DNA from: Flavobacterium sp. M31R6
GTDB lineage: Bacteria > Bacteroidota > Bacteroidia > Flavobacteriales > Flavobacteriaceae
DNA length: 64,000 nucleotides
Direction of reading: 5' to 3'
NCBI RefSeq assembly: GCF_013284035.1
Contig: NZ_CP054141.1
Coordinates: forward strand, 3,100,001 to 3,164,000
Shown: piece by piece, positions 1-64,000 of the stretch
Position numbering within the stretch: position 1 is the stretch's first letter
How the letters are laid out: every line of letters starts with the position of its first letter
Translations under genes and position numbers: made by a program
The notes under the pieces: model-generated
Database searches by the model: none
Told to the model about the DNA's origin: nothing
The model's input: only the letters and a program-made list of their open reading frames with translations

Positions 1-35
1 TAACCAAACCTAATAAAATCATCTATAATCGTTAT

Positions 36-87
36 TTCAAACACTGTGCCAAAACTCAATTAAAGGCAAATAAAATCTACAAAATAC
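36..87 (-). promoter_or_regulatory. Sigma-54-like promoter module, copy A
   Basis: Read on the minus strand, 52-36 is TTGGCAC, five bases, TTGAA. This is the -24/-12 layout of RpoN promoters with correct spacing, but with A where the -12 element usually has C. The upstream 35 bases are shared with copy B at 367-418: 46 of 52 bases are identical, by hand alignment. Transcription would run leftward out of the window from about position 24. The first bases of that RNA include TTAGGTTTGGTT, resembling the RNA behind copy B. No protein gene starts within the visible 24 bases. Confidence 0.4.
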
Positions 88-231
88 ATAATTTTAAACA
101 AAATATAAGATTAATATTTCAATAAAATATTTTGAAACCCCTTTTTTTAAAAATAATCGATTAGCTAATCTTGTGTCAGTCTAGTCAAAATAAAATATGC
201 GAAAGTGGCTTCTACAATTTCGTTATATTGT

Positions 232-262
232 ATAAAAAAGATGCTCCATAAAGGAGCATCTT
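232..262 (-). terminator. Rho-independent terminator of the candidate small RNA
   Basis: Perfect 10-base-pair stem (238-247 with 253-262), loop of five, followed on the minus strand by a run of T from the A tract at 232-239. It lies 230 bases beyond the separate ccs terminator at 495-521, so it does not belong to the ccs gene. Confidence 0.7.
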
Positions 263-355
263 ACTAACTAATTGTAATCGATAATTCTATAGATATTTGA
301 ATGTAAACCAACCTACCAACCTAATCTACAATATCTTGGAGTCATAGAACTATCT
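232..355 (-). ncRNA. Candidate small RNA (about 120 nt) behind a sigma-54-like promoter
   Basis: No reading frame is visible here. The minus-strand RNA would begin just after the sigma-54-like box at 367-383. It has a perfect 9-base-pair hairpin near its 5' end (arms 353-361 and 340-348, loop of 4), then an unpaired GGTTGGTAGGTTGG segment near 311-325. It ends in a perfect 10-base-pair hairpin (262-253 with 247-238) followed by a U tract. Promoter, structured body and terminator in order argue for an independent transcript. The G-rich single-stranded stretch is a plausible mRNA-pairing seed. No known RNA family is asserted. The 5' end may lie a few bases further up, inside the first hairpin. 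Confidence 0.45.
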
Positions 356-366
356 ATGACTAACTT

Positions 367-418
367 TTCAAACACCGTGCCAAAATTCATTTAAAAGCAA
401 ATTATATCTACAAAATAC
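367..418 (-). promoter_or_regulatory. Sigma-54-like promoter module, copy B
   Basis: On the minus strand 383-367 reads TTGGCACG, four bases, TTGAA, close to the RpoN consensus with the right -24/-12 spacing and one deviation in the -12 element. The 35 bases upstream match copy A at 36-87, including a TTTTGTAGAT block. This conservation outside the core suggests an activator-binding site; that part is inference. A transcript from here would start near 355 and meet the terminator at 238-262. Confidence 0.45.
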
Positions 419-486
419 CATTTTTTTAATTAAACGTAAGTTTTGTATTATTTTAAAAAAAAATAAATAACCATTTTGACATGAAA

Positions 487-521
487 CAAAAAAATAAGGT
501 CCAACACGATGCCGAACCTTA
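487..521 (-). terminator. Terminator of the ccs gene
   Basis: Six-base-pair stem (495-500 with 516-521) just beyond the ccs stop codon, followed on the minus strand by seven T (the A run at 488-494). The loop is long at 15 bases, so stability is moderate. Confidence 0.5.
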
Positions 522-546
522 CTAGAATATAAATTAGTTCTAAAAA

Positions 547-3500
547 TTACTTCTTATAAAACTTTCTGTATTTTGGATATGTAATAGCTCCGATTAAAGA
601 TATTGTGCCTAAAGAATACCAAATCCAACTCAATGAATGGGCTTCACCGCTTGCATAGGAATGTAATCCCACCAAATGGAAGTTTACCCCATAATAAGTA
701 AACAAAATAGATATAAAAGCAAACATACTCATTAAATTGAAAGTCCATTTACCTCTTAAAGAAGGTACAAATCGAGCATGAATCACAAATGCATATACCA
801 TAATACTGATTAATGCCCAAGTTTCTTTTGGATCCCAACCCCAGTAACGTCCCCAACTTTCATTGGCCCATTGTCCCCCAAGGAAGTTTCCAATGGTTAA
901 CATAATCAGACCTATTGTCAGTGACATTTCGTTGATGTACGTGATTTCTTTAATATTCAAATCCATTTTCGTTTTGTTCTTTTCATTCGTAAAAAAGATT
1001 AAAAGAAGTGACACAAAACCAAGTATCATTCCCAAAGCAAATGGTCCATAACTTGCAACAATAACTGCAACGTGAATCATTAACCAATACGAATTAAGAA
1101 CAGGCTGCAAGTTTGCAATTTCTGGATCAATCCAGTTTGCATAAGCTGCCGTAAGTATCATTGCAGTTACAAACGCCGCCGAAGCCACAGTCAATTTCGA
1201 TTTAATATCAAAAGCCAATCCAAAGAACATTGTTGCCCAAGCCACATATACAATAGCTTCGTAAGCATTACTCCAAGGTGCATGTCCCGAAATATACCAG
1301 CGAGCACACAATGTAATGGTATGCAATACGAAAAGCACCGCAATAAAAATATGCATTGAATTCACTAAAACATTCAAAACTTTGGACTCCTTAAAGATTT
1401 TAAGAATAGTAAAGAACAGCATCAATATTGCCCCAAATAAGTAAGCGTAAGGCAACTTTTGAAGCAAATCGTACTTGTTATATGCGATTTCAAGATTAAT
1501 TTTATCGTCACTTGGCCTTACTTTACTTCCAAATTTCTTTTGAAAACCGTTGATGCTTTCCAGTAAATCATCTGCAGTTTTATAATTTTTGGATTCGATG
1601 GCATGACTTAAGGTTCCAAAATAAAGTGGCAATATACTTTTAGTGTACGTAGAATCCATTCCTTTCAAACCAGCATGTTCCAATTCTAAATACGAAATCC
1701 ATTTATTGCCTGGATCATTTGGTATTGGAAAAATTCTCAAGATGCTTCCGCTCAAGGCAGATTCCATCAAGTTTACTTTCTTATCCGTTTCAACAAAATC
1801 TTTCTCAAACTGATTTGGATTCCCGGCTTTGTAGGCCGCATCAAGATATGGCGATAATTTATAATTCCCCTTTTCGTCAAAGAAAGAAATAAAAGGCGCG
1901 TATTTATCTTTGGAATCAATTCCGATAATCTTACGGATACTGTCGTTTCCGGATTTAATATAGATAAGCGGAATTTCAATCCACAATTGTGCACTTTGTG
2001 TCATTGACAAAAATACCTGATCCGAATTCATTCCGTTATAAGTATCGGAATGGCTTACTTTTCGTAACAATTCAGATGAGAAAGTATTGATTGGTTTCAT
2101 TCTACCGCCGGCATCCTGAATAATCAATCTACCAAACTTTGCTGCATGTTCCGGCGTAACGGTATAAGCTGTCAATACCGAATCCAATTGTTTTTGCGTT
2201 GGTTTTATCCTAACGTGCCCCGTGTTTTCAGCATGTGAATCTCCTGCCTTTTCATTTGAATGATCATGATTATGTTCTTGTGCAAAACCGGTTAGGCTCA
2301 TAAACAATACCAAAATCGTGATTAATTTTGCTTTTTTATCTTTCACAACATCTAATTTTCTTTTCAAATCGGCAAAACGGGAATGCTTGGTAAACATAAT
2401 AGCCATCATACTAAAAAACAGTAAAAAGTATCCTAAATAAGTAATTGTTGTTCCCCAATAATCGTGATTTACAGATAATACTGTTCCTTTTTCGTCTGGA
2501 TCAAATGAAGATTGAAAAAAGCGATAACCCTCATGATCCAATACATGATTCATGTAAATTCTGGCATCAAACGGTTTTGTCGAATCCTGAACAGTAACTT
2601 GGCTTTCAAAAGAAGAATAGCTTTTCTCAGTTCCTGGATATTTTTGAGCAATAAAATCATTTAGTTTAATCTTAAATGGCAAGACATAAGCTTTGCTTCC
2701 ATAGAAAAACGTATATTCATTCGCCCCAATTTTAACTGTTTTAGAATCCCCAGTTTTCCCTTTGGAACCAATTAACGTCACTATTTCCTCTTTTCCATTG
2801 GCAGAAAGCCTAACTATAAGAGCATCCTCATGATTCTTTTCTTTAAAATCATTTTTGGATTCATAGTCAATTACTCCCGTAACTGCAGGCTCTGGAAAAA
2901 CAAAACGAATATCTCCAATGCTATACAATGAACGCATCATCAAAGGCTGCACAACATCTTTCACCACTTTTCCTTGTAGTTTGTCAGCCATTCGCATAAA
3001 ATCTCCTTCAAAAGGCATTTGAATCGTGTAACTTTCTCCTGTGGTATTGATATTGATTGCTCCCTCAGTAAATTTATTCAAGGCAAAAAGTACATTGTGA
3101 ATGTTTTGCACTTCGCCCGATTTCAAGAAATGTTCTTCACGGCCTCCGGCTCCAGCTTCGACCAATTTAAAGTATAAGCTGCCTTTTGGATCGGGCTTAA
3201 CGTATTCTTTGGCACCCATAATAAAATTTTTATAGTGCACCTCAAACGGATTTCCTGCAAAATCACCCGTCATCTTAAAATCATTGTCGGTAACTGGTGA
3301 CAATAAAAGAGGCTTCTCAAAAACCCTACGCTTCATTTCCCCTTTGTATTCTCCATCAACAAAAAGAGTCAGAAATGTTTTATCCGAATAAAACTGATTC
3401 TCTGCAGCGCCTTCGCGAATCGGCATCATTCCTTCAAAACTGATGTAACGCGTAATAAAAGCACCCGCTATGATAAATATAAAAGCCAAATGCAGAATTA

Positions 3501-3738
3501 AAGTCGCCCATTTCTCTTTTTTAAGCAACTGATAGCGCTTGATATTTCCAATGAAGTTAATCATGAAAAATCCCATGATAGCTTCGAACCACCAGGTATT
3601 ATAAACTAAAATTCGAGCTGTATCGGTATTGTATTTGCTTTCGATAAAAGTTCCTGTTCCCATTGCAATTGCAAAAGTCAAGAATAATAAAGCCATCAAT
3701 CGGGTAGAAAATAGGACAGAGAATAATTTTTTATCCAT
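547..3738 (-). CDS. ccsBA: Cytochrome c biogenesis protein, CcsB-CcsA (ResB-ResC) fusion
   Basis: Inner-membrane haem handling and attachment protein of system II cytochrome c maturation, with the ResB-like and CcsA-like parts in one chain of 1063 residues. The N-terminal part has early membrane segments and a large periplasmic domain. The C-terminal part is multi-spanning and carries RWYISGHAPWSNAYE and the tryptophan-rich haem motif WGRYWGWDPKETW near residue 960. Between them (about residues 475-510) is a hydrophobic segment ending in FAQ and a His-rich stretch, HNHDHSN, possibly metal or haem binding. I chose the ATG at 3736-3738 rather than the upstream in-frame ATG at 3792, because a TAnnTTTG box (TACTTTTG, 3777-3770) lies between them and the protein then starts directly before the first membrane segment. 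It is monocistronic, with a terminator at 495-521. Confidence 0.9.
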   Translation of the reverse strand: MDKKLFSVLFSTRLMALLFLTFAIAMGTGTFIESKYNTDTARILVYNTWWFEAIMGFFMINFIGNIKRYQLLKKEKWATLILHLAFIFIIAGAFITRYISFEGMMPIREGAAENQFYSDKTFLTLFVDGEYKGEMKRRVFEKPLLLSPVTDNDFKMTGDFAGNPFEVHYKNFIMGAKEYVKPDPKGSLYFKLVEAGAGGREEHFLKSGEVQNIHNVLFALNKFTEGAININTTGESYTIQMPFEGDFMRMADKLQGKVVKDVVQPLMMRSLYSIGDIRFVFPEPAVTGVIDYESKNDFKEKNHEDALIVRLSANGKEEIVTLIGSKGKTGDSKTVKIGANEYTFFYGSKAYVLPFKIKLNDFIAQKYPGTEKSYSSFESQVTVQDSTKPFDARIYMNHVLDHEGYRFFQSSFDPDEKGTVLSVNHDYWGTTITYLGYFLLFFSMMAIMFTKHSRFADLKRKLDVVKDKKAKLITILVLFMSLTGFAQEHNHDHSNEKAGDSHAENTGHVRIKPTQKQLDSVLTAYTVTPEHAAKFGRLIIQDAGGRMKPINTFSSELLRKVSHSDTYNGMNSDQVFLSMTQSAQLWIEIPLIYIKSGNDSIRKIIGIDSKDKYAPFISFFDEKGNYKLSPYLDAAYKAGNPNQFEKDFVETDKKVNLMESALSGSILRIFPIPNDPGNKWISYLELEHAGLKGMDSTYTKSILPLYFGTLSHAIESKNYKTADDLLESINGFQKKFGSKVRPSDDKINLEIAYNKYDLLQKLPYAYLFGAILMLFFTILKIFKESKVLNVLVNSMHIFIAVLFVLHTITLCARWYISGHAPWSNAYEAIVYVAWATMFFGLAFDIKSKLTVASAAFVTAMILTAAYANWIDPEIANLQPVLNSYWLMIHVAVIVASYGPFALGMILGFVSLLLIFFTNEKNKTKMDLNIKEITYINEMSLTIGLIMLTIGNFLGGQWANESWGRYWGWDPKETWALISIMVYAFVIHARFVPSLRGKWTFNLMSMFAFISILFTYYGVNFHLVGLHSYASGEAHSLSWIWYSLGTISLIGAITYPKYRKFYKK

Positions 3739-3769
3739 TTGGGAGTAAATTTCGTTTAATAAAGTGTCG

Positions 3770-3777
3770 CAAAAGTA
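3770..3777 (-). promoter_or_regulatory. Promoter -7 box for ccsBA
   Basis: TACTTTTG on the minus strand matches the Bacteroidota TAnnTTTG element and gives a leader of about 25 bases before the ATG at 3738. No clear -33 TTTG is seen at the ideal distance. Confidence 0.4.
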
Positions 3778-3921
3778 CTCAAAAATGTCCACTTCTTTAA
3801 GGACCCAATTGTTAATTTAATCCAAAATTAAGCGTCTTTTTTTAGAGAAAAAGCAATAAACCATACATATGCCAGTTATTGTGAGATTAAAAAATTGAAA
3901 CCAACACTTCATTTTTTTTGC

Positions 3922-3929
3922 TAATTTTG
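3922..3929 (+). promoter_or_regulatory. Promoter -7 box for the DUF2520 operon
   Basis: TAATTTTG matches TAnnTTTG and ends only four bases before the ATG at 3934. Transcription would start at or next to the start codon, so the message would be nearly leaderless. A TTG at 3895-3897 is a weak -33 candidate at slightly long spacing. Confidence 0.4.
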
Positions 3930-3933
3930 CCAA

Positions 3934-4695
3934 ATGATTAAAATAACGATTATCGGTTCCGGAAATGTAGCGCAACACCTGATTGACGCTTTCGCAAAAA
4001 ACAATGTGGTCGAAATCATTCAGGTTTTTTCAAGAACTCAAAAAGATATTAGTCCCAATCTCGATTCCAATAAAATTACCAATGATTGGAATGCTTTGGT
4101 GGAAGCCGATTTGTACATCATTGCCGTTTCTGATGATGCGATTGCCAGCGTTTCATCTCAATTGCCTTTTGAAAATCGCTTGGTCGTCCATACATCGGGA
4201 AGCGCACCTTTGACATCGCTAAATGACAAGAATCGAAAAGGCGTTTTTTATCCGTTACAGACTTTCACCAAAGGGAAAGCAATTGATTTTAAAACTATCC
4301 CTTTTTGCTTGGAAACACAGTTTGAAAACGATTATATACTATTGGAAAAAGTAGCGAAATCCATTTCTGATAATGTTTATAAAATCGATTCCCACCAACG
4401 AAAAGCGTTGCATGTGGCCGCTGTTTTTGTCAACAACTTCACTAATTATTTGTATCAATTAGGGAACGATATTTGCCAAGAGAATCATGTTCCTTTCGAT
4501 ATCTTGAAACCATTGATTCTGGAAACTGCCGAGAAACTCTTGACGCTTTCGCCAAAAGATGCCCAAACTGGTCCAGCCAAACGCAATGATATTTCGACAA
4601 TTGAAGCACATGAATCTTTTTTGTCAAATGAAAATCAATCCACTATTTATAAAATATTAACCCAATCTATACAAAATCATGGCAAAAAGCTATAA
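3934..4695 (+). CDS. Rossmann-like / DUF2520 domain protein
   Basis: Predicted NAD(P)-binding protein of 253 residues, related to the 6-phosphogluconate/F420-dependent dehydrogenase fold. The N-terminal Rossmann motif GSGNVA is at residues 8-13. The C-terminal helical DUF2520 part has HVAAVFVNNFTNYLYQLG and GPAKRNDISTIEAHESFL, both strongly family-typical. The substrate is not known. It overlaps the following KdsC-like gene by 17 bases, so the two are translated from one message. This pairing with a KDO-8-phosphate phosphatase-like gene is common in Flavobacteria, which hints at a cell-envelope or housekeeping role without defining it. Confidence 0.85.
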   Translation: MIKITIIGSGNVAQHLIDAFAKNNVVEIIQVFSRTQKDISPNLDSNKITNDWNALVEADLYIIAVSDDAIASVSSQLPFENRLVVHTSGSAPLTSLNDKNRKGVFYPLQTFTKGKAIDFKTIPFCLETQFENDYILLEKVAKSISDNVYKIDSHQRKALHVAAVFVNNFTNYLYQLGNDICQENHVPFDILKPLILETAEKLLTLSPKDAQTGPAKRNDISTIEAHESFLSNENQSTIYKILTQSIQNHGKKL

Positions 4696-5206
4696 AGAAA
4701 TAATGAATGATATTACTACGTTTGTATTTGACGTAGATGGCGTACTAACGGACGGTTCTGTTTTTGTTACCAATGAAGGAGAGATGCTTAGAACGATGAG
4801 CATCCGCGACGGTTATGCCATGAAAGCAGCTATAGAAAGTGGTTACCATGTTTGCATTATTTCGGGCGGAAGTAACGAAGGTGTTCGCGTGAGACTTCGC
4901 AATTTAGGAATTACCGATATCCATTTGGGTACTCCAGATAAAGTGAAAACGTTCAAAGAATATACTGATGTTTATGGAATCAATCCGGAACAAGTTTTAT
5001 ACATGGGTGACGATATCCCCGATTATCACGTAATGAAATTGGTAGGATTGCCTACTTGCCCACAAGACGCAAGTCCCGAAATCAAAGCTGTTTCGAGCTA
5101 TATTTCTCACATAAAAGGAGGAAAAGGTGCCGCTCGTGATGTGATTGAACAAGTGATGAAAGTGCAAGGAAAATGGATGGCTTATTTTGACGGGAAACTT
5201 GATTAA
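4679..5206 (+). CDS. HAD phosphatase of the KdsC (KDO 8-phosphate phosphatase) family
   Basis: Cap-less HAD phosphatase of 175 residues, the usual length for KdsC/YrbI. Motif I is FDVDGVLTDG with catalytic D18 and D20, motif II is IISGGS around residues 60-65, the conserved Lys is K88 in GTPDKVK, and the metal-binding motif is GDDIPD at 110-115. The expected reaction is hydrolysis of 3-deoxy-D-manno-octulosonate 8-phosphate to KDO in lipopolysaccharide synthesis. Related enzymes act on other sugar-acid phosphates, so specificity is inferred. It starts inside the 3' end of the DUF2520 gene. Confidence 0.85.
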   Translation: MAKSYKEIMNDITTFVFDVDGVLTDGSVFVTNEGEMLRTMSIRDGYAMKAAIESGYHVCIISGGSNEGVRVRLRNLGITDIHLGTPDKVKTFKEYTDVYGINPEQVLYMGDDIPDYHVMKLVGLPTCPQDASPEIKAVSSYISHIKGGKGAARDVIEQVMKVQGKWMAYFDGKLD

Positions 5207-5245
5207 GATTTTAGATTGCAGAATTAAGAATTAAGACTGCAGATT
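5207..5245. repeat. AT-rich degenerate intergenic repeat
   Basis: Short tandem words of the type TTAGATTGCAGAATTAAGAA followed by a variant. Related words occur at 25096-25152. This looks like a dispersed noncoding spacer repeat, not a gene. Confidence 0.35.
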
Positions 5246-5301
5246 TTAGATTTCTGTGAATTCGTAACTCATAACTCATACCCCAAAACCAAATATTGAA
5301 C

Positions 5302-6228
5302 ATGAAATACCTCAAATTAATACGTTACCAAAACCTGTTGATGCTTGCTTTGATGCAATTGCTTTTTCGATATGCCTTTTTAAATTACCAAAATATTCCT
5401 TTGGCACTTAATGACTGGCAATACTTTTTATTGGTATTTGCAACGGTTATGATTGCTGCTGGGGGTTATGTCATCAATAACATTATGGATCAGGCAACCG
5501 ACAATGACAACAAACCCAATCAGGTTGTTGTTGGAAAAAGCATATCCGAAACCAATGCTTACAATGTTTATTTTGTTTGTACCGTTTTGGGAGTTGGCGC
5601 TGGATTCTATTTATCAAATGTAATTGCGAAACCAGGGTTTGCGGCTATTTTTATTATTATTTCGGCAACCTTGTATCTTTATGCGACCAGCTTGAAACAA
5701 ATTTTACTTATAGGAAACTTTATTGTGGCATCTTTGTTGGCTTTCAGCGTACTGATAATTGGGATTTTCGACCTATTACCAGTTATCAATCCTGGAAACC
5801 GAATCATTATGGCCGACTTGTTTTCTATCCTTTTGGACTATGCAATATTTGCCTTTGTCATTAATTTTATTAGAGAAATTGTAAAAGATCTCGAAGATGT
5901 GAATGGCGATTACAATCAGGGAATGAATACATTACCCATTGCTTTAGGCATCAGCAGAACATCAAAATTAGTGTTAGCTTTGAGTTTGATTCCATTGGTT
6001 ATGGTAATATTCTACATCAAAAACTACTTTTTTGCATTCGATTTATACTTAGCAACAATATATGCCTTAATAGGTATTGTAGCTCCATTAATTTATTTTG
6101 CTGTAAAAATGGTAGATGCCAAAAAGAGCCAGGATTTTCATCATTTGAGTACTGTCTTAAAACTTATTATTTTATCTGGATTGTTCTCAATTGCGATTGT
6201 TACCTATAATATTTTACACCATGCTTAA
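5302..6228 (+). CDS. UbiA-family prenyltransferase (geranylgeranylglycerol-phosphate geranylgeranyltransferase-like)
   Basis: Integral membrane prenyltransferase of 308 residues with about eight or nine hydrophobic segments. The first Asp-rich motif is NNIMDQATDND (residues 59-69) and the second is KDLEDVNGDYNQG near residue 195, matching the two Mg-diphosphate sites of UbiA enzymes. Flavobacterial members are usually named geranylgeranylglycerol-phosphate geranylgeranyltransferase, but the acceptor cannot be read from the sequence. I used the ATG at 5302 and not the in-frame TTG two codons earlier. The maf gene overlaps its stop codon. Confidence 0.8.
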   Translation: MKYLKLIRYQNLLMLALMQLLFRYAFLNYQNIPLALNDWQYFLLVFATVMIAAGGYVINNIMDQATDNDNKPNQVVVGKSISETNAYNVYFVCTVLGVGAGFYLSNVIAKPGFAAIFIIISATLYLYATSLKQILLIGNFIVASLLAFSVLIIGIFDLLPVINPGNRIIMADLFSILLDYAIFAFVINFIREIVKDLEDVNGDYNQGMNTLPIALGISRTSKLVLALSLIPLVMVIFYIKNYFFAFDLYLATIYALIGIVAPLIYFAVKMVDAKKSQDFHHLSTVLKLIILSGLFSIAIVTYNILHHA

Positions 6229-6802
6229 AGAAAAACTCAAAAACTACAAACTTATATTAGCTTCCGGTTCTCCAAGAAGACAACAATTTTTTAAGGATTT
6301 GGACTTGGATTTTGAAATTCGGCTTAAAGAAATCGAAGAAATTTTCCCACCCGAATTGAAAGCAGAGGAAATCACTAACTATCTCGCACAACTGAAAGCC
6401 AGCGCTTTTGAAGGTGAATTGCAAAACAATGAAATTTTAATCACGAGTGACACTATTGTTTGGCACAAAAATTGTGCTTTAGGTAAACCTAAGGACCATC
6501 AGGATGCTTTTGAAATATTGAAATCGTTATCAAATGCGACGCACGAAGTAATAACTTCGGTCTGTTTCAAGACAAATTTATCTTCAAATTTGATATACGA
6601 GACAACAAAAGTTACCTTCAATGCGTTAACTGATGAAGCTATTCTTTATTATTTGGAAAATTATAAACCGTATGATAAAGCAGGAGCTTATGGAATTCAA
6701 GAATGGATTGGATTTATTGGAGTTTCAAAAATTGAAGGTTCCTATGCCAATGTTATGGGAATGCCGACAGATAAAGTATATGACTATTTGAGTAATTTAT
6801 AA
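6221..6802 (+). CDS. maf: Maf-family nucleoside triphosphate pyrophosphatase
   Basis: Cytosolic nucleotide pyrophosphatase of 193 residues that removes modified or non-canonical NTPs. It shows the Maf signature LASGSPRRQQF at residues 13-23, the SDTIVW loop, a KP-D-A-L-LS-HEV region, and YDKAGAYGIQ followed by GSYANVMGMP near the C-terminus. The ATG at 6221 lies inside the end of the prenyltransferase gene, with an 8-base overlap (ATGCTTAA), so translation is coupled. An upstream in-frame ATG at 6191 would add ten unconserved residues and is rejected. Confidence 0.88.
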   Translation: MLKEKLKNYKLILASGSPRRQQFFKDLDLDFEIRLKEIEEIFPPELKAEEITNYLAQLKASAFEGELQNNEILITSDTIVWHKNCALGKPKDHQDAFEILKSLSNATHEVITSVCFKTNLSSNLIYETTKVTFNALTDEAILYYLENYKPYDKAGAYGIQEWIGFIGVSKIEGSYANVMGMPTDKVYDYLSNL

Positions 6803-6819
6803 AAAACATAAAAAAATTA

Positions 6820-7353
6820 ATGGATTTTTTTGATCAATATCTTAAAGAGCAGATAAGTACTGGAGTATTGATTTTGATTGTCATTTTGTCCCGCACTGTT
6901 GTTTCAAAATTAGTGAGACGATATGCAAAGACAAGCCAAATTATTGAACGAAGAACCAATTTAGTTATAAAATACATTAATATCCTTATCAATATTTTGG
7001 CTTTAATCACCTTAATATTAATTTGGGGAGTTCAAGCCAAAGATATTCTCATTACACTTTCGTCAATTGCAACGGTGATTGGAGTAGCAATGTTTGCACA
7101 ATGGTCTATATTGAGTAATATTACATCAGGAATTATTTTATTTTTTTCGTTTCCGTTCAAAATTGGAGACGTTATCTTAATCCATGACAAAGATTATCTT
7201 GTGGAAGGCGAAATAGAAGATATTGGTGCTTTTCACGTGACAATCCGCTCAAAAGAAGGAGAAATAGTTATTTATCCTAACAACTTATTCTTTCAAAAAG
7301 GAATTTCAATTATTAAAAAACCTACTAACAATAATAATGAATTTACCGATTAA
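6820..7353 (+). CDS. Small MscS-type mechanosensitive channel
   Basis: Inner-membrane protein of 177 residues with three N-terminal hydrophobic segments and a short MscS beta domain. The pore-lining region around TVIGVAMFAQWSILSNITSG and the FPFKIGDVI / IYPNNLFF motifs are typical of the MscS core. It lacks the large C-terminal cage of full-length MscS (about 280 residues). The likely role is relief of osmotic pressure. It lies 17 bases after maf and is probably the last gene of that operon. Confidence 0.82.
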   Translation: MDFFDQYLKEQISTGVLILIVILSRTVVSKLVRRYAKTSQIIERRTNLVIKYINILINILALITLILIWGVQAKDILITLSSIATVIGVAMFAQWSILSNITSGIILFFSFPFKIGDVILIHDKDYLVEGEIEDIGAFHVTIRSKEGEIVIYPNNLFFQKGISIIKKPTNNNNEFTD

Positions 7354-7407
7354 CGGTTAAATAAATATTATTTTTTAAAATTAAACCCAACTCTAAATTT
7401 AAATACA

Positions 7408-7959
7408 ATGAAAACAATTAAATTATTTATTATCGCAATCCTGTTTTTTACGGTGAGCTCAACAAAGGCACAGGTTTCTGTTGATGTAAATATAGGAACG
7501 CCAAACGTAAATGTACATGTAGGAACGCCTCCTCCTCCCCCAGCCCCTGCTCCTGTTCCTGTTTGGGGACCTGTCGGTTACGACGAAGTGGAGTATTACT
7601 ATTTACCGGATATTCAAGTTTACTATGACATCAGATTGGCACAGTATATTTACTTTGGAAATGGAAAATGGATTCGTTCCAGATATTTACCAAGCCATTG
7701 TAGAAACTACGACTTATACCATGGCTACAAAGTAGTTTTGACTGATTACCATGGTCATACCCCTTATACTTATTTCAATACCCACAAAGTGAAATACTAC
7801 AAAGGTTACAAGGGAAAACCTCAAAAAAGTAGAGGTGAGTACCAAGTACGTTATGATGATCATGACCACCATGATAATGATAATCATAACGACCATCATG
7901 GTAATGATCACCACGATAACCATGGCGAAAAAGGCCATAATGGAAAAGGAAAACATTAA
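7408..7959 (+). CDS. Secreted protein with proline-rich linker and His/Asp-rich tail
   Basis: 183 residues, function not recognised. It has a clear signal peptide ending near SSTKAQ, a short VDVNIGTPNVNVHVG segment, a PPPPPAPAPVPV linker (about residues 43-54), and a Tyr-rich central domain (DEVEYYYLPDIQVYYDIR, then GNGKWIRSRYLP). The last 35 or so residues are almost only His, Asp, Asn, Gly and Lys. The tail suggests divalent metal binding, perhaps Ni, Zn or Cu, in the periplasm or outside the cell; this is inference from composition. It is monocistronic, with a strong terminator directly after. Confidence 0.75.
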   Translation: MKTIKLFIIAILFFTVSSTKAQVSVDVNIGTPNVNVHVGTPPPPPAPAPVPVWGPVGYDEVEYYYLPDIQVYYDIRLAQYIYFGNGKWIRSRYLPSHCRNYDLYHGYKVVLTDYHGHTPYTYFNTHKVKYYKGYKGKPQKSRGEYQVRYDDHDHHDNDNHNDHHGNDHHDNHGEKGHNGKGKH

Positions 7960-7981
7960 TTCAATATATCGTTAATTCAAC

Positions 7982-8013
7982 AAAAAGAGTGCTATAAACG
8001 GCACTCTTTTTTT
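7982..8013. terminator. Bidirectional-looking terminator
   Basis: Perfect 11-base-pair stem (7982-7992 with 8001-8011) of AAAAAGAGTGC type with an 8-base loop and a T run on the plus strand. It ends the transcript of the His-rich protein. Confidence 0.8.
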
Positions 8014-8093
8014 GTGATAAATTATTTATAAAAAAAACATAAAATAATAGAAATGAAGTATTTAATCGATAAAAAAAGCATTTAATCAGATTT

Positions 8094-8109
8094 TGGCATA
8101 GTTATTGGT
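8094..8109 (+). promoter_or_regulatory. Possible sigma-54-like promoter
   Basis: TTGGCAT, five bases, TTGGT at the -24/-12 spacing, about 90 bases before the LVIVD lipoprotein start. The -12 element deviates (TTGG instead of TTGC), so this is weak on its own. It is listed because other such sites occur in the window. Confidence 0.25.
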
Positions 8110-8200
8110 TATAGCATAAAAACATTTCAAACTCAGCATTAAAAGAATGTTCAGACGGAAATTTTATTAAAACTTTAAACAATAATCCTTTTACAAAAAC

Positions 8201-9847
8201 ATGAAAAAACGTATTTTATTATTTTCAATCATAACCTTAGCTTTTATTACTTCTTGTACAAATCAGGATGATTCCAATACAGAAATAAATCCAGATAAAA
8301 ATGCGATTGTAATCAATGATAATCAAACTCAGTTAAATCAACGTTTGGATTTAACCAATTCGGGGGTTATCTCGATTGTAAATCCATCAACAAGGAAAAG
8401 TTTGGTTACCGAATCGGCTCAATTACCACTAACACAAATTGCTGAATTCAATGCACCAAAAGACAGTCAAGGAAGGACGTTACAGGCTAATCACGTTGCA
8501 GTAAATGGTAATTATGCTTATGTAGCTTACACATTACAAGGGAGCGAGTATTCCGGGGCCATTGACATGATTGACGTTTCTGATCCATACAAACCAAAGT
8601 TAGTGATGTCGGCTTTAATTCCAGATACCGATATTACTTCCTTAGTGTATAGCAATGGTAAATTAATAATTGCAGGAGCGACAAATACAGATAAAAATGT
8701 TGCATTAGAATCACCAGCCATTGTAATGAACATGCAATTGACTTCTAGTGGAACATTTACCAACAGTTTAACAACAACCGACATTGCTAGCTTTGTAACC
8801 ACAGATATTGCTTCCAATACTAGTAATTATTTTGCCGTATCTGGAAATACAGGAAGTTTATTCAAATTTGACAATTCAACCAAAGAAATAGTAAGCAGTA
8901 AAGCAATAGAAGATCTAAGAACGGTTGCTATCAATAACGATAAGGTAATAACGTTAAGCGGTACAAAAGGAATTAACATTTATAACGCCTCCAACTTAGA
9001 ATTGATAAAATCTTTTTCTTCTTGGAAAGATGATGCTGAAGGCGCCAAAAGAACAATTGATTTCGTAGGCGATAAAGTATTGGTATCTGAAGGGTATCAA
9101 GGACTAGGAGTTTACAACATGACTACGGGAACCAAAATTCAAACTATTTCATTAACTCCAGCTGCAACAACAGAACCTGATGATGTGGTTACTAATGCTG
9201 TATCAGTAAATGGAGATTATGTTTTTGTCGCTAATGGAGGAAATGGACTTAATGTATACAAAACAGGAGATCAATTAACTCTAGTCGGAACTGTAGGAAT
9301 CAATGGATCTGCTAATTATGTAAAAACAAGCGGTGATTATATTTATGTTGCCAGTGGTAAAGGCGGATTGAAAATCATCAAAATGGAAAAACCATCTGCT
9401 CCAACAGTAAATTCATGCACAGGACTTCCTGCTTATAATTTAGGGACTGATTTGATTTTAAACTCAAACGAAACTAAAGGTTTTTATGGTTCTACAGCCA
9501 TAAATTCAATCATCATAAATTCAAATTCAGTTCTTACACATTGTGGTTCTATCTCAGTTCAAAACAATCTTACTATAAACAGCAAAGGAAAATTCATAAT
9601 GAATGGCTCATTGAGTCAAGGAAAATACCAACAAGCAAACCCAACTGTTTTAACAGTTAATAGTAATGCAACATTACAAATTGAAGGTTCTGTAGTGATA
9701 TGGGGAGATTTGACTTTAAATAGTAATTCAAACATTGAATTCATAGGTTCTGGTTCATCAATCACAATCTATGGTAAAGTAAATAAAGCCTCCAATATTT
9801 CAATAACAGGAAACTACACTGATACTGAAAATAAATTAAAAAAATAA
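8201..9847 (+). CDS. LVIVD-repeat lipoprotein with beta-propeller fold
   Basis: 548 residues. The signal peptide ends in ITSC with lipidated Cys19, followed by TNQDDSN, the polar tail typical of Bacteroidota lipoproteins exported to the cell surface. The body repeats units such as NYAYVAYTL ... GAIDMIDVSDPYKPKLV and DYVFVANGGNGLNVYK, the LVIVD/beta-propeller pattern. The last 150 residues switch to short beta-helix-like repeats (LTINSKGKFIMNGS, LTLNSNSNIEFIGSG) similar to those in the giant surface protein at 26299-42111. The ligand is unknown. It is monocistronic, with a terminator at 9865-9901. Confidence 0.8.
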   Translation: MKKRILLFSIITLAFITSCTNQDDSNTEINPDKNAIVINDNQTQLNQRLDLTNSGVISIVNPSTRKSLVTESAQLPLTQIAEFNAPKDSQGRTLQANHVAVNGNYAYVAYTLQGSEYSGAIDMIDVSDPYKPKLVMSALIPDTDITSLVYSNGKLIIAGATNTDKNVALESPAIVMNMQLTSSGTFTNSLTTTDIASFVTTDIASNTSNYFAVSGNTGSLFKFDNSTKEIVSSKAIEDLRTVAINNDKVITLSGTKGINIYNASNLELIKSFSSWKDDAEGAKRTIDFVGDKVLVSEGYQGLGVYNMTTGTKIQTISLTPAATTEPDDVVTNAVSVNGDYVFVANGGNGLNVYKTGDQLTLVGTVGINGSANYVKTSGDYIYVASGKGGLKIIKMEKPSAPTVNSCTGLPAYNLGTDLILNSNETKGFYGSTAINSIIINSNSVLTHCGSISVQNNLTINSKGKFIMNGSLSQGKYQQANPTVLTVNSNATLQIEGSVVIWGDLTLNSNSNIEFIGSGSSITIYGKVNKASNISITGNYTDTENKLKK

Positions 9848-9864
9848 TCTTTCTCATAAAATTC

Positions 9865-9905
9865 AAAAAGCTGCAACAGATCAAAATGTTTGCAGCTTTT
9901 TTTAT
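9865..9905. terminator. Bidirectional terminator between convergent genes
   Basis: 12-base-pair stem (9865-9876 with 9890-9901) of AAAAAGCTGCAA type with T runs on both strands. It serves the LVIVD lipoprotein gene on the plus strand and the alpha/beta hydrolase gene on the minus strand. Confidence 0.8.
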
Positions 9906-9920
9906 TTTTAAAGAAATTAA

Positions 9921-10880
9921 TTAATTTTTCGAATACTTATCCAACCACTCGAATATAGTTTTAAAGACAATATCCCGTACTGGCTTTCTGGACAATACCA
10001 AATCGTGTATAGCATTTCTGAAGCCAATAACTTCTTTATGGGGAGAATCAATAAATTTTGCTTTTTCGGTAATGTCATTTACATTCAAAATAGCATCTCC
10101 CTCAAACATTTCTTCATCCCAATGCTTTGGATTTACTGATTTAATAGAATGCAAAATTAAAATCGGTTTATGAACTGAAATCCCATTTGCAATTTTCAAA
10201 TGCCCATCATGTATTGCGTTTATCCATCCCGCATTGATTGAAGGCGCAACGTGGGGTTTCCATTGTAAATTGTAATCCCATTCCCCAAAATCATGCTTGT
10301 GCAAACTTTTACCATAAAATTTTGAAAATCCGATGGGCAAAGTAATATTTGGATTTAATCTCCCCAAAAAGGAAAGCACAGGAATAACTGTTTTCTTTTG
10401 AATCCAAGGCACATTAAAATCATAGAAAGGACTATTGCATATCAATACATCAAAAAGTGCCTTCTCTTTTCGATCCGAAGCATATAAAGTTATAATCAAT
10501 CCACCTGTTGAATGACCGTACAATACTATTTTTTGACTTCCCTCTTCTCTAATAATAGCCAAAGCACTGTCAATATCTTCATAATATTCGGATAAGTCTC
10601 TCACATTATTTGCCTTATGATTTTGCAGAATAGATCGCCCGTATTTCCTTAAATCCAAGGCATAAAAATGATAGTCTTTCTTTAAAAATTCTTCAGCTAT
10701 AACATCTTGAAAAAAATAATCATTAAAACCATGAATACATAAAATGGCTTTAGTAGCTTTTGAAGAACCTCTTTTTCGGATTAGCGTAGTGGTAACTTTG
10801 CCTTCAAAATCATCGGGTTGAACAATCGTTATTTGCTCAAAACCATTTTTCAAAACATCTTCCTCGTATTGCATATTCAT
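9921..10880 (-). CDS. Alpha/beta hydrolase, serine aminopeptidase S33 / lysophospholipase type
   Basis: Cytosolic hydrolase of 319 residues. The oxyanion region is LCIHGFNDY, the nucleophile elbow is YGHSTGG with Ser124, and the C-terminal NAIHDLVLSRKPVRD carries the likely catalytic His. The pattern is that of the monoacylglycerol-lipase-like (Hydrolase_4) group, so the substrate is probably a small ester or lysolipid, not determined. I chose the ATG at 10878-10880; the longer frame starts at a TTG. It converges on the LVIVD lipoprotein gene. Confidence 0.8.
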   Translation of the reverse strand: MNMQYEEDVLKNGFEQITIVQPDDFEGKVTTTLIRKRGSSKATKAILCIHGFNDYFFQDVIAEEFLKKDYHFYALDLRKYGRSILQNHKANNVRDLSEYYEDIDSALAIIREEGSQKIVLYGHSTGGLIITLYASDRKEKALFDVLICNSPFYDFNVPWIQKKTVIPVLSFLGRLNPNITLPIGFSKFYGKSLHKHDFGEWDYNLQWKPHVAPSINAGWINAIHDGHLKIANGISVHKPILILHSIKSVNPKHWDEEMFEGDAILNVNDITEKAKFIDSPHKEVIGFRNAIHDLVLSRKPVRDIVFKTIFEWLDKYSKN

Positions 10881-11175
10881 TCTGGTTAGGTTAATTGTAG
10901 ACAAAGGGACAATTTCAAATTCTAATGAATATTTTCATTATAACATTCTCAAATTTAGCATTCTAATTTTAAATAATTGACATAGAAAACTAATTTTTTA
11001 TATCAAATTTGTTAATCTTTAAGTCGCATATTTTTTAAAAATTGTCCTAATAAATATCAAACATTAACATAACTTTTGGAATTATAGCTAAATATTCCCA
11101 TTATTTAATTAGTATTTTTGGACTTGAACTAATACTTACAATTCTATTTTTTTTAGAAATAATAAATCTTGTTAT

Positions 11176-13707
11176 ATGCGAAAGCTTTTTTTTAAATCAT
11201 TTTTAGTTTTAGTCCTTTCTATACAGATAACATACGCTCAAAAGCCTCAAAAACCGAATTCAGCAGAAATCTATAATCAAATTCAGAAGCTTAATTTTCT
11301 GGGGACTGTACTTTATATCGCCGCACATCCTGATGACGAAAACACCCGTTTAATTTCATTTATGGCTAATGAAATTCATGCGAGAACTGGCTATTTATCA
11401 TTAACCAGAGGAGATGGTGGTCAAAACTTAATTGGTCCACAATTACGGGAACTACTTGGTGTCATAAGAACACAAGAACTTCTTGAAGCAAGAAAAATCG
11501 ATGGTGGCGAACAATTTTTTTCCAGAGCCAATGACTTTGGTTATTCCAAAAACCCAGAAGAAACATTACAGATTTGGGATAAAGAAAAAGTATTGGCAGA
11601 CCTTGTTTGGACGATTCGCAAATTCCAGCCAGATGTCATCATCAATCGCTTTGACCATCGTTCGCCAGGAACTACTCATGGACATCACACCTCCTCGGCA
11701 ATGCTGAGTGCAGAAGGTTTTGATTTGGCCAATAATCCTGCTTCTTTTCCGGAACAATTACAACTTGTACAACCTTGGCAACCCAAACGTGTTTTTTTTA
11801 ATACTTCTTGGTGGTTTTATGGCAGCAAAGAAAAATTTGATGCAGCCAATAAATCCAATTTAGTTGCAATTCCAACTGGTGTTTACTACCCTACGCTGGG
11901 GAAATCCAATCAGGAAATAGCGGCTTTAAGTCGCAGTAGTCATAAATCACAAGGATTTGGAAGTACCGGAACTCGTGGTGAAGACACCGAATATCTGGAA
12001 TTTCTAAAAGGTGAACCCTTAAAAGACAAATCATCACTTTTTGAAGGAATCGATACGAGTTGGAACCGTGTAAAAGGCGGAAAAGCAATTGGCGAATTGA
12101 TTACCGTTATTGCCAATCAATATGATTTTAAAAATCCTTCGGCTAGTATTCCAAACTTAATAAAAGCATATACTATGATTCAAGCCTTGGATGAAAATCA
12201 TTGGAAAATAGTAAAATCTGAAGAAATAAAAAAAATCATCGCAGCTTGTTCCGGTTTGTATTTGGAAGCTGTTTCCAACTCCCAAGAAGCAACTCCTGGA
12301 AGTGTTGTAAAACTGAATTTGGAAGCTATAAATAGAAGTCCAATAGCCATGCAATTAGCAAGTGTTACGACTCTACCCGACCAAAAAACTACGGTTTTGA
12401 ACACCGATCTAAAAAACAACACACTACAAAACAGTGCTCTAGATTTACAATTACCTCAATCAATAAACTATACGCAACCTTATTGGTTAAAAGAAAAAGG
12501 AACAGTAGGATTGTACACTGTAGAAGATCAAAAAAACATTGGAATTCCTGATATTATTAGAGAAGCTAAAGTGATTTTTAATATAAAAATTAACGGTATT
12601 GAAATCCCATTTGAAAGAATTATCGTTTACAAATACAATGATGATGTAAAAGGTGAAATGTATAATTTTTTGGATATTGTTCCCGAAGTTACTACGACAA
12701 TTCAAGATAAAGTATTGCTTTTTCCTGATACCAAACCTAAATATGTTGGCGTAACGATAAAGGCGGGAAAAAATGACCTTAAAGGAAATTTAAAATTGGA
12801 TTTATCAAAAGATTGGAAAGTTTCTCCCCAATCTATACCTTTTCAATTGGATAAAAAAGGAATGGAACAAACCGTTTATTTTGAAGTTTCGCCTCCAGCA
12901 CAAATGAGCGAAATTGTTGGAAAAAGCATAGCAACTATTGATGGAGTTCCATTTGATAAAGAGCAAATCAACATTAATTATGACCATATTACAAAACAGC
13001 AGATTTTAAAAACTTCTGAGGTAAAGTGCATCCGATTTGATTTGAAAACCAATGAGGAAAAAATTGCCTATATCATGGGAGCAGGTGACGAAGTCCCAAA
13101 AAGTTTGACTCAAATGGGTTACAAAGTGACCCTCCTAAAACCAGAAGAAATAACACCAGAGAGACTTGACACTTTTGATGTTGTCATGACTGGTGTGCGT
13201 GCTTACAATACTATTGACGCATTGGCAAACAAACAGGATATTTTATTTGATTTTGTAAAAGGCGGAAAAACAATGATTGTACAATACAACACTAATAGGG
13301 ATTTAATAACATCAAAAATTGCTCCTTATCCATTGACAATTTCTAACGATCGAGTAACTGAAGAAAATGCTGAAGTCCGTTTTCTTGCCCCCAATCATCC
13401 TGCATTGAATTATCCAAATACAATTACCCAAAGTGATTTTAAAGGATGGAAACAGGAACAGGGATTGTATTATCCAAAAGAGTTTGACAAAGCCTTCACT
13501 CCTATTCTGTCCTCAAACGACAAAGGAGAAAGTCCAAAGAATGGCGCTTTGTTAATTGCTCCGTACGGAAAAGGAAATTATATTTATACAGGTCTGAGTC
13601 TTTTTAGAGAATTACCGGAAGGAGTTCCCGGAGCCTATAAATTGTTATCGAATATGATTTCGATAAAATCTTCCGTAAGTATTCCTAACCAAAAAATGAA
13701 ACCTTAA
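11176..13707 (+). CDS. PIG-L family deacetylase with ThuA-like C-terminus
   Basis: Secreted or periplasmic protein of 843 residues with signal peptide (cut near TYAQ). The N-terminal LmbE/PIG-L domain has AAHPDDENTRL (zinc ligands H51, D54) and THGHHTSS near residue 168, as in zinc N-deacetylases of N-acetylglucosamine-type substrates. The middle is beta-rich. The C-terminal 200 residues (VMTGVRAYNTIDAL, FVKGGKTMIVQYN, YGKGNYIYTGLSLFRELPEG) look like a ThuA/amidotransferase-like fold. It is followed at 11 bases by a 35-residue membrane peptide and then a sodium symporter, so the operon probably releases and imports a small deacetylated compound. The substrate is not known. Confidence 0.85.
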   Translation: MRKLFFKSFLVLVLSIQITYAQKPQKPNSAEIYNQIQKLNFLGTVLYIAAHPDDENTRLISFMANEIHARTGYLSLTRGDGGQNLIGPQLRELLGVIRTQELLEARKIDGGEQFFSRANDFGYSKNPEETLQIWDKEKVLADLVWTIRKFQPDVIINRFDHRSPGTTHGHHTSSAMLSAEGFDLANNPASFPEQLQLVQPWQPKRVFFNTSWWFYGSKEKFDAANKSNLVAIPTGVYYPTLGKSNQEIAALSRSSHKSQGFGSTGTRGEDTEYLEFLKGEPLKDKSSLFEGIDTSWNRVKGGKAIGELITVIANQYDFKNPSASIPNLIKAYTMIQALDENHWKIVKSEEIKKIIAACSGLYLEAVSNSQEATPGSVVKLNLEAINRSPIAMQLASVTTLPDQKTTVLNTDLKNNTLQNSALDLQLPQSINYTQPYWLKEKGTVGLYTVEDQKNIGIPDIIREAKVIFNIKINGIEIPFERIIVYKYNDDVKGEMYNFLDIVPEVTTTIQDKVLLFPDTKPKYVGVTIKAGKNDLKGNLKLDLSKDWKVSPQSIPFQLDKKGMEQTVYFEVSPPAQMSEIVGKSIATIDGVPFDKEQININYDHITKQQILKTSEVKCIRFDLKTNEEKIAYIMGAGDEVPKSLTQMGYKVTLLKPEEITPERLDTFDVVMTGVRAYNTIDALANKQDILFDFVKGGKTMIVQYNTNRDLITSKIAPYPLTISNDRVTEENAEVRFLAPNHPALNYPNTITQSDFKGWKQEQGLYYPKEFDKAFTPILSSNDKGESPKNGALLIAPYGKGNYIYTGLSLFRELPEGVPGAYKLLSNMISIKSSVSIPNQKMKP

Positions 13708-13718
13708 AAACAAAAAAC

Positions 13719-13826
13719 ATGGATTCAAAAAAACCTAAAATCTGGTCAAAAGACTATACCTTAGTCCTGGTTGCCAATGCCCTGTTTATCATTGTTTTTT
13801 ATTTAATTATGAAATTATACTCTTAA
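13719..13826 (+). CDS. 35-residue single-span membrane peptide in the deacetylase/symporter operon
   Basis: A small open frame fills the gap between the PIG-L and symporter genes exactly: 11 bases after the first stop and 3 bases before the next ATG. It begins MDSKKPKIWSKDYTLV, then one hydrophobic helix of about 18 residues (ANALFIIVFYLIM), then KLYS. Charge distribution and helix are clean. The IWSKDYTLVLVANALF pattern resembles the first helix of MFS transporters. It could be a shrunken MFS remnant or a small accessory subunit of the symporter, as DUF4212 or DUF485 proteins are for other SSS carriers; both ideas are inference. Confidence 0.6.
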   Translation: MDSKKPKIWSKDYTLVLVANALFIIVFYLIMKLYS

Positions 13827-13829
13827 CCT

Positions 13830-15572
13830 ATGCAATTATTTGACTGGATTGTACTGATAATAACACTATTATTTATCGTAATTTATGGAGCTTGGAAAAC
13901 ACGGGGCAGTAAAAACGTTGAAGATTACATTCTGGGCAGCAACGAAACTCCATGGTTTACTGTAGGACTCTCGGTTATGGCAACACAGGCCAGCGCCATT
14001 ACTTTCCTTTCGACTCCAGGACAGGCTTATCATGACGGAATGGGATTTGTGCAATTCTATTTTGGATTACCAATTGCAATGGTAGTAATATGCCTCACTT
14101 TTATACCTATTTATCACAAATACAAAGTCTATACTGCTTATGAGTATTTAGAAAAAAGATTTGACCTAAAAACGCGCTCATTAGCCGCAGTTTTGTTTTT
14201 GGTCCAAAGAGGTTTAGGAACCGGAATTACCATTTATGCTCCCTCTATAATTTTGTCGGCACTATTGGGTTGGAATCTTACGTACATGAATATCATTATC
14301 GGTATTTTGGTTATTATTTACACCTTTTCGGGAGGAACAAAAGCTGTAAATGTCACTCAAAAACAACAAATGTTCGTGATTTTATCTGGGATGCTGATTA
14401 CTTTTTTTCTTATTCTCGATTATCTGCCTAATGATATGACTTTTGACAATGCTATGCATATTGCAGGAGCCAATCAGAAAATGAATATCGTGAATTTTTC
14501 TTTTGATTTAGATGAAAAATACACTTTTTGGAGCGGAATTACAGGTGGTTTCTTTCTTGCCTTAGCCTATTTTGGAACCGATCAATCACAGGTTGGCCGC
14601 TATTTGTCTGGAAAATCCGTTCGCGAAAGCCAAATGGGATTAATCATGAACGGACTTTTAAAAGTACCTATGCAATTCTTGATTTTACTAACTGGAGTAA
14701 TGGTTTTCGTTTTTTTTCAATTCAATGAAACGCCTTTGAACTTTAACCCAAACAATAAAATAACAGTTGAAAATTCAAAATACAAAGGCGAATATCAAAA
14801 TTTACAAAAAGATTTAAACAAATTATCTGAAGATGAAAAAGTCGTAAATCTATTGTACATAGATCAGCTCAATCAGGATTATGACAATCCTACCCTTCGA
14901 AAAGAGTTGGTCGATTTGGCACTCAAAGAAAAAGAATTAAGAGCCAAAGCCAGAGAGATTATTTCAAAAGCAGATAACAAAGCCGAAACAAATGATAAAG
15001 ATTATGTCTTTTTCTATTTCATACTCCACTATTTGCCCAAAGGTCTAATTGGTTTATTACTGGCGGTAATCATTTCAGCAGCGATGTCTTCTACCGCATC
15101 CGGACTAAATGCATTGGCATCAACAACAGCCATTGATATTTACAAACGCAATGTCAAAGAAGAAAAAACTGAAAAACATTATCTGAATGCTTCAAAACTT
15201 TTCACACTAATGTGGGGAATCATTGCTATTGCATTTGCCTGCATTGCCACGCTTTTTGAAAATCTAATCCAACTCGTAAACATCATTGGTTCTATATTTT
15301 ACGGTACTGTTTTAGGGATTTTTCTGGTTGGTTTTTATACCAAAAAAATACGCGGAAAATCAATTTACTACAGTGCAATAATTAGTCAAATAGCCATTTT
15401 TATTATATACTATTTCACCAACTTCATTTATCCGAGCGGTGCAGAAAAACTAGGCTATTTATGGCTCAATTTTATAGGAGCCCTCCTCACTATTGTATTA
15501 TCTTATATGTTGCAAACTACAATATTCAAAACCGAAGAACAAACAACATTGGCAGAAAATATAACGCCATAA
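13830..15572 (+). CDS. Sodium:solute symporter (SSS family)
   Basis: Inner-membrane Na+-coupled carrier of 580 residues with about 14 hydrophobic segments. Family features are KNVEDYILGSNETPWFTVG and MATQASAITFLSTPGQAY (the unwound TM1 region), GGTKAVNVTQKQQM, and ISAAMSSTASGLNALAS, the last carrying Ser/Thr residues of the second sodium site. A charged loop of about 90 residues (near 310-400, rich in Lys and Glu) is inserted after the ninth span. The substrate is not evident. Context suggests the product of the upstream PIG-L deacetylase, perhaps an amino sugar. Confidence 0.88.
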   Translation: MQLFDWIVLIITLLFIVIYGAWKTRGSKNVEDYILGSNETPWFTVGLSVMATQASAITFLSTPGQAYHDGMGFVQFYFGLPIAMVVICLTFIPIYHKYKVYTAYEYLEKRFDLKTRSLAAVLFLVQRGLGTGITIYAPSIILSALLGWNLTYMNIIIGILVIIYTFSGGTKAVNVTQKQQMFVILSGMLITFFLILDYLPNDMTFDNAMHIAGANQKMNIVNFSFDLDEKYTFWSGITGGFFLALAYFGTDQSQVGRYLSGKSVRESQMGLIMNGLLKVPMQFLILLTGVMVFVFFQFNETPLNFNPNNKITVENSKYKGEYQNLQKDLNKLSEDEKVVNLLYIDQLNQDYDNPTLRKELVDLALKEKELRAKAREIISKADNKAETNDKDYVFFYFILHYLPKGLIGLLLAVIISAAMSSTASGLNALASTTAIDIYKRNVKEEKTEKHYLNASKLFTLMWGIIAIAFACIATLFENLIQLVNIIGSIFYGTVLGIFLVGFYTKKIRGKSIYYSAIISQIAIFIIYYFTNFIYPSGAEKLGYLWLNFIGALLTIVLSYMLQTTIFKTEEQTTLAENITP

Positions 15573-15601
15573 AATTATTTATAATACAATCAATATCGAA
15601 T

Positions 15602-15632
15602 AAATCCCGTTTCTACACGATTCGGGATTTTT
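15602..15632 (+). terminator. Terminator after the symporter operon
   Basis: Eight-base-pair stem AAATCCCG / CGGGATTT (15602-15609 with 15623-15630) followed by T residues, 30 bases after the symporter stop. Confidence 0.65.
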
Positions 15633-15792
15633 AGTATAATCATCTGTAGAGAAGCACTGCAGTGTTTCTCTAAAATACAACACATTACAATATTTTTTTA
15701 AATTATTTATAAAAAAAATAATACAAATAATACTAAAATATAATTTAAAAAAATCTAAATTTGGCACGTAAATTATAACCAACCATTTAATA

Positions 15793-16794
15793 ATGAAATC
15801 AATAAAACTTATTTGCTTAGCCCTGTTTTTTCAATTATTTTGCAGTAATACTACTTATGCTCAATTTGGTATTTCAACCGATTTATTAAAACTAGGAGCT
15901 TCTAGCCTTGGCATTGATAAGCTATTCAAAAAACCTGCAGCCATAACAACCGCTTTTGAAGATGTAAATAAAGAGGGCTCACAAATGCCTAATTTTTTCA
16001 AATTAGAAGTCGCTCAACCATTATATCTATTGCCTAAAGCACCCAATGGAGGATTTGTGCTTTGTGCCGGCTATTATGAAATGACCAATAAAAGTTATTG
16101 TTTGCACGCAGGAACATTTGCACCATCAAAAGGAGATGGCTATATGTACGCACCTACCAACGGATCCAAAAAAGAAATTGTTACAGCCATACTAAAAAGT
16201 GCTGAAAATCATCCTGAAATACACCAACATGACATCCAAATTTTACTGTGGGCAATCATTGCCAAAACAAAATTCATTGATTTTAGTACTGAAGTAAAAC
16301 TGACCGCTGTAACCCTACTAACCAAAAAACAATTAATGCAACTGGAAGATGGTGCTCTCGGTTTTTTACCCGATGATGTTATCAATCAAGCCAAAGCAAA
16401 ACTACCCGAAAGTGTACAAACTGTATTTGAGGCCGAAAACAACATTCGTGGCTTAATAACCTCTGGAAACTATACCTATCAAGAAATGGAAAAGTATGCC
16501 ATTCTTGCTGGTTTTGCACCGCCAAGAACAGATTATCCTAGTGGTATTTGGACATTGCATCCTGATGGTTATTACGTTCGATATATTCCTTCAGGTTATT
16601 CAGTTACCAAAGTTCAAATTTATGTTCCCAAAGAACTTATCATTAGTCTAAAAGGGAAAAGTCTTATTTATGATGCAACCAATGACATTGCATGTCCGGC
16701 AAATACAGGTTCTCAAAGATTAGCACAAACCAACGAACCCTTAAATCCAGATTATTCAATTACTCTAAAAACCTTATGTGATGGTGTAAATTAA
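15793..16794 (+). CDS. Secreted protein of unknown function
   Basis: 333 residues, not recognised. It has a signal peptide (MKSIKLICLALFFQLFCSN..TTYAQ) and then a mostly helical mature part. Features worth noting are GGFVLCAGYYEMTNKSYCLHAGTFAPSKGDGY at about residues 90-120 (short spans with three Cys), GSKKEIVTAILKSAENHPEIHQ with the look of a helical repeat, and a Pro/Tyr-rich C-terminus around HPDGYYVRYIPSGYSVTKVQ. The CLHAGTFAPSKGDGYMYAP region resembles descriptions of peptidoglycan- or stalk-associated secreted proteins only superficially. It is monocistronic, with a strong terminator. Confidence 0.7.
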   Translation: MKSIKLICLALFFQLFCSNTTYAQFGISTDLLKLGASSLGIDKLFKKPAAITTAFEDVNKEGSQMPNFFKLEVAQPLYLLPKAPNGGFVLCAGYYEMTNKSYCLHAGTFAPSKGDGYMYAPTNGSKKEIVTAILKSAENHPEIHQHDIQILLWAIIAKTKFIDFSTEVKLTAVTLLTKKQLMQLEDGALGFLPDDVINQAKAKLPESVQTVFEAENNIRGLITSGNYTYQEMEKYAILAGFAPPRTDYPSGIWTLHPDGYYVRYIPSGYSVTKVQIYVPKELIISLKGKSLIYDATNDIACPANTGSQRLAQTNEPLNPDYSITLKTLCDGVN

Positions 16795-16820
16795 TATCAA
16801 AATAATAAAACAGTTTATTA

Positions 16821-16860
16821 AAAAATCCCGTTTCGCCCTATAGACGAAACGGGATTTTTA
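16821..16860. terminator. Strong bidirectional terminator
   Basis: Perfect 15-base-pair stem (16821-16835 with 16845-16859), AAAAATCCCGTTTCG type, loop of nine. It sits between the convergent genes ending at 16794 and 16896. Confidence 0.85.
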
Positions 16861-16895
16861 ATATAATAATTAGTCCGAATGCTGTTTGGTGAGCC

Positions 16896-17741
16896 TTATT
16901 TTTTACTCCACTCCGCAATACTTTCTCTATTCATTTTTACGTAATCTTGATTTTTTGCAGCTTCTGCAGCTACAAGAGATAGATTTGCGGTTTCAATAGC
17001 ACCTTTTTTGTCTCCTGCTCTTGCTTGAATCAATGATTTTTGGCGAGTGTACCAATACGGTTTTTCAGTACTCAATTCCATAGCTTTATCCATGTAAGAC
17101 ATTGCTTTTGCGTTATCACCATTTGACTGATAAAGGTATTGCGCGGCTGAAAAATAATCAGCAGATGTTGGTCCCGCCAATACTTTTTCAATATTTGCTA
17201 ATACTTCTTTTTGAGTAGGAACCGTAAATTTCATTGAAACAGAAGAGTTTTCGCAAGCCATATCCAAGGTAGCAGTATCTGCAGTCAAGTTACCAATACC
17301 AATTGTGAAAGACTCTACTGATTTTTGCAATGCATCTTCTTTTACCGTAGTTCTCAATACTACATTAGCCTCGTTCCAAACTTCAGGATTTCCCCAATTG
17401 TTTGTGGTAGAATAAAAAATTACTTCCCAGCTTTCTATTTTAGGGATTGTATACAAAGAGTATTTTCCTTTAGGCAAAGTTTTACCATCAATTACTACAT
17501 CTTCGCTAAAAGATATAGTTGTATTTTCATTGGCACCTGTTCTCCAAACTTTTCCAAAAGGAACTAAATTTCCAAATACCGCTCTTCCTCTTGCTGCTGG
17601 TCTGCAATAAACTATTTCTACATCCGTCAACCCAACTGTTTGAAAAACAGTCGCTTTAGGACTGGCTTGAGGAGTTTTCAATTGAGCCTCAGTGATAAAG
17701 GGCGCTATAATAAATGCTAAAACAAAAAGTATTTTTTTCAT
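16896..17741 (-). CDS. DUF2911 domain secreted protein with TPR-like C-terminus
   Basis: 281 residues with signal peptide (cleavage near ITEAQ). The DUF2911 part covers about residues 20-170, with the family-typical SPKATVFQTVGLTDVEIVYCRP, RGRAVFGNLVPFGKVWRTGAN and LPKGKYSLYTIP (each a separate strand block). The last 100 residues are helical and look like one or two tetratricopeptide units (SADYFSAAQYLYQSNGDNA, YMDKAMELS). The function is unknown; the family is common as periplasmic proteins in Bacteroidota. A TAAATTTG box (17772-17765, minus strand) lies about 24 bases upstream. Confidence 0.82.
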   Translation of the reverse strand: MKKILFVLAFIIAPFITEAQLKTPQASPKATVFQTVGLTDVEIVYCRPAARGRAVFGNLVPFGKVWRTGANENTTISFSEDVVIDGKTLPKGKYSLYTIPKIESWEVIFYSTTNNWGNPEVWNEANVVLRTTVKEDALQKSVESFTIGIGNLTADTATLDMACENSSVSMKFTVPTQKEVLANIEKVLAGPTSADYFSAAQYLYQSNGDNAKAMSYMDKAMELSTEKPYWYTRQKSLIQARAGDKKGAIETANLSLVAAEAAKNQDYVKMNRESIAEWSKK

Positions 17742-18130
17742 TATTATTGGTTTAAGTGTTTCCTCAAATTTACAAATTCAAAAAGCTTTAAATGTTAATA
17801 TTTCCTTAATTCAAAAAATAGTTATTATACTGTTTTCTTTAAATTCCATCTCTGCAAAAACAAAAAAAGCAACCCAACAGCAAACTAATAAATCATATAA
17901 GCTTTATAAAAAATTATGTAACAACAGAAAAGAGGTTCAAGTTTAAGTTTGTATTGTAATTAAATCAAATTTAATTAATAATGACGTGATTAATTTTAAC
18001 AATAGTCAACTTTATAAAAACCTACTATCATGGAAAATCAAAAAATAATACTCCAAAAAGTAAAATATCTTTTTTTTAAAAGCATGTTCTACTGTTTTGA
18101 AATTCGATATATGTTTAATTTATAAACTCA
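17742..18130. other. Intergenic stretch, little recognisable content
   Basis: AT-rich spacer between two minus-strand genes. It holds the TAnnTTTG-type box of the DUF2911 gene at 17765-17772 and a 31-codon open frame at 18030-18125 (+) starting MENQKIILQKVKYLFFK. I do not call that frame a gene. No terminator or repeat is clear. Confidence 0.4.
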
Positions 18131-18784
18131 TTAGTACTGTGACACTTTCTCAAAGTTCAATTCATCAAAATGATTCACAACAACATCAGCCAGTGACAAA
18201 TCCTGATCTTTGGAATGAAAGCTATTATATCCTACACAAAAAATGCCAGCAGCTTTGGCCGCTTTGACACCATTGGTACTGTCCTCAATAACGATGCAGT
18301 TTTCTTTTGGCGCAATTGATAAGGAAGCCGCATGGAGGAAAATAGCAGGATGTGGTTTTGATTTTGGGAAATCTTCACCACTTACGATATGCGAAAAATA
18401 TTGGTGCAGATCAAAACGGCGAAAAACTCTGTCAATCGTCACTTTTGAAGCTGATGAAGCCACAATCAATTGCATTCCATTTTGGTGAAAATCTTTAATT
18501 AAATTCTCTACTCCTTCCAACAAAGCTAAGTCTTCTTTACTATCGAAAGCATCATTAAAAATAGATCTTTTTCTCAAAATCAAATCTTCCACTTCGTGTT
18601 CCAACTGGAAATGCTCTTTCAATTTTTGAAAAGTATTGCGAGTCGATAATCCTGTAAAAGAAGTGTACATTTCCTCTGGAACCACAATATTCAGTTCGCC
18701 AAATTGTTTGTAATAAGCATAACGGTGTACGAGTTCTGTATCTACAATTACACCATCCATGTCGAAAATTACGGTTTGTATCAT
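18131..18784 (-). CDS. HAD hydrolase, beta-phosphoglucomutase / sugar phosphatase-like
   Basis: 217 residues, the usual length of the subfamily. Motif I is FDMDGVIVDTE (nucleophile D8, acid/base D10), motif II VASSASK, motif III Lys in SKPHPAIF, and motif IV VIEDSTNGVKAAKAAG. A helical C1 cap lies between motifs I and II. Members are beta-phosphoglucomutases or 2-deoxyglucose-6-phosphate-type phosphatases, and the substrate cannot be read off. It is the last gene of the minus-strand group DUF1684-TatD-TcdA-HAD, although a 111-base spacer precedes it. Confidence 0.8.
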   Translation of the reverse strand: MIQTVIFDMDGVIVDTELVHRYAYYKQFGELNIVVPEEMYTSFTGLSTRNTFQKLKEHFQLEHEVEDLILRKRSIFNDAFDSKEDLALLEGVENLIKDFHQNGMQLIVASSASKVTIDRVFRRFDLHQYFSHIVSGEDFPKSKPHPAIFLHAASLSIAPKENCIVIEDSTNGVKAAKAAGIFCVGYNSFHSKDQDLSLADVVVNHFDELNFEKVSQY

Positions 18785-18895
18785 TTGAAAAATTTTGTTT
18801 AATATTTTGTTTAAAATCGTTTAAAAGTTTAAAATTGTTTGATGAAAATCGTTTAATATGATGTTAAACCTTAAACCATCATAAACTTTTAAACT
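18785..18895. repeat. Degenerate GTTTAAAA repeat spacer
   Basis: The spacer is built from variants of GTTTAAAAT / TTTAAACTTT in both orientations (about eight words). It looks like a dispersed AT-rich intergenic repeat and has no coding potential. Confidence 0.4.
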
Positions 18896-19621
18896 TTAAA
18901 CCCTTCCTTCTTTCTTAAGCAAATATCGAATCACTGTTTCGGCAGCATACAAGCCAAATAATCCTGGCATATAACTATTGGTTCCATAAAACGATTTTTT
19001 AAAGTTAGAACCATCGGTCATGCGCAAACTGGATTCATCTTGAATTTCAGAAGAAAAAACCACTTTCACTTTATTGATTTTCTCTTTCTTTAAACGCTTT
19101 CTGATTGTTTTGGCAAAATAGCAATTTACCGTTTTGGCAATATCGGTAACTTTCACTTTGGAAGCTTCCATTTTTCCTCCAGCTCCCATACTGCTTATGA
19201 TTCGGACCTTTTTTCTTTTGGCAGAAATAATCAAATTCAATTTTGGTGTTACGCTATCAATGCAATCCAAAACATAATCATATTCATTGGTCACAATCTC
19301 ATAAGCACGCTCTGGTGAAAGAAATTCTTTTAGTCGAATCAAATTCAATTCAGGATTAATATCCATTAATCGATCGCCTACAACGTCTACTTTAGACTGT
19401 CCTACTGTAGAATGTAAAGCAGGTAATTGTCTATTTATATTGGTAATATCCACCACATCGCCATCCACAATGGTCATCGTACCCACTCCAGCTCTAGCCA
19501 AAAATTCTGCTGCAAAAGAACCTACTCCGCCAAGTCCTACGACCATTACATGAGCATTTTGCAAATTCTGTAATCCTTCTTTTTTAAATAATAGTTCGGC
19601 TCTTTCTGTCCACTCTGCCAT
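18896..19621 (-). CDS. tcdA: tRNA threonylcarbamoyladenosine dehydratase (ThiF/E1-like)
   Basis: Cytosolic ATP-dependent enzyme of 241 residues that cyclises t6A37 to ct6A in ANN-decoding tRNAs. It belongs to the E1/MoeB/ThiF fold: glycine-rich VVGLGGVGSFAAEFLARAG (residues 27-45), TIVDGDVVDITNINRQ (nucleotide and catalytic Arg region) and DYVLDCIDSVTPK. The C-terminal DGSNFKKSFYGTNSYMPGLFG is characteristic of TcdA rather than MoeB or ThiF, and the CxxC zinc pairs of MoeB are absent. It follows tatD with a 23-base gap in the same operon. Confidence 0.88.
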   Translation of the reverse strand: MAEWTERAELLFKKEGLQNLQNAHVMVVGLGGVGSFAAEFLARAGVGTMTIVDGDVVDITNINRQLPALHSTVGQSKVDVVGDRLMDINPELNLIRLKEFLSPERAYEIVTNEYDYVLDCIDSVTPKLNLIISAKRKKVRIISSMGAGGKMEASKVKVTDIAKTVNCYFAKTIRKRLKKEKINKVKVVFSSEIQDESSLRMTDGSNFKKSFYGTNSYMPGLFGLYAAETVIRYLLKKEGRV

Positions 19622-19644
19622 ATCAATTCTTTTTATTTTTATTC

Positions 19645-20298
19645 TTAAAGTTGCTTTTTAAAAACTGCTGCAAAATTACTCTTTATTTGTTGTTGCAGTT
19701 CATCCATATTCCATTTTTTATATCGGGCCGCCAGGGTATACACTTCCTCAATTCCTTCTTCCACTGTATCCGTTTCCAAAAAAAATCGATCATTGGGAAT
19801 ACTTTGAAAAACCGTTTCCAATTCAGGATTACGTAGTAAATATTTCCCGAATGAAATATAAAATCCGTTATTGATGAGTTCTTTGGCCACTTGTTTATTC
19901 TTTGAAAAACCGTGAATCAGCATTGGAACCGTAATTTTTAATCTTTTTTTGAGCGCAATTATCTCTTGAAAAGCAGCCACACAATGAATCACAACAGGTT
20001 TATTTTGTTTTTGTGCCAAAAGCAATTGTCTTTCAAAAACCATTTGCTGCAATTCTAACGGAATTTCGATACGTTTGTCCAATCCACATTCGCCTAGAGC
20101 GAGACAATTTGAATCCTGTAATTTGCTTTCTATAATTTGCAAATCGGTCTCCAATCTTTCTTCATTGATATACCAGGGGTGAATCCCAATGGAATAATAC
20201 GGAATCCCAGCATCAAATTCCTGTGGATATTGATTGACGAGTTCCAAGACTGTGTCCTGATTCGTTAACTTGTGGGTATGCAAATTAAGAAATTTCAT
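19645..20298 (-). CDS. TatD family hydrolase
   Basis: Metal-dependent TIM-barrel hydrolase of 217 residues, shorter than the usual 255-265. Metal ligands are visible in LNLHTH (H7, H9), LGECGLDKR, VIHCVAAF, LIHGFSKN and FLETDT. Known relatives are 3'-5' DNases or D-aminoacyl-tRNA deacylases. The sequence after the first HxH is shortened compared with YcfH/TatD (HTHKLTNQD instead of the longer HCHLD loop), a form often seen in Bacteroidota. Its ATG overlaps the stop of the upstream DUF1684 gene (TAATG), so the two are translationally coupled. Confidence 0.83.
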   Translation of the reverse strand: MKFLNLHTHKLTNQDTVLELVNQYPQEFDAGIPYYSIGIHPWYINEERLETDLQIIESKLQDSNCLALGECGLDKRIEIPLELQQMVFERQLLLAQKQNKPVVIHCVAAFQEIIALKKRLKITVPMLIHGFSKNKQVAKELINNGFYISFGKYLLRNPELETVFQSIPNDRFFLETDTVEEGIEEVYTLAARYKKWNMDELQQQIKSNFAAVFKKQL

Positions 20299-20900
20299 TA
20301 GTCATGAAACTTCTTTACACCTGCTTTGATCTCTATAGACAAATCGTTTTCCAATGGTACTTTTGGGCATGAATATTTATAACTGTATGCACAATAGGGA
20401 TTGTAAGATTGGTTAAAATCAATAACGATGGTATTTCCGGCTGGAATCTTCAAATCAATGTATTTCCCGCCTATATAACTCTCTTTTCCCGAGGTCAAAT
20501 CCGAAAATGGCAAAAACAAATGGTCTTTGTATTCTTCTTTTTTGGAAAGTTCAATATTGCGATAAATATTTAGTTTTAACTCTTTTCCTTCTAACTGAAA
20601 ATGAGCTTCACCGTATTTTACATACATAGGTTTTTTCGCGCCAGTAGTTGGCATCACAAAAGGTTTTTCGTTCTCAGTTCTAATGAATTGTGCAACTACA
20701 AAGGCTTTCTCATTTATAGGATAAAAATCCAATGCCTTGAAATGGGCCAAATCTTCAGGCAAAAGAGGACTTGTTTTTGCATCGGCAAATTCGGTATTGA
20801 GGTCTTTTTGAAATTTTTCGACAACTGCCATGTCAAATTTTTCTTGACCAAAACCTACATTAAATAATGCTATTAAAACCAAAGTCAGTATAACTCTCAT
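20298..20900 (-). CDS. DUF1684 domain secreted protein
   Basis: 200 residues. The signal peptide is short (cut near FNVGFGQ). The body matches DUF1684: GEAHFQLEGKELKLNIYRN, LFLPFSDLTSGKESYIGGKY, and IVIDFNQSYNPYCAYSYKYSCP with conserved Asn-Pro-Tyr-Cys-Ala. The biochemical function is unknown. It is the first gene of the DUF1684-TatD-TcdA operon. A TATTTTTG box (20924-20917, minus strand) sits 17 bases before the ATG and is a likely promoter element. Confidence 0.8.
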   Translation of the reverse strand: MRVILTLVLIALFNVGFGQEKFDMAVVEKFQKDLNTEFADAKTSPLLPEDLAHFKALDFYPINEKAFVVAQFIRTENEKPFVMPTTGAKKPMYVKYGEAHFQLEGKELKLNIYRNIELSKKEEYKDHLFLPFSDLTSGKESYIGGKYIDLKIPAGNTIVIDFNQSYNPYCAYSYKYSCPKVPLENDLSIEIKAGVKKFHD

Positions 20901-20950
20901 ATCTTTAAATTTTAAGCAAAAATAGTTTAAAAATGATATACCATAAAAAA

Positions 20951-21035
20951 ATTAACCGCAAAGAGCGCAAAGAAAGCGCTAGGAACGCAAAGCTTAGCGA
21001 ACTCTACGAAATTCTTTGCGTTCTTTGCTGTTAAT
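20951..21035. repeat. Inverted-repeat intergenic element (GCAAAGA-GCGCAAAG type)
   Basis: Two 25-base arms, 20951-20975 and 21011-21035, are complementary with about three mismatches and are built from the word ACCGCAAAGAGCGCAAAG. The middle is 35 bases. This hairpin-forming element resembles spacer repeats I recall from other Flavobacterium genomes. It carries no gene and could fold in RNA as a terminator-like or stabilising stem between the divergent neighbours. Confidence 0.6.
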
Positions 21036-21074
21036 CATTTAAGTTTTTACCTTTGAAAAAACTCGAAATTTCTA

Positions 21075-22292
21075 ATGCTCAAAACTGCCCTCGGTCGCTA
21101 CATAAATAATTTTAAAGGATTCACACGCGAAGTTTGGATACTTGCCCTAATCACTTTTATAAATAGAGCCGGTACTATGGTGCTGCCTTTTTTATCCAAA
21201 TATTTAAAGGAAGATTTGAATTTTACCTATGGCGAAGTGGGATGGATTATGGTTGCTTTTGGATTGGGTTCTATGCTAGGCTCGTGGTTAGGAGGAAAAT
21301 TGACCGATAAAATTGGGTTTTATAAAATCATGATTTTTAGCCTTTTTACGAGCGGAATCCTATTTATTTTGCTGCAATATATAACAACCTTTTGGGGATT
21401 ATGCTTTGGGATGTTTGTCATTATGGCCATTTCCGATATGTTTCGTCCTGCCATGTTTGTATCACTGAGCGTATATGCAAAACCCGAGAATCGAGTTCGT
21501 GCGCTGTCTTTAATTCGCTTAGCTGTAAATCTAGGTTTTACAGCTGGTCCTGCATTGGGTGGATTGATTATAATAGGAATGGGATACCAAGGCCTATTTT
21601 GGGTCGATGGAAGCACCTGCATCATTGCGATTTTGATTTTTGCATTCTACATCAAAGAAAAAAAGAAAATACCTGCTGCCACAGATCATTCGATAACCAA
21701 AACAGTTCCAAAATCGGTCTTCAAAGACAAACCTTTTTGGTTACTTCTCTTTATCAGTTTTGTAACTTTCATGGTTTTTCTTCAAATATTTTCGACTTTA
21801 CCCTTATATCACAGCGAAAAATTCGGACTCAGTGAATTCCAAACCGGAATGTTGCTTTCCATCAACGGACTATTGGTTTTCCTTTTAGAGATGCCGATTG
21901 TTAGCAGGTTGGAAAGAAATAAAACTAACAAAATAAAAAGCATTGCAATTGGATCGCTATTCATAACACTTGGATATTACATTTTGTTACTCGATTCTTG
22001 GGTCGGAATCTTGACCATTAGCATCATATTGCTCACCTTTGGAGAAATTTTTTCTTTCCCATTTGTCAATGCCGTTGCCCTCAACCGCGCGCCAAAAGGT
22101 CAAGAAGGAAAATATATGGGCTTCTATACCATGAGTTTCAGTCTGGCACATATAGTCAGTTCCAAAACAGGTTTGGAAATCATTGCACATTATAATTATC
22201 AAGTCAATTGGTTTATCATGGGAACTTTGGGTACACTATCCTTCCTTTGCTGTATTTGGCTCAATAAAATTATTCACAAAGAACAAAAATAA
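21075..22292 (+). CDS. Major facilitator superfamily transporter
   Basis: Inner-membrane transporter of 405 residues with 12 predicted spans. It shows the MFS loop 2-3 motif (GSWLGGKLTDKIGFYKIM, the GxLaDrxGrk pattern) and a matching weaker repeat in the second half (SRLERNKTNKIKS). The N-terminal EVWILALITFINRAGTMVLP is typical of the DHA1-like drug or metabolite exporters of Bacteroidota. The substrate is unknown. It stands alone between a repeat element and the BlaI region. Confidence 0.83.
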   Translation: MLKTALGRYINNFKGFTREVWILALITFINRAGTMVLPFLSKYLKEDLNFTYGEVGWIMVAFGLGSMLGSWLGGKLTDKIGFYKIMIFSLFTSGILFILLQYITTFWGLCFGMFVIMAISDMFRPAMFVSLSVYAKPENRVRALSLIRLAVNLGFTAGPALGGLIIIGMGYQGLFWVDGSTCIIAILIFAFYIKEKKKIPAATDHSITKTVPKSVFKDKPFWLLLFISFVTFMVFLQIFSTLPLYHSEKFGLSEFQTGMLLSINGLLVFLLEMPIVSRLERNKTNKIKSIAIGSLFITLGYYILLLDSWVGILTISIILLTFGEIFSFPFVNAVALNRAPKGQEGKYMGFYTMSFSLAHIVSSKTGLEIIAHYNYQVNWFIMGTLGTLSFLCCIWLNKIIHKEQK

Positions 22293-22450
22293 CATCTACA
22301 TAATAATTAGGGTGTGCCACCATTATATAAATGGGCCAAATATACAAACCGCCTATTCGGCCCACTTACATAATGCTGTCGGGTCATAAGCGCTACTTCG
22401 GTAGCTTGCTCCTACCCCTCACACGGTAAACCACAACTATTATATTTCAA
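22293..22450. repeat. Noncoding element with UUCG hairpin
   Basis: About 110 bases, clearly more GC-rich than the flanks, with no frame. A TGGGCC/GGCCCA pair (22332-22337 with 22359-22364) and a GCTAC-TTCG-GTAGC hairpin (22392-22405) are visible, followed by CCTACCCCTCACACGG. Similar blocks occur between genes in other Flavobacteria as far as I recall. I read it as a degenerate dispersed repeat. The remainder up to the BlaI promoter at 22574 is AT-rich spacer. Confidence 0.4.
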
Positions 22451-22573
22451 AAGATATTTTTTGCTTTTATCGTTTTCTATACACACATCCTAACAGCTTT
22501 CCAAAACCTTTTAGGCTAAAAAACACATTCCAATCTCAGTAAAAACAATACAAAACTAAAATTTTAGTTAAAT

Positions 22574-22609
22574 AACTATATTTATAGTTTGTAAACTAGA
22601 AATATAGTT
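22574..22609. promoter_or_regulatory. Tandem operators of the BlaI-type repressor
   Basis: Site 1 at 22574-22589 is the perfect palindrome AACTATATTTATAGTT. Site 2 at 22594-22609 is AACTAGAAATATAGTT, the same with one arm change. Centres are 20 bases apart, about two helical turns on one face. Site 1 overlaps the -33 TTTG and site 2 lies between -33 and -7, the expected position for an autorepressed blaI/blaR-type operon. Confidence 0.7.
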
Positions 22610-22618
22610 GTAAGTTTG
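22588..22618 (+). promoter_or_regulatory. Promoter of the BlaI/M56 operon
   Basis: TTTG at 22588-22591, exactly 19 bases, then TAAGTTTG at 22611-22618: a full match to the Bacteroidota primary-sigma promoter. The start codon follows at 22636. Confidence 0.7.
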
Positions 22619-22635
22619 TTTCAAATAAAATCATC

Positions 22636-22995
22636 ATGCAAAAACTAACAAACAAAGAAGAAGAAATCATGCACATTTTATGGAAGCTCAAAAAAGCATT
22701 CGTAAAAGAAGTGATGGCCGAAATCACCGAAGACCAACCGCATTACAACACCTTATCTACCATTATTCGCAATCTGGAAGAAAAGGGATATGTAAATCAC
22801 AATGCATTTGGAAACACACATCAATATTTCCCAATTGTAAGTATTGAAGATTACCGAAAAGGTTTTATGAGTACCGCTATCGATAATTATTTTAATAGTT
22901 CATATAAAAATATGGTTTCCTTTTTTGCCAAAGAAGAGAAAATATCGGCAGCCGAACTGCGTGAAATCCTTTCTATGATCGAACAAAAGCAATAA
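22636..22995 (+). CDS. BlaI/MecI/CopY-family transcriptional repressor
   Basis: Winged-helix repressor of 119 residues, full length for the family. The N-terminal LTNKEEEIMHILWKLKKAFV and the recognition region HYNTLSTIIRNLEEKGYV match BlaI-type proteins, and a helical dimerisation tail follows (SAAELREILSMIEQKQ). It should bind the tandem palindromes just upstream and repress its own operon until the partner M56 protease cleaves it. That mechanism is known for BlaI/BlaR1 and MecI/MecR1 and is inferred here. Only two bases separate it from the M56 gene. Confidence 0.88.
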   Translation: MQKLTNKEEEIMHILWKLKKAFVKEVMAEITEDQPHYNTLSTIIRNLEEKGYVNHNAFGNTHQYFPIVSIEDYRKGFMSTAIDNYFNSSYKNMVSFFAKEEKISAAELREILSMIEQKQ

Positions 22996-22997
22996 AA

Positions 22998-24869
22998 ATG
23001 GAAACACTATTCATATATATCGCAAAATCGAGCGGACTAATTGGAATGTTCTATATCGCTTATTATTTCCTATTGCGAAAAGAGACTTTTTTTACAGCAA
23101 ATCGTTGGTTTCTTTTAGCAGGTTTGTTTACATCTGCAATTTTGCCATGGATAGTTTTTACCACAATTGTTTGGGTAGAACCAACATCAACCAATTTTGA
23201 TTGGTCCAAACTTCCCATGAGACCTGTCCAAGAGGAAAGCTTTGAAATCAATTGGTATCTCGTTTTGGTCGCTGCTTATATAATTGGAATAGTATTGTTT
23301 TTAGCCCAGTTTGCATTAGACTTTTATAACCTTAATCGCGTTTTAAAAGGAAAAACAATTCATCGACAAGCCGACCATAAATTCATTGACCTCAAAGAAA
23401 ACATTGCTCCATTTTCTTATTTCAACACCATCGTTTACAACTCATCATTGTACAGCGAGTCTGAAATGGAAAGTATTTTGGAGCATGAAAAAGTTCACAG
23501 CGAGCAATACCATACGATAGACGTCCTAATCACGCGTTTCTTTTGCATCCTTTTTTGGTTCAATCCGTTTATTTGGTTGTACAAAAATGCCATTTTACAA
23601 AATCTGGAATTCATCGCCGACAGTGAAGCCACCAAAAACATATCTGACAAAAAAGCGTACCAACTCACGCTTTTAAAAATAACAACACACGAGAATTGTG
23701 TTGTGCTTACCAATCATTTTTATCAATCATTAATCAAAAAACGAATCGTTATGTTAAACAAAAATCAATCAAAAAAATGGAATTCCTGGAAGTATGCATT
23801 GGTACTTCCGGCTTTAATTGCCTTTGTATTTTTATTCCAAATGGAAGTGATTGCAAAGGAAAAAAATGTGAACCCAAAAGTAGAACAATCAGCCTCTGAT
23901 GATGTAGATGTTTATAAAATCACAAAAAATACTACGGAAGCGGAATTAAAAGAAAAAGCCGAAATTCTAAAAGAAAAATATGGCATACAAACCACATTCT
24001 CTAAAATTAAAAGAAACTCAAATAATGAATTAATTGGTTTAAAAATTAAACTGCAAAAAGGAAAAGAAGCAGCCACAGTTACAGAAGTGGATAGCAGCGA
24101 ACCTATAAAAGATTTTGCAATAGCCATTTCTAAAAATGATAATGGAACCACAAATATTGGAATCGTTACCGAAGAGAACAGAAAGAATGATAAATTAACC
24201 CTAAGTAATAACGTAGCATCCCATAACATCAGTATTCCTGATGATACCAACATTTTTATTGATGGAGCAAAATCAGATAAAACCGAAATGGATAAATTGG
24301 ATCCAAAAGATATTGCCACTATGAATGTCATCAAGAATAATGACAAACAAGAAATCAGAATCATTACAAAAAATTTTGCAAAAATAGGCAGCGAAAATGA
24401 TATCTATATCAATGATAAAAAAGTAGACCAGAACGAATTAGACAATTTAGACCAAGGAACAATCGAAAGAATGGACGTGAATAAAGACGGGAAAACTATT
24501 CGAATTATTACCCGAAATAGAGTTTCTCAGGATATAAATGCACCAGTCCCTCCTACACCACCAACACCTCCTACGCTAGCTTCAAAAATTAAAGCTCCTG
24601 CTTTTCCAAAAGCGCCAAAAGCACCAAAAGGAGACCCAATAAACGGAGATAAAAAGGCTTGGAAAGATTTCGAAAAGAAAATGGAAGAGTATGACGCCAA
24701 AATGAAAAAACTAGAACCTCAAATGGAAGCTTTTGACAAACAAATGGCTGAATTTGACAAACAAATGGAGCCGTTCAATAAACAAATGGAGGCTTTTGAT
24801 AAACAAATGGAAGTTTATGAAAAACAAATGGAAGAATACCAATCCAAATTAGAAAAAGAAAACAAATAG
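22998..24869 (+). CDS. M56-family membrane metalloprotease, BlaR1-like signal transducer
   Basis: 623 residues. Four N-terminal membrane spans surround a gluzincin site, LEHEKVHSEQYH (H163, E164, H167), followed by FWFNPFIWLYKNA as in BlaR1/MecR1. After a last span (about residues 265-282) comes a 340-residue extracytoplasmic part. It is not a penicillin-binding domain: it is charged and repetitive, has a Pro-rich VPPTPPTPPTL linker, and ends in a heptad-like series FDKQMEAFDKQ / YEKQMEEYQ (about seven copies), probably a coiled coil. Beta-lactam sensing is therefore not supported; the signal is unknown. It is followed by a terminator. Confidence 0.85.
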   Translation: METLFIYIAKSSGLIGMFYIAYYFLLRKETFFTANRWFLLAGLFTSAILPWIVFTTIVWVEPTSTNFDWSKLPMRPVQEESFEINWYLVLVAAYIIGIVLFLAQFALDFYNLNRVLKGKTIHRQADHKFIDLKENIAPFSYFNTIVYNSSLYSESEMESILEHEKVHSEQYHTIDVLITRFFCILFWFNPFIWLYKNAILQNLEFIADSEATKNISDKKAYQLTLLKITTHENCVVLTNHFYQSLIKKRIVMLNKNQSKKWNSWKYALVLPALIAFVFLFQMEVIAKEKNVNPKVEQSASDDVDVYKITKNTTEAELKEKAEILKEKYGIQTTFSKIKRNSNNELIGLKIKLQKGKEAATVTEVDSSEPIKDFAIAISKNDNGTTNIGIVTEENRKNDKLTLSNNVASHNISIPDDTNIFIDGAKSDKTEMDKLDPKDIATMNVIKNNDKQEIRIITKNFAKIGSENDIYINDKKVDQNELDNLDQGTIERMDVNKDGKTIRIITRNRVSQDINAPVPPTPPTPPTLASKIKAPAFPKAPKAPKGDPINGDKKAWKDFEKKMEEYDAKMKKLEPQMEAFDKQMAEFDKQMEPFNKQMEAFDKQMEVYEKQMEEYQSKLEKENK

Positions 24870-24894
24870 CGGCGGTATTCACTAAAAATCAATA

Positions 24895-24930
24895 AAAAAG
24901 ACGGTCACTCATCAAGACCGTCTTTTTTTA
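24895..24930. terminator. Terminator after the BlaI/M56 operon
   Basis: 12-base-pair perfect stem AAAAAGACGGTC (24895-24906 with 24916-24927), nine-base loop, T run on the plus strand. Confidence 0.85.
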
Positions 24931-24938
24931 TATCTTTG
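24931..24938 (+). promoter_or_regulatory. Promoter -7 box for the 46-residue protein
   Basis: TATCTTTG matches TAnnTTTG and lies 15 bases before the ATG at 24954. It follows the upstream terminator directly, so the small gene has its own transcript. Confidence 0.5.
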
Positions 24939-24953
24939 AAAAAAAATCAAGCT

Positions 24954-25094
24954 ATGTTTAAAATCCTTGCCCAAGTCAACAAACTTATTTTACCAAGCTT
25001 TACTAAACAAAGATTGGATGTGTCCAAAGCCAAAAAATGGCAAATGGCAATTATTGGCTATCGTTATTATGTTACCACAAGGGCGCTTGGTTAA
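24954..25094 (+). CDS. Conserved small basic protein, 46 residues (flavobacterial SsrA-binding-protein-like name)
   Basis: Starts MFKILAQVNKLILPSF, continues with KQRLDVSKAKKWQMAIIGYR and ends in YYVTTRALG. Small proteins of this size with the same LPSFTKQ / QMAIIG-RYYVTTRALG pattern occur, as I recall, across Flavobacteriaceae, often labelled SsrA-binding protein although far too short to be SmpB. It is basic, with one moderately hydrophobic segment. Its own TAnnTTTG box and the preceding terminator support a real gene. A different frame overlapping it (24967-25158) has no such support. Confidence 0.65.
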   Translation: MFKILAQVNKLILPSFTKQRLDVSKAKKWQMAIIGYRYYVTTRALG

Positions 25095-25095
25095 A

Positions 25096-25152
25096 ATTTT
25101 AGAATGCAGAATTAAGAATTTAGAATGCAGAATTAAGAATGCAGAATGCAGA
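25096..25152. repeat. Tandem AT-rich 21-base-type repeat
   Basis: Three imperfect copies of TTTAGAATGCAGAATTAAGA follow the small gene directly. Related words occur at 5207-5245. Noncoding. Confidence 0.5.
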
Positions 25153-25202
25153 TTCTAAATACTGCCTACTGTCACCTATTAATCTGCCTACTGAACACAA
25201 AA

Positions 25203-25715
25203 CTAATACGTCATCGCCGCAAAAATCTCGTTTCCTGCAATCTTTTCTCTTCCGTTTAAGAAAGTGATTTCCATCAGGAAATTACACTGTACAATTATAC
25301 CTCCCAATCGTTCCACCAATTCGCAAACCGCTTTTGCTGTTCCACCGGTAGCCAAAACATCATCGTGAATCAAAACTCTATCTCCTTTTTGTATAGCATC
25401 GGTATGAATTTCAAGCGTGTCAGTACCATACTCTAAATCATAAGAGGCAGAAATAGTCTCGAAAGGCAATTTATTGGGTTTCCGAACTGGAACAAAACCT
25501 ACATTCAATTCCTCCGCCAAAAGAATCCCGAAGAAAAAACCTCGACTTTCAACTCCAATTACCTTGTCAATTTTTTTGTCTTTTACTGTAGAAACCAATA
25601 TTTCCAAGCATTCTTTCCTCGCATTTGCATTAATTAGCAAGGGAGTGATGTCTTTAAACACAATTCCTTCTTTTGGAAAACCCTGAATATCACGTATATA
25701 TTTTTTCAAGCTCAT
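25203..25715 (-). CDS. apt: Adenine phosphoribosyltransferase
   Basis: Cytosolic purine salvage enzyme (adenine + PRPP to AMP + PPi), 170 residues, the usual length. The PRPP-binding motif is VLIHDDVLATGGTA at 114-127. The N-terminal IRDIQGFPKEGIVFKDITPL and the hood segment PVRKPNKLPFETISASYDLEYG are diagnostic for Apt over other phosphoribosyltransferases. It is divergent from the tRNA-Arg gene and monocistronic in this window. Confidence 0.95.
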   Translation of the reverse strand: MSLKKYIRDIQGFPKEGIVFKDITPLLINANARKECLEILVSTVKDKKIDKVIGVESRGFFFGILLAEELNVGFVPVRKPNKLPFETISASYDLEYGTDTLEIHTDAIQKGDRVLIHDDVLATGGTAKAVCELVERLGGIIVQCNFLMEITFLNGREKIAGNEIFAAMTY

Positions 25716-25743
25716 ATTTTTTCATTTTTATACGATTTCATAC

Positions 25744-25773
25744 TTGCAAGATACATATTTATTCCTATATTTG
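25744..25773 (+). promoter_or_regulatory. Promoter of the tRNA-Arg gene
   Basis: TTG at 25744-25746, exactly 19 bases, TATATTTG at 25766-25773. This fits the Bacteroidota consensus fully and puts transcription start about 50 bases before the tRNA. Confidence 0.65.
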
Positions 25774-25829
25774 CACCCGCAAACAAGTTCAGTAGACAAC
25801 ATTGTAAACAATGAACAAGTAAGCAAAAT

Positions 25830-25903
25830 GGCCTTGTGGCGCAACTGAATAGCGCACTTGATTACGGCTCAAGAGGTTACTGGTTTGAATCCAGTCAAGG
25901 TCA
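25830..25903 (+). tRNA. tRNA-Arg (anticodon ACG)
   Basis: A complete cloverleaf of 74 bases: acceptor GGCCTTG with CAAGGTC (one G-T pair), D arm GCGC/GCGC, anticodon stem CTTGA/TCAAG with loop TTACGGC (anticodon ACG, read as ICG after deamination), and T arm ACTGG-TTTGAAT-CCAGT. The discriminator base is A and CCA is not encoded. It is followed by a terminator. Confidence 0.95.
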
Positions 25904-25912
25904 CTAAAAAAT

Positions 25913-25954
25913 CCTTAAACACACTGTAAATCAGGAGTTTAAGGCTTTTTTTTT
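25913..25954 (+). terminator. Terminator of the tRNA-Arg transcript
   Basis: Eight-base-pair stem CCTTAAAC/GTTTAAGG (25913-25920 with 25937-25944) followed by nine T. Confidence 0.75.
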
Positions 25955-26089
25955 ATTATAAATAGACCAATAGATACGACAAAATTAATTATTTCGAAAT
26001 ATGAAATTTTCGGGATAAATTAACCCAATTAAATTTCTTGCTTCTGACTAGATACATTTGAGATTGTCAAATTTAAAGTTTAAAATTTA

Positions 26090-26284
26090 CTAATTCTTCT
26101 TTTTCCATTCTTCAAAAACGGTCAAATAATCCATATTTGTGAGAGGATAAAGACCAATAATGATTTTCCTTTTTAATACTTTTTCTAAGACAAAATTTTA
26201 AAAAAACTTGATTTCAGTGCATTCATTGACAACTTTATCAACAATATCAATAGGGATTATATTCAATTTAAAAATAAAGACCAA
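26090..26284 (-). pseudogene. Decayed gene fragment
   Basis: On the minus strand one frame of 65 codons contains a single internal TAA and otherwise protein-like codons. Before the stop: LNIIPIDIVDKVVNECTEIK; after it: LEKVLKRKIIIGLYPLTN, and it ends with LTVFEEWKKKN and TAG. No start codon fits. I do not recognise the family. The codon pattern and the recognisable terminal stop suggest the 3' end of an inactivated gene. It overlaps no known feature and lies just past the end of the giant surface-protein gene. Confidence 0.4.
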
Positions 26285-26298
26285 TTAGACCAAGTCCA

Positions 26299-29200
26299 TT
26301 AATTTTTAATATACAAATAACCTGTTTTATGGAAACTATCACCAGTTGAATTCGAATATTTTAAAAGATAGAAGTAGGTTCCGTCAGGCAAGTTAGAATC
26401 TTTACCAATAGTTCCTTTTCCTTCAGAAACTCCTTTAAAAACATTTGTAACATTATCATATCCTTTTGCTTCGAAAACTAAAGCGCCCCATCGGTTATAA
26501 ATTTCTACTGAATTATTAGGATAGCATTCAATTCCACTAATAATCAAAGCATCGTTACTACCTGGGCTATCATTTGGACTTAGAGCATTATACACTTTTA
26601 TCTCACATCCATTAATTTCAATAACAGTTGGATCATCACCAAAACCATCATCGTTGTCTGATAAATCACTAATTGAATTTCCTTCAGTATCTATAGCTGA
26701 AACAATTGATTGATTTGTCACACTTCCATTCAATAAATCTTGTAATACAAGTGTATAAGTACCTACAAAAGTAACTGAATCTGATTGCTCAGGTGCAAGA
26801 ACAATTGGTCCTCCCGTGATTATAACACCTGGTAATAGGTCCGAAATTGTAATGTTTGATAGTGTTACATTACCAGTATTTGTAACTGTATATTTATAGA
26901 TAATTGTTTCCCCTACTTGTGCTATTCCATCTCTATTACTATCATTAAATTCAGCTTTATTGATCAATGAAATACTTGGAGAATTGCTTAATAGTACGAT
27001 AGTACAAGAACTACAATTTGGATCAATTGGAGTACATGTTACGCAAGGTGTTGGATCTGTTGAAGAAGCACTTATTGGCGGGCCTACAGGGGCATTACCT
27101 GAAGCCAAAGCAAGATTGTCCACCTGACCCGTATCGATATCTGCTTGCGTAATATTATGAATCCCTGTAAAGGCTGTAGCGTTTGAAGCTCCAACAGCAA
27201 GAGTATCTATAGGACCTCCTAATACTGTTGCATTAATATCTGTAACAATAATATTAGAAAGCGCTACATTTCCAGTATTTGTAACAACAAAATTATAAAA
27301 AACCGTATCACCTACATTTGTTTTCCCATCTCCGTTACTGTCTACATAAGTTCCTTCTTTAGTTAAACTCATATTTGGAGAAGCTGTACTTGCAGTTACT
27401 ATTACATTTGTTGTTGCCGTATCACAAATTATTGGATTTGCTGCTTGACAAATAGTATAGGTTACTGGATATGTTCCCAAAGCTGTTCCTGGCGAGACAG
27501 TTATAGTTCCGTCAGAATTTAGTGTTAATCCTGATGCTAATGGCTGAGAAGTTAAAATAACATCTGCTGGCAAAAATGATAAACCATTTAAGGTATCATT
27601 AGCAAATACACTTGGTGTTGTGCCACCTGATGTTCCATTTACTGTTGTTGGCGCATCATTTACTGCATCAATTGTTGTTACGACAACTGTTACTGTTGCC
27701 GTATCACAATTGGCAGGGTTTAGTATTTCGCAAATCTGGTAATTTATAGTGTACATACCTGCTGGTGTACCTGGTCTTACGGTTACAGAACCATCATTGT
27801 TAACCAATAATTCTGCAGTTGGTGTAGAAGTGATTGTTACTTGTGAAGGTATTAATGCTAAACAATTTAAAATATCATTATCCAAGATATTTATACCCGC
27901 ATCTCCTCCATTTAATCCATTAATAGGACCTGCTGTATCATTAACAGCATCGACTATACCTAAAACAGAAACTATTTGCGTACAAGTTTGGGTGTTGCCC
28001 GCCGCATCGGTTGCTGTCCAGGTTACTGTCGTGGTTCCAATATTGAATGGCTCAACAGCATCATTGGTGATAACCAAATCGACTCCCGTTGAACAATTAT
28101 CGGCTGCGTTTGGAGTGCCCAAAGCCACACCAGAAGCAGTACATAATCCTGCATCGGCTACTACACTCACATTCGAAGGGCAAGTGATGGTTGGTTTTTC
28201 GGTGTCGGTTACCGTTACGGTTTGGGTACAGCTTTGGGTGTTGCCTGCCGCATCGGTCGCTGTCCAGGTTACTATTGTTGTTCCAATATTGAATATTGTT
28301 GGTGCATCATAGGTGATAACCAAATCGACTCCCGTTGAACAATTATCGGCTGCGGTTGGAGTGCCCAAAGCCACACCAGAAGCAGTACACAATCCTGCAT
28401 CGGCTACTACACTCACATTCGAAGGGCAAGTAATCGTTGGTTTTTCGGTATCGGTTACTGTTACGCTTTGCGTACAAGTTTGGGTGTTGCCCGCCGCATC
28501 AGTGGCTGTCCAGGTTACCGTTGTTGTTCCAATATTGAATGTTGGTGGCGCATCATTGCTGATTACCAAAGTAGCTCCTGTTGAACAATTATCGGTTGCC
28601 GTTGCAGTACTTAAAGCCACAGCGGAAGCAGTACATAATCCTGCATCGGCTGCTACACTCACATTCGAAGGGCAAGTAATCGTTGGTTTTTCGGTATCTC
28701 TTACCGTTACGCTTTGTTGGCAAGTAGCGGTATTTCCTGCTGCATCGGTTGCTGTCCAGGTTACTGTCGTGGTTCCAATATTGAATATTGTTGGTGCATC
28801 ATAGGTGATAACCAAATCGACTCCCGTTGAACAATTATCGGCTGTAGTTGGAGTGCCCAAATCCACACCAGAAGCAGTACACAATCCTGCATCGGCTACT
28901 ACACTCACATTCGAAGGGCAAGTGATGGTTGGTTTTTCGGTATCGGTTACTGTTACGGTTTGGGTACAGCTTTGGGTGTTGCCCGCCGCATCGGTGGCTG
29001 TCCAGGTAACTGTTGTTGTTCTAATATTGAATGTACCTGGCGCGTCATTGGTGATTACCAAAGCGGCTCCTGACGAACAATTATCTGTTGCCGTTGCTGT
29101 ACCTAAAGCCACACCTGTTGCCGTACATAATCCTGCATCGGCTAGTACACTCACATTCGAAGGGCAAGTAATCGTTGGTTTTTCGGTATCGGTTACTGTT

Positions 29201-32200
29201 ACGCTTTGTTGGCAAGTAGCGGTATTTCCTGCTGCATCGGTTGCTGTCCAAGTCACTATTGTTGTTCCAATACTGAATATTGTTGGTGCATCATTGGTGA
29301 TAACCAAATCGACTCCTGTTGAACAATTATCGGTTACGGTTGGAGTGCCTAAAGCCACACCAGTTGCAGTACATACTCCTGCATCGGCTACTACACTCAC
29401 ATTCGAAGGGCAAGTGATGGTTGGTTTTTCGGTGTCGGTTACCGTTACGGTTTGGGTACAGCTTTGGGTGTTGCCCGCCGCATCGGTGGCTGTCCAGGTA
29501 ACTGTTGTTGTTCCAATATTGAATGTACCTGGCGCGTCATTGGTGATTACCAAAGCGGCTCCTGACGAACAATTATCTGTTGCCGTTGCTGTACCTAAAG
29601 CCACACCTGTTGCCGTACATAATCCTGCATCGGCTAGTACACTCACATTCGAAGGGCAAGTGATCGTTGGTTTTTCAGTATCGCTTACTGTTACGCTTTG
29701 TTGGCAAGTAGTGGTATTTCCTGCTGCATCGGTTGCGGTCCAAGTCACTGTCGTGGTTCCAATATTGAATGTTGGTGGCGCATCATTGGTGATTACCAAA
29801 GCGGCTCCTGTTGAACAATTATCGGTTACGGTTGGAGTGCCTAAAGCCACACCAGTTGCAGTACATACTCCTGCATCGGCGACTACGCTTACATCGGTAG
29901 GACAAGTGATCACTGGTTTTTCGGTATCGGTTACTGTTACGGTTTGTTGGCAAGTAGCGGTATTTCCTGCTGCATCGGTTGCTGTCCAAGTCACTATTGT
30001 TGTTCCAATACTGAATATTGTTGGTGCATCATTGGTGATAACCAAATTGGCTCCTGTTGAACAATTATCGGTTGCTGTTGCAGTACCTAAAGCCACAGCG
30101 GAAGCGGTACACAATACAGCATCGGCGACTACATTGACATTAATCGGACAAGTGATGGTTGGTTTTTCGGTATCGGTTACCGTTACGCTTTGCGTACAGC
30201 TTTGGGTGTTGCCTGCCGCATCAGTGGCTGTCCAGGTTACCGTTGTTGTTCCAATATTGAATGTTGGTAGCGCATCATTGCTGATGACCAAAGCTACTCC
30301 TGACGAACAATTGTCGGTTGCCGTTGGAGTGCCTAAAGCTACGCCACTTGCCGTACATAATCCCGCATCGGCTACCGCATTTACATCGGCAGGACAAGTG
30401 ATCGTTGGTTTTTCGGTGTCGCTTACCGTTACGATTTGCGTACACGTTTGGGTGTTGCCCGCCGCATCGGTGGCGGTCCAGGTTACCGTGGTGGTTCCAA
30501 TTAAGAATGTTGCTGGAGCATCATTGGTGATGACCAAAGCGGATCCTGCCGAACAATTGTCGCTTGCCGTTGGAGTGCCTAAAGCTACGCCACTTGCCGT
30601 ACATAATCCCGCATCGGCTGCAACGCTGACATCGGCAGGACAAGTGATTGTTGGTTTTTCGGTGTCGCTTACCGTTACGATTTGGGTACAGTTTTGGGTG
30701 TTGCCCGCCGCATCGGTGGCGGTCCAGGTTACCGTGGTGGTCCCTGACGGGAATGTTGCTGGCGCGTCATTGGTGATGACCAAAGCGGCTCCTGACGAAC
30801 AATTATCGCTTGCCGTTGGAATGCCTAAAGCCACGCCACTTGCCGTACATAATCCCGCATCGGCTGCAACGCTGACATTGGCAGGACAAGTGATTGTTGG
30901 TTTTTCGGTGTCGCTTACCGTTACGATTTGGGTACAGCTTTGGGTGTTGCCCGCTGCATCGGTGGCGGTCCAGGTTACCGTGGTGGTTCCAATTAAGAAT
31001 GTTGCTGGCGCGTCATTGGTGATTACCAAAGCGGCTCCTGACGAACAATTATCGCTTGCCGTTGGAATGCCTAAAGCTACGCCACTTGCCGTACATACTC
31101 CCGTATCGGCTGCAACGCTGACATTGGCAGGACAAGTGATTGTTGGTTTTTCGGTGTCGCTTACCGTTACGATTTGCGTACACGTTTGGGTGTTGCCCGC
31201 CGCATCGGTGGCGGTCCAGGTTACCGTGGTGGTTCCTGACGGGAATGTTGCTGGAGCATCATTGGTGATGACCAAAGCGGATCCTGTCGAACAATTGTCG
31301 GTTGCCGTTGGAGTGCCTAAAGCTACGCCACTTGCCGTACATAATCCGGCATCGGCGACTACGCTTACATTAGCTGGGCAAGTGATTGCTGGTTTTTCGG
31401 TGTCGCTTACCGTTACAGTTTGGGTACAAGTTTGGGTGTTGCCCGCCGCATCGGTGGCGGTCCAGGTAACCGTGGTGGTTCCTGACGGGAATGTTGTTGG
31501 CGCATCATTGGTGATGACCAAAGCGGCTCCTGACGAACAATTATCGCTTGCCGTTGGAATGCCTAAAGCCACGCCACTTGCCGTACATAATCCCGCATCG
31601 GCTGCAACGCTGACATTGGCAGGACAAGTGATTGTTGGTTTTTCGGTGTCGCTTACCGTTACGATTTGCGTACAGCTTTGGGTGTTGCTCGCCGCATCGG
31701 TGGCGGTCCAGGTTACCGTGGTGGTTCCAATTAAGAATGTTGCTGGAGCATCATTGGTGATGACCAAAGCGGCTCCTGCCGAACAATTGTCGCTTGCCGT
31801 TGGAGTGCCTAAAGCTACGCCACTTGCCGTACATAATCCCGCATCGGCTGCAACGCTGACATCGGCAGGACAAGTGATTGTTGGTTTTTCGGTGTCGCTT
31901 ACCGTTACGATTTGGGTACAGTTTTGGGTGTTGCCCGCCGCATCGGTGGCGGTCCAGGTTACCGTGGTGGTCCCTGACGGGAATGTTGCTGGAGCATCAT
32001 TGGTGATGACCAAAGCGGATCCTGACGAACAATTATCGCTTGCCGTTGGAATGCCTAAAGCTACGCCACTTGCCGTACATAATCCCGCATCGGCTACCGC
32101 ATTTACATCGGCTGGGCAAGTGATCGTTGGTTTTTCGGTGTCGCTTACCGTTACGATTTGCGTACAGTTTTGGGTGTTGCCCGCCGCATCGGTGGCGGTC

Positions 32201-35200
32201 CAGGTTACCGTGGTGGTTCCACTTAAGAATGTTGCTGGAGCATCATTGGTGATGACCAAAGCGGATCCTGTCGAACAATTATCGCTTGCCGTTGGAATGC
32301 CTAAAGCTACGCCACTTGCCGTACATAATCCCGCATCGGCTACCGCATTTACATCGGCAGGACAAGTGATCGTTGGTTTTTCGGTGTCGCTTACCGTTAC
32401 GATTTGCGTACACGTTTGGGTGTTGCCCGCCGCATCGGTGGCGGTCCAGGTTACCGTGGTGGTTCCAATTAAGAATGTTGCTGGCGCGTCATTGGTGATT
32501 ACCAAAGCGACTCCTGACGAACAATTATCGGTTGCCGTTGGAGTGCCTAAAGCTACGCCACTTGCCGTACATAATCCCGCATCGGCTACCGCATTTACAT
32601 CGGCAGGACAAGTGATCGTTGGTTTTTCGGTGTCGCTTACCGTTACGATTTGCGTACACGTTTGGGTGTTGCCCGCCGCATCGGTGGCGGTCCAGGTAAC
32701 TGTTGTTGTTCCAATATTGAATGGTTCAACAGCATCATTGGTGATAACCAAATCGGCTCCTGTTGAACAATTATCGGTTACGGTTGGAGTGCCCAAAGCC
32801 ACACCATTTGCAGTACACAATCCAGCATCGGCGACTACATTGACATTAATTGGACAAGTGATGGTTGGTTTTTCGGTATCGCTTACCGTTACGCTTTGTT
32901 GGCAAGTAGCGGTATTTCCTGCTGCATCGGTTGCGGTCCAAGTCACTGTCGTGGTTCCAATATTGAATATTGTTGGTGCATCATTGGTGATAACCAAATC
33001 GACTCCCGTTGAACAATTATCGGTTGCGGTTGCAGTACTTAAAGCCACACCAGAAGCAGTACATAATCCTGCATCGGCTACTACACTCACATTCGAAGGG
33101 CAAGTAATCGTTGGTTTTTCGGTATCGGTTACCGTTACGCTTTGCGTACAGCTTTGGGTGTTGCCTGCCGCATCAGTGGCTGTCCAGGTTACCGTTGTTG
33201 TTCCAATATTGAATGGTTCAACAGCATCATTGGTGATTACCAAAGCTACTCCTGACGAACAATTATCGGTTGCTGTTGCTGTTCCTAAAGTCACACTAGT
33301 TGCCGTACATAATCCGGCATCGGCTGCAACGCTGACATTGGCTGGGCAAGTGATGGTTGGTTTTTCAGCATCAGTTACCGTTACGGTTTGGGTACAGGTA
33401 GCTGTGTTGCCCGCCGCATCGGTTGCGGTCCAGGTAACTATGGAGGTTCCAATATTAAATGGTTCAACAGCATCATTGGTGATTACCAAAGCTACTCCTG
33501 ACGAACAATTATCGGTTGCTGTTGCTGTTCCTAAAGTCACACTAGTTGCCGTACATAATCCGGCATCGGCTGCAACGCTGACATTGGCTGGGCAAGTGAT
33601 GGTTGGTTTTTCGGTGTCGGTTACCGTTACGGTTTGGGTACAGGTAGCTTTATTACCCGCTGTATCGGTTGCGGTCCAGGTTATTGTGGTTGCTCCTAAT
33701 GGGAATGTGATTGGAGCATCATTGGTGATAACCAAATCGACTCCCGTTGAACAATTATCGGCTGCGGTTGGAGTGCCCAAAGCCACACCAGTTGCAGCAC
33801 ATAATCCTGCATCGGCTACTACACTCACATTCGAAGGGCAAGTAATCGTTGGTTTTTCGGTATCGCTTACCGTTACGGTTTGTTGGCAAGTAGTGGTATT
33901 TCCTGCTGCATCGGTTGCGGTCCAAGTCACTATTGTTGTTCCAATATTGAATGGCTCAACAGCATCATTGGTGATTACCAAAGCGGCTCCTGTCGAACAA
34001 TTGTCGGTTGCTGTTGGAGTACCTAAAGCCACACCAGTTGCAGTACACAATCCTGCATCGGCTACTACACTCACATTCGAAGGGCAAGTAATCGTTGGTT
34101 TTTCGGTATCGGTTACTGTTACGCTTTGCGTACAAGTTTGGGTGTTGCCCGCTGCATCGGTTGCGGTCCAGGTTACTGTCGTGGTTCCAATATTGAATGG
34201 CTCAACAGCATCATTGGTGATAACCAAATCGACTCCCGTTGAACAATTATCGGTTACGGTTGGAGTGCCCAAAGCCACGCCTGTTGCCGTACATAATCCT
34301 GCATCGGCTGCAACGCTGACATTAGCAGGGCAAGTGATCGTTGGTTTTTCGGTATCGCTTACCGTTACGCTTTGCGTACAGTTTTGGGTGTTGCCTGCCG
34401 CATCAGTGGCTGTCCAGGTTACCGTTGTTGTTCCAATATTGAATGTTGGTGGCGCATCGTTGGTGATTACCAAAGCAGCTCCTGTTGAACAATTATCGGT
34501 TGCTGTTGCAGTACCTAAAGCCACAGCGGAAGCGGTACACAATCCAGCATCGGCGACTACATTGACATTAATCGGACAAGTGATGGTTGGTTTTTCGGTA
34601 TCGGTTACCGTTACGCTTTGCGTACAGCTTTGGGTGTTGCCTGCCGCATCAGTGGCTGTCCAGGTTACCGTTGTTGTTCCAATATTGAATATTGGTGGCG
34701 CATCATTGCTGATTACCAAAGTAGCTCCTGTTGAACAATTATCGGTTGCGGTTGCAGTACTTAAAGCCACAGCGGAAGCAGTACACAATCCAGCATCGGC
34801 GACTACATTGACATTAATCGGACAAGTGATGGTTGGTTTTTCGGTATCGGTTACCGTTACGATTTGGGTACAGCTTTGGGTGTTGCCCGCCGCATCGGTT
34901 GCAGTCCAGGTTACCGTTGTTGTTCCAATATTAAATGTTGGTGGCGCATCATTGCTGATTACCAAAGCAGCTCCTGTTGAACAATTATCGGCTGCCGTTG
35001 CAGTACCTAAAGCCACACCTGTTGCCGTACATACTCCGGCATCGGCTGCAACGCTTACATTAGCTGGGCAAGTGATCGTTGGTTTTTCGGTATCGGTTAC
35101 TGTTACGCTTTGTTGGCAAGTAGCGGTATTTCCTGCTGCATCGGTTGCTGTCCAAGTCACTGTCGTGGTTCCAATATTGAATGTGGTTGGAGCATCATTG

Positions 35201-38200
35201 GTGATAACCAAATTGGCTCCTGTTGAACAATTATCGGCTGCGGTTGGAGTGCCCAAAGCCACACCAGAAGCATTACACAATCCAGCATCGGCGACTACGC
35301 TTACATCGGTAGGACAAGTGATCACTGGTTTTTCGGTATCGGTTACCGTTACGATTTGTTGGCAAGTAGCGGTATTTCCTGCTACATCGGTTGCGGTCCA
35401 GGTTATTGTGGTTGCTCCTAATGGGAATGTGATTGGAGCATCATTGGTGATAACCAAATCGACTCCCGTTGAACAATTATCGGTTACGGTTGGAGTGCCC
35501 AAAGCCACACCAGAAGCAGTACATAATCCTGCATCGGCTGTTACGCTTACATCGGTAGGACAAGTGATCACTGGTTTTTCGGTATCACTTACCGTTACGG
35601 TTTGCGTACAAGTTTGGGTGTTGCCCGCCGCATCGATTGCTGTCCAGGTTACTGTAGAGGTTCCAATATTGAATGGCTCAACAGCATCATTGGTGATAAC
35701 CAAATTGGCTCCTGTTGAACAATTATCGGTTACGATTGGAGTGCCCAAAGCCACACCAGAAGCAGTACATAATCCTGCATCGGCTGCTACACTCACATTC
35801 GAAGGGCAAGTGACGGTTGGTTTTTCAGTATCGGTTACTGTTACGGTTTGCGTACAAGTTTGGGTGTTGCCCACCGCATCGGTTGCTGTCCAGGTTACCG
35901 TTGTTGTTCCAATATTGAATGTTGGTGGCGCATCATTGCTGATTACCAAAGCGGCTCCTGTTGAACAATTATCGGTTGCCGTTGCAGTACCTAAAGCCAC
36001 AGCGGAAGCGGTACACAATCCAGCATCGGCGACTACGCTTACATCGGTAGGACAAGTGATCACTGGTTTTTCGGTATCGGTTACCGTTACGATTTGGGTA
36101 CAGCTAGCTTGATTATTATTAACATCCGTTACCGTCCAGGTAACGGTTGTTGTTCCAATTGGAAAATTGGCAGGAGCATCATTTGTTAATGTATCCACAC
36201 CACAATTGTCGGTTGTGAGTGCATTTCCAAGCGAAACATTCGAAGCTGTACAAAAACCTGCATCAGCCGAAACAGTAACAACTGCAGGACAGCTAATGAT
36301 TGGAACTATGGTGTCGACTACCATTGTTATTTCGTTACTCGTCGCTGGTTTTGGGATCGCACAAGGCTTAATAGAGGTCGCATCACACACTACTTTATCA
36401 CCCACAGAAACGGAATAGGTAAAAACATTACTGATTGAATTAGCAATAATAGCACCATTTACTTTCCATTCGTATAAGGTAAATGGCCCACCATTTATAG
36501 TGGTTGCCGTAAAAGTTTTAGTTGAAGGCGAAGAGCAAACAATGTCAGAATCTGTTGAAATGGAAACAGATGCAGTAACAACTTCATTAACCACAAAAAT
36601 ATCGGACTGGCCGGTGGTAGGCACTGTACTGCATCCGCCACTTTCGATATTGGTAATTGTAATTGTTGTATTACCAGAAATATTTAATGGTACTGTGTTG
36701 AAAGTCCCACTAACCCCACTAAATGCAACACTTTTGGTTTCAGTACCTGAATTTGCACCAGACAATACATAAGTCACATTATAATTTCCATCGGCAAGTG
36801 TTGTTGAAGAAATAGTTATTTGAGATAGTAAACCTGCGCAGGCATCGGAAGCGTCAGTTGAGAAGTTTAAAAGATCGGGTGCTAGATTGACAGTTACAGT
36901 CCATACTTGGGATGAACTTGTAAATGTAGTATTGCAACTTCCATCCTTTGCCTGACGACGATAGTATGTAGTTTGTGCCAATGTTTGCGTTGGCAAATAA
37001 GTAGCCCCATTAACCGACCCCGATCGGCCTGGTGGAGGTGGCGAATTTGGATCATAATTGCTATCAGAAATTGTTGTTACATCAGTTAAAAAACTACTAT
37101 CAGTACTATACTGCCATTGATAAATAATAGAATTGTCGCCACCGCTGGCGTCGGTTGTACTTCCAATTGTAAGGGTTGGTATATTCCCCGAACAAATCGT
37201 TTCACCCGTATTTGCAATTGCTCCTGCTGTAAATGGAGGATGAAATGTTATGGTGATGGTGTTCGAAGTCGCGGTTGTAGCGGTTAAACAGGCTCCTCCA
37301 CTTACCGTGATGTCGCAGGTAACTACATTGCCATCAGCCAATGTTGTACTTGCGTAGGTGTCCGACGCACTGCTTTGAACACTAACACCACCTACTTTAA
37401 AATCGTAGTTTATTGTTCCTCCGCCTGTATTACCCGCTGTAGCAGTGAAAGTAACACTCGATCCTGCACAAATTGCTCCCGAAGGATTGGCTGCTATTGA
37501 AACTGTTGGTGTCAAGTTCGGGTTGACGGTAATTGTCATTGTAGCAGTTGTGGCGCACTGGCCAGCTGTTGGTGTAAATGTATAAGTCGTCGTAGCTGTA
37601 TTGTTCAAAGCAGGCGACCATGTTCCCGTTATGCCGTTATTTGATGTGGTTGGCAGGGCCGACAAAGTTGCTCCAGAACAAATAGGTGCAACCTGAGTGA
37701 ATGTTGGTGTTAAGTTAGAATTAACAGTAATTGTACCTCCTATTGTTGCGGCAGTGCAAGGTGCGGTATGACCACTTGTTGTGATGGTGTAAGTCCCGTT
37801 GGCAGTTGGTGTTCCAGCTATGGTCACTGTTTTATTGGTGGTATCAACCGCTGAAGTAAGTCCGGCAGGTAAATTACTGACAGTTGCATTGGTTGCGCTT
37901 CCTCCGAAAGAATAAACGGTTGAAGTAATCGCTGTTCCTGTACAAGCTGTTTGGTTCTGTGTACCACTTGTTAAAACAATTGTGGATGCTGGGTTTACCG
38001 TCATTGTACCTCCTATTGTTGCGGCGGTGCAAGGTGCGACATGACCACTTGTTGTGATGGTGTAAGTCCCGTTGGTAGTTGGCGTTCCAGCTATAGTCAC
38101 TGTTTTATTGATGGTATCAACCGCTGAAGTAAGTCCCGCAGGTAAATTACTGACAGCTGCATTGGTTGCACTTCCTCCAAAAGTATAAACGGTTGAAGTA

Positions 38201-41200
38201 ATCGCTGTTCCTGAACAAACTGTTTGGTTTTGTGTACCACTTGTTAAAACTATTGTGGAGGTAGAATTTACTGTAACAGTGGGTGTATTACTCATTTGAG
38301 TTGTACATCCCGTTGACGTTGTAGTAGCTAAAACATTAAATGTAGTCGAAACTACCAGATTTCCAGTAGGTAGATTTATAGTACCTCCTGTACCAGTAAC
38401 CGGACTTCCAATATTGATGTTTCCAGTGTTATTTCTCAACTGATAAGTCACTGTATTGACTGAAGCTGCTACTGTTATATTTGTTCCACTTCCTTCACAA
38501 ACCGAAGATAATGTAGCAGCAACTGTTTTATTAATGGGATTGGGTGTAATTGTAACATCAACCGTATTGCTACTTGGGGAATCACAAAAAGTTGCATTAG
38601 TGCCCACTACATAATACCCAGTATCAGGTATGAGGTTCGTCCAAATAAGCCCTGATCCAGTTCCTGAAAGTGGAGTTCCAACCTCATTGTCGCCATTATC
38701 AAACAATTGATAATCTACTCCAGAAACCGAAGTTGATGAAGTGATTGTTCCATTATCCCCTGGACTAACACAAATTGTACTACCTGTCAAAACAAGAGCT
38801 ACAGGATTTGGTGTGGTTGTGATGGCCACCGCATTACTATTTGGAGAAATACAGCCTGTTGTCGAATTAGTTCCAATTACATAGTAACCAGTGCCTGCAT
38901 TCAGACTTAACCAGGAAAGCCCAGCTCCAGTACCAACTTGTGCTGCCTGTAAAAGATTATTACTACCATCATACAATTGATAGCTGACTCCTATAACCGA
39001 AGTTGTGGAAGTTATTACTCCGTCTCCGCCGGGACTGGCACAAATAGTAATTCCTGACAGAGAAAGAGCTATCGGATTTGGATTTGAAATTACATTAACC
39101 GTATTGCTAGTCGAAGTACAGGGACCAGCTGGATTTGTTGCTATTACATAGTAGCCATTGGCTACAGAAATACCCGTCCAGGTTAATGCACTACCAGTAC
39201 CTGGTTTAGAAGCTTGAATAGCGGTATTACTTGAATCATATAATTGATAGTTTACACTATTTTCGGATGTTGCAGTTTTGATGGTTCCATTTCCTCCAGG
39301 ACTGACACAAATAGCACTTCCGGTTAAAACAGGTATTGTTGGCGTAGTATTAATTGTTAGTATAACAGCAGTGCGGGTTGGACTTAAACATCCTAAGTTA
39401 TCAGTTTCAGCATAATAGGTTCCCGCTGCAGTTGGAGTATAAGTTAAAGAATTTCCTTGTAACAAGGTCCCTCCGCTGGCTTGATCGTACCAATCGGCAG
39501 TTCCACTTGCAACCGTAACCGAAAGTGTTGGTATTGTCTGACCACTGCAAATAGTTTTATCCCCTCCACTTGTAGGGGCAACTGGAGCAGTACAGTTAAT
39601 ATTCAAGGCACGGGTTGCAGTTGAAAGAAAATAGCTGTCATTAACAAAATTTGGAGTGGCAGCAGTCCCACCCCAAGTTCCTGAAGACTGATTTATTCCT
39701 CCTAAAGTAAGTGACTTTGCCGTATGGTCAACAGCTCCGTTTCCAAGATTGACAACAGCCGTACCACTTACAGAAAAGTTATTATTTATTGTAGTAACAT
39801 TCGTTATAGTTTTAGTTCCTGAACCTGAAAAGGCAAGATTATAAAACGTTGAATTTGCCGCAACAGTTTGATTTCCAGAAGCACCAAAATTCACCGTTCC
39901 AGCATTAGCTGTAAACACACTACCAGTTCCATTCCAGGCAGTCGTAGTTGATGAATTCACATTTAATGCACTACTACCTCCATTGAGTACTCCGGCAGTA
40001 AGGGATACATCTCCGATAAATGTATGCGTCAAACCAACACCTAAATTTAAAGTTCCGCCTGCTCCATTAATTGTCAATGGTCCTCCATTAACATTTCCTG
40101 TCAAGGTTGCAACACCTCCAGTTTTGGTCATTAAAACAGTCCCAGTAGTTGTAAATGCACCTATACTTTGGGTTGCTGTACCAGTTATAGTTACTCCACC
40201 TGTACCGCTTGCAGTTCCGCCGTTATTAACAAAATTTCCATTTAAGGTGAGTAAAAAGGTTGATATAGATAATGCAGATCCGCTGTTTACAGTAAGCGCT
40301 GCCGTTGAGTTGAATACTTTTGCAGCATTCATCGTAATTGTACCAGTATTTGCAATAATTACCCCTCCCGAGGCAACAAATGGAGTTATCCATTCAACAC
40401 CTGCTGTTCTTGAGGTTGCTGTATTATAATGAAGTGTAGCATTTGCACCATACGTTGGTGCAGCAGAAACAGTAGCGGTGCCTTCCATCGAGAGAATTCC
40501 GTTTACGGTTGGTGTACTCGAAAAAGTTTTTAACCCCGAATTGGAAACAGTGAGATTATTAAAAGTAGTAGTTGTGGCAGAGAGTGTTTGTGTGCCGGCT
40601 GCGCCAAAATTAACGGTTCCAGTGCCCGCACTAAAAACGGTTCCGGTGCCATTCCAGGCAGAAGCAGTTGCAGAATTCGCATTAATTAAACTACTGCCAC
40701 CGTTCAAGCTTCCGCTTCCAGCAGTTAGAGTAATATCGCCTGTAAAAGTATGTATCAACGAAGCACCCAGATTCAAAGAACCTCCACCTGTACCGTTAAT
40801 AGTCAAAGCACCAGCATTTACATTTCCTGTAAATGTGGCTGTCCCTCCATTTTTTATCATCGAAACAAAACCTGTGGTCGTGAATCCCGAAATGCTTTGA
40901 CTTAAGTTACAGTTGATAGTAATATTTGAACTCCCAGCATTGAAAGTACCGTTTTGGGTAAAATTGCCACCAAGTACTATTACATTGTTATTTGTTGTGA
41001 GTGTCGCTCCAGCATTTATATTTAATGGAACTCCGCAATTGAGTATTTTTGCAGCATCCAAGCTTATTGTTCCAGCACCCTTAATAATCACTCCGCCTGA
41101 CCCAGAGAAAGTAGCAGGAAATTCTTCTAGTGTGGTTGTATATGCAGCTGTTTTATTGTATTGTAAAGTAGCATTTGAGCCGTAAGTTACAACTCCAGTT

Positions 41201-42111
41201 GTTACAACTACTGCTGCTGTTGTCCCTTCCATCGAAAGAATACCATTTACTGTTGGTGTTGTAACAAATGTCTTTGCTAATGTTCCCGAAACAGTAAGGT
41301 TATTATAAGTAACAACTGCAGCTGTTTGAGCAACTCCAAAATATTCCACAGTACCAGTTCCAGCAGTAAAAGTTCCTCCACCCGTACCAGCCACACTACC
41401 CCCAATTCTCAATAGGCTTGAACCCCCATTCAAAGTTCCATTTGTTCTTGTCCAAGTTCCAGTAAAAGTATGAGTTAATCCAGTTCCCAAATTTAACGTA
41501 CCTCCATTTCCACTAATGCTTAAGCTAGCTCCATTACTATTACCAGTCATAGTAACAGTACCCGCTGTTCTTTGCCAAAGGACAGCCCCAGTTGTTGTAA
41601 AACCGGAACAAGTATTGGAAGCGGAGTTTGCACCAACAAATCTTACTGATGCATTTCCCAATGTCATTGTTCCAGTATTAGTAACGTTTCCTGTAAAAGA
41701 GACTCTACCGGCTCCAGTATAGGTTAAAGTTCCACTATTCGTGAAATCACTGGTTCCTGCTTGTGTTAATCTTCCGGTTGAAACTGAAACGGTACCATTG
41801 TTTGTGAATGGACCATTAATTGTAATACGTCTTGTGTTTACATTCAGCGTAGCACCCGAATTGATCGTAATTCCCGCACAACTAATAGTGCCTACTAATA
41901 CTACCGAATTGGCTCCAGTTGTAGCAATTACAACTGTATCACCATTAGCAGGTACAACTCCTCCAACCCAAGTTCCTGCAACATTCCAGTTACCTCCAGT
42001 CGCTGTACTTGTTATTGTCGCAGCCTCGGCACTCCCTAATCCAAATAATAGGCTCATCAATACAATCAGAAAATAAAAATGCTTTTTTGAGGTAAATATA
42101 AGTCGTCTCAT
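26299..42111 (-). CDS. Giant T9SS-secreted surface protein with 34 HYR repeats
   Basis: 5270 residues, over 500 kDa. In order: signal peptide (cut near SAEA); residues about 30-850 of beta-helix-like repeats (TINSGATLNV, FTTTGTVLMTKTGG, NGGSSALNVN); 850-1900 of Ig-like/PKD-like repeats with GDKTICSGQT and NQTVCSGTAIT; about 1920-4720 of 34 tandem HYR (hyalin-type) units of 82 residues, each with EKPTITCP, ADAGLCTA, DNCS and TWTATDAAGNT and four Cys; then two cadherin-like units (VDAVNDTAGP), two DUF11-like units (FVVTNTGNVALSNI, KYTVTNTGNVTLSNI); finally a gliding-type C-terminal domain from about 5170 (NALSPNDSPGSNDAL, VEIYNRWGALVFE, GTYFYLLKY) that directs type IX export. Probably an adhesin or cell-surface fibre; that role is inference. 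It overlaps the preceding small gene by ATGA. Confidence 0.92.
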   Translation of the reverse strand: MRRLIFTSKKHFYFLIVLMSLLFGLGSAEAATITSTATGGNWNVAGTWVGGVVPANGDTVVIATTGANSVVLVGTISCAGITINSGATLNVNTRRITINGPFTNNGTVSVSTGRLTQAGTSDFTNSGTLTYTGAGRVSFTGNVTNTGTMTLGNASVRFVGANSASNTCSGFTTTGAVLWQRTAGTVTMTGNSNGASLSISGNGGTLNLGTGLTHTFTGTWTRTNGTLNGGSSLLRIGGSVAGTGGGTFTAGTGTVEYFGVAQTAAVVTYNNLTVSGTLAKTFVTTPTVNGILSMEGTTAAVVVTTGVVTYGSNATLQYNKTAAYTTTLEEFPATFSGSGGVIIKGAGTISLDAAKILNCGVPLNINAGATLTTNNNVIVLGGNFTQNGTFNAGSSNITINCNLSQSISGFTTTGFVSMIKNGGTATFTGNVNAGALTINGTGGGSLNLGASLIHTFTGDITLTAGSGSLNGGSSLINANSATASAWNGTGTVFSAGTGTVNFGAAGTQTLSATTTTFNNLTVSNSGLKTFSSTPTVNGILSMEGTATVSAAPTYGANATLHYNTATSRTAGVEWITPFVASGGVIIANTGTITMNAAKVFNSTAALTVNSGSALSISTFLLTLNGNFVNNGGTASGTGGVTITGTATQSIGAFTTTGTVLMTKTGGVATLTGNVNGGPLTINGAGGTLNLGVGLTHTFIGDVSLTAGVLNGGSSALNVNSSTTTAWNGTGSVFTANAGTVNFGASGNQTVAANSTFYNLAFSGSGTKTITNVTTINNNFSVSGTAVVNLGNGAVDHTAKSLTLGGINQSSGTWGGTAATPNFVNDSYFLSTATRALNINCTAPVAPTSGGDKTICSGQTIPTLSVTVASGTADWYDQASGGTLLQGNSLTYTPTAAGTYYAETDNLGCLSPTRTAVILTINTTPTIPVLTGSAICVSPGGNGTIKTATSENSVNYQLYDSSNTAIQASKPGTGSALTWTGISVANGYYVIATNPAGPCTSTSNTVNVISNPNPIALSLSGITICASPGGDGVITSTTSVIGVSYQLYDGSNNLLQAAQVGTGAGLSWLSLNAGTGYYVIGTNSTTGCISPNSNAVAITTTPNPVALVLTGSTICVSPGDNGTITSSTSVSGVDYQLFDNGDNEVGTPLSGTGSGLIWTNLIPDTGYYVVGTNATFCDSPSSNTVDVTITPNPINKTVAATLSSVCEGSGTNITVAASVNTVTYQLRNNTGNINIGSPVTGTGGTINLPTGNLVVSTTFNVLATTTSTGCTTQMSNTPTVTVNSTSTIVLTSGTQNQTVCSGTAITSTVYTFGGSATNAAVSNLPAGLTSAVDTINKTVTIAGTPTTNGTYTITTSGHVAPCTAATIGGTMTVNPASTIVLTSGTQNQTACTGTAITSTVYSFGGSATNATVSNLPAGLTSAVDTTNKTVTIAGTPTANGTYTITTSGHTAPCTAATIGGTITVNSNLTPTFTQVAPICSGATLSALPTTSNNGITGTWSPALNNTATTTYTFTPTAGQCATTATMTITVNPNLTPTVSIAANPSGAICAGSSVTFTATAGNTGGGTINYDFKVGGVSVQSSASDTYASTTLADGNVVTCDITVSGGACLTATTATSNTITITFHPPFTAGAIANTGETICSGNIPTLTIGSTTDASGGDNSIIYQWQYSTDSSFLTDVTTISDSNYDPNSPPPPGRSGSVNGATYLPTQTLAQTTYYRRQAKDGSCNTTFTSSSQVWTVTVNLAPDLLNFSTDASDACAGLLSQITISSTTLADGNYNVTYVLSGANSGTETKSVAFSGVSGTFNTVPLNISGNTTITITNIESGGCSTVPTTGQSDIFVVNEVVTASVSISTDSDIVCSSPSTKTFTATTINGGPFTLYEWKVNGAIIANSISNVFTYSVSVGDKVVCDATSIKPCAIPKPATSNEITMVVDTIVPIISCPAVVTVSADAGFCTASNVSLGNALTTDNCGVDTLTNDAPANFPIGTTTVTWTVTDVNNNQASCTQIVTVTDTEKPVITCPTDVSVVADAGLCTASAVALGTATATDNCSTGAALVISNDAPPTFNIGTTTVTWTATDAVGNTQTCTQTVTVTDTEKPTVTCPSNVSVAADAGLCTASGVALGTPIVTDNCSTGANLVITNDAVEPFNIGTSTVTWTAIDAAGNTQTCTQTVTVSDTEKPVITCPTDVSVTADAGLCTASGVALGTPTVTDNCSTGVDLVITNDAPITFPLGATTITWTATDVAGNTATCQQIVTVTDTEKPVITCPTDVSVVADAGLCNASGVALGTPTAADNCSTGANLVITNDAPTTFNIGTTTVTWTATDAAGNTATCQQSVTVTDTEKPTITCPANVSVAADAGVCTATGVALGTATAADNCSTGAALVISNDAPPTFNIGTTTVTWTATDAAGNTQSCTQIVTVTDTEKPTITCPINVNVVADAGLCTASAVALSTATATDNCSTGATLVISNDAPPIFNIGTTTVTWTATDAAGNTQSCTQSVTVTDTEKPTITCPINVNVVADAGLCTASAVALGTATATDNCSTGAALVITNDAPPTFNIGTTTVTWTATDAAGNTQNCTQSVTVSDTEKPTITCPANVSVAADAGLCTATGVALGTPTVTDNCSTGVDLVITNDAVEPFNIGTTTVTWTATDAAGNTQTCTQSVTVTDTEKPTITCPSNVSVVADAGLCTATGVALGTPTATDNCSTGAALVITNDAVEPFNIGTTIVTWTATDAAGNTTTCQQTVTVSDTEKPTITCPSNVSVVADAGLCAATGVALGTPTAADNCSTGVDLVITNDAPITFPLGATTITWTATDTAGNKATCTQTVTVTDTEKPTITCPANVSVAADAGLCTATSVTLGTATATDNCSSGVALVITNDAVEPFNIGTSIVTWTATDAAGNTATCTQTVTVTDAEKPTITCPANVSVAADAGLCTATSVTLGTATATDNCSSGVALVITNDAVEPFNIGTTTVTWTATDAAGNTQSCTQSVTVTDTEKPTITCPSNVSVVADAGLCTASGVALSTATATDNCSTGVDLVITNDAPTIFNIGTTTVTWTATDAAGNTATCQQSVTVSDTEKPTITCPINVNVVADAGLCTANGVALGTPTVTDNCSTGADLVITNDAVEPFNIGTTTVTWTATDAAGNTQTCTQIVTVSDTEKPTITCPADVNAVADAGLCTASGVALGTPTATDNCSSGVALVITNDAPATFLIGTTTVTWTATDAAGNTQTCTQIVTVSDTEKPTITCPADVNAVADAGLCTASGVALGIPTASDNCSTGSALVITNDAPATFLSGTTTVTWTATDAAGNTQNCTQIVTVSDTEKPTITCPADVNAVADAGLCTASGVALGIPTASDNCSSGSALVITNDAPATFPSGTTTVTWTATDAAGNTQNCTQIVTVSDTEKPTITCPADVSVAADAGLCTASGVALGTPTASDNCSAGAALVITNDAPATFLIGTTTVTWTATDAASNTQSCTQIVTVSDTEKPTITCPANVSVAADAGLCTASGVALGIPTASDNCSSGAALVITNDAPTTFPSGTTTVTWTATDAAGNTQTCTQTVTVSDTEKPAITCPANVSVVADAGLCTASGVALGTPTATDNCSTGSALVITNDAPATFPSGTTTVTWTATDAAGNTQTCTQIVTVSDTEKPTITCPANVSVAADTGVCTASGVALGIPTASDNCSSGAALVITNDAPATFLIGTTTVTWTATDAAGNTQSCTQIVTVSDTEKPTITCPANVSVAADAGLCTASGVALGIPTASDNCSSGAALVITNDAPATFPSGTTTVTWTATDAAGNTQNCTQIVTVSDTEKPTITCPADVSVAADAGLCTASGVALGTPTASDNCSAGSALVITNDAPATFLIGTTTVTWTATDAAGNTQTCTQIVTVSDTEKPTITCPADVNAVADAGLCTASGVALGTPTATDNCSSGVALVISNDALPTFNIGTTTVTWTATDAAGNTQSCTQSVTVTDTEKPTITCPINVNVVADAVLCTASAVALGTATATDNCSTGANLVITNDAPTIFSIGTTIVTWTATDAAGNTATCQQTVTVTDTEKPVITCPTDVSVVADAGVCTATGVALGTPTVTDNCSTGAALVITNDAPPTFNIGTTTVTWTATDAAGNTTTCQQSVTVSDTEKPTITCPSNVSVLADAGLCTATGVALGTATATDNCSSGAALVITNDAPGTFNIGTTTVTWTATDAAGNTQSCTQTVTVTDTEKPTITCPSNVSVVADAGVCTATGVALGTPTVTDNCSTGVDLVITNDAPTIFSIGTTIVTWTATDAAGNTATCQQSVTVTDTEKPTITCPSNVSVLADAGLCTATGVALGTATATDNCSSGAALVITNDAPGTFNIRTTTVTWTATDAAGNTQSCTQTVTVTDTEKPTITCPSNVSVVADAGLCTASGVDLGTPTTADNCSTGVDLVITYDAPTIFNIGTTTVTWTATDAAGNTATCQQSVTVRDTEKPTITCPSNVSVAADAGLCTASAVALSTATATDNCSTGATLVISNDAPPTFNIGTTTVTWTATDAAGNTQTCTQSVTVTDTEKPTITCPSNVSVVADAGLCTASGVALGTPTAADNCSTGVDLVITYDAPTIFNIGTTIVTWTATDAAGNTQSCTQTVTVTDTEKPTITCPSNVSVVADAGLCTASGVALGTPNAADNCSTGVDLVITNDAVEPFNIGTTTVTWTATDAAGNTQTCTQIVSVLGIVDAVNDTAGPINGLNGGDAGINILDNDILNCLALIPSQVTITSTPTAELLVNNDGSVTVRPGTPAGMYTINYQICEILNPANCDTATVTVVVTTIDAVNDAPTTVNGTSGGTTPSVFANDTLNGLSFLPADVILTSQPLASGLTLNSDGTITVSPGTALGTYPVTYTICQAANPIICDTATTNVIVTASTASPNMSLTKEGTYVDSNGDGKTNVGDTVFYNFVVTNTGNVALSNIIVTDINATVLGGPIDTLAVGASNATAFTGIHNITQADIDTGQVDNLALASGNAPVGPPISASSTDPTPCVTCTPIDPNCSSCTIVLLSNSPSISLINKAEFNDSNRDGIAQVGETIIYKYTVTNTGNVTLSNITISDLLPGVIITGGPIVLAPEQSDSVTFVGTYTLVLQDLLNGSVTNQSIVSAIDTEGNSISDLSDNDDGFGDDPTVIEINGCEIKVYNALSPNDSPGSNDALIISGIECYPNNSVEIYNRWGALVFEAKGYDNVTNVFKGVSEGKGTIGKDSNLPDGTYFYLLKYSNSTGDSFHKTGYLYIKN
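27965..36335 (-). repeat. Tandem array of 34 HYR coding units, 246 bases each
   Basis: The units are 246 bases and in frame, spanning about 8.37 kb, counted by hand from the EKP-ITCP motif of each unit. Units 16-25 (about 30.3-32.8 kb) are visibly more GC-rich and more alike than the flanking units. Units 12 and 13 are near-identical in tandem (33.22-33.37 and 33.47-33.62 kb). A block at 30478-30760 recurs at 31708-31990, exactly five units (1230 bases) away. Confidence 0.9.
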
Positions 42112-42293
42112 ATGCTTTCAGTATTTAAAGTGAATAGAAAATGAAGCGTAAAACTTACAAAAACAACCAACAAAAATGCGGGGCCATAGTTCTTCAACAA
42201 AAGCCTGTATACCGAAAAACAAATAGCAGCCACGATAGGAATCAATAAATGACCTACCAAAGTTGCTCTATTGTATTTCTGTAGCCTATCCAT
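42108..42293 (-). CDS. Small two-span membrane protein coupled to the giant surface protein
   Basis: 61 residues from the ATG at 42291-42293 (a TTG five codons earlier gives 66). It has two hydrophobic helices, HLLIPIVAAICFSVYRLLL and AFLLVVFVSFTLHFLF, joined by KNYGP, with a basic N-terminus (MDRLQKYNR). Not recognised. The stop overlaps the start of the giant gene (ATGA), which implies translational coupling. A role in export or stability of the giant product is possible but is only inferred from position. The alternative is a small unrelated inner-membrane protein. Confidence 0.55.
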   Translation of the reverse strand: MDRLQKYNRATLVGHLLIPIVAAICFSVYRLLLKNYGPAFLLVVFVSFTLHFLFTLNTESI

Positions 42294-42450
42294 TTCTCTT
42301 TTATTCAAAATATAAAACTTATAAAAGTGTATTTATATAGTAACAATTAAATGCTTGATTATAATAATGGTCGGATCTGCAAAATCACCATTGATACTAT
42401 TTCTTTCATCAATCGCACAAACATTGAATGATTATTGTTCTAACTCTTTA

Positions 42451-43674
42451 TTACTTAAAACCAGTTTGTCGTGCTAGCAAGTAAAATCGTCCTGTTCCTT
42501 TAAATTTATTTGGGAGCTTTACCGAGTACCCCTCTTTACTGCGATCAATTCTTGATAAAACGCCTGTCATTTTATCTTCAAGATAGAACTCCATTCCTTT
42601 TGGCAAATCAATAGTTTCTGCAGTAAACCGAACCTCTCCACCTCCAGGACAATCTAGCCCCAACGGAATTCGGTAGCTTTGATAATCCTTTAGCGGTAGA
42701 CATTGAACCGCAAAATCAACACCATTGTCATCAAGCAACTGCGTATAAAGATCCATTCCATCATTCATTTTGAACATACCTGCATCATACGCCGGATCCA
42801 AATCTTTTTTCATTTCATTATTAAATGCAACAACTGTACTGCTTCTTTTCTTATCATCAGTAACTGTTATCCTAATTGCAGGCCATGAACTAGAATCTGA
42901 TAAATAGGATATTCCACTTATAGATGAATGTTCTTGCATTAAGTTATCAAAAGTAACTGTTCCATTTGCAATTGCCTTTACTACAAATCCCTGCCCTACT
43001 GCGATATCACTCTGATTAAGTTCGGTTTCCCCTCCAGGTGCAGGAAAAGCATAACCAGCCTGAGTAATAACAACATATTGTCCCAGCGACTGACTCCAGA
43101 TGTAAACCCCTGAAAAGCTTGGATCCATCGCTGACTGGTTTTTGGTTAGAAACCCATCGGCTCCCTTAATTTTTAATGCTGAAGTATACGGATTACCAAC
43201 TGCATTCCAACCCAAGTTGCTTTTTGTGATTGGAACTGCGATTGTTCCGGTATTTATTGTTCCTGAGAAAGTTACTGCACCTGTGGCGGTTTTTCGTATT
43301 GCGTATCCTTTTCCAACTACCATAGAACTGTTATTGGAACTCTGTGTAAAGGGTGTCCAATTATTTGATGCCTCGTCTAAAGGAGACAAATCATAATTCC
43401 CAAAAGTTGCATTATTAACTATTCCATTACTACTAACAAAGGTTCCCAATGGCTGACCAGTAGCCGATGGCGAAATAACATGCCAATTCGAACTTGGAAT
43501 AAATCCGTTTACTTCAACGCTCAATGTGTTTGGTGATCCCACAATTAAGCTTCCGGTGCCCGTTGCATCCGATTGAATAATTACTTTTCCCTGCGACCAT
43601 CCTTGCACGACTATTCCCATCAACAAAATGACCAGAATATATTTTTTCGTTACTTTTTCCATTGGTATCTCCAT
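42451..43674 (-). CDS. Secreted surface protein, probable detached C-terminal half of a T9SS protein
   Basis: 407 residues with a good signal peptide (MEKVTKKYILVILLMG.. cut near GWSQ). The mature part begins GKVIIQSDATGTGSLIVG and continues WHVISPSATGQPLGTFV, then the conserved GYAIRKTATGAVTFSGTIN, GWNAVGNPYTSALKI and VGQGFVVKA blocks found in large flavobacterial T9SS proteins. It ends GTGRFYLLARQTGFK, where those proteins normally continue into the sorting domain, so no C-terminal secretion signal is present. The start could be 43674 or the second ATG at 43662, which has GGAG seven bases upstream. It lies three bases after the 895-residue gene. Confidence 0.75.
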   Translation of the reverse strand: MEIPMEKVTKKYILVILLMGIVVQGWSQGKVIIQSDATGTGSLIVGSPNTLSVEVNGFIPSSNWHVISPSATGQPLGTFVSSNGIVNNATFGNYDLSPLDEASNNWTPFTQSSNNSSMVVGKGYAIRKTATGAVTFSGTINTGTIAVPITKSNLGWNAVGNPYTSALKIKGADGFLTKNQSAMDPSFSGVYIWSQSLGQYVVITQAGYAFPAPGGETELNQSDIAVGQGFVVKAIANGTVTFDNLMQEHSSISGISYLSDSSSWPAIRITVTDDKKRSSTVVAFNNEMKKDLDPAYDAGMFKMNDGMDLYTQLLDDNGVDFAVQCLPLKDYQSYRIPLGLDCPGGGEVRFTAETIDLPKGMEFYLEDKMTGVLSRIDRSKEGYSVKLPNKFKGTGRFYLLARQTGFK

Positions 43675-43677
43675 TTA

Positions 43678-46365
43678 TCATTTAGTGGTAAGCGCTTTCT
43701 TGGGTGGAAGAATCACAGTGCCTGTGGGATCAACGATTAATTTTCCGCATTTCGCTGGAAAAACATTTGGCAAATCAATTGTTGCAGTTCCCTGAATGGT
43801 TACCTGCACATTCGATCCAGGCGAACCATTACTCCAGTTTGTTTGTCCAGGTTTATTTCCTTCGCTCCAATTGCCGGTTCCAGTCCAGGTGGTCGAATCG
43901 ATCAGGTTTTGAAATAAGCCGTTTGTTCTAGGAGATCCTAAGTCACTTTGAGTACTATTATTGTACCCTTTCTCCCTAACTAAAGACGGAATCCAGTTGA
44001 GCACGTCGTTGTTATCATCCGTTAATGGATTGCCCACAAAAATCAACGATTGACCGGTTCTAATATCCCAACCTAAAGATGAGTCCCAATCAATACGATC
44101 AATTAGAAGACGGCTGTCGGAACGAATATGTATGTAGTCATTCGTGTTACCGAAGAAAATATCTTTAAAAGTATAGTCAACAGGTACACCACCATTAGTT
44201 ATAGGATCTGGGTTTATCCCAAGTACCAGAAAACTTTTAGCCTTAATAACTAATGTTGGATCGCTAATGGTGTGTTGTATATTGTTCACACCATCAAAAC
44301 TCTCAATCAGCCAACCATTTAAATTTATATCTGCAGCGGTTGTATTAAAAATTTCGAACCACTCACCATAAGTATCATCAACACTTCCTGGGGCTGCCAT
44401 AAATTCGGTAATAATTACATCTCCTTCTTGCGCGCTGCTTCCTGCGTTGGTGATTGCATTGGCTGTTGGTGGAGTACCATTTGTTTTAAAATTGATTAAA
44501 TCCCCCGAATTGGAATAAGAATATATAATAAAATAATAGGTAGTATTTGGTAGCAAACCAGTCCATGACGCCTCTTCAAAACCTCCATGAAAAATATTTA
44601 CACTGCCTACTCCATCACTCAAATCGGGATCTGGGGGAACCGAAGTACCATCGACAGGTGGAGTGAAAACACCGGTTGTATTCACTTGTATGTGATAGCC
44701 AAAAGGTAAATCAGGACCTAACGCATCTGTCCAAGTTGTACTAATTTCGGAGGCACTTACTGCTGTTGCTGTAAAATTTGTTGGATAATTAGTTGGTTGC
44801 GGATAAGCAACATTCGAGCTGCTAATGTGAATATCATCTACTCTCCAGGTACGGTATTCGTAGTTCGGGTTAGTGTATTTAAAGGCTAAGTAAACTCTAC
44901 CGTTAATAAAAGGGGGAAGTTCTACTAATTCTGAATAGTACCATTCTTTTTTACTTGGTGGTTTCTGAAAAGGGAGTGAAATCCATGTGTACCCTTCGGG
45001 ACTTCCTGTTCCAGGGTAATCCGTCGAGTACATTAAATCAAAAGTACCTACATCATCGAGTCCATAGTTATACCAAGTCTTAAAATCCATCACTTCGGTT
45101 AGTCCTGTACTTAAATCAAAACCGGGTAAAACAAGCCAGTCTTCTTCTGCTTCGCCGCTATTGTACCCGGAGGCTTCGGCAACTTTATCCTTTTTTTCTT
45201 TGAACCAGTACCAGCTATTTTTGGAACCCGTAACACTAATTGGGTAGCAATCACCTAGGCTACTTTCAAAGGGTTCAGTATAGGGCAAAGTAGTAGTCAC
45301 CGCATTACGCACGGCAACTGAATATTCTTTTGAAACTCCAATAGCAGCCGCATTATCACTCGCTTCAATCGCAAAAAACACTGAACTGTTATTAATAAAA
45401 GTATTTGCAGGAATAGAATATGAATATTGATTCCCCGAAGTATTGGTCATAAGCGGAGTTTCAGTATACAAACCAGTACTTGTTCCGTATTTCAGTTTCA
45501 CTGAGGAGACGGTTCCATTTACATCGCTCACATTGGCGGTAATCGTAATAGCATCACTAGTGGTCGGGTACTTAGTGTACACTACATTTTCAATCAATGG
45601 AGGCGGATTTGAAACAGTTGACACAACTACATTAATTTCATCAAGCGCTATTTCATCACGGGGTTCGGCTGTTAAGGTATTAGAATCATCAGAAGTCCAA
45701 CGCAAATAAAAAAAACCATTATTGGCAACCGCCAAATCATTAATGACTGTTCCGATATCATTTGATTCCCACTTTGGCCCACCTTTAAAAGGATCCGCAA
45801 CAAATACGGCCGGTGAACTGTAGTTAAGCACTGGTACATCTACAAAAGTGATATTATCATACGAATAGGCAAAACTAAGTTTTGTAGAATAATCGAAATC
45901 ATTAAAATCCCAGATCTTAAATGCCAAATTGATGGCATTTATATATTGCCCTGTAGTGTTTTGTATTTTTAAAGTAATGGATCCGGGAGTAAAATCATCT
46001 TGGGTTGGCTGAAAACCAAGTGTGTAATTTGTTTTATTTTTATCGGCAACATCAAAGGCATAAAAACCACCGTCAACAATCTCTCCTTCGCTAACTCCTC
46101 TGGAAAAATCACCCGTAGTATTTGTGTCGCCAAAACCAGAAGAACCCTCTGACATACCTGTGGTTGACCAGGCATTCGAATTTAATTGCCCTACAACTGG
46201 GGTAGGACTGAAACCTGTACCCTGAAAAGCGCCGTTGTTAACTCCCGCCACATTAGCATCAAAATTTATAAGGTAATTGGTTCCGCTGGCAGAAATCTGT
46301 AATTGGGCGTATGATCGAAAACCCGAAATACAGATCAGAATAATTAATAAGTATTGCTTTTTCAT
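43678..46365 (-). CDS. Secreted lamin-tail-domain protein
   Basis: 895 residues with signal peptide (cut near FRSYAQ). Residues about 25-260 form a beta-sandwich-like N-domain seen in secreted nuclease and lamin-tail proteins. Residues about 265-350 are Ig-like (VKLKYGTSTGLYTETPL). About 360-520 is a jelly-roll/MAM-like part (DDVGTFDLMYSTDYPG, WRVDDIHISSS), then a fibronectin-like part, and a lamin-tail domain at about 645-790 (GDVIITEFMAAPGSVDD, GEWFEIFNTT, INLNGWLIESFDG). The end, TWTGTGNWSEGN ... CGKLIVDPTGTVILPP, is the start of a module that normally continues, but the protein stops there without a sorting domain. First gene of the surface operon. Confidence 0.8.
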   Translation of the reverse strand: MKKQYLLIILICISGFRSYAQLQISASGTNYLINFDANVAGVNNGAFQGTGFSPTPVVGQLNSNAWSTTGMSEGSSGFGDTNTTGDFSRGVSEGEIVDGGFYAFDVADKNKTNYTLGFQPTQDDFTPGSITLKIQNTTGQYINAINLAFKIWDFNDFDYSTKLSFAYSYDNITFVDVPVLNYSSPAVFVADPFKGGPKWESNDIGTVINDLAVANNGFFYLRWTSDDSNTLTAEPRDEIALDEINVVVSTVSNPPPLIENVVYTKYPTTSDAITITANVSDVNGTVSSVKLKYGTSTGLYTETPLMTNTSGNQYSYSIPANTFINNSSVFFAIEASDNAAAIGVSKEYSVAVRNAVTTTLPYTEPFESSLGDCYPISVTGSKNSWYWFKEKKDKVAEASGYNSGEAEEDWLVLPGFDLSTGLTEVMDFKTWYNYGLDDVGTFDLMYSTDYPGTGSPEGYTWISLPFQKPPSKKEWYYSELVELPPFINGRVYLAFKYTNPNYEYRTWRVDDIHISSSNVAYPQPTNYPTNFTATAVSASEISTTWTDALGPDLPFGYHIQVNTTGVFTPPVDGTSVPPDPDLSDGVGSVNIFHGGFEEASWTGLLPNTTYYFIIYSYSNSGDLINFKTNGTPPTANAITNAGSSAQEGDVIITEFMAAPGSVDDTYGEWFEIFNTTAADINLNGWLIESFDGVNNIQHTISDPTLVIKAKSFLVLGINPDPITNGGVPVDYTFKDIFFGNTNDYIHIRSDSRLLIDRIDWDSSLGWDIRTGQSLIFVGNPLTDDNNDVLNWIPSLVREKGYNNSTQSDLGSPRTNGLFQNLIDSTTWTGTGNWSEGNKPGQTNWSNGSPGSNVQVTIQGTATIDLPNVFPAKCGKLIVDPTGTVILPPKKALTTK

Positions 46366-46521
46366 TGTGACTACAATTAAAAATAAACAAATCGGCTTCT
46401 AAAAATAAGCAATAAAAATTTTAAATAACTAACCTCTCCGAATTATTCGGTCAAATGCTTTATAAATTTAATAGTTAAAAAAAGACAAGGCACAACCTAA
46501 GTCAAAAGCATTAAAATTATT

Positions 46522-46635
46522 TTATGCATTCTTCACATGAATTAACTTCTCCAGTACGCCTTTAAGATTGGGGTACAAATTAAGATTCGTTTCATATTTT
46601 ACTAATTTAATACCGTAAGATATTTCAAAATAGTC
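46522..46635 (-). pseudogene. Possible 3' remnant of a lost gene
   Basis: A 37-codon frame without a start codon, bounded by stops, in AT-rich DNA: begins DYFEISYGIKLVKYE, then TNLNLYPNLKGVLEKLI, ends HVKNA. The mixture of Tyr, Gly, Pro and charged residues is protein-like and unlike random AT-rich DNA. The family is not recognised. Confidence 0.3.
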
Positions 46636-46790
46636 TCATGAAAATTTGATTAAAACATATACAGCTATAGTAAACCGAAGTTAGTCATTTTTTTTTGATT
46701 TTCAGCCTATTACAAACAAATAACCCTTATAAACGCTCATTTTTTATCACAATAGATTCATCTGCTTTATAAAAAATAACTTGTCTTTTA

Positions 46791-46928
46791 TTAATACTTC
46801 CGTAAAATTATTTTTACAAAATCACTAACAACTTGCCTCTCAATATCAATTATCAAAGTATCTAATAGTTATAACAAAATATTTAACATCTTGTGCAAAG
46901 GAACACCGTTTGGATTGTTTTCTCCCAT
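46791..46928 (-). pseudogene. Possible remnant of a lost gene, with internal stop
   Basis: An ATG at 46928 opens MGENNPNGVPLHKMLNILL, then TAA, then the same frame continues LLDTLIIDIERQVVSDF and ends ILRKY with TAA. The N-terminal part could be a real start with the rest decayed. Short and uncertain. Confidence 0.25.
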
Positions 46929-47224
46929 AAAACAATTGCGATATAACGCTAAAGAGAAGCAATTTTTGAGTCTTAAATAATTATATCTGATTAATGGTTT
47001 TCTTTAACTCAATCTTTTAAAATGTGATGATTTAATAAAATAAAGACAAGCACATCTGCTGCAGGCCACATTCAATTTAATTTGACTAATTTAGCCGAAG
47101 AATGATTTTTTTGATACGGATAAGTCTATTATTCAAACAGCATTTGAACCTTATTTTAAATAGCGGCAACATTTTAATTGAATACAGAAGCCAAAACAAG
47201 AAACTGTTCTTAAAACCTAAACAA

Positions 47225-48805
47225 ATGCTTGAAAATTTCCCTTTTTATCTTGGTATACTGCTCGTTATTTTATTGCTGATTATGCTTGCTAATAAAATAA
47301 AAGTAGCCTACCCTATACTATTAGTTCTGGCGGGTTTGATCATAAGTTTTATTCCTGGCATACCAGTAATAAACATTGAACCCGATCTGATATTCTTTAT
47401 TTTCCTGCCTCCGTTACTATATGAAGCTGCATGGACGGTTTCGTGGAAAGAAATGTGGCGATGGAGACGCATTATAACAAGCTTTGCTTTTGTGGTCGTT
47501 TTTGTCTCAGCGATTTCGGTAGCATTAGTTGCTAATTATGTTATTCCCGGATTTTCATTGGCATTAGGATTTGTGTTAGGCGGAATTGTTTCACCTCCGG
47601 ATGCTGTAAGTGCCGGTGCTATTTTAAAATTTGTTAAAGTCCCTAAAACCATTTCGTCTATTTTAGAAGGCGAAAGTCTGCTGAACGATGCCTCATCCTT
47701 AATTATTTTTAGATTTGCGATGATTGCTGTAGCAACCGAGCAGTTTATATTTTACAAAGCTGCGACGAGTTTTAGCTGGATGATTTTTGGTGGGGTGTCA
47801 ATTGGTTTACTGATTGGGTGGATTTTTATGAAAGCTCATAAATTCCTGCCAACTGATGTAAATGCAGACAGCGTGCTGACATTGCTAACTCCTTATATTA
47901 TCTATCTCGCAGCCGAAGAGGTTCACTGTTCTGGGGTATTGGCAGTTGTGAGTGGCGGACTGCTTTTGTCTAATAACAGACATCGTTTTCTTAACAGCAG
48001 ATCCCGCATTCGGGGAGTAAACGTCTGGGAAAGTTTTTGTTTTATACTTAATGGATTTGTTTTCATGCTGATTGGATTAGATCTGCCTCAAATTACCAAA
48101 GGACTTGAAGAAGCGAATATTAGTATTACCGTTGCAGTTGGATATGGTGTGATGATTACGGTTGTTCTGATTATCAGCCGGATTCTGTCTTCTTATGGTG
48201 CTGTAATTGTAACACTCATTGCCCGTAATTTTATCACTGTTGCTGACAGCAAAAATCCGGGTTATAAAGTGCCTTTTATACTTGGATGGACCGGAATGCG
48301 CGGTGTAGTTTCACTGGCTGCAGCTTTATCAATACCTGTTTATCTCAATAACGGCAACGGATTCCCACAGCGTAATCTCATCCTGTTTATCACTTTCATT
48401 GTTATTCTTTTGACCTTATTAATTCAAGGATTAACATTACCCTATTTTATTAAAAAAATTCTAACCGATAATGATGACGATACCTTATCCCGCAATGAAG
48501 TCTATAATAACATCCGACAGGAATTAGCTGAATTTGCAACACATTACTTAAAAACCAATTATGGTCATCAAGTAGAAAGTAATCCTCCATTACAACATCT
48601 TATTTTGAAATGGGAACAGCACAGTAATGGAATCGATGACGAATCAATTGGTGAAGATCTGAAAGTTATTTATCTGGATTTATTAAATCAGCAAAGGCAT
48701 TGGCTCATCAATAAAAATAGAGAAGATCAAAGTCTTGACGAGTCAATTATACGAAGACAAATGCATTATTTGGATATTGAAGAAGAAAAACTGCGGTATC
48801 TCTAG
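47225..48805 (+). CDS. Na+/H+ antiporter, CPA1 family
   Basis: Inner-membrane cation/proton exchanger of 526 residues with about 12 spans. The core motifs are GGIVSPPDAVSAGAI (the conserved Asp of the ion site) and ILEGESLLNDASSLIIFRF, together with GWTGMRGVVSLAAALSIP. The cytosolic C-terminal tail of about 100 residues is charged (ENNIRQELAEFA-type helices). It serves pH and sodium homeostasis. I chose the ATG at 47225 because the protein then starts directly before the first span (MLENFPFYLGILLVILLL); the longer frame from 47102 begins with an unconserved stretch. Confidence 0.87.
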   Translation: MLENFPFYLGILLVILLLIMLANKIKVAYPILLVLAGLIISFIPGIPVINIEPDLIFFIFLPPLLYEAAWTVSWKEMWRWRRIITSFAFVVVFVSAISVALVANYVIPGFSLALGFVLGGIVSPPDAVSAGAILKFVKVPKTISSILEGESLLNDASSLIIFRFAMIAVATEQFIFYKAATSFSWMIFGGVSIGLLIGWIFMKAHKFLPTDVNADSVLTLLTPYIIYLAAEEVHCSGVLAVVSGGLLLSNNRHRFLNSRSRIRGVNVWESFCFILNGFVFMLIGLDLPQITKGLEEANISITVAVGYGVMITVVLIISRILSSYGAVIVTLIARNFITVADSKNPGYKVPFILGWTGMRGVVSLAAALSIPVYLNNGNGFPQRNLILFITFIVILLTLLIQGLTLPYFIKKILTDNDDDTLSRNEVYNNIRQELAEFATHYLKTNYGHQVESNPPLQHLILKWEQHSNGIDDESIGEDLKVIYLDLLNQQRHWLINKNREDQSLDESIIRRQMHYLDIEEEKLRYL

Positions 48806-48898
48806 AAAATATTAAGTCTGCAAGGTTGAATCTCTCTAATCTGTCTGGATTAAAAATTTCGAAATTATGCAGAGGCATGATATTAGTATTTATCTGCT

Positions 48899-49510
48899 TT
48901 ATATTCCAACCTTCCTAAAAGTTAGGTTAATCCGTGGAAGCACGTCTCTTGCTGTTTTAGGTACTTGATGTTCCCAGAAACTATTTGTTTTTCCTGCCAT
49001 TAATAGGAAAGAACCATGGTGCAAAGGAATCTCAAGCGGTGGTATATGTTTTAGAAATTTATGACGCAGCCTAAATATTCGGGTTTCACCAAATGTAACC
49101 GATGCAATATTCATATCTTTATTTTCGCTGTGGGTTTTATCGCTATGCCAAGAAACCCCATCCTTTCCATTTCTGTATAAATTCAGTAAAACAGCGTTGA
49201 AGTTTATTTTGGTTTCATTTTCGACTCTGGTCTTAATAGTTCTTAATTCTTTAGGCCAATTAGATTTACCTAAATTGCTGTCACTATCATCATACCAAGC
49301 AACCATCCGCGGAGCAGTGACCATTTTATCATACATAGGCATTTCGTATTCACGCCATGGAGTATTGTTTAATAAAATGTTATAATAATTATCAGATTCT
49401 TCTTTGGTGAAAAAACTATCAATCAACATTACGTCAGCATCAGTTGCGTCAAATATTATTTTGCCGGCTGTGCCTTGTGAAAACATTTCGGTGTCGTTAA
49501 AGAGAATCAT
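48899..49510 (-). CDS. AlkB-family 2-oxoglutarate/Fe(II) dioxygenase
   Basis: DNA/RNA repair dioxygenase of 203 residues that removes alkyl groups such as 1-methyladenine and 3-methylcytosine by oxidative demethylation. The iron triad is H122 and D124 in WHSDKTH and H181 in FWEHQVP. The 2-oxoglutarate-binding Arg is R193 in LPRINLTFR, with the second conserved Arg at R199. Closest in pattern to the small ALKBH2/3-like bacterial group. It lies 33 bases after the exonuclease/GIY-YIG gene in the same direction, so both are likely on one repair transcript. Confidence 0.88.
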   Translation of the reverse strand: MILFNDTEMFSQGTAGKIIFDATDADVMLIDSFFTKEESDNYYNILLNNTPWREYEMPMYDKMVTAPRMVAWYDDSDSNLGKSNWPKELRTIKTRVENETKINFNAVLLNLYRNGKDGVSWHSDKTHSENKDMNIASVTFGETRIFRLRHKFLKHIPPLEIPLHHGSFLLMAGKTNSFWEHQVPKTARDVLPRINLTFRKVGI

Positions 49511-49543
49511 ACGTGTGCCATTTTATTTTTATGTTTCTATCAT

Positions 49544-50908
49544 TTAGAGACGTTTTACTTTTCCTGGGTATTTCTCGGCATAAGCATAAATGAGATGCAT
49601 GATGTATTGGTTGCTCCGGCAAGGCGTTAGATAATCCTTTATCTCCGACAATTCAGCAAATCCAATATCTGACGGAAAATATCCCATTCCATAAAAATGC
49701 CCATTTTCAACCCAAATACAACTGTTTTCTTCTATAGATTTTCCTTTGTCTATAATAACAAAACTTGCTCTGTTACTTAATAAAAACTCAATCGCGTTTT
49801 CGATTTTCTCGTTGTGATGGGTAACATCCGGCAAATTTGTCAAATCTTTTTTTGGAAAAAATTCTCCAACTATTGACATACCGTATTGGCAAAATCGGTA
49901 ATCAATTTTAAACTCTTGAGCAAGGTTTTGCAATACTGTTATTCCATTATATTGGCTATTGAATTCCTGAATACAGGTCTGAAATTTGGTTAGTTTTCCA
50001 ATTGCCAAATATTTATACCCATTTCGGGCTTCATATTGAAACAATCCAAATTTAGATTCAAAACGTTTTAATGCCCTGTTATAAGCAGGCCACAACTTTT
50101 TAATCTCATCACATTCCAACAACAGCGCCATCAATTCAGTAGCGCAGACCTCAAAGGAAATTCCGTAGATATCTTTCAAGAAATTCTGCCTTTGTGCATT
50201 TACGTTATGACCGCTAAAATGTGAAGCCACACGCTTTTTTAAATTAACCGCTTTTCCAACATACACAACTTTATTTAGTTGATTATAAAAATAATACACT
50301 CCTATTTTTTCAGGCAATTGCTCAAAGTCCTGAGGAGGTAAATTAGGAGGCAGGCGCTGATCCTGTGCCGTTTTCTGAATCATCTTATCCATCACTCCCT
50401 CGCTGTCCCATTCCAATAATTTAGAAAATAATATGGCAGTCGCATCTGCATCACCACCAGCACGATGCCGATTCTCTAAACTTATCTCTAATGAATTGCA
50501 AAGATTTCCTAAACTATAAGAACCTAAACCCGGTTTAATTTTTCTTGCAGCACGAACGGTACATAATTTTCTGGCTGACCATTTAAACCCTGACTTTTCC
50601 AATTGATGCCGAACGAAAGAATAATCGAAATTGACATTATGTGCCACAAAAATTCGATCGGTGAGCATCTCCAAAACTTTTTCGGAAATATCATCAAAGA
50701 TGGGAGCATTACGCACCATATCGTTATCAATTCCGGTAAGCACAAAAATGGCAAGCGGTATTTCCTGTTGCGGATTGACAAGTGTTTCCCAACGGTCAAT
50801 AACCTTAGTCCCGTCATGAATAGCAATCGCTATTTCTGTAATACGGCTCCCTCTGGCATTGCCTCCTGTTGTTTCTATATCCACTATGGCATATTCCTGC
50901 TTTTTCAT
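49544..50908 (-). CDS. DEDDh exonuclease fused to GIY-YIG nuclease domain (UvrC/Cho-like)
   Basis: 454 residues. The N-terminal DnaQ/PolC-type exonuclease starts AIVDIETTGG (D10, E12), has VAHNVNFDYSFV and ends with HRAGGDADAT, completing DEDDh. From about residue 200 a GIY-YIG domain follows: GVYYFYNQLNKVVYVGKA then NLKKRVASHF, as in UvrC and Cho. The C-terminus has no recognised UvrC RNase-H domain. The architecture is known in Bacteroidota and Actinobacteria and implies repair or processing of damaged DNA. I used the ATG at 50908; the frame extends 17 codons further into the divergent promoter region. First gene before alkB-like, divergent from the XRE-S24 gene. Confidence 0.87.
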   Translation of the reverse strand: MKKQEYAIVDIETTGGNARGSRITEIAIAIHDGTKVIDRWETLVNPQQEIPLAIFVLTGIDNDMVRNAPIFDDISEKVLEMLTDRIFVAHNVNFDYSFVRHQLEKSGFKWSARKLCTVRAARKIKPGLGSYSLGNLCNSLEISLENRHRAGGDADATAILFSKLLEWDSEGVMDKMIQKTAQDQRLPPNLPPQDFEQLPEKIGVYYFYNQLNKVVYVGKAVNLKKRVASHFSGHNVNAQRQNFLKDIYGISFEVCATELMALLLECDEIKKLWPAYNRALKRFESKFGLFQYEARNGYKYLAIGKLTKFQTCIQEFNSQYNGITVLQNLAQEFKIDYRFCQYGMSIVGEFFPKKDLTNLPDVTHHNEKIENAIEFLLSNRASFVIIDKGKSIEENSCIWVENGHFYGMGYFPSDIGFAELSEIKDYLTPCRSNQYIMHLIYAYAEKYPGKVKRL

Positions 50909-50982
50909 AAAGTATCTAACGTGAATATTATTCTTGTTCTTGTAACTGCTTTGATCCAAAATTATTTAGCAAAATTAGGACG

Positions 50983-51019
50983 TTAAATCACTATGTTGCT
51001 TATATTTGTAGTGACTTAA
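50983..51019. promoter_or_regulatory. Inverted repeat around the promoter of the XRE-S24 gene (candidate operator)
   Basis: TTAAATCACTA (50983-50993) and TAGTGACTTAA (51009-51019) are inverted with one mismatch in 11, separated by 15 bases. The spacer contains TATATTTG at 51001-51008, a perfect TAnnTTTG -7 box, 25 bases before the ATG at 51034. A dimeric repressor bound here would block the promoter. The divergent repair genes share the same 125-base region; two CAAAATTA words (50957-50964, 50970-50977) are possible minus-strand -7 boxes for them. Confidence 0.6.
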
Positions 51020-51033
51020 AATCCCTTTAACGT

Positions 51034-51798
51034 ATGTTGTATATTTCTGACAATCTAAAATGGCTGAGAAGCAAGCGAAATTTGTCTCAACAAGAAGTGG
51101 CAAACGGAATGTCTCTGCCACTTGACCGCTACAAGAAATATGAATACGGAAAAAACACGCCGCCTGCAGAAACGCTGTTGATTATTTCACGGTATTATCA
51201 TATCAGCATCGATTTGCTTTTAACAGTTGATCTTCGTAAAATATCCATTGATAATTTAATGCAATTGGAAGACAACCGAATTGTTTTGCCCATAACCGTC
51301 GATCAAGACGGCAACAACCTCATTGAAATTATTCCGCACAAAGCACAAGCTGGTTATCTTAGTGGTTATGCTGATGCCGAATACATAGAAAACCTGCAGC
51401 AGATAGCACTTCCGTTTTTAGGTTCAGGCAAAATGAGAGCTTTCCCTATTAATGGCGATTCTATGCCGCCACACACCAATAAATCCTTTGTGGTCGGAAA
51501 ATATGTGGACAATCTGGGGGAAATAAAACAGAACAAAACCTATATATTCATTACCTCCAGAGAGGGGATTACCTATAAACGGCTCGGGAATAAAAACGAT
51601 GATTCGGTAACTGTCGTTTCAGATAATATTATTTACAGCCCATACGAAATCAAACTCTCTGATATTTTGGAAATTTGGGAATATGTATGCCATATTGGAA
51701 GAGATGACGCTAAACTCCTAACCACAGAATCCGATTCAGTAAAAGAAATGTTTCTAGAACTGAAAAGAGATATCCATGAAATAAAACTAAAAAAATAA
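51034..51798 (+). CDS. XRE-family repressor with S24 (LexA-like) autopeptidase domain
   Basis: 254 residues. The N-terminal HTH is LRSKRNLSQQEVANGMSL, with the recognition helix before YKKYEYGKNTPP. The C-terminal S24 domain has an Ala-Gly cleavage site in KAQAGYL (A106-G107), the nucleophile in NGDSMPP (S143) and the general base Lys in ITYKRL (K182). The 39-residue Ser-Lys spacing is close to LexA (37). RecA-stimulated self-cleavage is the expected switch. It is divergent from the exonuclease-alkB pair and has an inverted repeat over its promoter, so it is probably a local SOS-type regulator. No phage genes are nearby. Confidence 0.85.
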   Translation: MLYISDNLKWLRSKRNLSQQEVANGMSLPLDRYKKYEYGKNTPPAETLLIISRYYHISIDLLLTVDLRKISIDNLMQLEDNRIVLPITVDQDGNNLIEIIPHKAQAGYLSGYADAEYIENLQQIALPFLGSGKMRAFPINGDSMPPHTNKSFVVGKYVDNLGEIKQNKTYIFITSREGITYKRLGNKNDDSVTVVSDNIIYSPYEIKLSDILEIWEYVCHIGRDDAKLLTTESDSVKEMFLELKRDIHEIKLKK

Positions 51799-51980
51799 AC
51801 CTCTTTCTAGATATTTTTTTAGCTAATGACTATTAAAACCCAGCATAAAAAAGAAGTAAAGTAGCAATTTTTACATATAATTTAAGTTTACAAAAACAGG
51901 AAGTATGGTTTTCACATCTGAACAACAATTATATACATATATCTAGCTGTTCTTAATAAAACTTAGTAGTAAAGATAATC

Positions 51981-52129
51981 ATAAAAAAAGTAATTACTCT
52001 ATTGACGATTGGTCTGTCCTTATTCTAGCATCTTGTTCAAAAGAAGATGACCCCATAGATAACTCATTTGCAGTAAATCCTATTACAAATAAAGTGATTA
52101 ATTCCAAAAACTCAATGCTACGGAAGTAA
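51981..52129 (+). pseudogene. Broken lipoprotein gene
   Basis: A lipoprotein signal sequence is visible in two frames. First frame from 51981: codons ATA AAA AAA (lost ATG) then VITLLTIGLSLF and TAG. Second frame from about 52016: VLILASCSKEDDPIDNSFAV continuing to a TAA at 52127-52129. Joined, they give an ordinary Bacteroidota lipoprotein start (lipobox LASC followed by SKEDD). So the start codon is mutated, there is a frameshift near 52016-52026, and the gene stops early. Confidence 0.55.
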
Positions 52130-52137
52130 TAACGAAC

Positions 52138-53166
52138 TTATTTTATCAATACAGTTTTATATTTATCCATGTCTTTTAAAACAATTCCTGTACCTCTAAC
52201 CACAGCTCTCAAAGGATCTTCTGCAATATATACGGGTAAATCCGTCTTCTGCGAAATCCTTTTGTCAAGACCTCGAAGCATTGCCCCTCCTCCTGCGAGA
52301 TACAGACCCGTATGATAAATGTCTGCAGCCAGTTCAGGTGGTGTCTGAGAAAGCGTCACCATAATGGCATCTTCAATTCTTTGTATTGATTTATCCAAAG
52401 CTTTTGCTATTTCCCTAAAAGAAACCAAAACTTCTTTAGGCTTCCCGGTAAGCATATCTCTTCCACGAACAGTTAAATCAGCAGGAGCATCTTCAAGTTC
52501 TTCCATTGCAGCGCCAACTTCAATTTTTATCGTTTCTGCGGAAGCTTCTCCAATATATAGATTATGATGTGTTCTCATAAAATACAATATATCATTGGTA
52601 AAAACATCACCTGCAATTTTTATAGATTTGTCACAAATTATTCCTCCAAGGGCAATAACAGCTATTTCTGTAGTCCCTCCACCAATATCCACTATGAGAT
52701 TCCCCTTAGGCAGCATCACATCTAAACCAATTCCTATCGCAGCAGCCATGGGCTCATGAATTAAAAACACTTCTTTTCCGTTTACTCGTTCACAGGACTC
52801 TTTTACTGCTCTTTTTTCCACCGTGGTAATGCCGCTCGGAATACATACCACCATTCGGAGTGCAGGAGTAAAAAAGCTTTTCTTTAAATCAGGTATATTT
52901 TTTATAAACCAGCTGATCATTTTCTCAGAGGCATCAAAATCTGCGATAACCCCGTCTTTAAGAGGCCGGATCGTTCTAATATTCTCGTGTGTCTTACCTT
53001 GCATCAAACTGGCCTCTTTACCTACTGCGATTATCTTACCGTTTCTAATATCCCTGGCCACAATGGAAGGGCTGTCAACAACAATCTTTCCATCATGAAT
53101 TATTAAAGTATTGGCCGTCCCCAAATCCATAGCGATTTCCACTATCATAAAATCAAATAAACCCAT
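52138..53166 (-). CDS. mreB: MreB/Mbl-type actin-like protein
   Basis: 342 residues, full length. Phosphate 1 is AMDLGTANTLI (D14-T20), phosphate 2 is IVDIGGGTTEIAVI, and the adenosine motif is LAGGGAMLRGL. It forms membrane-bound filaments that guide cell-wall synthesis. The usual partners mreC, mreD and a penicillin-binding protein are not adjacent: here it stands alone between a lipoprotein pseudogene and a GAF protein. It may therefore be a second copy besides a canonical mre operon elsewhere; this cannot be decided from the window. Confidence 0.9.
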   Translation of the reverse strand: MGLFDFMIVEIAMDLGTANTLIIHDGKIVVDSPSIVARDIRNGKIIAVGKEASLMQGKTHENIRTIRPLKDGVIADFDASEKMISWFIKNIPDLKKSFFTPALRMVVCIPSGITTVEKRAVKESCERVNGKEVFLIHEPMAAAIGIGLDVMLPKGNLIVDIGGGTTEIAVIALGGIICDKSIKIAGDVFTNDILYFMRTHHNLYIGEASAETIKIEVGAAMEELEDAPADLTVRGRDMLTGKPKEVLVSFREIAKALDKSIQRIEDAIMVTLSQTPPELAADIYHTGLYLAGGGAMLRGLDKRISQKTDLPVYIAEDPLRAVVRGTGIVLKDMDKYKTVLIK

Positions 53167-53394
53167 AATATCGTTTTGTTTAAGAACGCTATTGTTTCCC
53201 CTTTATTCTCAATACACTGCCTGAACATAGTAGATTTATGATAATATTAATATTAATTAACATTTGAGTTCTCCTCCACTGCAAAGTGTGGATGCTACCA
53301 AAAGTTGAAAACTAAAATCAAAACATTGCCTTTATAATAGCACGGATTCAATCACTTTATTCGTAATTTTACTTTTAGATATACTGACTTAATT

Positions 53395-55764
53395 ATGAGC
53401 AATAATCCGTTTACAGAAAGCCCATTCAAAACCCTAATTTCATTTCATAAATTGATCGAAAATTTAGAGGAAATTGCTGCGACCAATGTAGATTACCGTT
53501 CAAATTATGCTAAAGCATTACTGAAAGAAATAGAGCCTTTCCCTGAATTTAGAGATGGAATTGAAGATTTAAACTTCATTAAGCAACAAAAAACCTTAAT
53601 ACATAATTTGCTTGCCGACCTATTCCCTACTGCATTAACTCACAACGAAATCAAGGCGATCAGCATTCCGTTTCAGAATATCACTTTTAATTACTCCGAA
53701 AGATTCAAACAAATTCTACAAGATGCAGGAATGACATTTGACATGGAGATACGTGATTTTGAGGAGGATGAATTTTACATTTTTAATTGTATCTTAATTT
53801 TAAACGCTTATTATGGTCAGCATTTTGACTTCAACAGGCCTTTATTTTATGATATTCCGAGCGCGAATGGCATCATGAACCATTACCGTATTCTGTATAA
53901 TGCCGATTTCATCGAAATTATTCCAACTCAAAATGCACCCGAACTTTCTCAAGATGATATCGATTTCTTAATGAATAATTACGGTAACATCAATTTATGG
54001 AAAGAAAAATTCCCTATTGAAAGCTGGATACTAAAAGGTTTTGGAATAATAAGCCTCATTGATGTTACTAGAGAAAATGCCATATCCAACTTAAAGAGCA
54101 ATCTTTTAAAATCAGAATCAGCACAAACTAAATTAAATTTGAGTTTTGAATCCATTTTTAGATCTATTTTTAAAATTGCTGATTTAAGAATTGGTTTTAT
54201 CATATACAATGAGGAAGAAGAAAAATTCACAAACCCACCTCATGAAGAGAAAGAGATGAAAAGTTTCATCTTAAACGGCTTAGAGGAAATGGATTGTAAA
54301 AACACCATTTATGGTTGTTCTCTTGAAGCTCTTTTAGCAGAAAAAAAACCAATAATAATCTCTGAGGTTGAACAATTTTCCAAAATTTCCGGAAATGCGA
54401 GACTTGCACAACATTTGCTGCAGCAAAACATAAAGAGCTGTATTTTTGCACCAGTAATAAAAGACGATACCATACTTGGAATTATTGAATTGGTTTCTGC
54501 AAAGCCAAAAGAACTCAACACCATCAATGCAACGAATCTAGATTTGATTTTACCGTATCTCATCGATACATTAGAACGGTATAAAACCGATATGCAGCAC
54601 CAGATTGAAGCGATTATTCAAAGAGAATATACTGCCATTCATTCCAGCGTTTATTGGAAATTTAGACGAGAAGCTCTCAAATATTATCAAACTAACAGCC
54701 CCAATAAAGATTATATTTTCAAAGAAATCATATTCAAGGAAGTCTATCCACTTTATGGACAAATTGACATTAAAGGTTCCTCCGAACATCGAAATGAAAC
54801 GGTAAAAGAGGATTTAAAAAACCAATTAACCACTCTTATCCAACTTCTTGAAAAGCAAAAATCAAATGAAAGTCTTGTTTTATTGGAACAACGAATATTC
54901 GAACTGCAATCTTTTGATAAAGAGCTTGAATTATCATTAAAAGCAGATACTGAGCAACAAATTCAGAATTATATCGAAACCGAAATTCACCCTATCCTGA
55001 GAAACACTAAAATGGATATTGAAAGTGAAATGGCAACGAAAAACTATTTTGAAAGCTTAGACGAAAAAACAGGAATGTTTTATCAAGCCCGAAAGCAATT
55101 TGATAATGCTATGTCCGTAATCAATAAAAAACTAGCCGCAGTCCTAGATAAAAAGCAAGTTGAAGCCCAACTAATTTATCCTCATTATTACGAACGATTT
55201 AAAACAGATGGTGTAGAACACAACCTTTATATTGGTGCATCAATTGCACCCACAAAACCATTTAACAGCCTTTATTTACAAAATTTAAGATTGTGGCAAC
55301 TGCAAACTTTATGCGAAATGGAAATAGAACACCACTTGCTTAAAGCTACTTTGCCGTATGAACTGGATGTTACTTCCCTGATTTTGGTATTTAGCTCGCC
55401 CATTTCTATACGATTCAGGATGGATGAAAAACGATTTGATGTAGATGGAACCTACAATGCCCGTTATGAAGTGGTTAAAAAACGGATCGATAAAGCCAAT
55501 ATAAAAGGGACCAAAGAACGAATCACCCAAAAAGAAAAAATCACCATTGTTTATTCTCACAATGCTGAAGAAAACGAATACTTGAAATACATCAAATACC
55601 TACAATTCAAAAAATTACTGGAACCCAATATTGAACAATTTGAAATTGAAGATTTGCAAGGTGTATCTGGATTAAGAGCCTTTAGGGTAAAAGTGGTTAA
55701 CCATAATCAGGATAGTTTTTTTCAAAACAATTCTTTTCAAGATTTATTGAATGAACAAAATTAA
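53395..55764 (+). CDS. GAF-domain protein of unknown function
   Basis: 789 residues with no signal peptide or membrane span, so cytosolic. A GAF-like region is seen at about residues 255-400 (ESIFRSIFKIADLRIGFIIYN, KPIIISEVEQFSKIS, FAPVIKDDTILGIIELVS). The N-terminal 240 residues are helical. The C-terminal half is a long mixed helical region with LVLLEQRIFELQSFDKEL and a last beta-rich domain (FSSPISIRFRMDEKRFDV). There is no kinase, cyclase or response-regulator motif, so the output is unknown. Its stop overlaps the convergent HD/PycTM-like gene by 4 bases. Confidence 0.8.
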   Translation: MSNNPFTESPFKTLISFHKLIENLEEIAATNVDYRSNYAKALLKEIEPFPEFRDGIEDLNFIKQQKTLIHNLLADLFPTALTHNEIKAISIPFQNITFNYSERFKQILQDAGMTFDMEIRDFEEDEFYIFNCILILNAYYGQHFDFNRPLFYDIPSANGIMNHYRILYNADFIEIIPTQNAPELSQDDIDFLMNNYGNINLWKEKFPIESWILKGFGIISLIDVTRENAISNLKSNLLKSESAQTKLNLSFESIFRSIFKIADLRIGFIIYNEEEEKFTNPPHEEKEMKSFILNGLEEMDCKNTIYGCSLEALLAEKKPIIISEVEQFSKISGNARLAQHLLQQNIKSCIFAPVIKDDTILGIIELVSAKPKELNTINATNLDLILPYLIDTLERYKTDMQHQIEAIIQREYTAIHSSVYWKFRREALKYYQTNSPNKDYIFKEIIFKEVYPLYGQIDIKGSSEHRNETVKEDLKNQLTTLIQLLEKQKSNESLVLLEQRIFELQSFDKELELSLKADTEQQIQNYIETEIHPILRNTKMDIESEMATKNYFESLDEKTGMFYQARKQFDNAMSVINKKLAAVLDKKQVEAQLIYPHYYERFKTDGVEHNLYIGASIAPTKPFNSLYLQNLRLWQLQTLCEMEIEHHLLKATLPYELDVTSLILVFSSPISIRFRMDEKRFDVDGTYNARYEVVKKRIDKANIKGTKERITQKEKITIVYSHNAEENEYLKYIKYLQFKKLLEPNIEQFEIEDLQGVSGLRAFRVKVVNHNQDSFFQNNSFQDLLNEQN

Positions 55765-56933
55765 CCGCCAATTGTTTTAAAAGCTACTACAAAAGCAATT
55801 ACGGACAGTACAATTCCAATCATAAAAATATTATAGGCAATTCGCAATAATCGGTATTTTTTTTCCAAAACGATACCTAAATAATACAAATCTTTTATCA
55901 TTGAATTGTATAGATATTCCCTGTCTTTCATCATCTCATTCATGGCCCATTTGTAATCCTCCAAAGGCATTTTGTAAAAATTACCAAAGAAAAGAAGATT
56001 CACTTTTTTGTCTTCAATGTCCTTTTTTGTAAAAACCCCTTTGGTCACTTTTGGTCGGGTCGAAAGGATGGCAAAAATAATGGTAATTACACTAGACATC
56101 AGCATAATAAAAGTAGGAACAACTAAATGCACATTTTTTGGGCTGTCCAATTTTGGAATCAATGTGGAAAGGGCGATAGAAATAATAATGGCATTTACAG
56201 AAAGTAAAATATTGGCCTTACTGTCGGCAATACCACTCAATCGGGTATGATTACCTAAAGTAACTCGAAACAAAGTATCAATGCCTCGTTCCGGTTTTTC
56301 TTCTTTCTCTTTTCGTTTATTTCCTTTAGGCAATTCTTCACTCATTTTTTTTATTTTTTTTCGAAGTCGTTTTATGTTTTTTTCTTTTAAAGGTTTCCAA
56401 TGTTCAATCGCATAAGGAGTATAAAACTGGTGAATTTTTGACAAAAACAATTCATTTTCTTTTGCCCATTCTATATCTGTTAACAATTTGCCTTCTACAT
56501 TTTCCCACTCTTTTCTTAAACCTTCACATTCAAAAATGTAATCATCATTCAGAACATGATAATAGTCTGCATCCTTTATTATTTTTTCTAAAAGGTTTTG
56601 AGGCACATACTCCTTTGCTGTTGCTTTGATTAGACCGGAAACTTTAGCAATGTACTTCTCGGTTTTTCCTTTTTCCTTTAAAAAATGAGTTGCGATTTTG
56701 GCACTCGAATCTTCATGATTTTGACAACCATTTGTATAGCCCGTATCATGAAACCAAGCCGCTATCAGTAAAATTTCATTATCTGAAAGAGAAATTTTTT
56801 CTTCATCACACAATCTGTTCACCGCGTTAACTACACCTGTTGTATGGTTCAAATTATGGTACGTATAAACACCTGAAAGTTTACTTTCCAGTAAATTGGA
56901 TACAAAATCCTGAACTTGATTTACGAGAGTCAT
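55761..56933 (-). CDS. HD-domain phosphohydrolase fused to a PycTM-like membrane domain
   Basis: 390 residues. The N-terminal HD domain (about 1-180) has YHNLNHT (H26, H30), AAWFHDTGY (H62, D63) and KDADYYHV, a full metal-binding HD set, so phosphodiesterase or nucleotidase activity is expected. A basic linker (about 185-215) leads to a membrane part with GIADSKANILLSVNAIIIS, a second span VPTFIMLMSSVITIIFAIL, and a third near the C-terminus, the pattern of the Pycsar effector transmembrane domain (PycTM). No cyclase gene is next to it. Known Pycsar effectors respond to cyclic pyrimidine nucleotides. Whether this chromosomal fusion does so is unknown. Confidence 0.8.
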   Translation of the reverse strand: MTLVNQVQDFVSNLLESKLSGVYTYHNLNHTTGVVNAVNRLCDEEKISLSDNEILLIAAWFHDTGYTNGCQNHEDSSAKIATHFLKEKGKTEKYIAKVSGLIKATAKEYVPQNLLEKIIKDADYYHVLNDDYIFECEGLRKEWENVEGKLLTDIEWAKENELFLSKIHQFYTPYAIEHWKPLKEKNIKRLRKKIKKMSEELPKGNKRKEKEEKPERGIDTLFRVTLGNHTRLSGIADSKANILLSVNAIIISIALSTLIPKLDSPKNVHLVVPTFIMLMSSVITIIFAILSTRPKVTKGVFTKKDIEDKKVNLLFFGNFYKMPLEDYKWAMNEMMKDREYLYNSMIKDLYYLGIVLEKKYRLLRIAYNIFMIGIVLSVIAFVVAFKTIGG

Positions 56934-57267
56934 AAAAAAGTTTTTACATGTCTAAATTATGAAATTGTTTTTTGAAATTCATTTAATACTAGAGAATAAA
57001 CAAAACTTTGTGTAATTTTTGTTTTTTCACCTTTTAAGGTTTTTATTTAAAAGTAACATCGATTAATCAATTACCTTTATATACATTTTCTTAATTTCGT
57101 TTAAAAATTATCAAAAAACTCGACATTTCGCTAAATTTAAAATAAATAAATACGCAATCAGCCTACTATTAAGCCTTATTAAAAAGGTATGATTCTTGAA
57201 ATAATAGAAGTAAGAGCATACTTGTTTTTGGTTACCGGATAATCAAAATAATATTAAATACAAAATA
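56934..57267. other. Divergent intergenic region
   Basis: 334 AT-rich bases between two divergent genes. Apart from the sigma-54-like box at 57185-57200 and a short CCTTTTAAGG palindrome near 57035, nothing stands out. No repeat or RNA gene is seen. Confidence 0.4.
57185..57200 (+). promoter_or_regulatory. Possible sigma-54-like promoter of the phosphoesterase gene
   Basis: AGGTAT, five bases, TTGAA at the -24/-12 spacing, with the same TTGAA -12 element as the two modules at the left edge. It would give a leader of about 58 bases. The first base (A for T) and the -12 C are off-consensus. Confidence 0.3.
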
Positions 57268-60200
57268 ATGAGATTGTTTTCAAAAAATTGTTCAATAAAT
57301 TTTAGCTTCATTTTTTTAATGCTGCTTCTTCAATCTTGTGCGACACACCAGGCCCAATATGGCAAAAAACTAGAAAACCACGTCATCCAAAATGAAACAG
57401 ATTCTTCAAAAATTGCCCATACATTTTTCTTAATTGGTGATGCTGGAAGTCCTAACAAAGAAGAAGCTCAAGAAACATTTTCTTTACTTCGAAAAAGGTT
57501 AGAAAATTCAAATAAAAAAAGTACGCTATTGTTTCTTGGCGACAATATTTATCCTAGCGGGTTTCCGAGTGGCGTAATCCCAGAAGAATATGCAGAGGCT
57601 CAAAACAAACTTACAAAACAGTTAGAATTATCCAAAAATTTCAAAGGAAAAACCATTTTCATCCCAGGAAATCATGATTGGAACAACGGAACTGCAGGTT
57701 TAGAACGTCAGGCAAAATTTGTAACCAATTATCTCAATGATAAAAAAGCTTTTTTGCCTCAAAAAAATTGTGGCTTAGAAGAATTAAAAATTGACAAAAA
57801 CATAACTCTAATTGCTATTGACAGTCAATGGTTTCTGGAAGATTGGGACAAATACCCAACTATAAATGATGATTGCAGTATCAAAACCCGTGAAGATTTT
57901 TTTGACGAACTGGCAAGTATTTTAAATAAAAATCAAGACAAAACAATAATTCTAGCTCTTCACCATCCGCTGATGAGCAATGGAACCAGCGGTGGACAGT
58001 TTTCAATGGAAAAAGAACTCTTCCCCTTCGAGCAAAAAATTCCATTGCCTGTTATTGGTTCTCTATTTAATTTGACCCGAAAAACATCGGGTATCTATCC
58101 GCAGGATATCCAAAATAAAGTGTATCTCAATTTTACAAAACGGGTCAAAACACTTTTGCAAAATCAAAGAAATGTCATCGTAGTTTCTGGCCATGACCAT
58201 AATTTACAATACCTAAGCAAAAACAATATTAGACAAATCATTAGCGGTGCTGGTTCAAAATCAGAAGCTGCCAAGGCTGTGAATCCAAACGATTTTTCAT
58301 ACGGAGGAAATGGCTATGCAACATTAACATTGTATAAAAACGGAGAAACCAAAGTATCCTTTTATGGCAATGAAAACCAACAGGAAAAACTACTTTTGGA
58401 GCAAACCATCATAAAAGTTCGAGATACCGTTGCACCAAAAAATTTGCCCACAAAATTTTCCGCAACAACTACAACTTCGATTTACTCTAATGAGATGACT
58501 CGAAAAAGCATCTTTCATAAATTCCTTTTTGGGTTACATTATCGAAAATATTATAGTTTGCCCATTGAAGCAAAAACGGCTACTTTGGACACTCTTTTTG
58601 GCGGAGTCAAACCTACAAGGGAAGGCGGCGGACACCAATCAAAATCATTGCGACTGGTTGATGCCAATGGCAAAGAATATGTAATGCGTGCCCTCAAAAA
58701 GAGCACCTCCCGTTTTCTGCAATCAGTGGTTTTTAAAGATCAGTTTGTTTTAAATCAGTTTGATGATACCTATGCCGAAGGTTTTTTGTTTGATTTTTAC
58801 ACTACCTCGCACCCTTACACCCCATTGGCGGTTGGAAATCTAGCCGACAAAATTGGTGTTGCACATACTAATCCTCTTTTGTATTACATTCCAAAAGAAC
58901 CAATTCTAAAGGGCTTCAATTATAATTTTGGTGATGAACTGTACCTGGTGGAAGAACAATTATCCGATAATCAAAAAAACACAACAAGTTTTGGAAAACC
59001 ATTGGATATTATCAGCACTGATGATGTGATGAAAAATTTGCACAAAGATGAAAAATACACCATTGATGAACCCGAATATATCAAAGCCCGATTATTTGAT
59101 ATGCTTATTGGTGATTGGGACAGACACAGTGATCAATGGCGCTGGGGCGAATACAAAGAAGATGGAAAAATAGTGTACAAACCCATTCCGAGAGATCGAG
59201 ATCAAGCCTTTACAAAATATGATGGAGCTCTGTTATCGTTATTAATGAATATGCCGGCGTTACGCCATCAACAAACTTTTAAAGAAGATATTCGCAACGT
59301 AAAATGGCTGAACCGTGAACCTTATCCACAAGATATTGCGTTCCTAAAAACAGCTGATGAAAAGGAATGGATAGCACAGGCCAAATACATTCAAGAACAT
59401 CTTTCGGATGCTGATATTGATGGTGCTTTTACTAATTTACCCAAAGAAGTGCAGGACGAAACGATCGAAGACATTAAACGCAAACTAAAAATAAGAAAAA
59501 CGAAACTACAGCAATACGCAAAAGAATATTACAGGGTATTGCAAAAAACGGTTTTGATTGTTGGAACAGACAAAAAAGACAAATTTACAATTACGAATAT
59601 CTCAAAAAACAATACTGAAATAGCGGTTTACAGACTCAAAAAAGAAGGTAATGAACTGCTTTATACCAAAAAATTCACTGCAGATAAAACCAAAAATATT
59701 TGGATTTACGGTTTAGATGACGATGATGTATTTGAAGTAAAAGGAGACGCTAAATCGGATATAAAAATTCGATTGATAGGTGGGCAAAATAATGACAGCT
59801 ATACTGTTGAAAACGGAAAAAAAATAAAGATATATGATTTTAAATCCAAACCGAACAATTTCACTTTGGACTCTAAAACCAAAACCTTTTTGACCGATGA
59901 TTATGAGCCCAATTTTTACAACTATGAAAAAGTAAAATACAATGCTTTCGCGGGATTCCCTTTTGGAGGCTACAATCCAGATGATGGTGTGAAATTAGGC
60001 ATCGTGGCAAGCTACACGATAAACAAATTCAATCAATATCCATACACTCAAAGGCACTTATTAAAAGCCAATTATTTATTTGCCACCAGCGGTTATGAAT
60101 TTACTTATAACGGCTATTTTCCAAAAACTTTAGGCAAATGGGATTTTGAGTTGGAATCAAAATTCACGAGTCCTAACTTCACCGTTAATTATTTTGGCTA

Positions 60201-60987
60201 TGGAAATGAAACGGTAAACAATGATGATTTTTATGGAATGGATTACAATCGGGTTCGATTGAGAACGCTAAAAGCCATGCCATCCATCAAAAAAACAGGT
60301 CGTTATGGAAGTGAAATTAATCTTGCTACCTCTTTTGAAAAAATAAGAGTCGAAGAAACTACCGATCGTTATATAAACATTCCGGGGGCAGTAAACCCAA
60401 ATGTTTTTGATAACCAACAGTATGTGGGAGCCATAATCAAATATAGTTTTGAAAATTATGATGTTCCATCGCTGCCGACAATGGGATTTGGATTTTCAGT
60501 AGCGGGCAGTTGGAAAATGAATGTAGACCATACACAAACCAATTTTCCTGCATTAGACGCAAAAATTAATTTCAACCATAAAATTGATCCGAAAGGTCAG
60601 CTTGTTTTGGCCACTATTCTGAAATCAAAAGTATTGTTCAACAATAATTTCGAATTTTATCAAGGCGCAACTTTAGGTGGTGATTATGATTTGAGAGGTT
60701 TCAGAAACGAACGATTCTTGGGTAAAGCTTCTTTCTACCAAAGTACAGATCTACGCTGGAACATCGGCAAAATTAAAAAGAGCATTATACCAATGTCTTA
60801 CGGAATTTTAGGCGGTTATGATTACGGAAGAGTTTGGCTAGATGGTGAGGACTCCCATAAATGGCATCAATCCATTGGTGGCGGAATATGGATAAATGGC
60901 CTCAATGTAATTACGGGGCGAATAACCTATTTCAAAGGCACCGATGACCGAGCCAGAATTACTTTTGGTTTAGGGTATGGCTTTTAG
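57268..60987 (+). CDS. Lipoprotein: metallophosphoesterase, kinase-like middle domain, outer-membrane beta-barrel
   Basis: 1239 residues. The signal peptide ends LQSC (lipidated C24). Residues about 50-380 are a calcineurin-type phosphoesterase: GDAG (57-60), FLGDNIYPSG (89-98), GNHDWNNG, LHHPLMS and GHDHN. Residues about 430-760 contain YVMRALKKS (K near 477), RLFDMLIGDWDRHSDQWRWG (DRH at 618-620) and PIPRDRDQAF (640-648), a pattern like atypical Fam20/CotH kinases. The C-terminal 400 residues are a barrel of the BamA/surface-antigen type, ending in ITFGLGYGF with terminal Phe. So an enzyme is tethered at the outer membrane. The substrate is unknown. Confidence 0.85.
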   Translation: MRLFSKNCSINFSFIFLMLLLQSCATHQAQYGKKLENHVIQNETDSSKIAHTFFLIGDAGSPNKEEAQETFSLLRKRLENSNKKSTLLFLGDNIYPSGFPSGVIPEEYAEAQNKLTKQLELSKNFKGKTIFIPGNHDWNNGTAGLERQAKFVTNYLNDKKAFLPQKNCGLEELKIDKNITLIAIDSQWFLEDWDKYPTINDDCSIKTREDFFDELASILNKNQDKTIILALHHPLMSNGTSGGQFSMEKELFPFEQKIPLPVIGSLFNLTRKTSGIYPQDIQNKVYLNFTKRVKTLLQNQRNVIVVSGHDHNLQYLSKNNIRQIISGAGSKSEAAKAVNPNDFSYGGNGYATLTLYKNGETKVSFYGNENQQEKLLLEQTIIKVRDTVAPKNLPTKFSATTTTSIYSNEMTRKSIFHKFLFGLHYRKYYSLPIEAKTATLDTLFGGVKPTREGGGHQSKSLRLVDANGKEYVMRALKKSTSRFLQSVVFKDQFVLNQFDDTYAEGFLFDFYTTSHPYTPLAVGNLADKIGVAHTNPLLYYIPKEPILKGFNYNFGDELYLVEEQLSDNQKNTTSFGKPLDIISTDDVMKNLHKDEKYTIDEPEYIKARLFDMLIGDWDRHSDQWRWGEYKEDGKIVYKPIPRDRDQAFTKYDGALLSLLMNMPALRHQQTFKEDIRNVKWLNREPYPQDIAFLKTADEKEWIAQAKYIQEHLSDADIDGAFTNLPKEVQDETIEDIKRKLKIRKTKLQQYAKEYYRVLQKTVLIVGTDKKDKFTITNISKNNTEIAVYRLKKEGNELLYTKKFTADKTKNIWIYGLDDDDVFEVKGDAKSDIKIRLIGGQNNDSYTVENGKKIKIYDFKSKPNNFTLDSKTKTFLTDDYEPNFYNYEKVKYNAFAGFPFGGYNPDDGVKLGIVASYTINKFNQYPYTQRHLLKANYLFATSGYEFTYNGYFPKTLGKWDFELESKFTSPNFTVNYFGYGNETVNNDDFYGMDYNRVRLRTLKAMPSIKKTGRYGSEINLATSFEKIRVEETTDRYINIPGAVNPNVFDNQQYVGAIIKYSFENYDVPSLPTMGFGFSVAGSWKMNVDHTQTNFPALDAKINFNHKIDPKGQLVLATILKSKVLFNNNFEFYQGATLGGDYDLRGFRNERFLGKASFYQSTDLRWNIGKIKKSIIPMSYGILGGYDYGRVWLDGEDSHKWHQSIGGGIWINGLNVITGRITYFKGTDDRARITFGLGYGF

Positions 60988-61848
60988 CTTTGAAAGATTC
61001 ACTTCATAAATTTTTCCGCCAATTTTATTGGTCTTTTCATCAGCAATAATGAGGGTTTCATTGTTCTTAAAACAAATCGCTTCTTTTTGTGAAAAATGAT
61101 TTAATTTCAGTTGCGACTGCTTTCCTTTAAGAAAATCATCTCCTTTAAAATTCTCCAGCAATATGATTTTATCGTGGGTTAGAAGAACCACTTTGGAAAC
61201 GTCTGGACTAATTGTGGCACTGGTAATTGCGCAATGATTGTAGTTAGCGCCACTGTTTAATTTACCCATTAAAACCGCTTGATGAAAACCGGCTTTATTT
61301 GGGATTTTATATACTAAAACGGTGCCGTCAAATCCTTTGCTTCGGTTTTTGGTAAAGAGATAAAAGTTGTTTTTATATTCAAAGAAACCTTCCACATCAA
61401 AGAATAATTTAGTTTTTTTTGGTGGAAATTCTTTTTGCTCGGGATACGAAAATGAAATTTTATAGGCCGGAATTGCCTTTTCCTTCTCTAATGAATTTTT
61501 ACTTATTTGATAGATGCACAAATCTTTTCGAACGTTGTCATTGTTGCCAAAATCGCCAATATACAGATTTCCTGCTTTGTCTTTTGTGATGTCTTCCCAA
61601 TCTATATTTAAGGCATTTTCAATGGTAATTGTTTTCTCAATTGTGCCATTTTTGACATTCAGTCCATAGATTTTATTGGCATTACCGCTGTCTTCCAAAG
61701 TCCAGAATAAATCATTTCTTTCAGTGTAAACAATCCCGGAAACTTCTTTTAACTTTTTTGGTAAACTATAAAGTGTCGTAAGTGTTTCAGAACCGTTTTG
61801 ACACGCTATTAAAATAAAAGCAATTACAATAGAGATAGAATTTTTCAT
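60970..61848 (-). CDS. Beta-propeller lipoprotein (SdiA-regulated-like)
   Basis: 292 residues. The signal peptide ends LIAC (Cys16). The mature part shows repeated strands with KEVSGIVYTERNDLFWTLED, INIDWEDITKDKAGNLYIGDFG-type blocks and DVEGFFEYKNNFYLFTKNR, a six-bladed propeller pattern seen in YjiK/SdiA-regulated proteins. The ligand is unknown. It converges on and overlaps the phosphoesterase gene by 18 bases, so the two 3' ends lie in each other. Confidence 0.7.
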   Translation of the reverse strand: MKNSISIVIAFILIACQNGSETLTTLYSLPKKLKEVSGIVYTERNDLFWTLEDSGNANKIYGLNVKNGTIEKTITIENALNIDWEDITKDKAGNLYIGDFGNNDNVRKDLCIYQISKNSLEKEKAIPAYKISFSYPEQKEFPPKKTKLFFDVEGFFEYKNNFYLFTKNRSKGFDGTVLVYKIPNKAGFHQAVLMGKLNSGANYNHCAITSATISPDVSKVVLLTHDKIILLENFKGDDFLKGKQSQLKLNHFSQKEAICFKNNETLIIADEKTNKIGGKIYEVNLSKLKAIP

Positions 61849-61982
61849 AGCTTTATGTATAGTTACAAAAATAAGTCATAAATTTCGATGAAACTAAACT
61901 TATTTCTTGGCTAAATAATTGAATTTCTTGTTGACAAAATATTTTTCACCAAAATATTACAAACTAAATCTATTACAAAAAA

Positions 61983-62034
61983 TTAAAAAAAATAATAAAG
62001 GCTATTACTTGAATTCTTACAAGTAATAGCCTTT
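61983..62034 (-). terminator. Terminator of the xylose operon
   Basis: 15-base-pair perfect stem AAAGGCTATTACTTG (61997-62011 with 62020-62034), loop of eight. On the minus strand it is followed by a long T-rich tract (the A run at 61983-61999). It lies 67 bases after the xylA stop. Confidence 0.85.
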
Positions 62035-62100
62035 CTGCTTTTCCTTTAAGGCTGATGCCTTATATTTCAAAGTGAAATTTATTATTCTGTATCTATACCA

Positions 62101-63426
62101 TTATACGTATTGATTGATAATATTTTCAAAAAGCTCCTGTTTGCCGCTTTGTAAATTCAACTCCCCGTTTTCTTGGGCAATTTTATACAAATCGGTTAAA
62201 CTTAATTTTCCTTCTTCAAAAGCCTTTCCGTTTCCAGAATCGAATGAACTGTAACGTTGCGTTCTTAGTTTTTCATAAGGGGAAGAAGTGATAATTTTGT
62301 CGGCTGTCAATAATGCTCTCGCAAAAGTATCGGCTCCGCCAATGTGGGCCAAGAATACATCTTCCATATCAGTCGAGTTTCTTCTGATTTTGGCGTCAAA
62401 ATTCACACCACCTCCCTGTAGTCCGCCTGCTTTTAGGAAAACCAACATCGCCTCGGTAACTTCCTGGATATTGTTTGGGAATTGGTCCGTATCCCATCCG
62501 TTTTGGTAATCCCCTCTATTGGCATCCAAGCTTCCCAACATTCCTGCTTTGGCAGCCACTTCCATTTCGTGTTGGAAAGTGTGTTGAGCCAGTGTTGCAT
62601 GGTTCACCTCGATGTTCATCTTGAAATCTTTCTCTAAACCATATTTATGCAAAAATCCAATGGCCGTGGCACTGTCAAAATCATATTGATGTTTCATTGG
62701 CTCCATAGGTTTTGGCTCAATGAAGAAATTTCCTTTGAATCCTTGTGCTCTGGCATAATCTCTGGCTTTGGCCAAAAATTGTCCCATATGATCCAATTCT
62801 CTTCCCATATCTGTGTTCAGTAAAGTCATGTACCCTTCACGACCTCCCCAGAACACGTAGTTTTCACCGCCTAAAGCAATGGTAGCGTCCAAAGCCAATT
62901 TTATTTGTCCTCCGGCTCTTGCCAATACATTAAAATCTGGATTGGTAGCCGCACCGTTCATGTAACGCGGGTTAGAAAAACAGTTTGCGGTTCCCCAAAG
63001 CAGTTTAACTCCAGAAGCGGCTTGTTTTTCTTTCAAATAGTCTGTGATGGTAGCTAATCTGCTTTCTGATTCTGCGAAAGTGGCTCCTTCTCTAACCAAG
63101 TCAAAATCGTGAAAACAGTAATAGTCAAATCCCATTTTGGTAATGAATTCAAATGCGGCATCCGCTTTCTCTTTTGCGGCAGCGATTGCATCAGTTGACT
63201 GATCCCAAGCAAAATGTTGCGTTCCTGGACCAAACGGATCTGAACCCTGGCCACAGAAAGTATGCCAATAAGCAATTGCAAACCTAAAGTGTTCACGCAT
63301 TGTTTTTCCGGCCACGATTTGGTTTGGATTGTAGTATTTGAATGCTAACGGATTATCTGATTCTTTTCCCTCAAACTGAATTTTCCCAATTCCTTTGTAA
63401 TATTCTTTATTTCCCAAAGTGATCAT
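62101..63426 (-). CDS. xylA: Xylose isomerase
   Basis: Cytosolic D-xylose to D-xylulose isomerase of 441 residues, the class II length. The catalytic His and Asp are in CFHDFDL (H106, D109), the signature is [16 protein letters not shown], the substrate Lys is in [18 protein letters not shown], and metal ligands lie in [20 protein letters not shown]. It lies six bases after xylB in a shared operon. A strong terminator follows. Confidence 0.97.
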
Positions 63427-63432
63427 CTTGTT

Positions 63433-64000
63433 CTATTTTTTTGTTATTATTAATTCCAATTCTTTCTTCCAATTATTGTAAGCTTCCACATATGGCTCGT
63501 TATTTTTCAACGGCATATAAGTCATCACATGGTCATTCTTGATGATGTTTTCGCCAAACTTTTCAAAATCACCGTCCAAAAGTCCAACGGCCCTTGCTGC
63601 ACCGACCGAACCCGTAGTATTGTATATTTCAATTTCATGCCCGATTAATGTCGCCACCGTGTTCGAGAAGATTTCAGATCGAAAAAGGTTGTCGTTTCCG
63701 GCGCGAATCACTTTAATCTCTGTATTGTCATTTTTCATGATTTCCATACCGTAAACAAAGGAGAATGCGATTCCTTCCAATGCCGCCCTGCACAAATGAC
63801 CGTGACTGTGTTTGTTTAAATTTAAATTCAAAAAGTGGGTTCCCACGTTTTTATTATTCAACATACGTTCTGCCCCATTCCCGAAAGGAATCACCACAAC
63901 CCCATCTGATCCTACAGGAACTTTGGATGCTTTACGGTTCATATTTTCATAAGAATCGACCACACTATGATTACGCAACCATCGGTATTGAATGCCTGCT
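63433..64000 (-). CDS. xylB: Xylulokinase, C-terminal part (continues beyond the window)
   Basis: About 189 residues of the C-terminal half of a FGGY-family kinase that phosphorylates D-xylulose. The conserved C-terminal ATPase region is visible: VIPFGNGAERML, HLCRAALEGIAFSFVYG, VIRAGNDNLFRSEIFSNTVA and GSVGAARAVGLL. The frame runs open to the right edge (AGIQYRWLRN), so the true start lies outside. It is directly upstream of xylA with a six-base gap. Together the two form the standard isomerase pathway for xylose. Confidence 0.92.
   Translation of the reverse strand, partial: AGIQYRWLRNHSVVDSYENMNRKASKVPVGSDGVVVIPFGNGAERMLNNKNVGTHFLNLNLNKHSHGHLCRAALEGIAFSFVYGMEIMKNDNTEIKVIRAGNDNLFRSEIFSNTVATLIGHEIEIYNTTGSVGAARAVGLLDGDFEKFGENIIKNDHVMTYMPLKNNEPYVEAYNNWKKELELIITKK

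Follow-up and report, generated by a model that had tools for sequence, protein, structure and literature searches.

The window analysed here is a stretch of 64,000 nucleotides (bases 3100001-3164000 of a 4.46 Mb genome in one contig), and at its left end lies part of a gap of ~1.06 kb that is shared by three head-to-tail modules on the minus strand, which we call A, B and C. The gap is bounded on one side by ccsBA, a ResBC-type cytochrome c assembly gene, and on the other by an ECF-sigma/anti-sigma gene pair that is convergent to the array. Each of the three copies consists of a -24/-12 promoter, then 134-148 nt without a gene, then a terminator. The coordinates of all features are collected in Table 1.

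Table 1 Features of the array and its surroundings (window positions, unless a genome coordinate is given).
Feature	Position	Strand	Remarks
Module A	419-232	-	Inside window
Module B	88 to past left edge	-	Partly outside window
Module C	promoter G000:C1:3099675-3099691, terminator to ~3099522	-	Wholly left of window
ccsBA/ResBC-type cytochrome c assembly gene	547..3738	-	PF01578, PF05140; syntenic anchor of array
Terminator-like hairpin behind ccsBA	494..522	-	62-nt piece -15.6 kcal/mol, T-run after hairpin; separates array from upstream gene
Putative operator (upstream element) of module A	391..419	-	One mismatch to pattern; element-to-TTTG 47
Putative operator (upstream element) of module B	60..88	-	No mismatch to pattern
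Sigma-54-type promoter A, TTGGCACGGTGTTTGAA	367..383	-	-24 GG at 381-380, -12 G at 369
Sigma-54-type promoter B, TTGGCACAGTGTTTGAA	36..52	-	Pattern match, minus-strand box
Predicted small RNA A, ~125 nt	232..357	-	Predicted start ~357, 12 nt past -12
Predicted small RNA B, first part	1..26	-	Predicted start; terminator hairpin ends ~G000:C1:3099902, left of window
P1 closing stem, 5' arm	344..354	-	97.7% of P1 cells paired in four A orthologues
Inner stems P2/P3, 5' arm	327..336	-	Four-orthologue fold
Apical loop segment GGTTGGTAGGTTGG	308..321	-	Identical in 4/4 aligned A orthologues
P2/P3 3' arm with internal loop	291..305	-	Four-orthologue fold
P1 3' arm, ATAGAATTATC	280..290	-	Four-orthologue fold
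Intrinsic terminator A, AAGATGCTCC...GGAGCATCTT and T-run	232..262	-	Hairpin 238-262, T-run 232-237
Element sites L238, L239, L240	G000:C1:757353-757381, 763596-763624, 1435223-1435251		Window genome, outside array

The array was first noticed in a sequence-only reading of the window, which described two 52-base blocks and took them for promoter modules of a tandem small-RNA family. The identity it gave for the blocks (46/52 between 36-87 and 367-418) was reproduced exactly, and no ungapped 52-mer match within any of 200 dinucleotide shuffles of positions 1-430 came near it (maximum 33); TTGGCAC-N5-TTGAA is present on the minus strand at 383-367 and 52-36. The few bases visible behind the first block are the beginning of a full second module, as the continuation left of the window shows, and the leftward search that this reading had proposed found a third copy at ~G000:C1:3099522-3099735. 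A tandem paralogous family with -24/-12 boxes and terminators is thus borne out by three copies. Module A had also been described as lacking a reading frame, and stops occur in all three minus-strand frames across 221-372, a check that covered copy A only. An own promoter and terminator with no frame between them, as expected of a base-pairing small RNA, is what the bases of this copy predict. Outside the array a DNA search of the own genome found no significant further copy (best match after the array E 0.012). Across the 4.46 Mb genome the pattern TTGGCAYNNNNNTTGNA has 17 sites, vs 6 for a reversed-pattern control, 3/17 lying within the array and 10 of the 14 others inside open reading frames of >110 aa.

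Relatives of the modules in Flavobacterium

By ccsBA, the closest named relatives are Flavobacterium aquariorum (96%) and F. taihuense (93%), in a search that may omit the own and very near genomes. Searches and synteny together brought the family to 28 modules from 12 genomes of Flavobacterium (the window's, F. aquariorum, F. sp. A45, F. taihuense, F. aquicola, F. sp. HJJ, G135, G173, G180, G282, G310 and G420), 19 with a -24/-12 promoter and nine with a sigma-A-like box, which reads exactly TAnnTTTG in seven of the nine and deviates in F. taihuense and G420. A module was accepted on either box plus a terminator, and the decayed A copy of G135 was left out; this copy, which closely follows ccsBA in L123 (minus stretch 6225-5050, bases 80-190), has lost the GG of its -24 box and retains a weak terminator-like hairpin. 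Between one and five modules are present per locus, lying in the relatives between ccsBA and the next gene; the G173 array is split by an esterase-like gene, and within the G180 stretch covered the neighbours are gpx and a large adhesin-like open reading frame, not ccsBA. Between the modules of F. sp. HJJ (L131:13661-13725) there is a long imperfect inverted repeat, seen by eye, made of GCCACAGATTTACAGAT and its complement, and the G173 array contains a stretch loosely resembling it.

Two profiles were run against 398 Flavobacterium genomes, the own genome included: R1, a structure-free profile of A, B and C, and R2, a structured model of seven sigma-A-type modules. R1 matched 25 genomes at E <= 0.01, and among the ten examined, seven belong to the family (G000, which is the window's genome, G117, G173, G174, G282, G180 and G135); the matches in G375 and G387 are not modules, having arisen through the upstream element before choice-of-anchor-L genes, and that in G193 overlaps an open reading frame. 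R2 matched eight genomes at E <= 0.001, six of them members (the seeds G030, G135 and G180, and newly G117, G310 and G420), with the remaining two, G020 and G062, sitting at the threshold; this genus-wide run, under stricter filters, missed G000. In ten loci R2 gave 56 matches at E up to 1, of which the best 21 were its seven seeds and 14 sigma-54 modules, including F. aquariorum C (1.6e-6), G173 B2 (1.8e-5) and two from the window's genome, A (3.9e-4) and C (5.3e-4), its B copy reaching only 0.064; beyond the best 21, modules were mixed with non-modules, and the weaker, short matches prove little because R2 matches include the similar terminator hairpin. Since R2 was built without any sigma-54 member and sigma-54 modules are nevertheless among its top matches, both promoter classes seem to serve one predicted RNA family. 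A midpoint-rooted FastTree phylogeny of promoter plus RNA, its alignment thus including the promoter bases, placed the nine sigma-A modules in one clade (support 0.96); the sigma-54 modules formed no single clade, and the A copies of F. sp. HJJ, F. aquicola and G420 adjoin the sigma-A clade (0.81).

Of 411 ccsBA loci, the best 80 were read for synteny. The family is present in five of them (L127-L131), those whose ccsBA is at least 89% identical; the other 75, three of which (L168, L195 and L199) stop a few hundred bases past ccsBA at most, gave no convincing module, the nearest being a borderline R2 match in L158 (E 0.048) and a poor -24/-12 match in L184. With the array DNA as query, 36 of 60 genomes (own among them) matched at E <= 0.01; the best match in a relative, G010, contains no module, and a -24/-12 scan of the relatives' loci from this search found modules in the own genome only. 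One match, G030:C4, was later established as a true F. taihuense module.

The gene order bears on a reading in which the modules would be cis-acting, terminator-type leaders of the downstream gene, gpx in several relatives. The last module does lie upstream of gpx on the same strand in A45, aquicola, HJJ, G173, G135, G180 and G420, but in five genomes (the window's, F. aquariorum, F. taihuense, G282 and G310) the gene that follows faces the array, which leaves nothing directly downstream for those modules to regulate, and a promoter-like box and a strong terminator accompany every single module; we regard cis action as distinctly improbable.

Promoter boxes and the 29-bp upstream element

TTGGCAY-N5-TTGWA is present in all three copies of the window's genome, with the GG and TTG(C) separated by the 10-nt gap of a sigma-54 promoter. 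The textbook -12 box is TTGCA; here it is mostly TTTGAA, the base after the TTG being mostly A, not C, among 19 aligned sigma-54 modules. In the same 19 modules the distance between TGG and the -12 TTG is constant and their columns carry ~2.0 and 1.7 bits each, an invariance that is partly built in because the modules were picked by the pattern TGGYAY-N5-TTK, and conservation is lower elsewhere (4-nt spacer 1.2 bits, upstream 0.46, RNA 0.37). A selection-free test started from 33 terminators listed in ten gaps, 29 of which had enough upstream sequence: the -24/-12 pattern lies 85-190 nt upstream of 18 of the 29, whereas 300 shuffles gave 0.48 on average and never more than 3. This excess tells against the modules being a decaying repeat or duplication relic without function, a reading to which the copy number of one to five and the broken A copy in G135 (by eye) do lend something; the loop and terminator are also retained among A orthologues while other bases drift, and we consider a relic very improbable. 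The window's genome encodes one PF04552 match (RpoN) and 12 PF00158 matches (enhancer-binding proteins), of which only the four above 200 bits were counted because PF00158 also matches control genomes without PF04552. Mapping of 5' ends in F. psychrophilum revealed -24/-12 promoters, one of those described lying ahead of a putative regulatory RNA, Rfp36 (PMC9723704).

The block upstream of the -24 box is a 29-bp element. Its pattern was drawn up with modules A and B in view, and within three mismatches the window's genome has five sites, namely A, B and three others, vs none for a reversed control. The three others precede genes with signal-peptide-like starts (by eye): two of the proteins score 41.0 and 47.8 bits for the type IX type C sorting domain (cut-off 40), their genes having predicted leaders of ~300 nt, and the third is a leucine-rich-repeat protein with effector-like NCBIfam matches all far below cut-off. 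In 93 loci (1.85 Mb), several of them fetched because they bear the element, 25 sites were found within five mismatches and no control site; 16 are at modules, five before secreted or surface-type genes, one at L181 (oriented towards an AraC-like gene, with a type IX secreted-protein gene on its other side) and three elsewhere. The three sites outside the array in the window's genome may mark a surface-protein regulon. Choice-of-anchor-L genes of >1300 codons have the element ahead of them in two other Flavobacterium genomes (L124:3771-3799 and L125:4220-4192, TTTG at 47), and the L124 promoter looks intermediate between the sigma-54 and sigma-A types.

A weight matrix made from the nine sigma-A modules scored 13 of the 19 sigma-54 modules above nearly all shuffles (<=6/300 as high); A45_C, G173_A, G173_B1, B2 and B3 and G135_C did not reach that level. 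By best consensus match, 16 modules have TTTG (or the variant box) 46-48 from the element, G173_A being counted among them with only 17/29 consensus matches, and seven have it at 56-58; a recognisable element is absent from A45_C, G173_B1, B2 and B3 and G135_C. The window genome's three outlying sites (L238, L239 and L240) and L124 and L125 likewise have TTTG at 47 or 56.

The sequence-only reading had taken the upstream conservation to mean a shared activator. The conserved block itself stands, whilst the role needs revision: because it also precedes sigma-A-type paralogues and a number of genes of secreted or surface type, the element is unlikely to be just the binding site of the sigma-54 activator, and as some sigma-54 modules lack it, it is probably not what sigma-54 needs. 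Enhancer sites usually lie farther from the -24 box than this element does.

An AraC-like regulator gene, recognised by eye, lies beside ccsBA in six relatives (L181:13260-14432, and likewise L149, L173, L142, L133 and L138), adjoined in most of them by a small secreted-protein gene on the opposite strand, whose type IX sorting domain was tested in L181. It was tried as the source of the element-binding protein and dropped, since the intergenic region carries other repeats (GTTACTAAAAACTGAAAA-like elements, by eye) and the only match within limits is that in L181.

These spacings also feed the alternative that the -24/-12 boxes are not sigma-54 sites, transcription being instead by another holoenzyme (sigma-A through TTTG, or ECF) with TGGCAY part of a regulator site. 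The TTTG of the -24/-12 modules stands 46-48 from the element, as does the sigma-A TTTG in G180 and G310; the G375 adhesin gene carries TTTTGGCATAAATTTG with a clean TAnnTTTG; and the 4-nt spacer is conserved too, which sigma-54 alone would not require. However, none of the 19 sigma-54 modules has a TA placed for TAnnTTTG (by eye), and the GG-N10-G spacing is that of sigma-54 sites and far too short for an ECF -35/-10 pair, and we judge this alternative improbable.

Keeping sigma-54 for these boxes, a wider reading can be offered tentatively, as a speculation we would not bet on: one regulator may act through one element, set in a constant helical phase (46-48 or 56-58 nt ahead of TTTG), at sigma-54 and sigma-A promoters alike, the sigma class having been exchanged under a kept element within a tandem RNA family, and the same element may join the RNAs and type IX secreted surface proteins in one regulon. 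The locus may thus show a regulatory RNA changing its promoter type while the adjacent control site stays, a natural experiment in which paralogues with a common element and RNA scaffold differ in promoter class at one locus across species, and the 29-bp motif offers a handle for seeking the regulator of some type IX secreted surface proteins.

Predicted RNA fold, possible targets and comparable systems

The 142-nt stretch 368-227 folds with a z-score of -4.4. Of the structure first proposed for module A, the single-stranded segment GGTTGGTAGGTTGG (321-308) and the intrinsic terminator are both present, and the 9-bp 5' hairpin is indeed the minimum-energy choice in the window's genome, but it is not conserved in the three other A orthologues, where its bases pair with the 3' part of the RNA. 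In the four closest A orthologues 97.6% of cells pair in P1-P3 plus the terminator (slid versions <=53.3%), one P1 pair varies between CG, UG and UA, and no pair has changed on both sides; 380/500 shuffles scored as high, a control that is uninformative with four rows. The loop GGUUGGUAGGUUGG is the same in these four and differs in the A copies of aquicola, HJJ and G420. Across all 28 modules, a module's own 5' and 3' halves pair at -18.2 kcal/mol vs -14.9 ± 0.55 kcal/mol for permuted halves (0/5000 as low), a preference that is not clear in the B copies of G000, F. aquariorum, A45 and G282, nor in A45_C and G173_A.

Ribosum scoring of the sigma-A set gave a rod of P1, a UGGGGG bulge retained in most of the set, P2 and the loop UAGUAGGUUAGGUUU, with 88.1% of cells paired (0/500 shuffles as high; slid versions <=57.8%). 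Ten cells changed on both sides (1/500 shuffles as high), but six of the ten lie in the terminator, and neither double-change pairs (58/500) nor further pair types (290/500) stand out against the shuffles. Another alignment-folding method on this set gave a different, partial structure, and RNAalifold on 25 modules found no common structure beyond the terminator stem.

No Rfam family reached threshold in window 1-3000 or in L003, L120, L123 and L131, Flavo-1, which had been suggested for comparison, included; Flavo-1 (RF01705), 6S-flavo (RF01685) and Qrr were absent from the matches at E up to 5 in these stretches. Flavo-1 and 6S-flavo are named as non-coding RNAs of Bacteroidetes in PMC2864571. 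The sub-threshold matches were put down to chance: BsrF at window 157-261, plus strand (22.6 bits vs threshold 50, E 0.41), 6A RNA at L003:5505-5550 plus, several microRNA models and one snoRNA.

Two limited searches for targets found none: the complement of the A loop within three mismatches has three sites in the window's genome, two of them in the array, vs five for the control, and copies A, B and C paired with the leaders of the three element-bearing genes no better than chance (nine pairings, 60 shuffles each, best 5/60 as low). This result is one point for the RNAs being decoys or scaffolds of an RNA-binding protein, Csr- or 6S-like, rather than base-pairing regulators, as are the several copies, the conserved G-rich loop and the UGGGGG bulge of the sigma-A set. 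The loops differ, however, among the A, B, C and D types, so that divergent targets fit better than one protein ligand, and the loci scanned gave no 6S-flavo match; we think a decoy role unlikely.

On the sequence evidence assembled here, the locus is probably a tandem array of three paralogous sigma-54-type small-RNA genes whose products work by base pairing in trans. Transcription would be by RpoN-RNA polymerase together with an enhancer-binding protein that drives it, a second DNA-binding protein would act at the element directly upstream of the -24 box, and the RNAs would pair with their targets through the G-rich loop exposed at the apex (UAGGUUGGUAGGUUGG in copy A). The presence of several copies with differing loops may serve dose control or different target sets, as in the Qrr RNAs of Vibrio. 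The targets are the least certain step of this explanation. In F. psychrophilum, the sigma-54-type promoters described precede genes for chaperones, the envelope, gliding motility and exported proteins as well as one putative RNA (PMC9723704), and on these genes and the element data our best guess is that the RNAs may tune surface or envelope proteins.

Searches of the open-access literature, judged by title and the beginning of the abstract, gave no paper describing this RNA family and few papers on sigma-54-driven small RNAs in Bacteroidota. Among known systems, the array resembles Qrr1-5 of Vibrio, controlled by LuxO and sigma-54, in that both comprise several paralogous RNA genes, similar in length, with a sigma-54-type promoter and a terminator apiece. 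It is unlike them in that the Flavobacterium copies lie head-to-tail in one gap, have a conserved element next to the -24 box and include some sigma-A-like paralogues. In Vibrio a second regulator, LuxR, is stated to activate qrr2, qrr3 and qrr4 directly (PMC2680268). Within the genus, the nearest likeness is to Rfp36 of F. psychrophilum (promoter SM4, cluster B419), a putative regulatory RNA listed with a -24/-12 promoter (PMC9723704, Table 2); compared by description rather than by sequence, Rfp36 is mentioned a single time in the main text of that source, as one RNA, whereas the modules here form an array.
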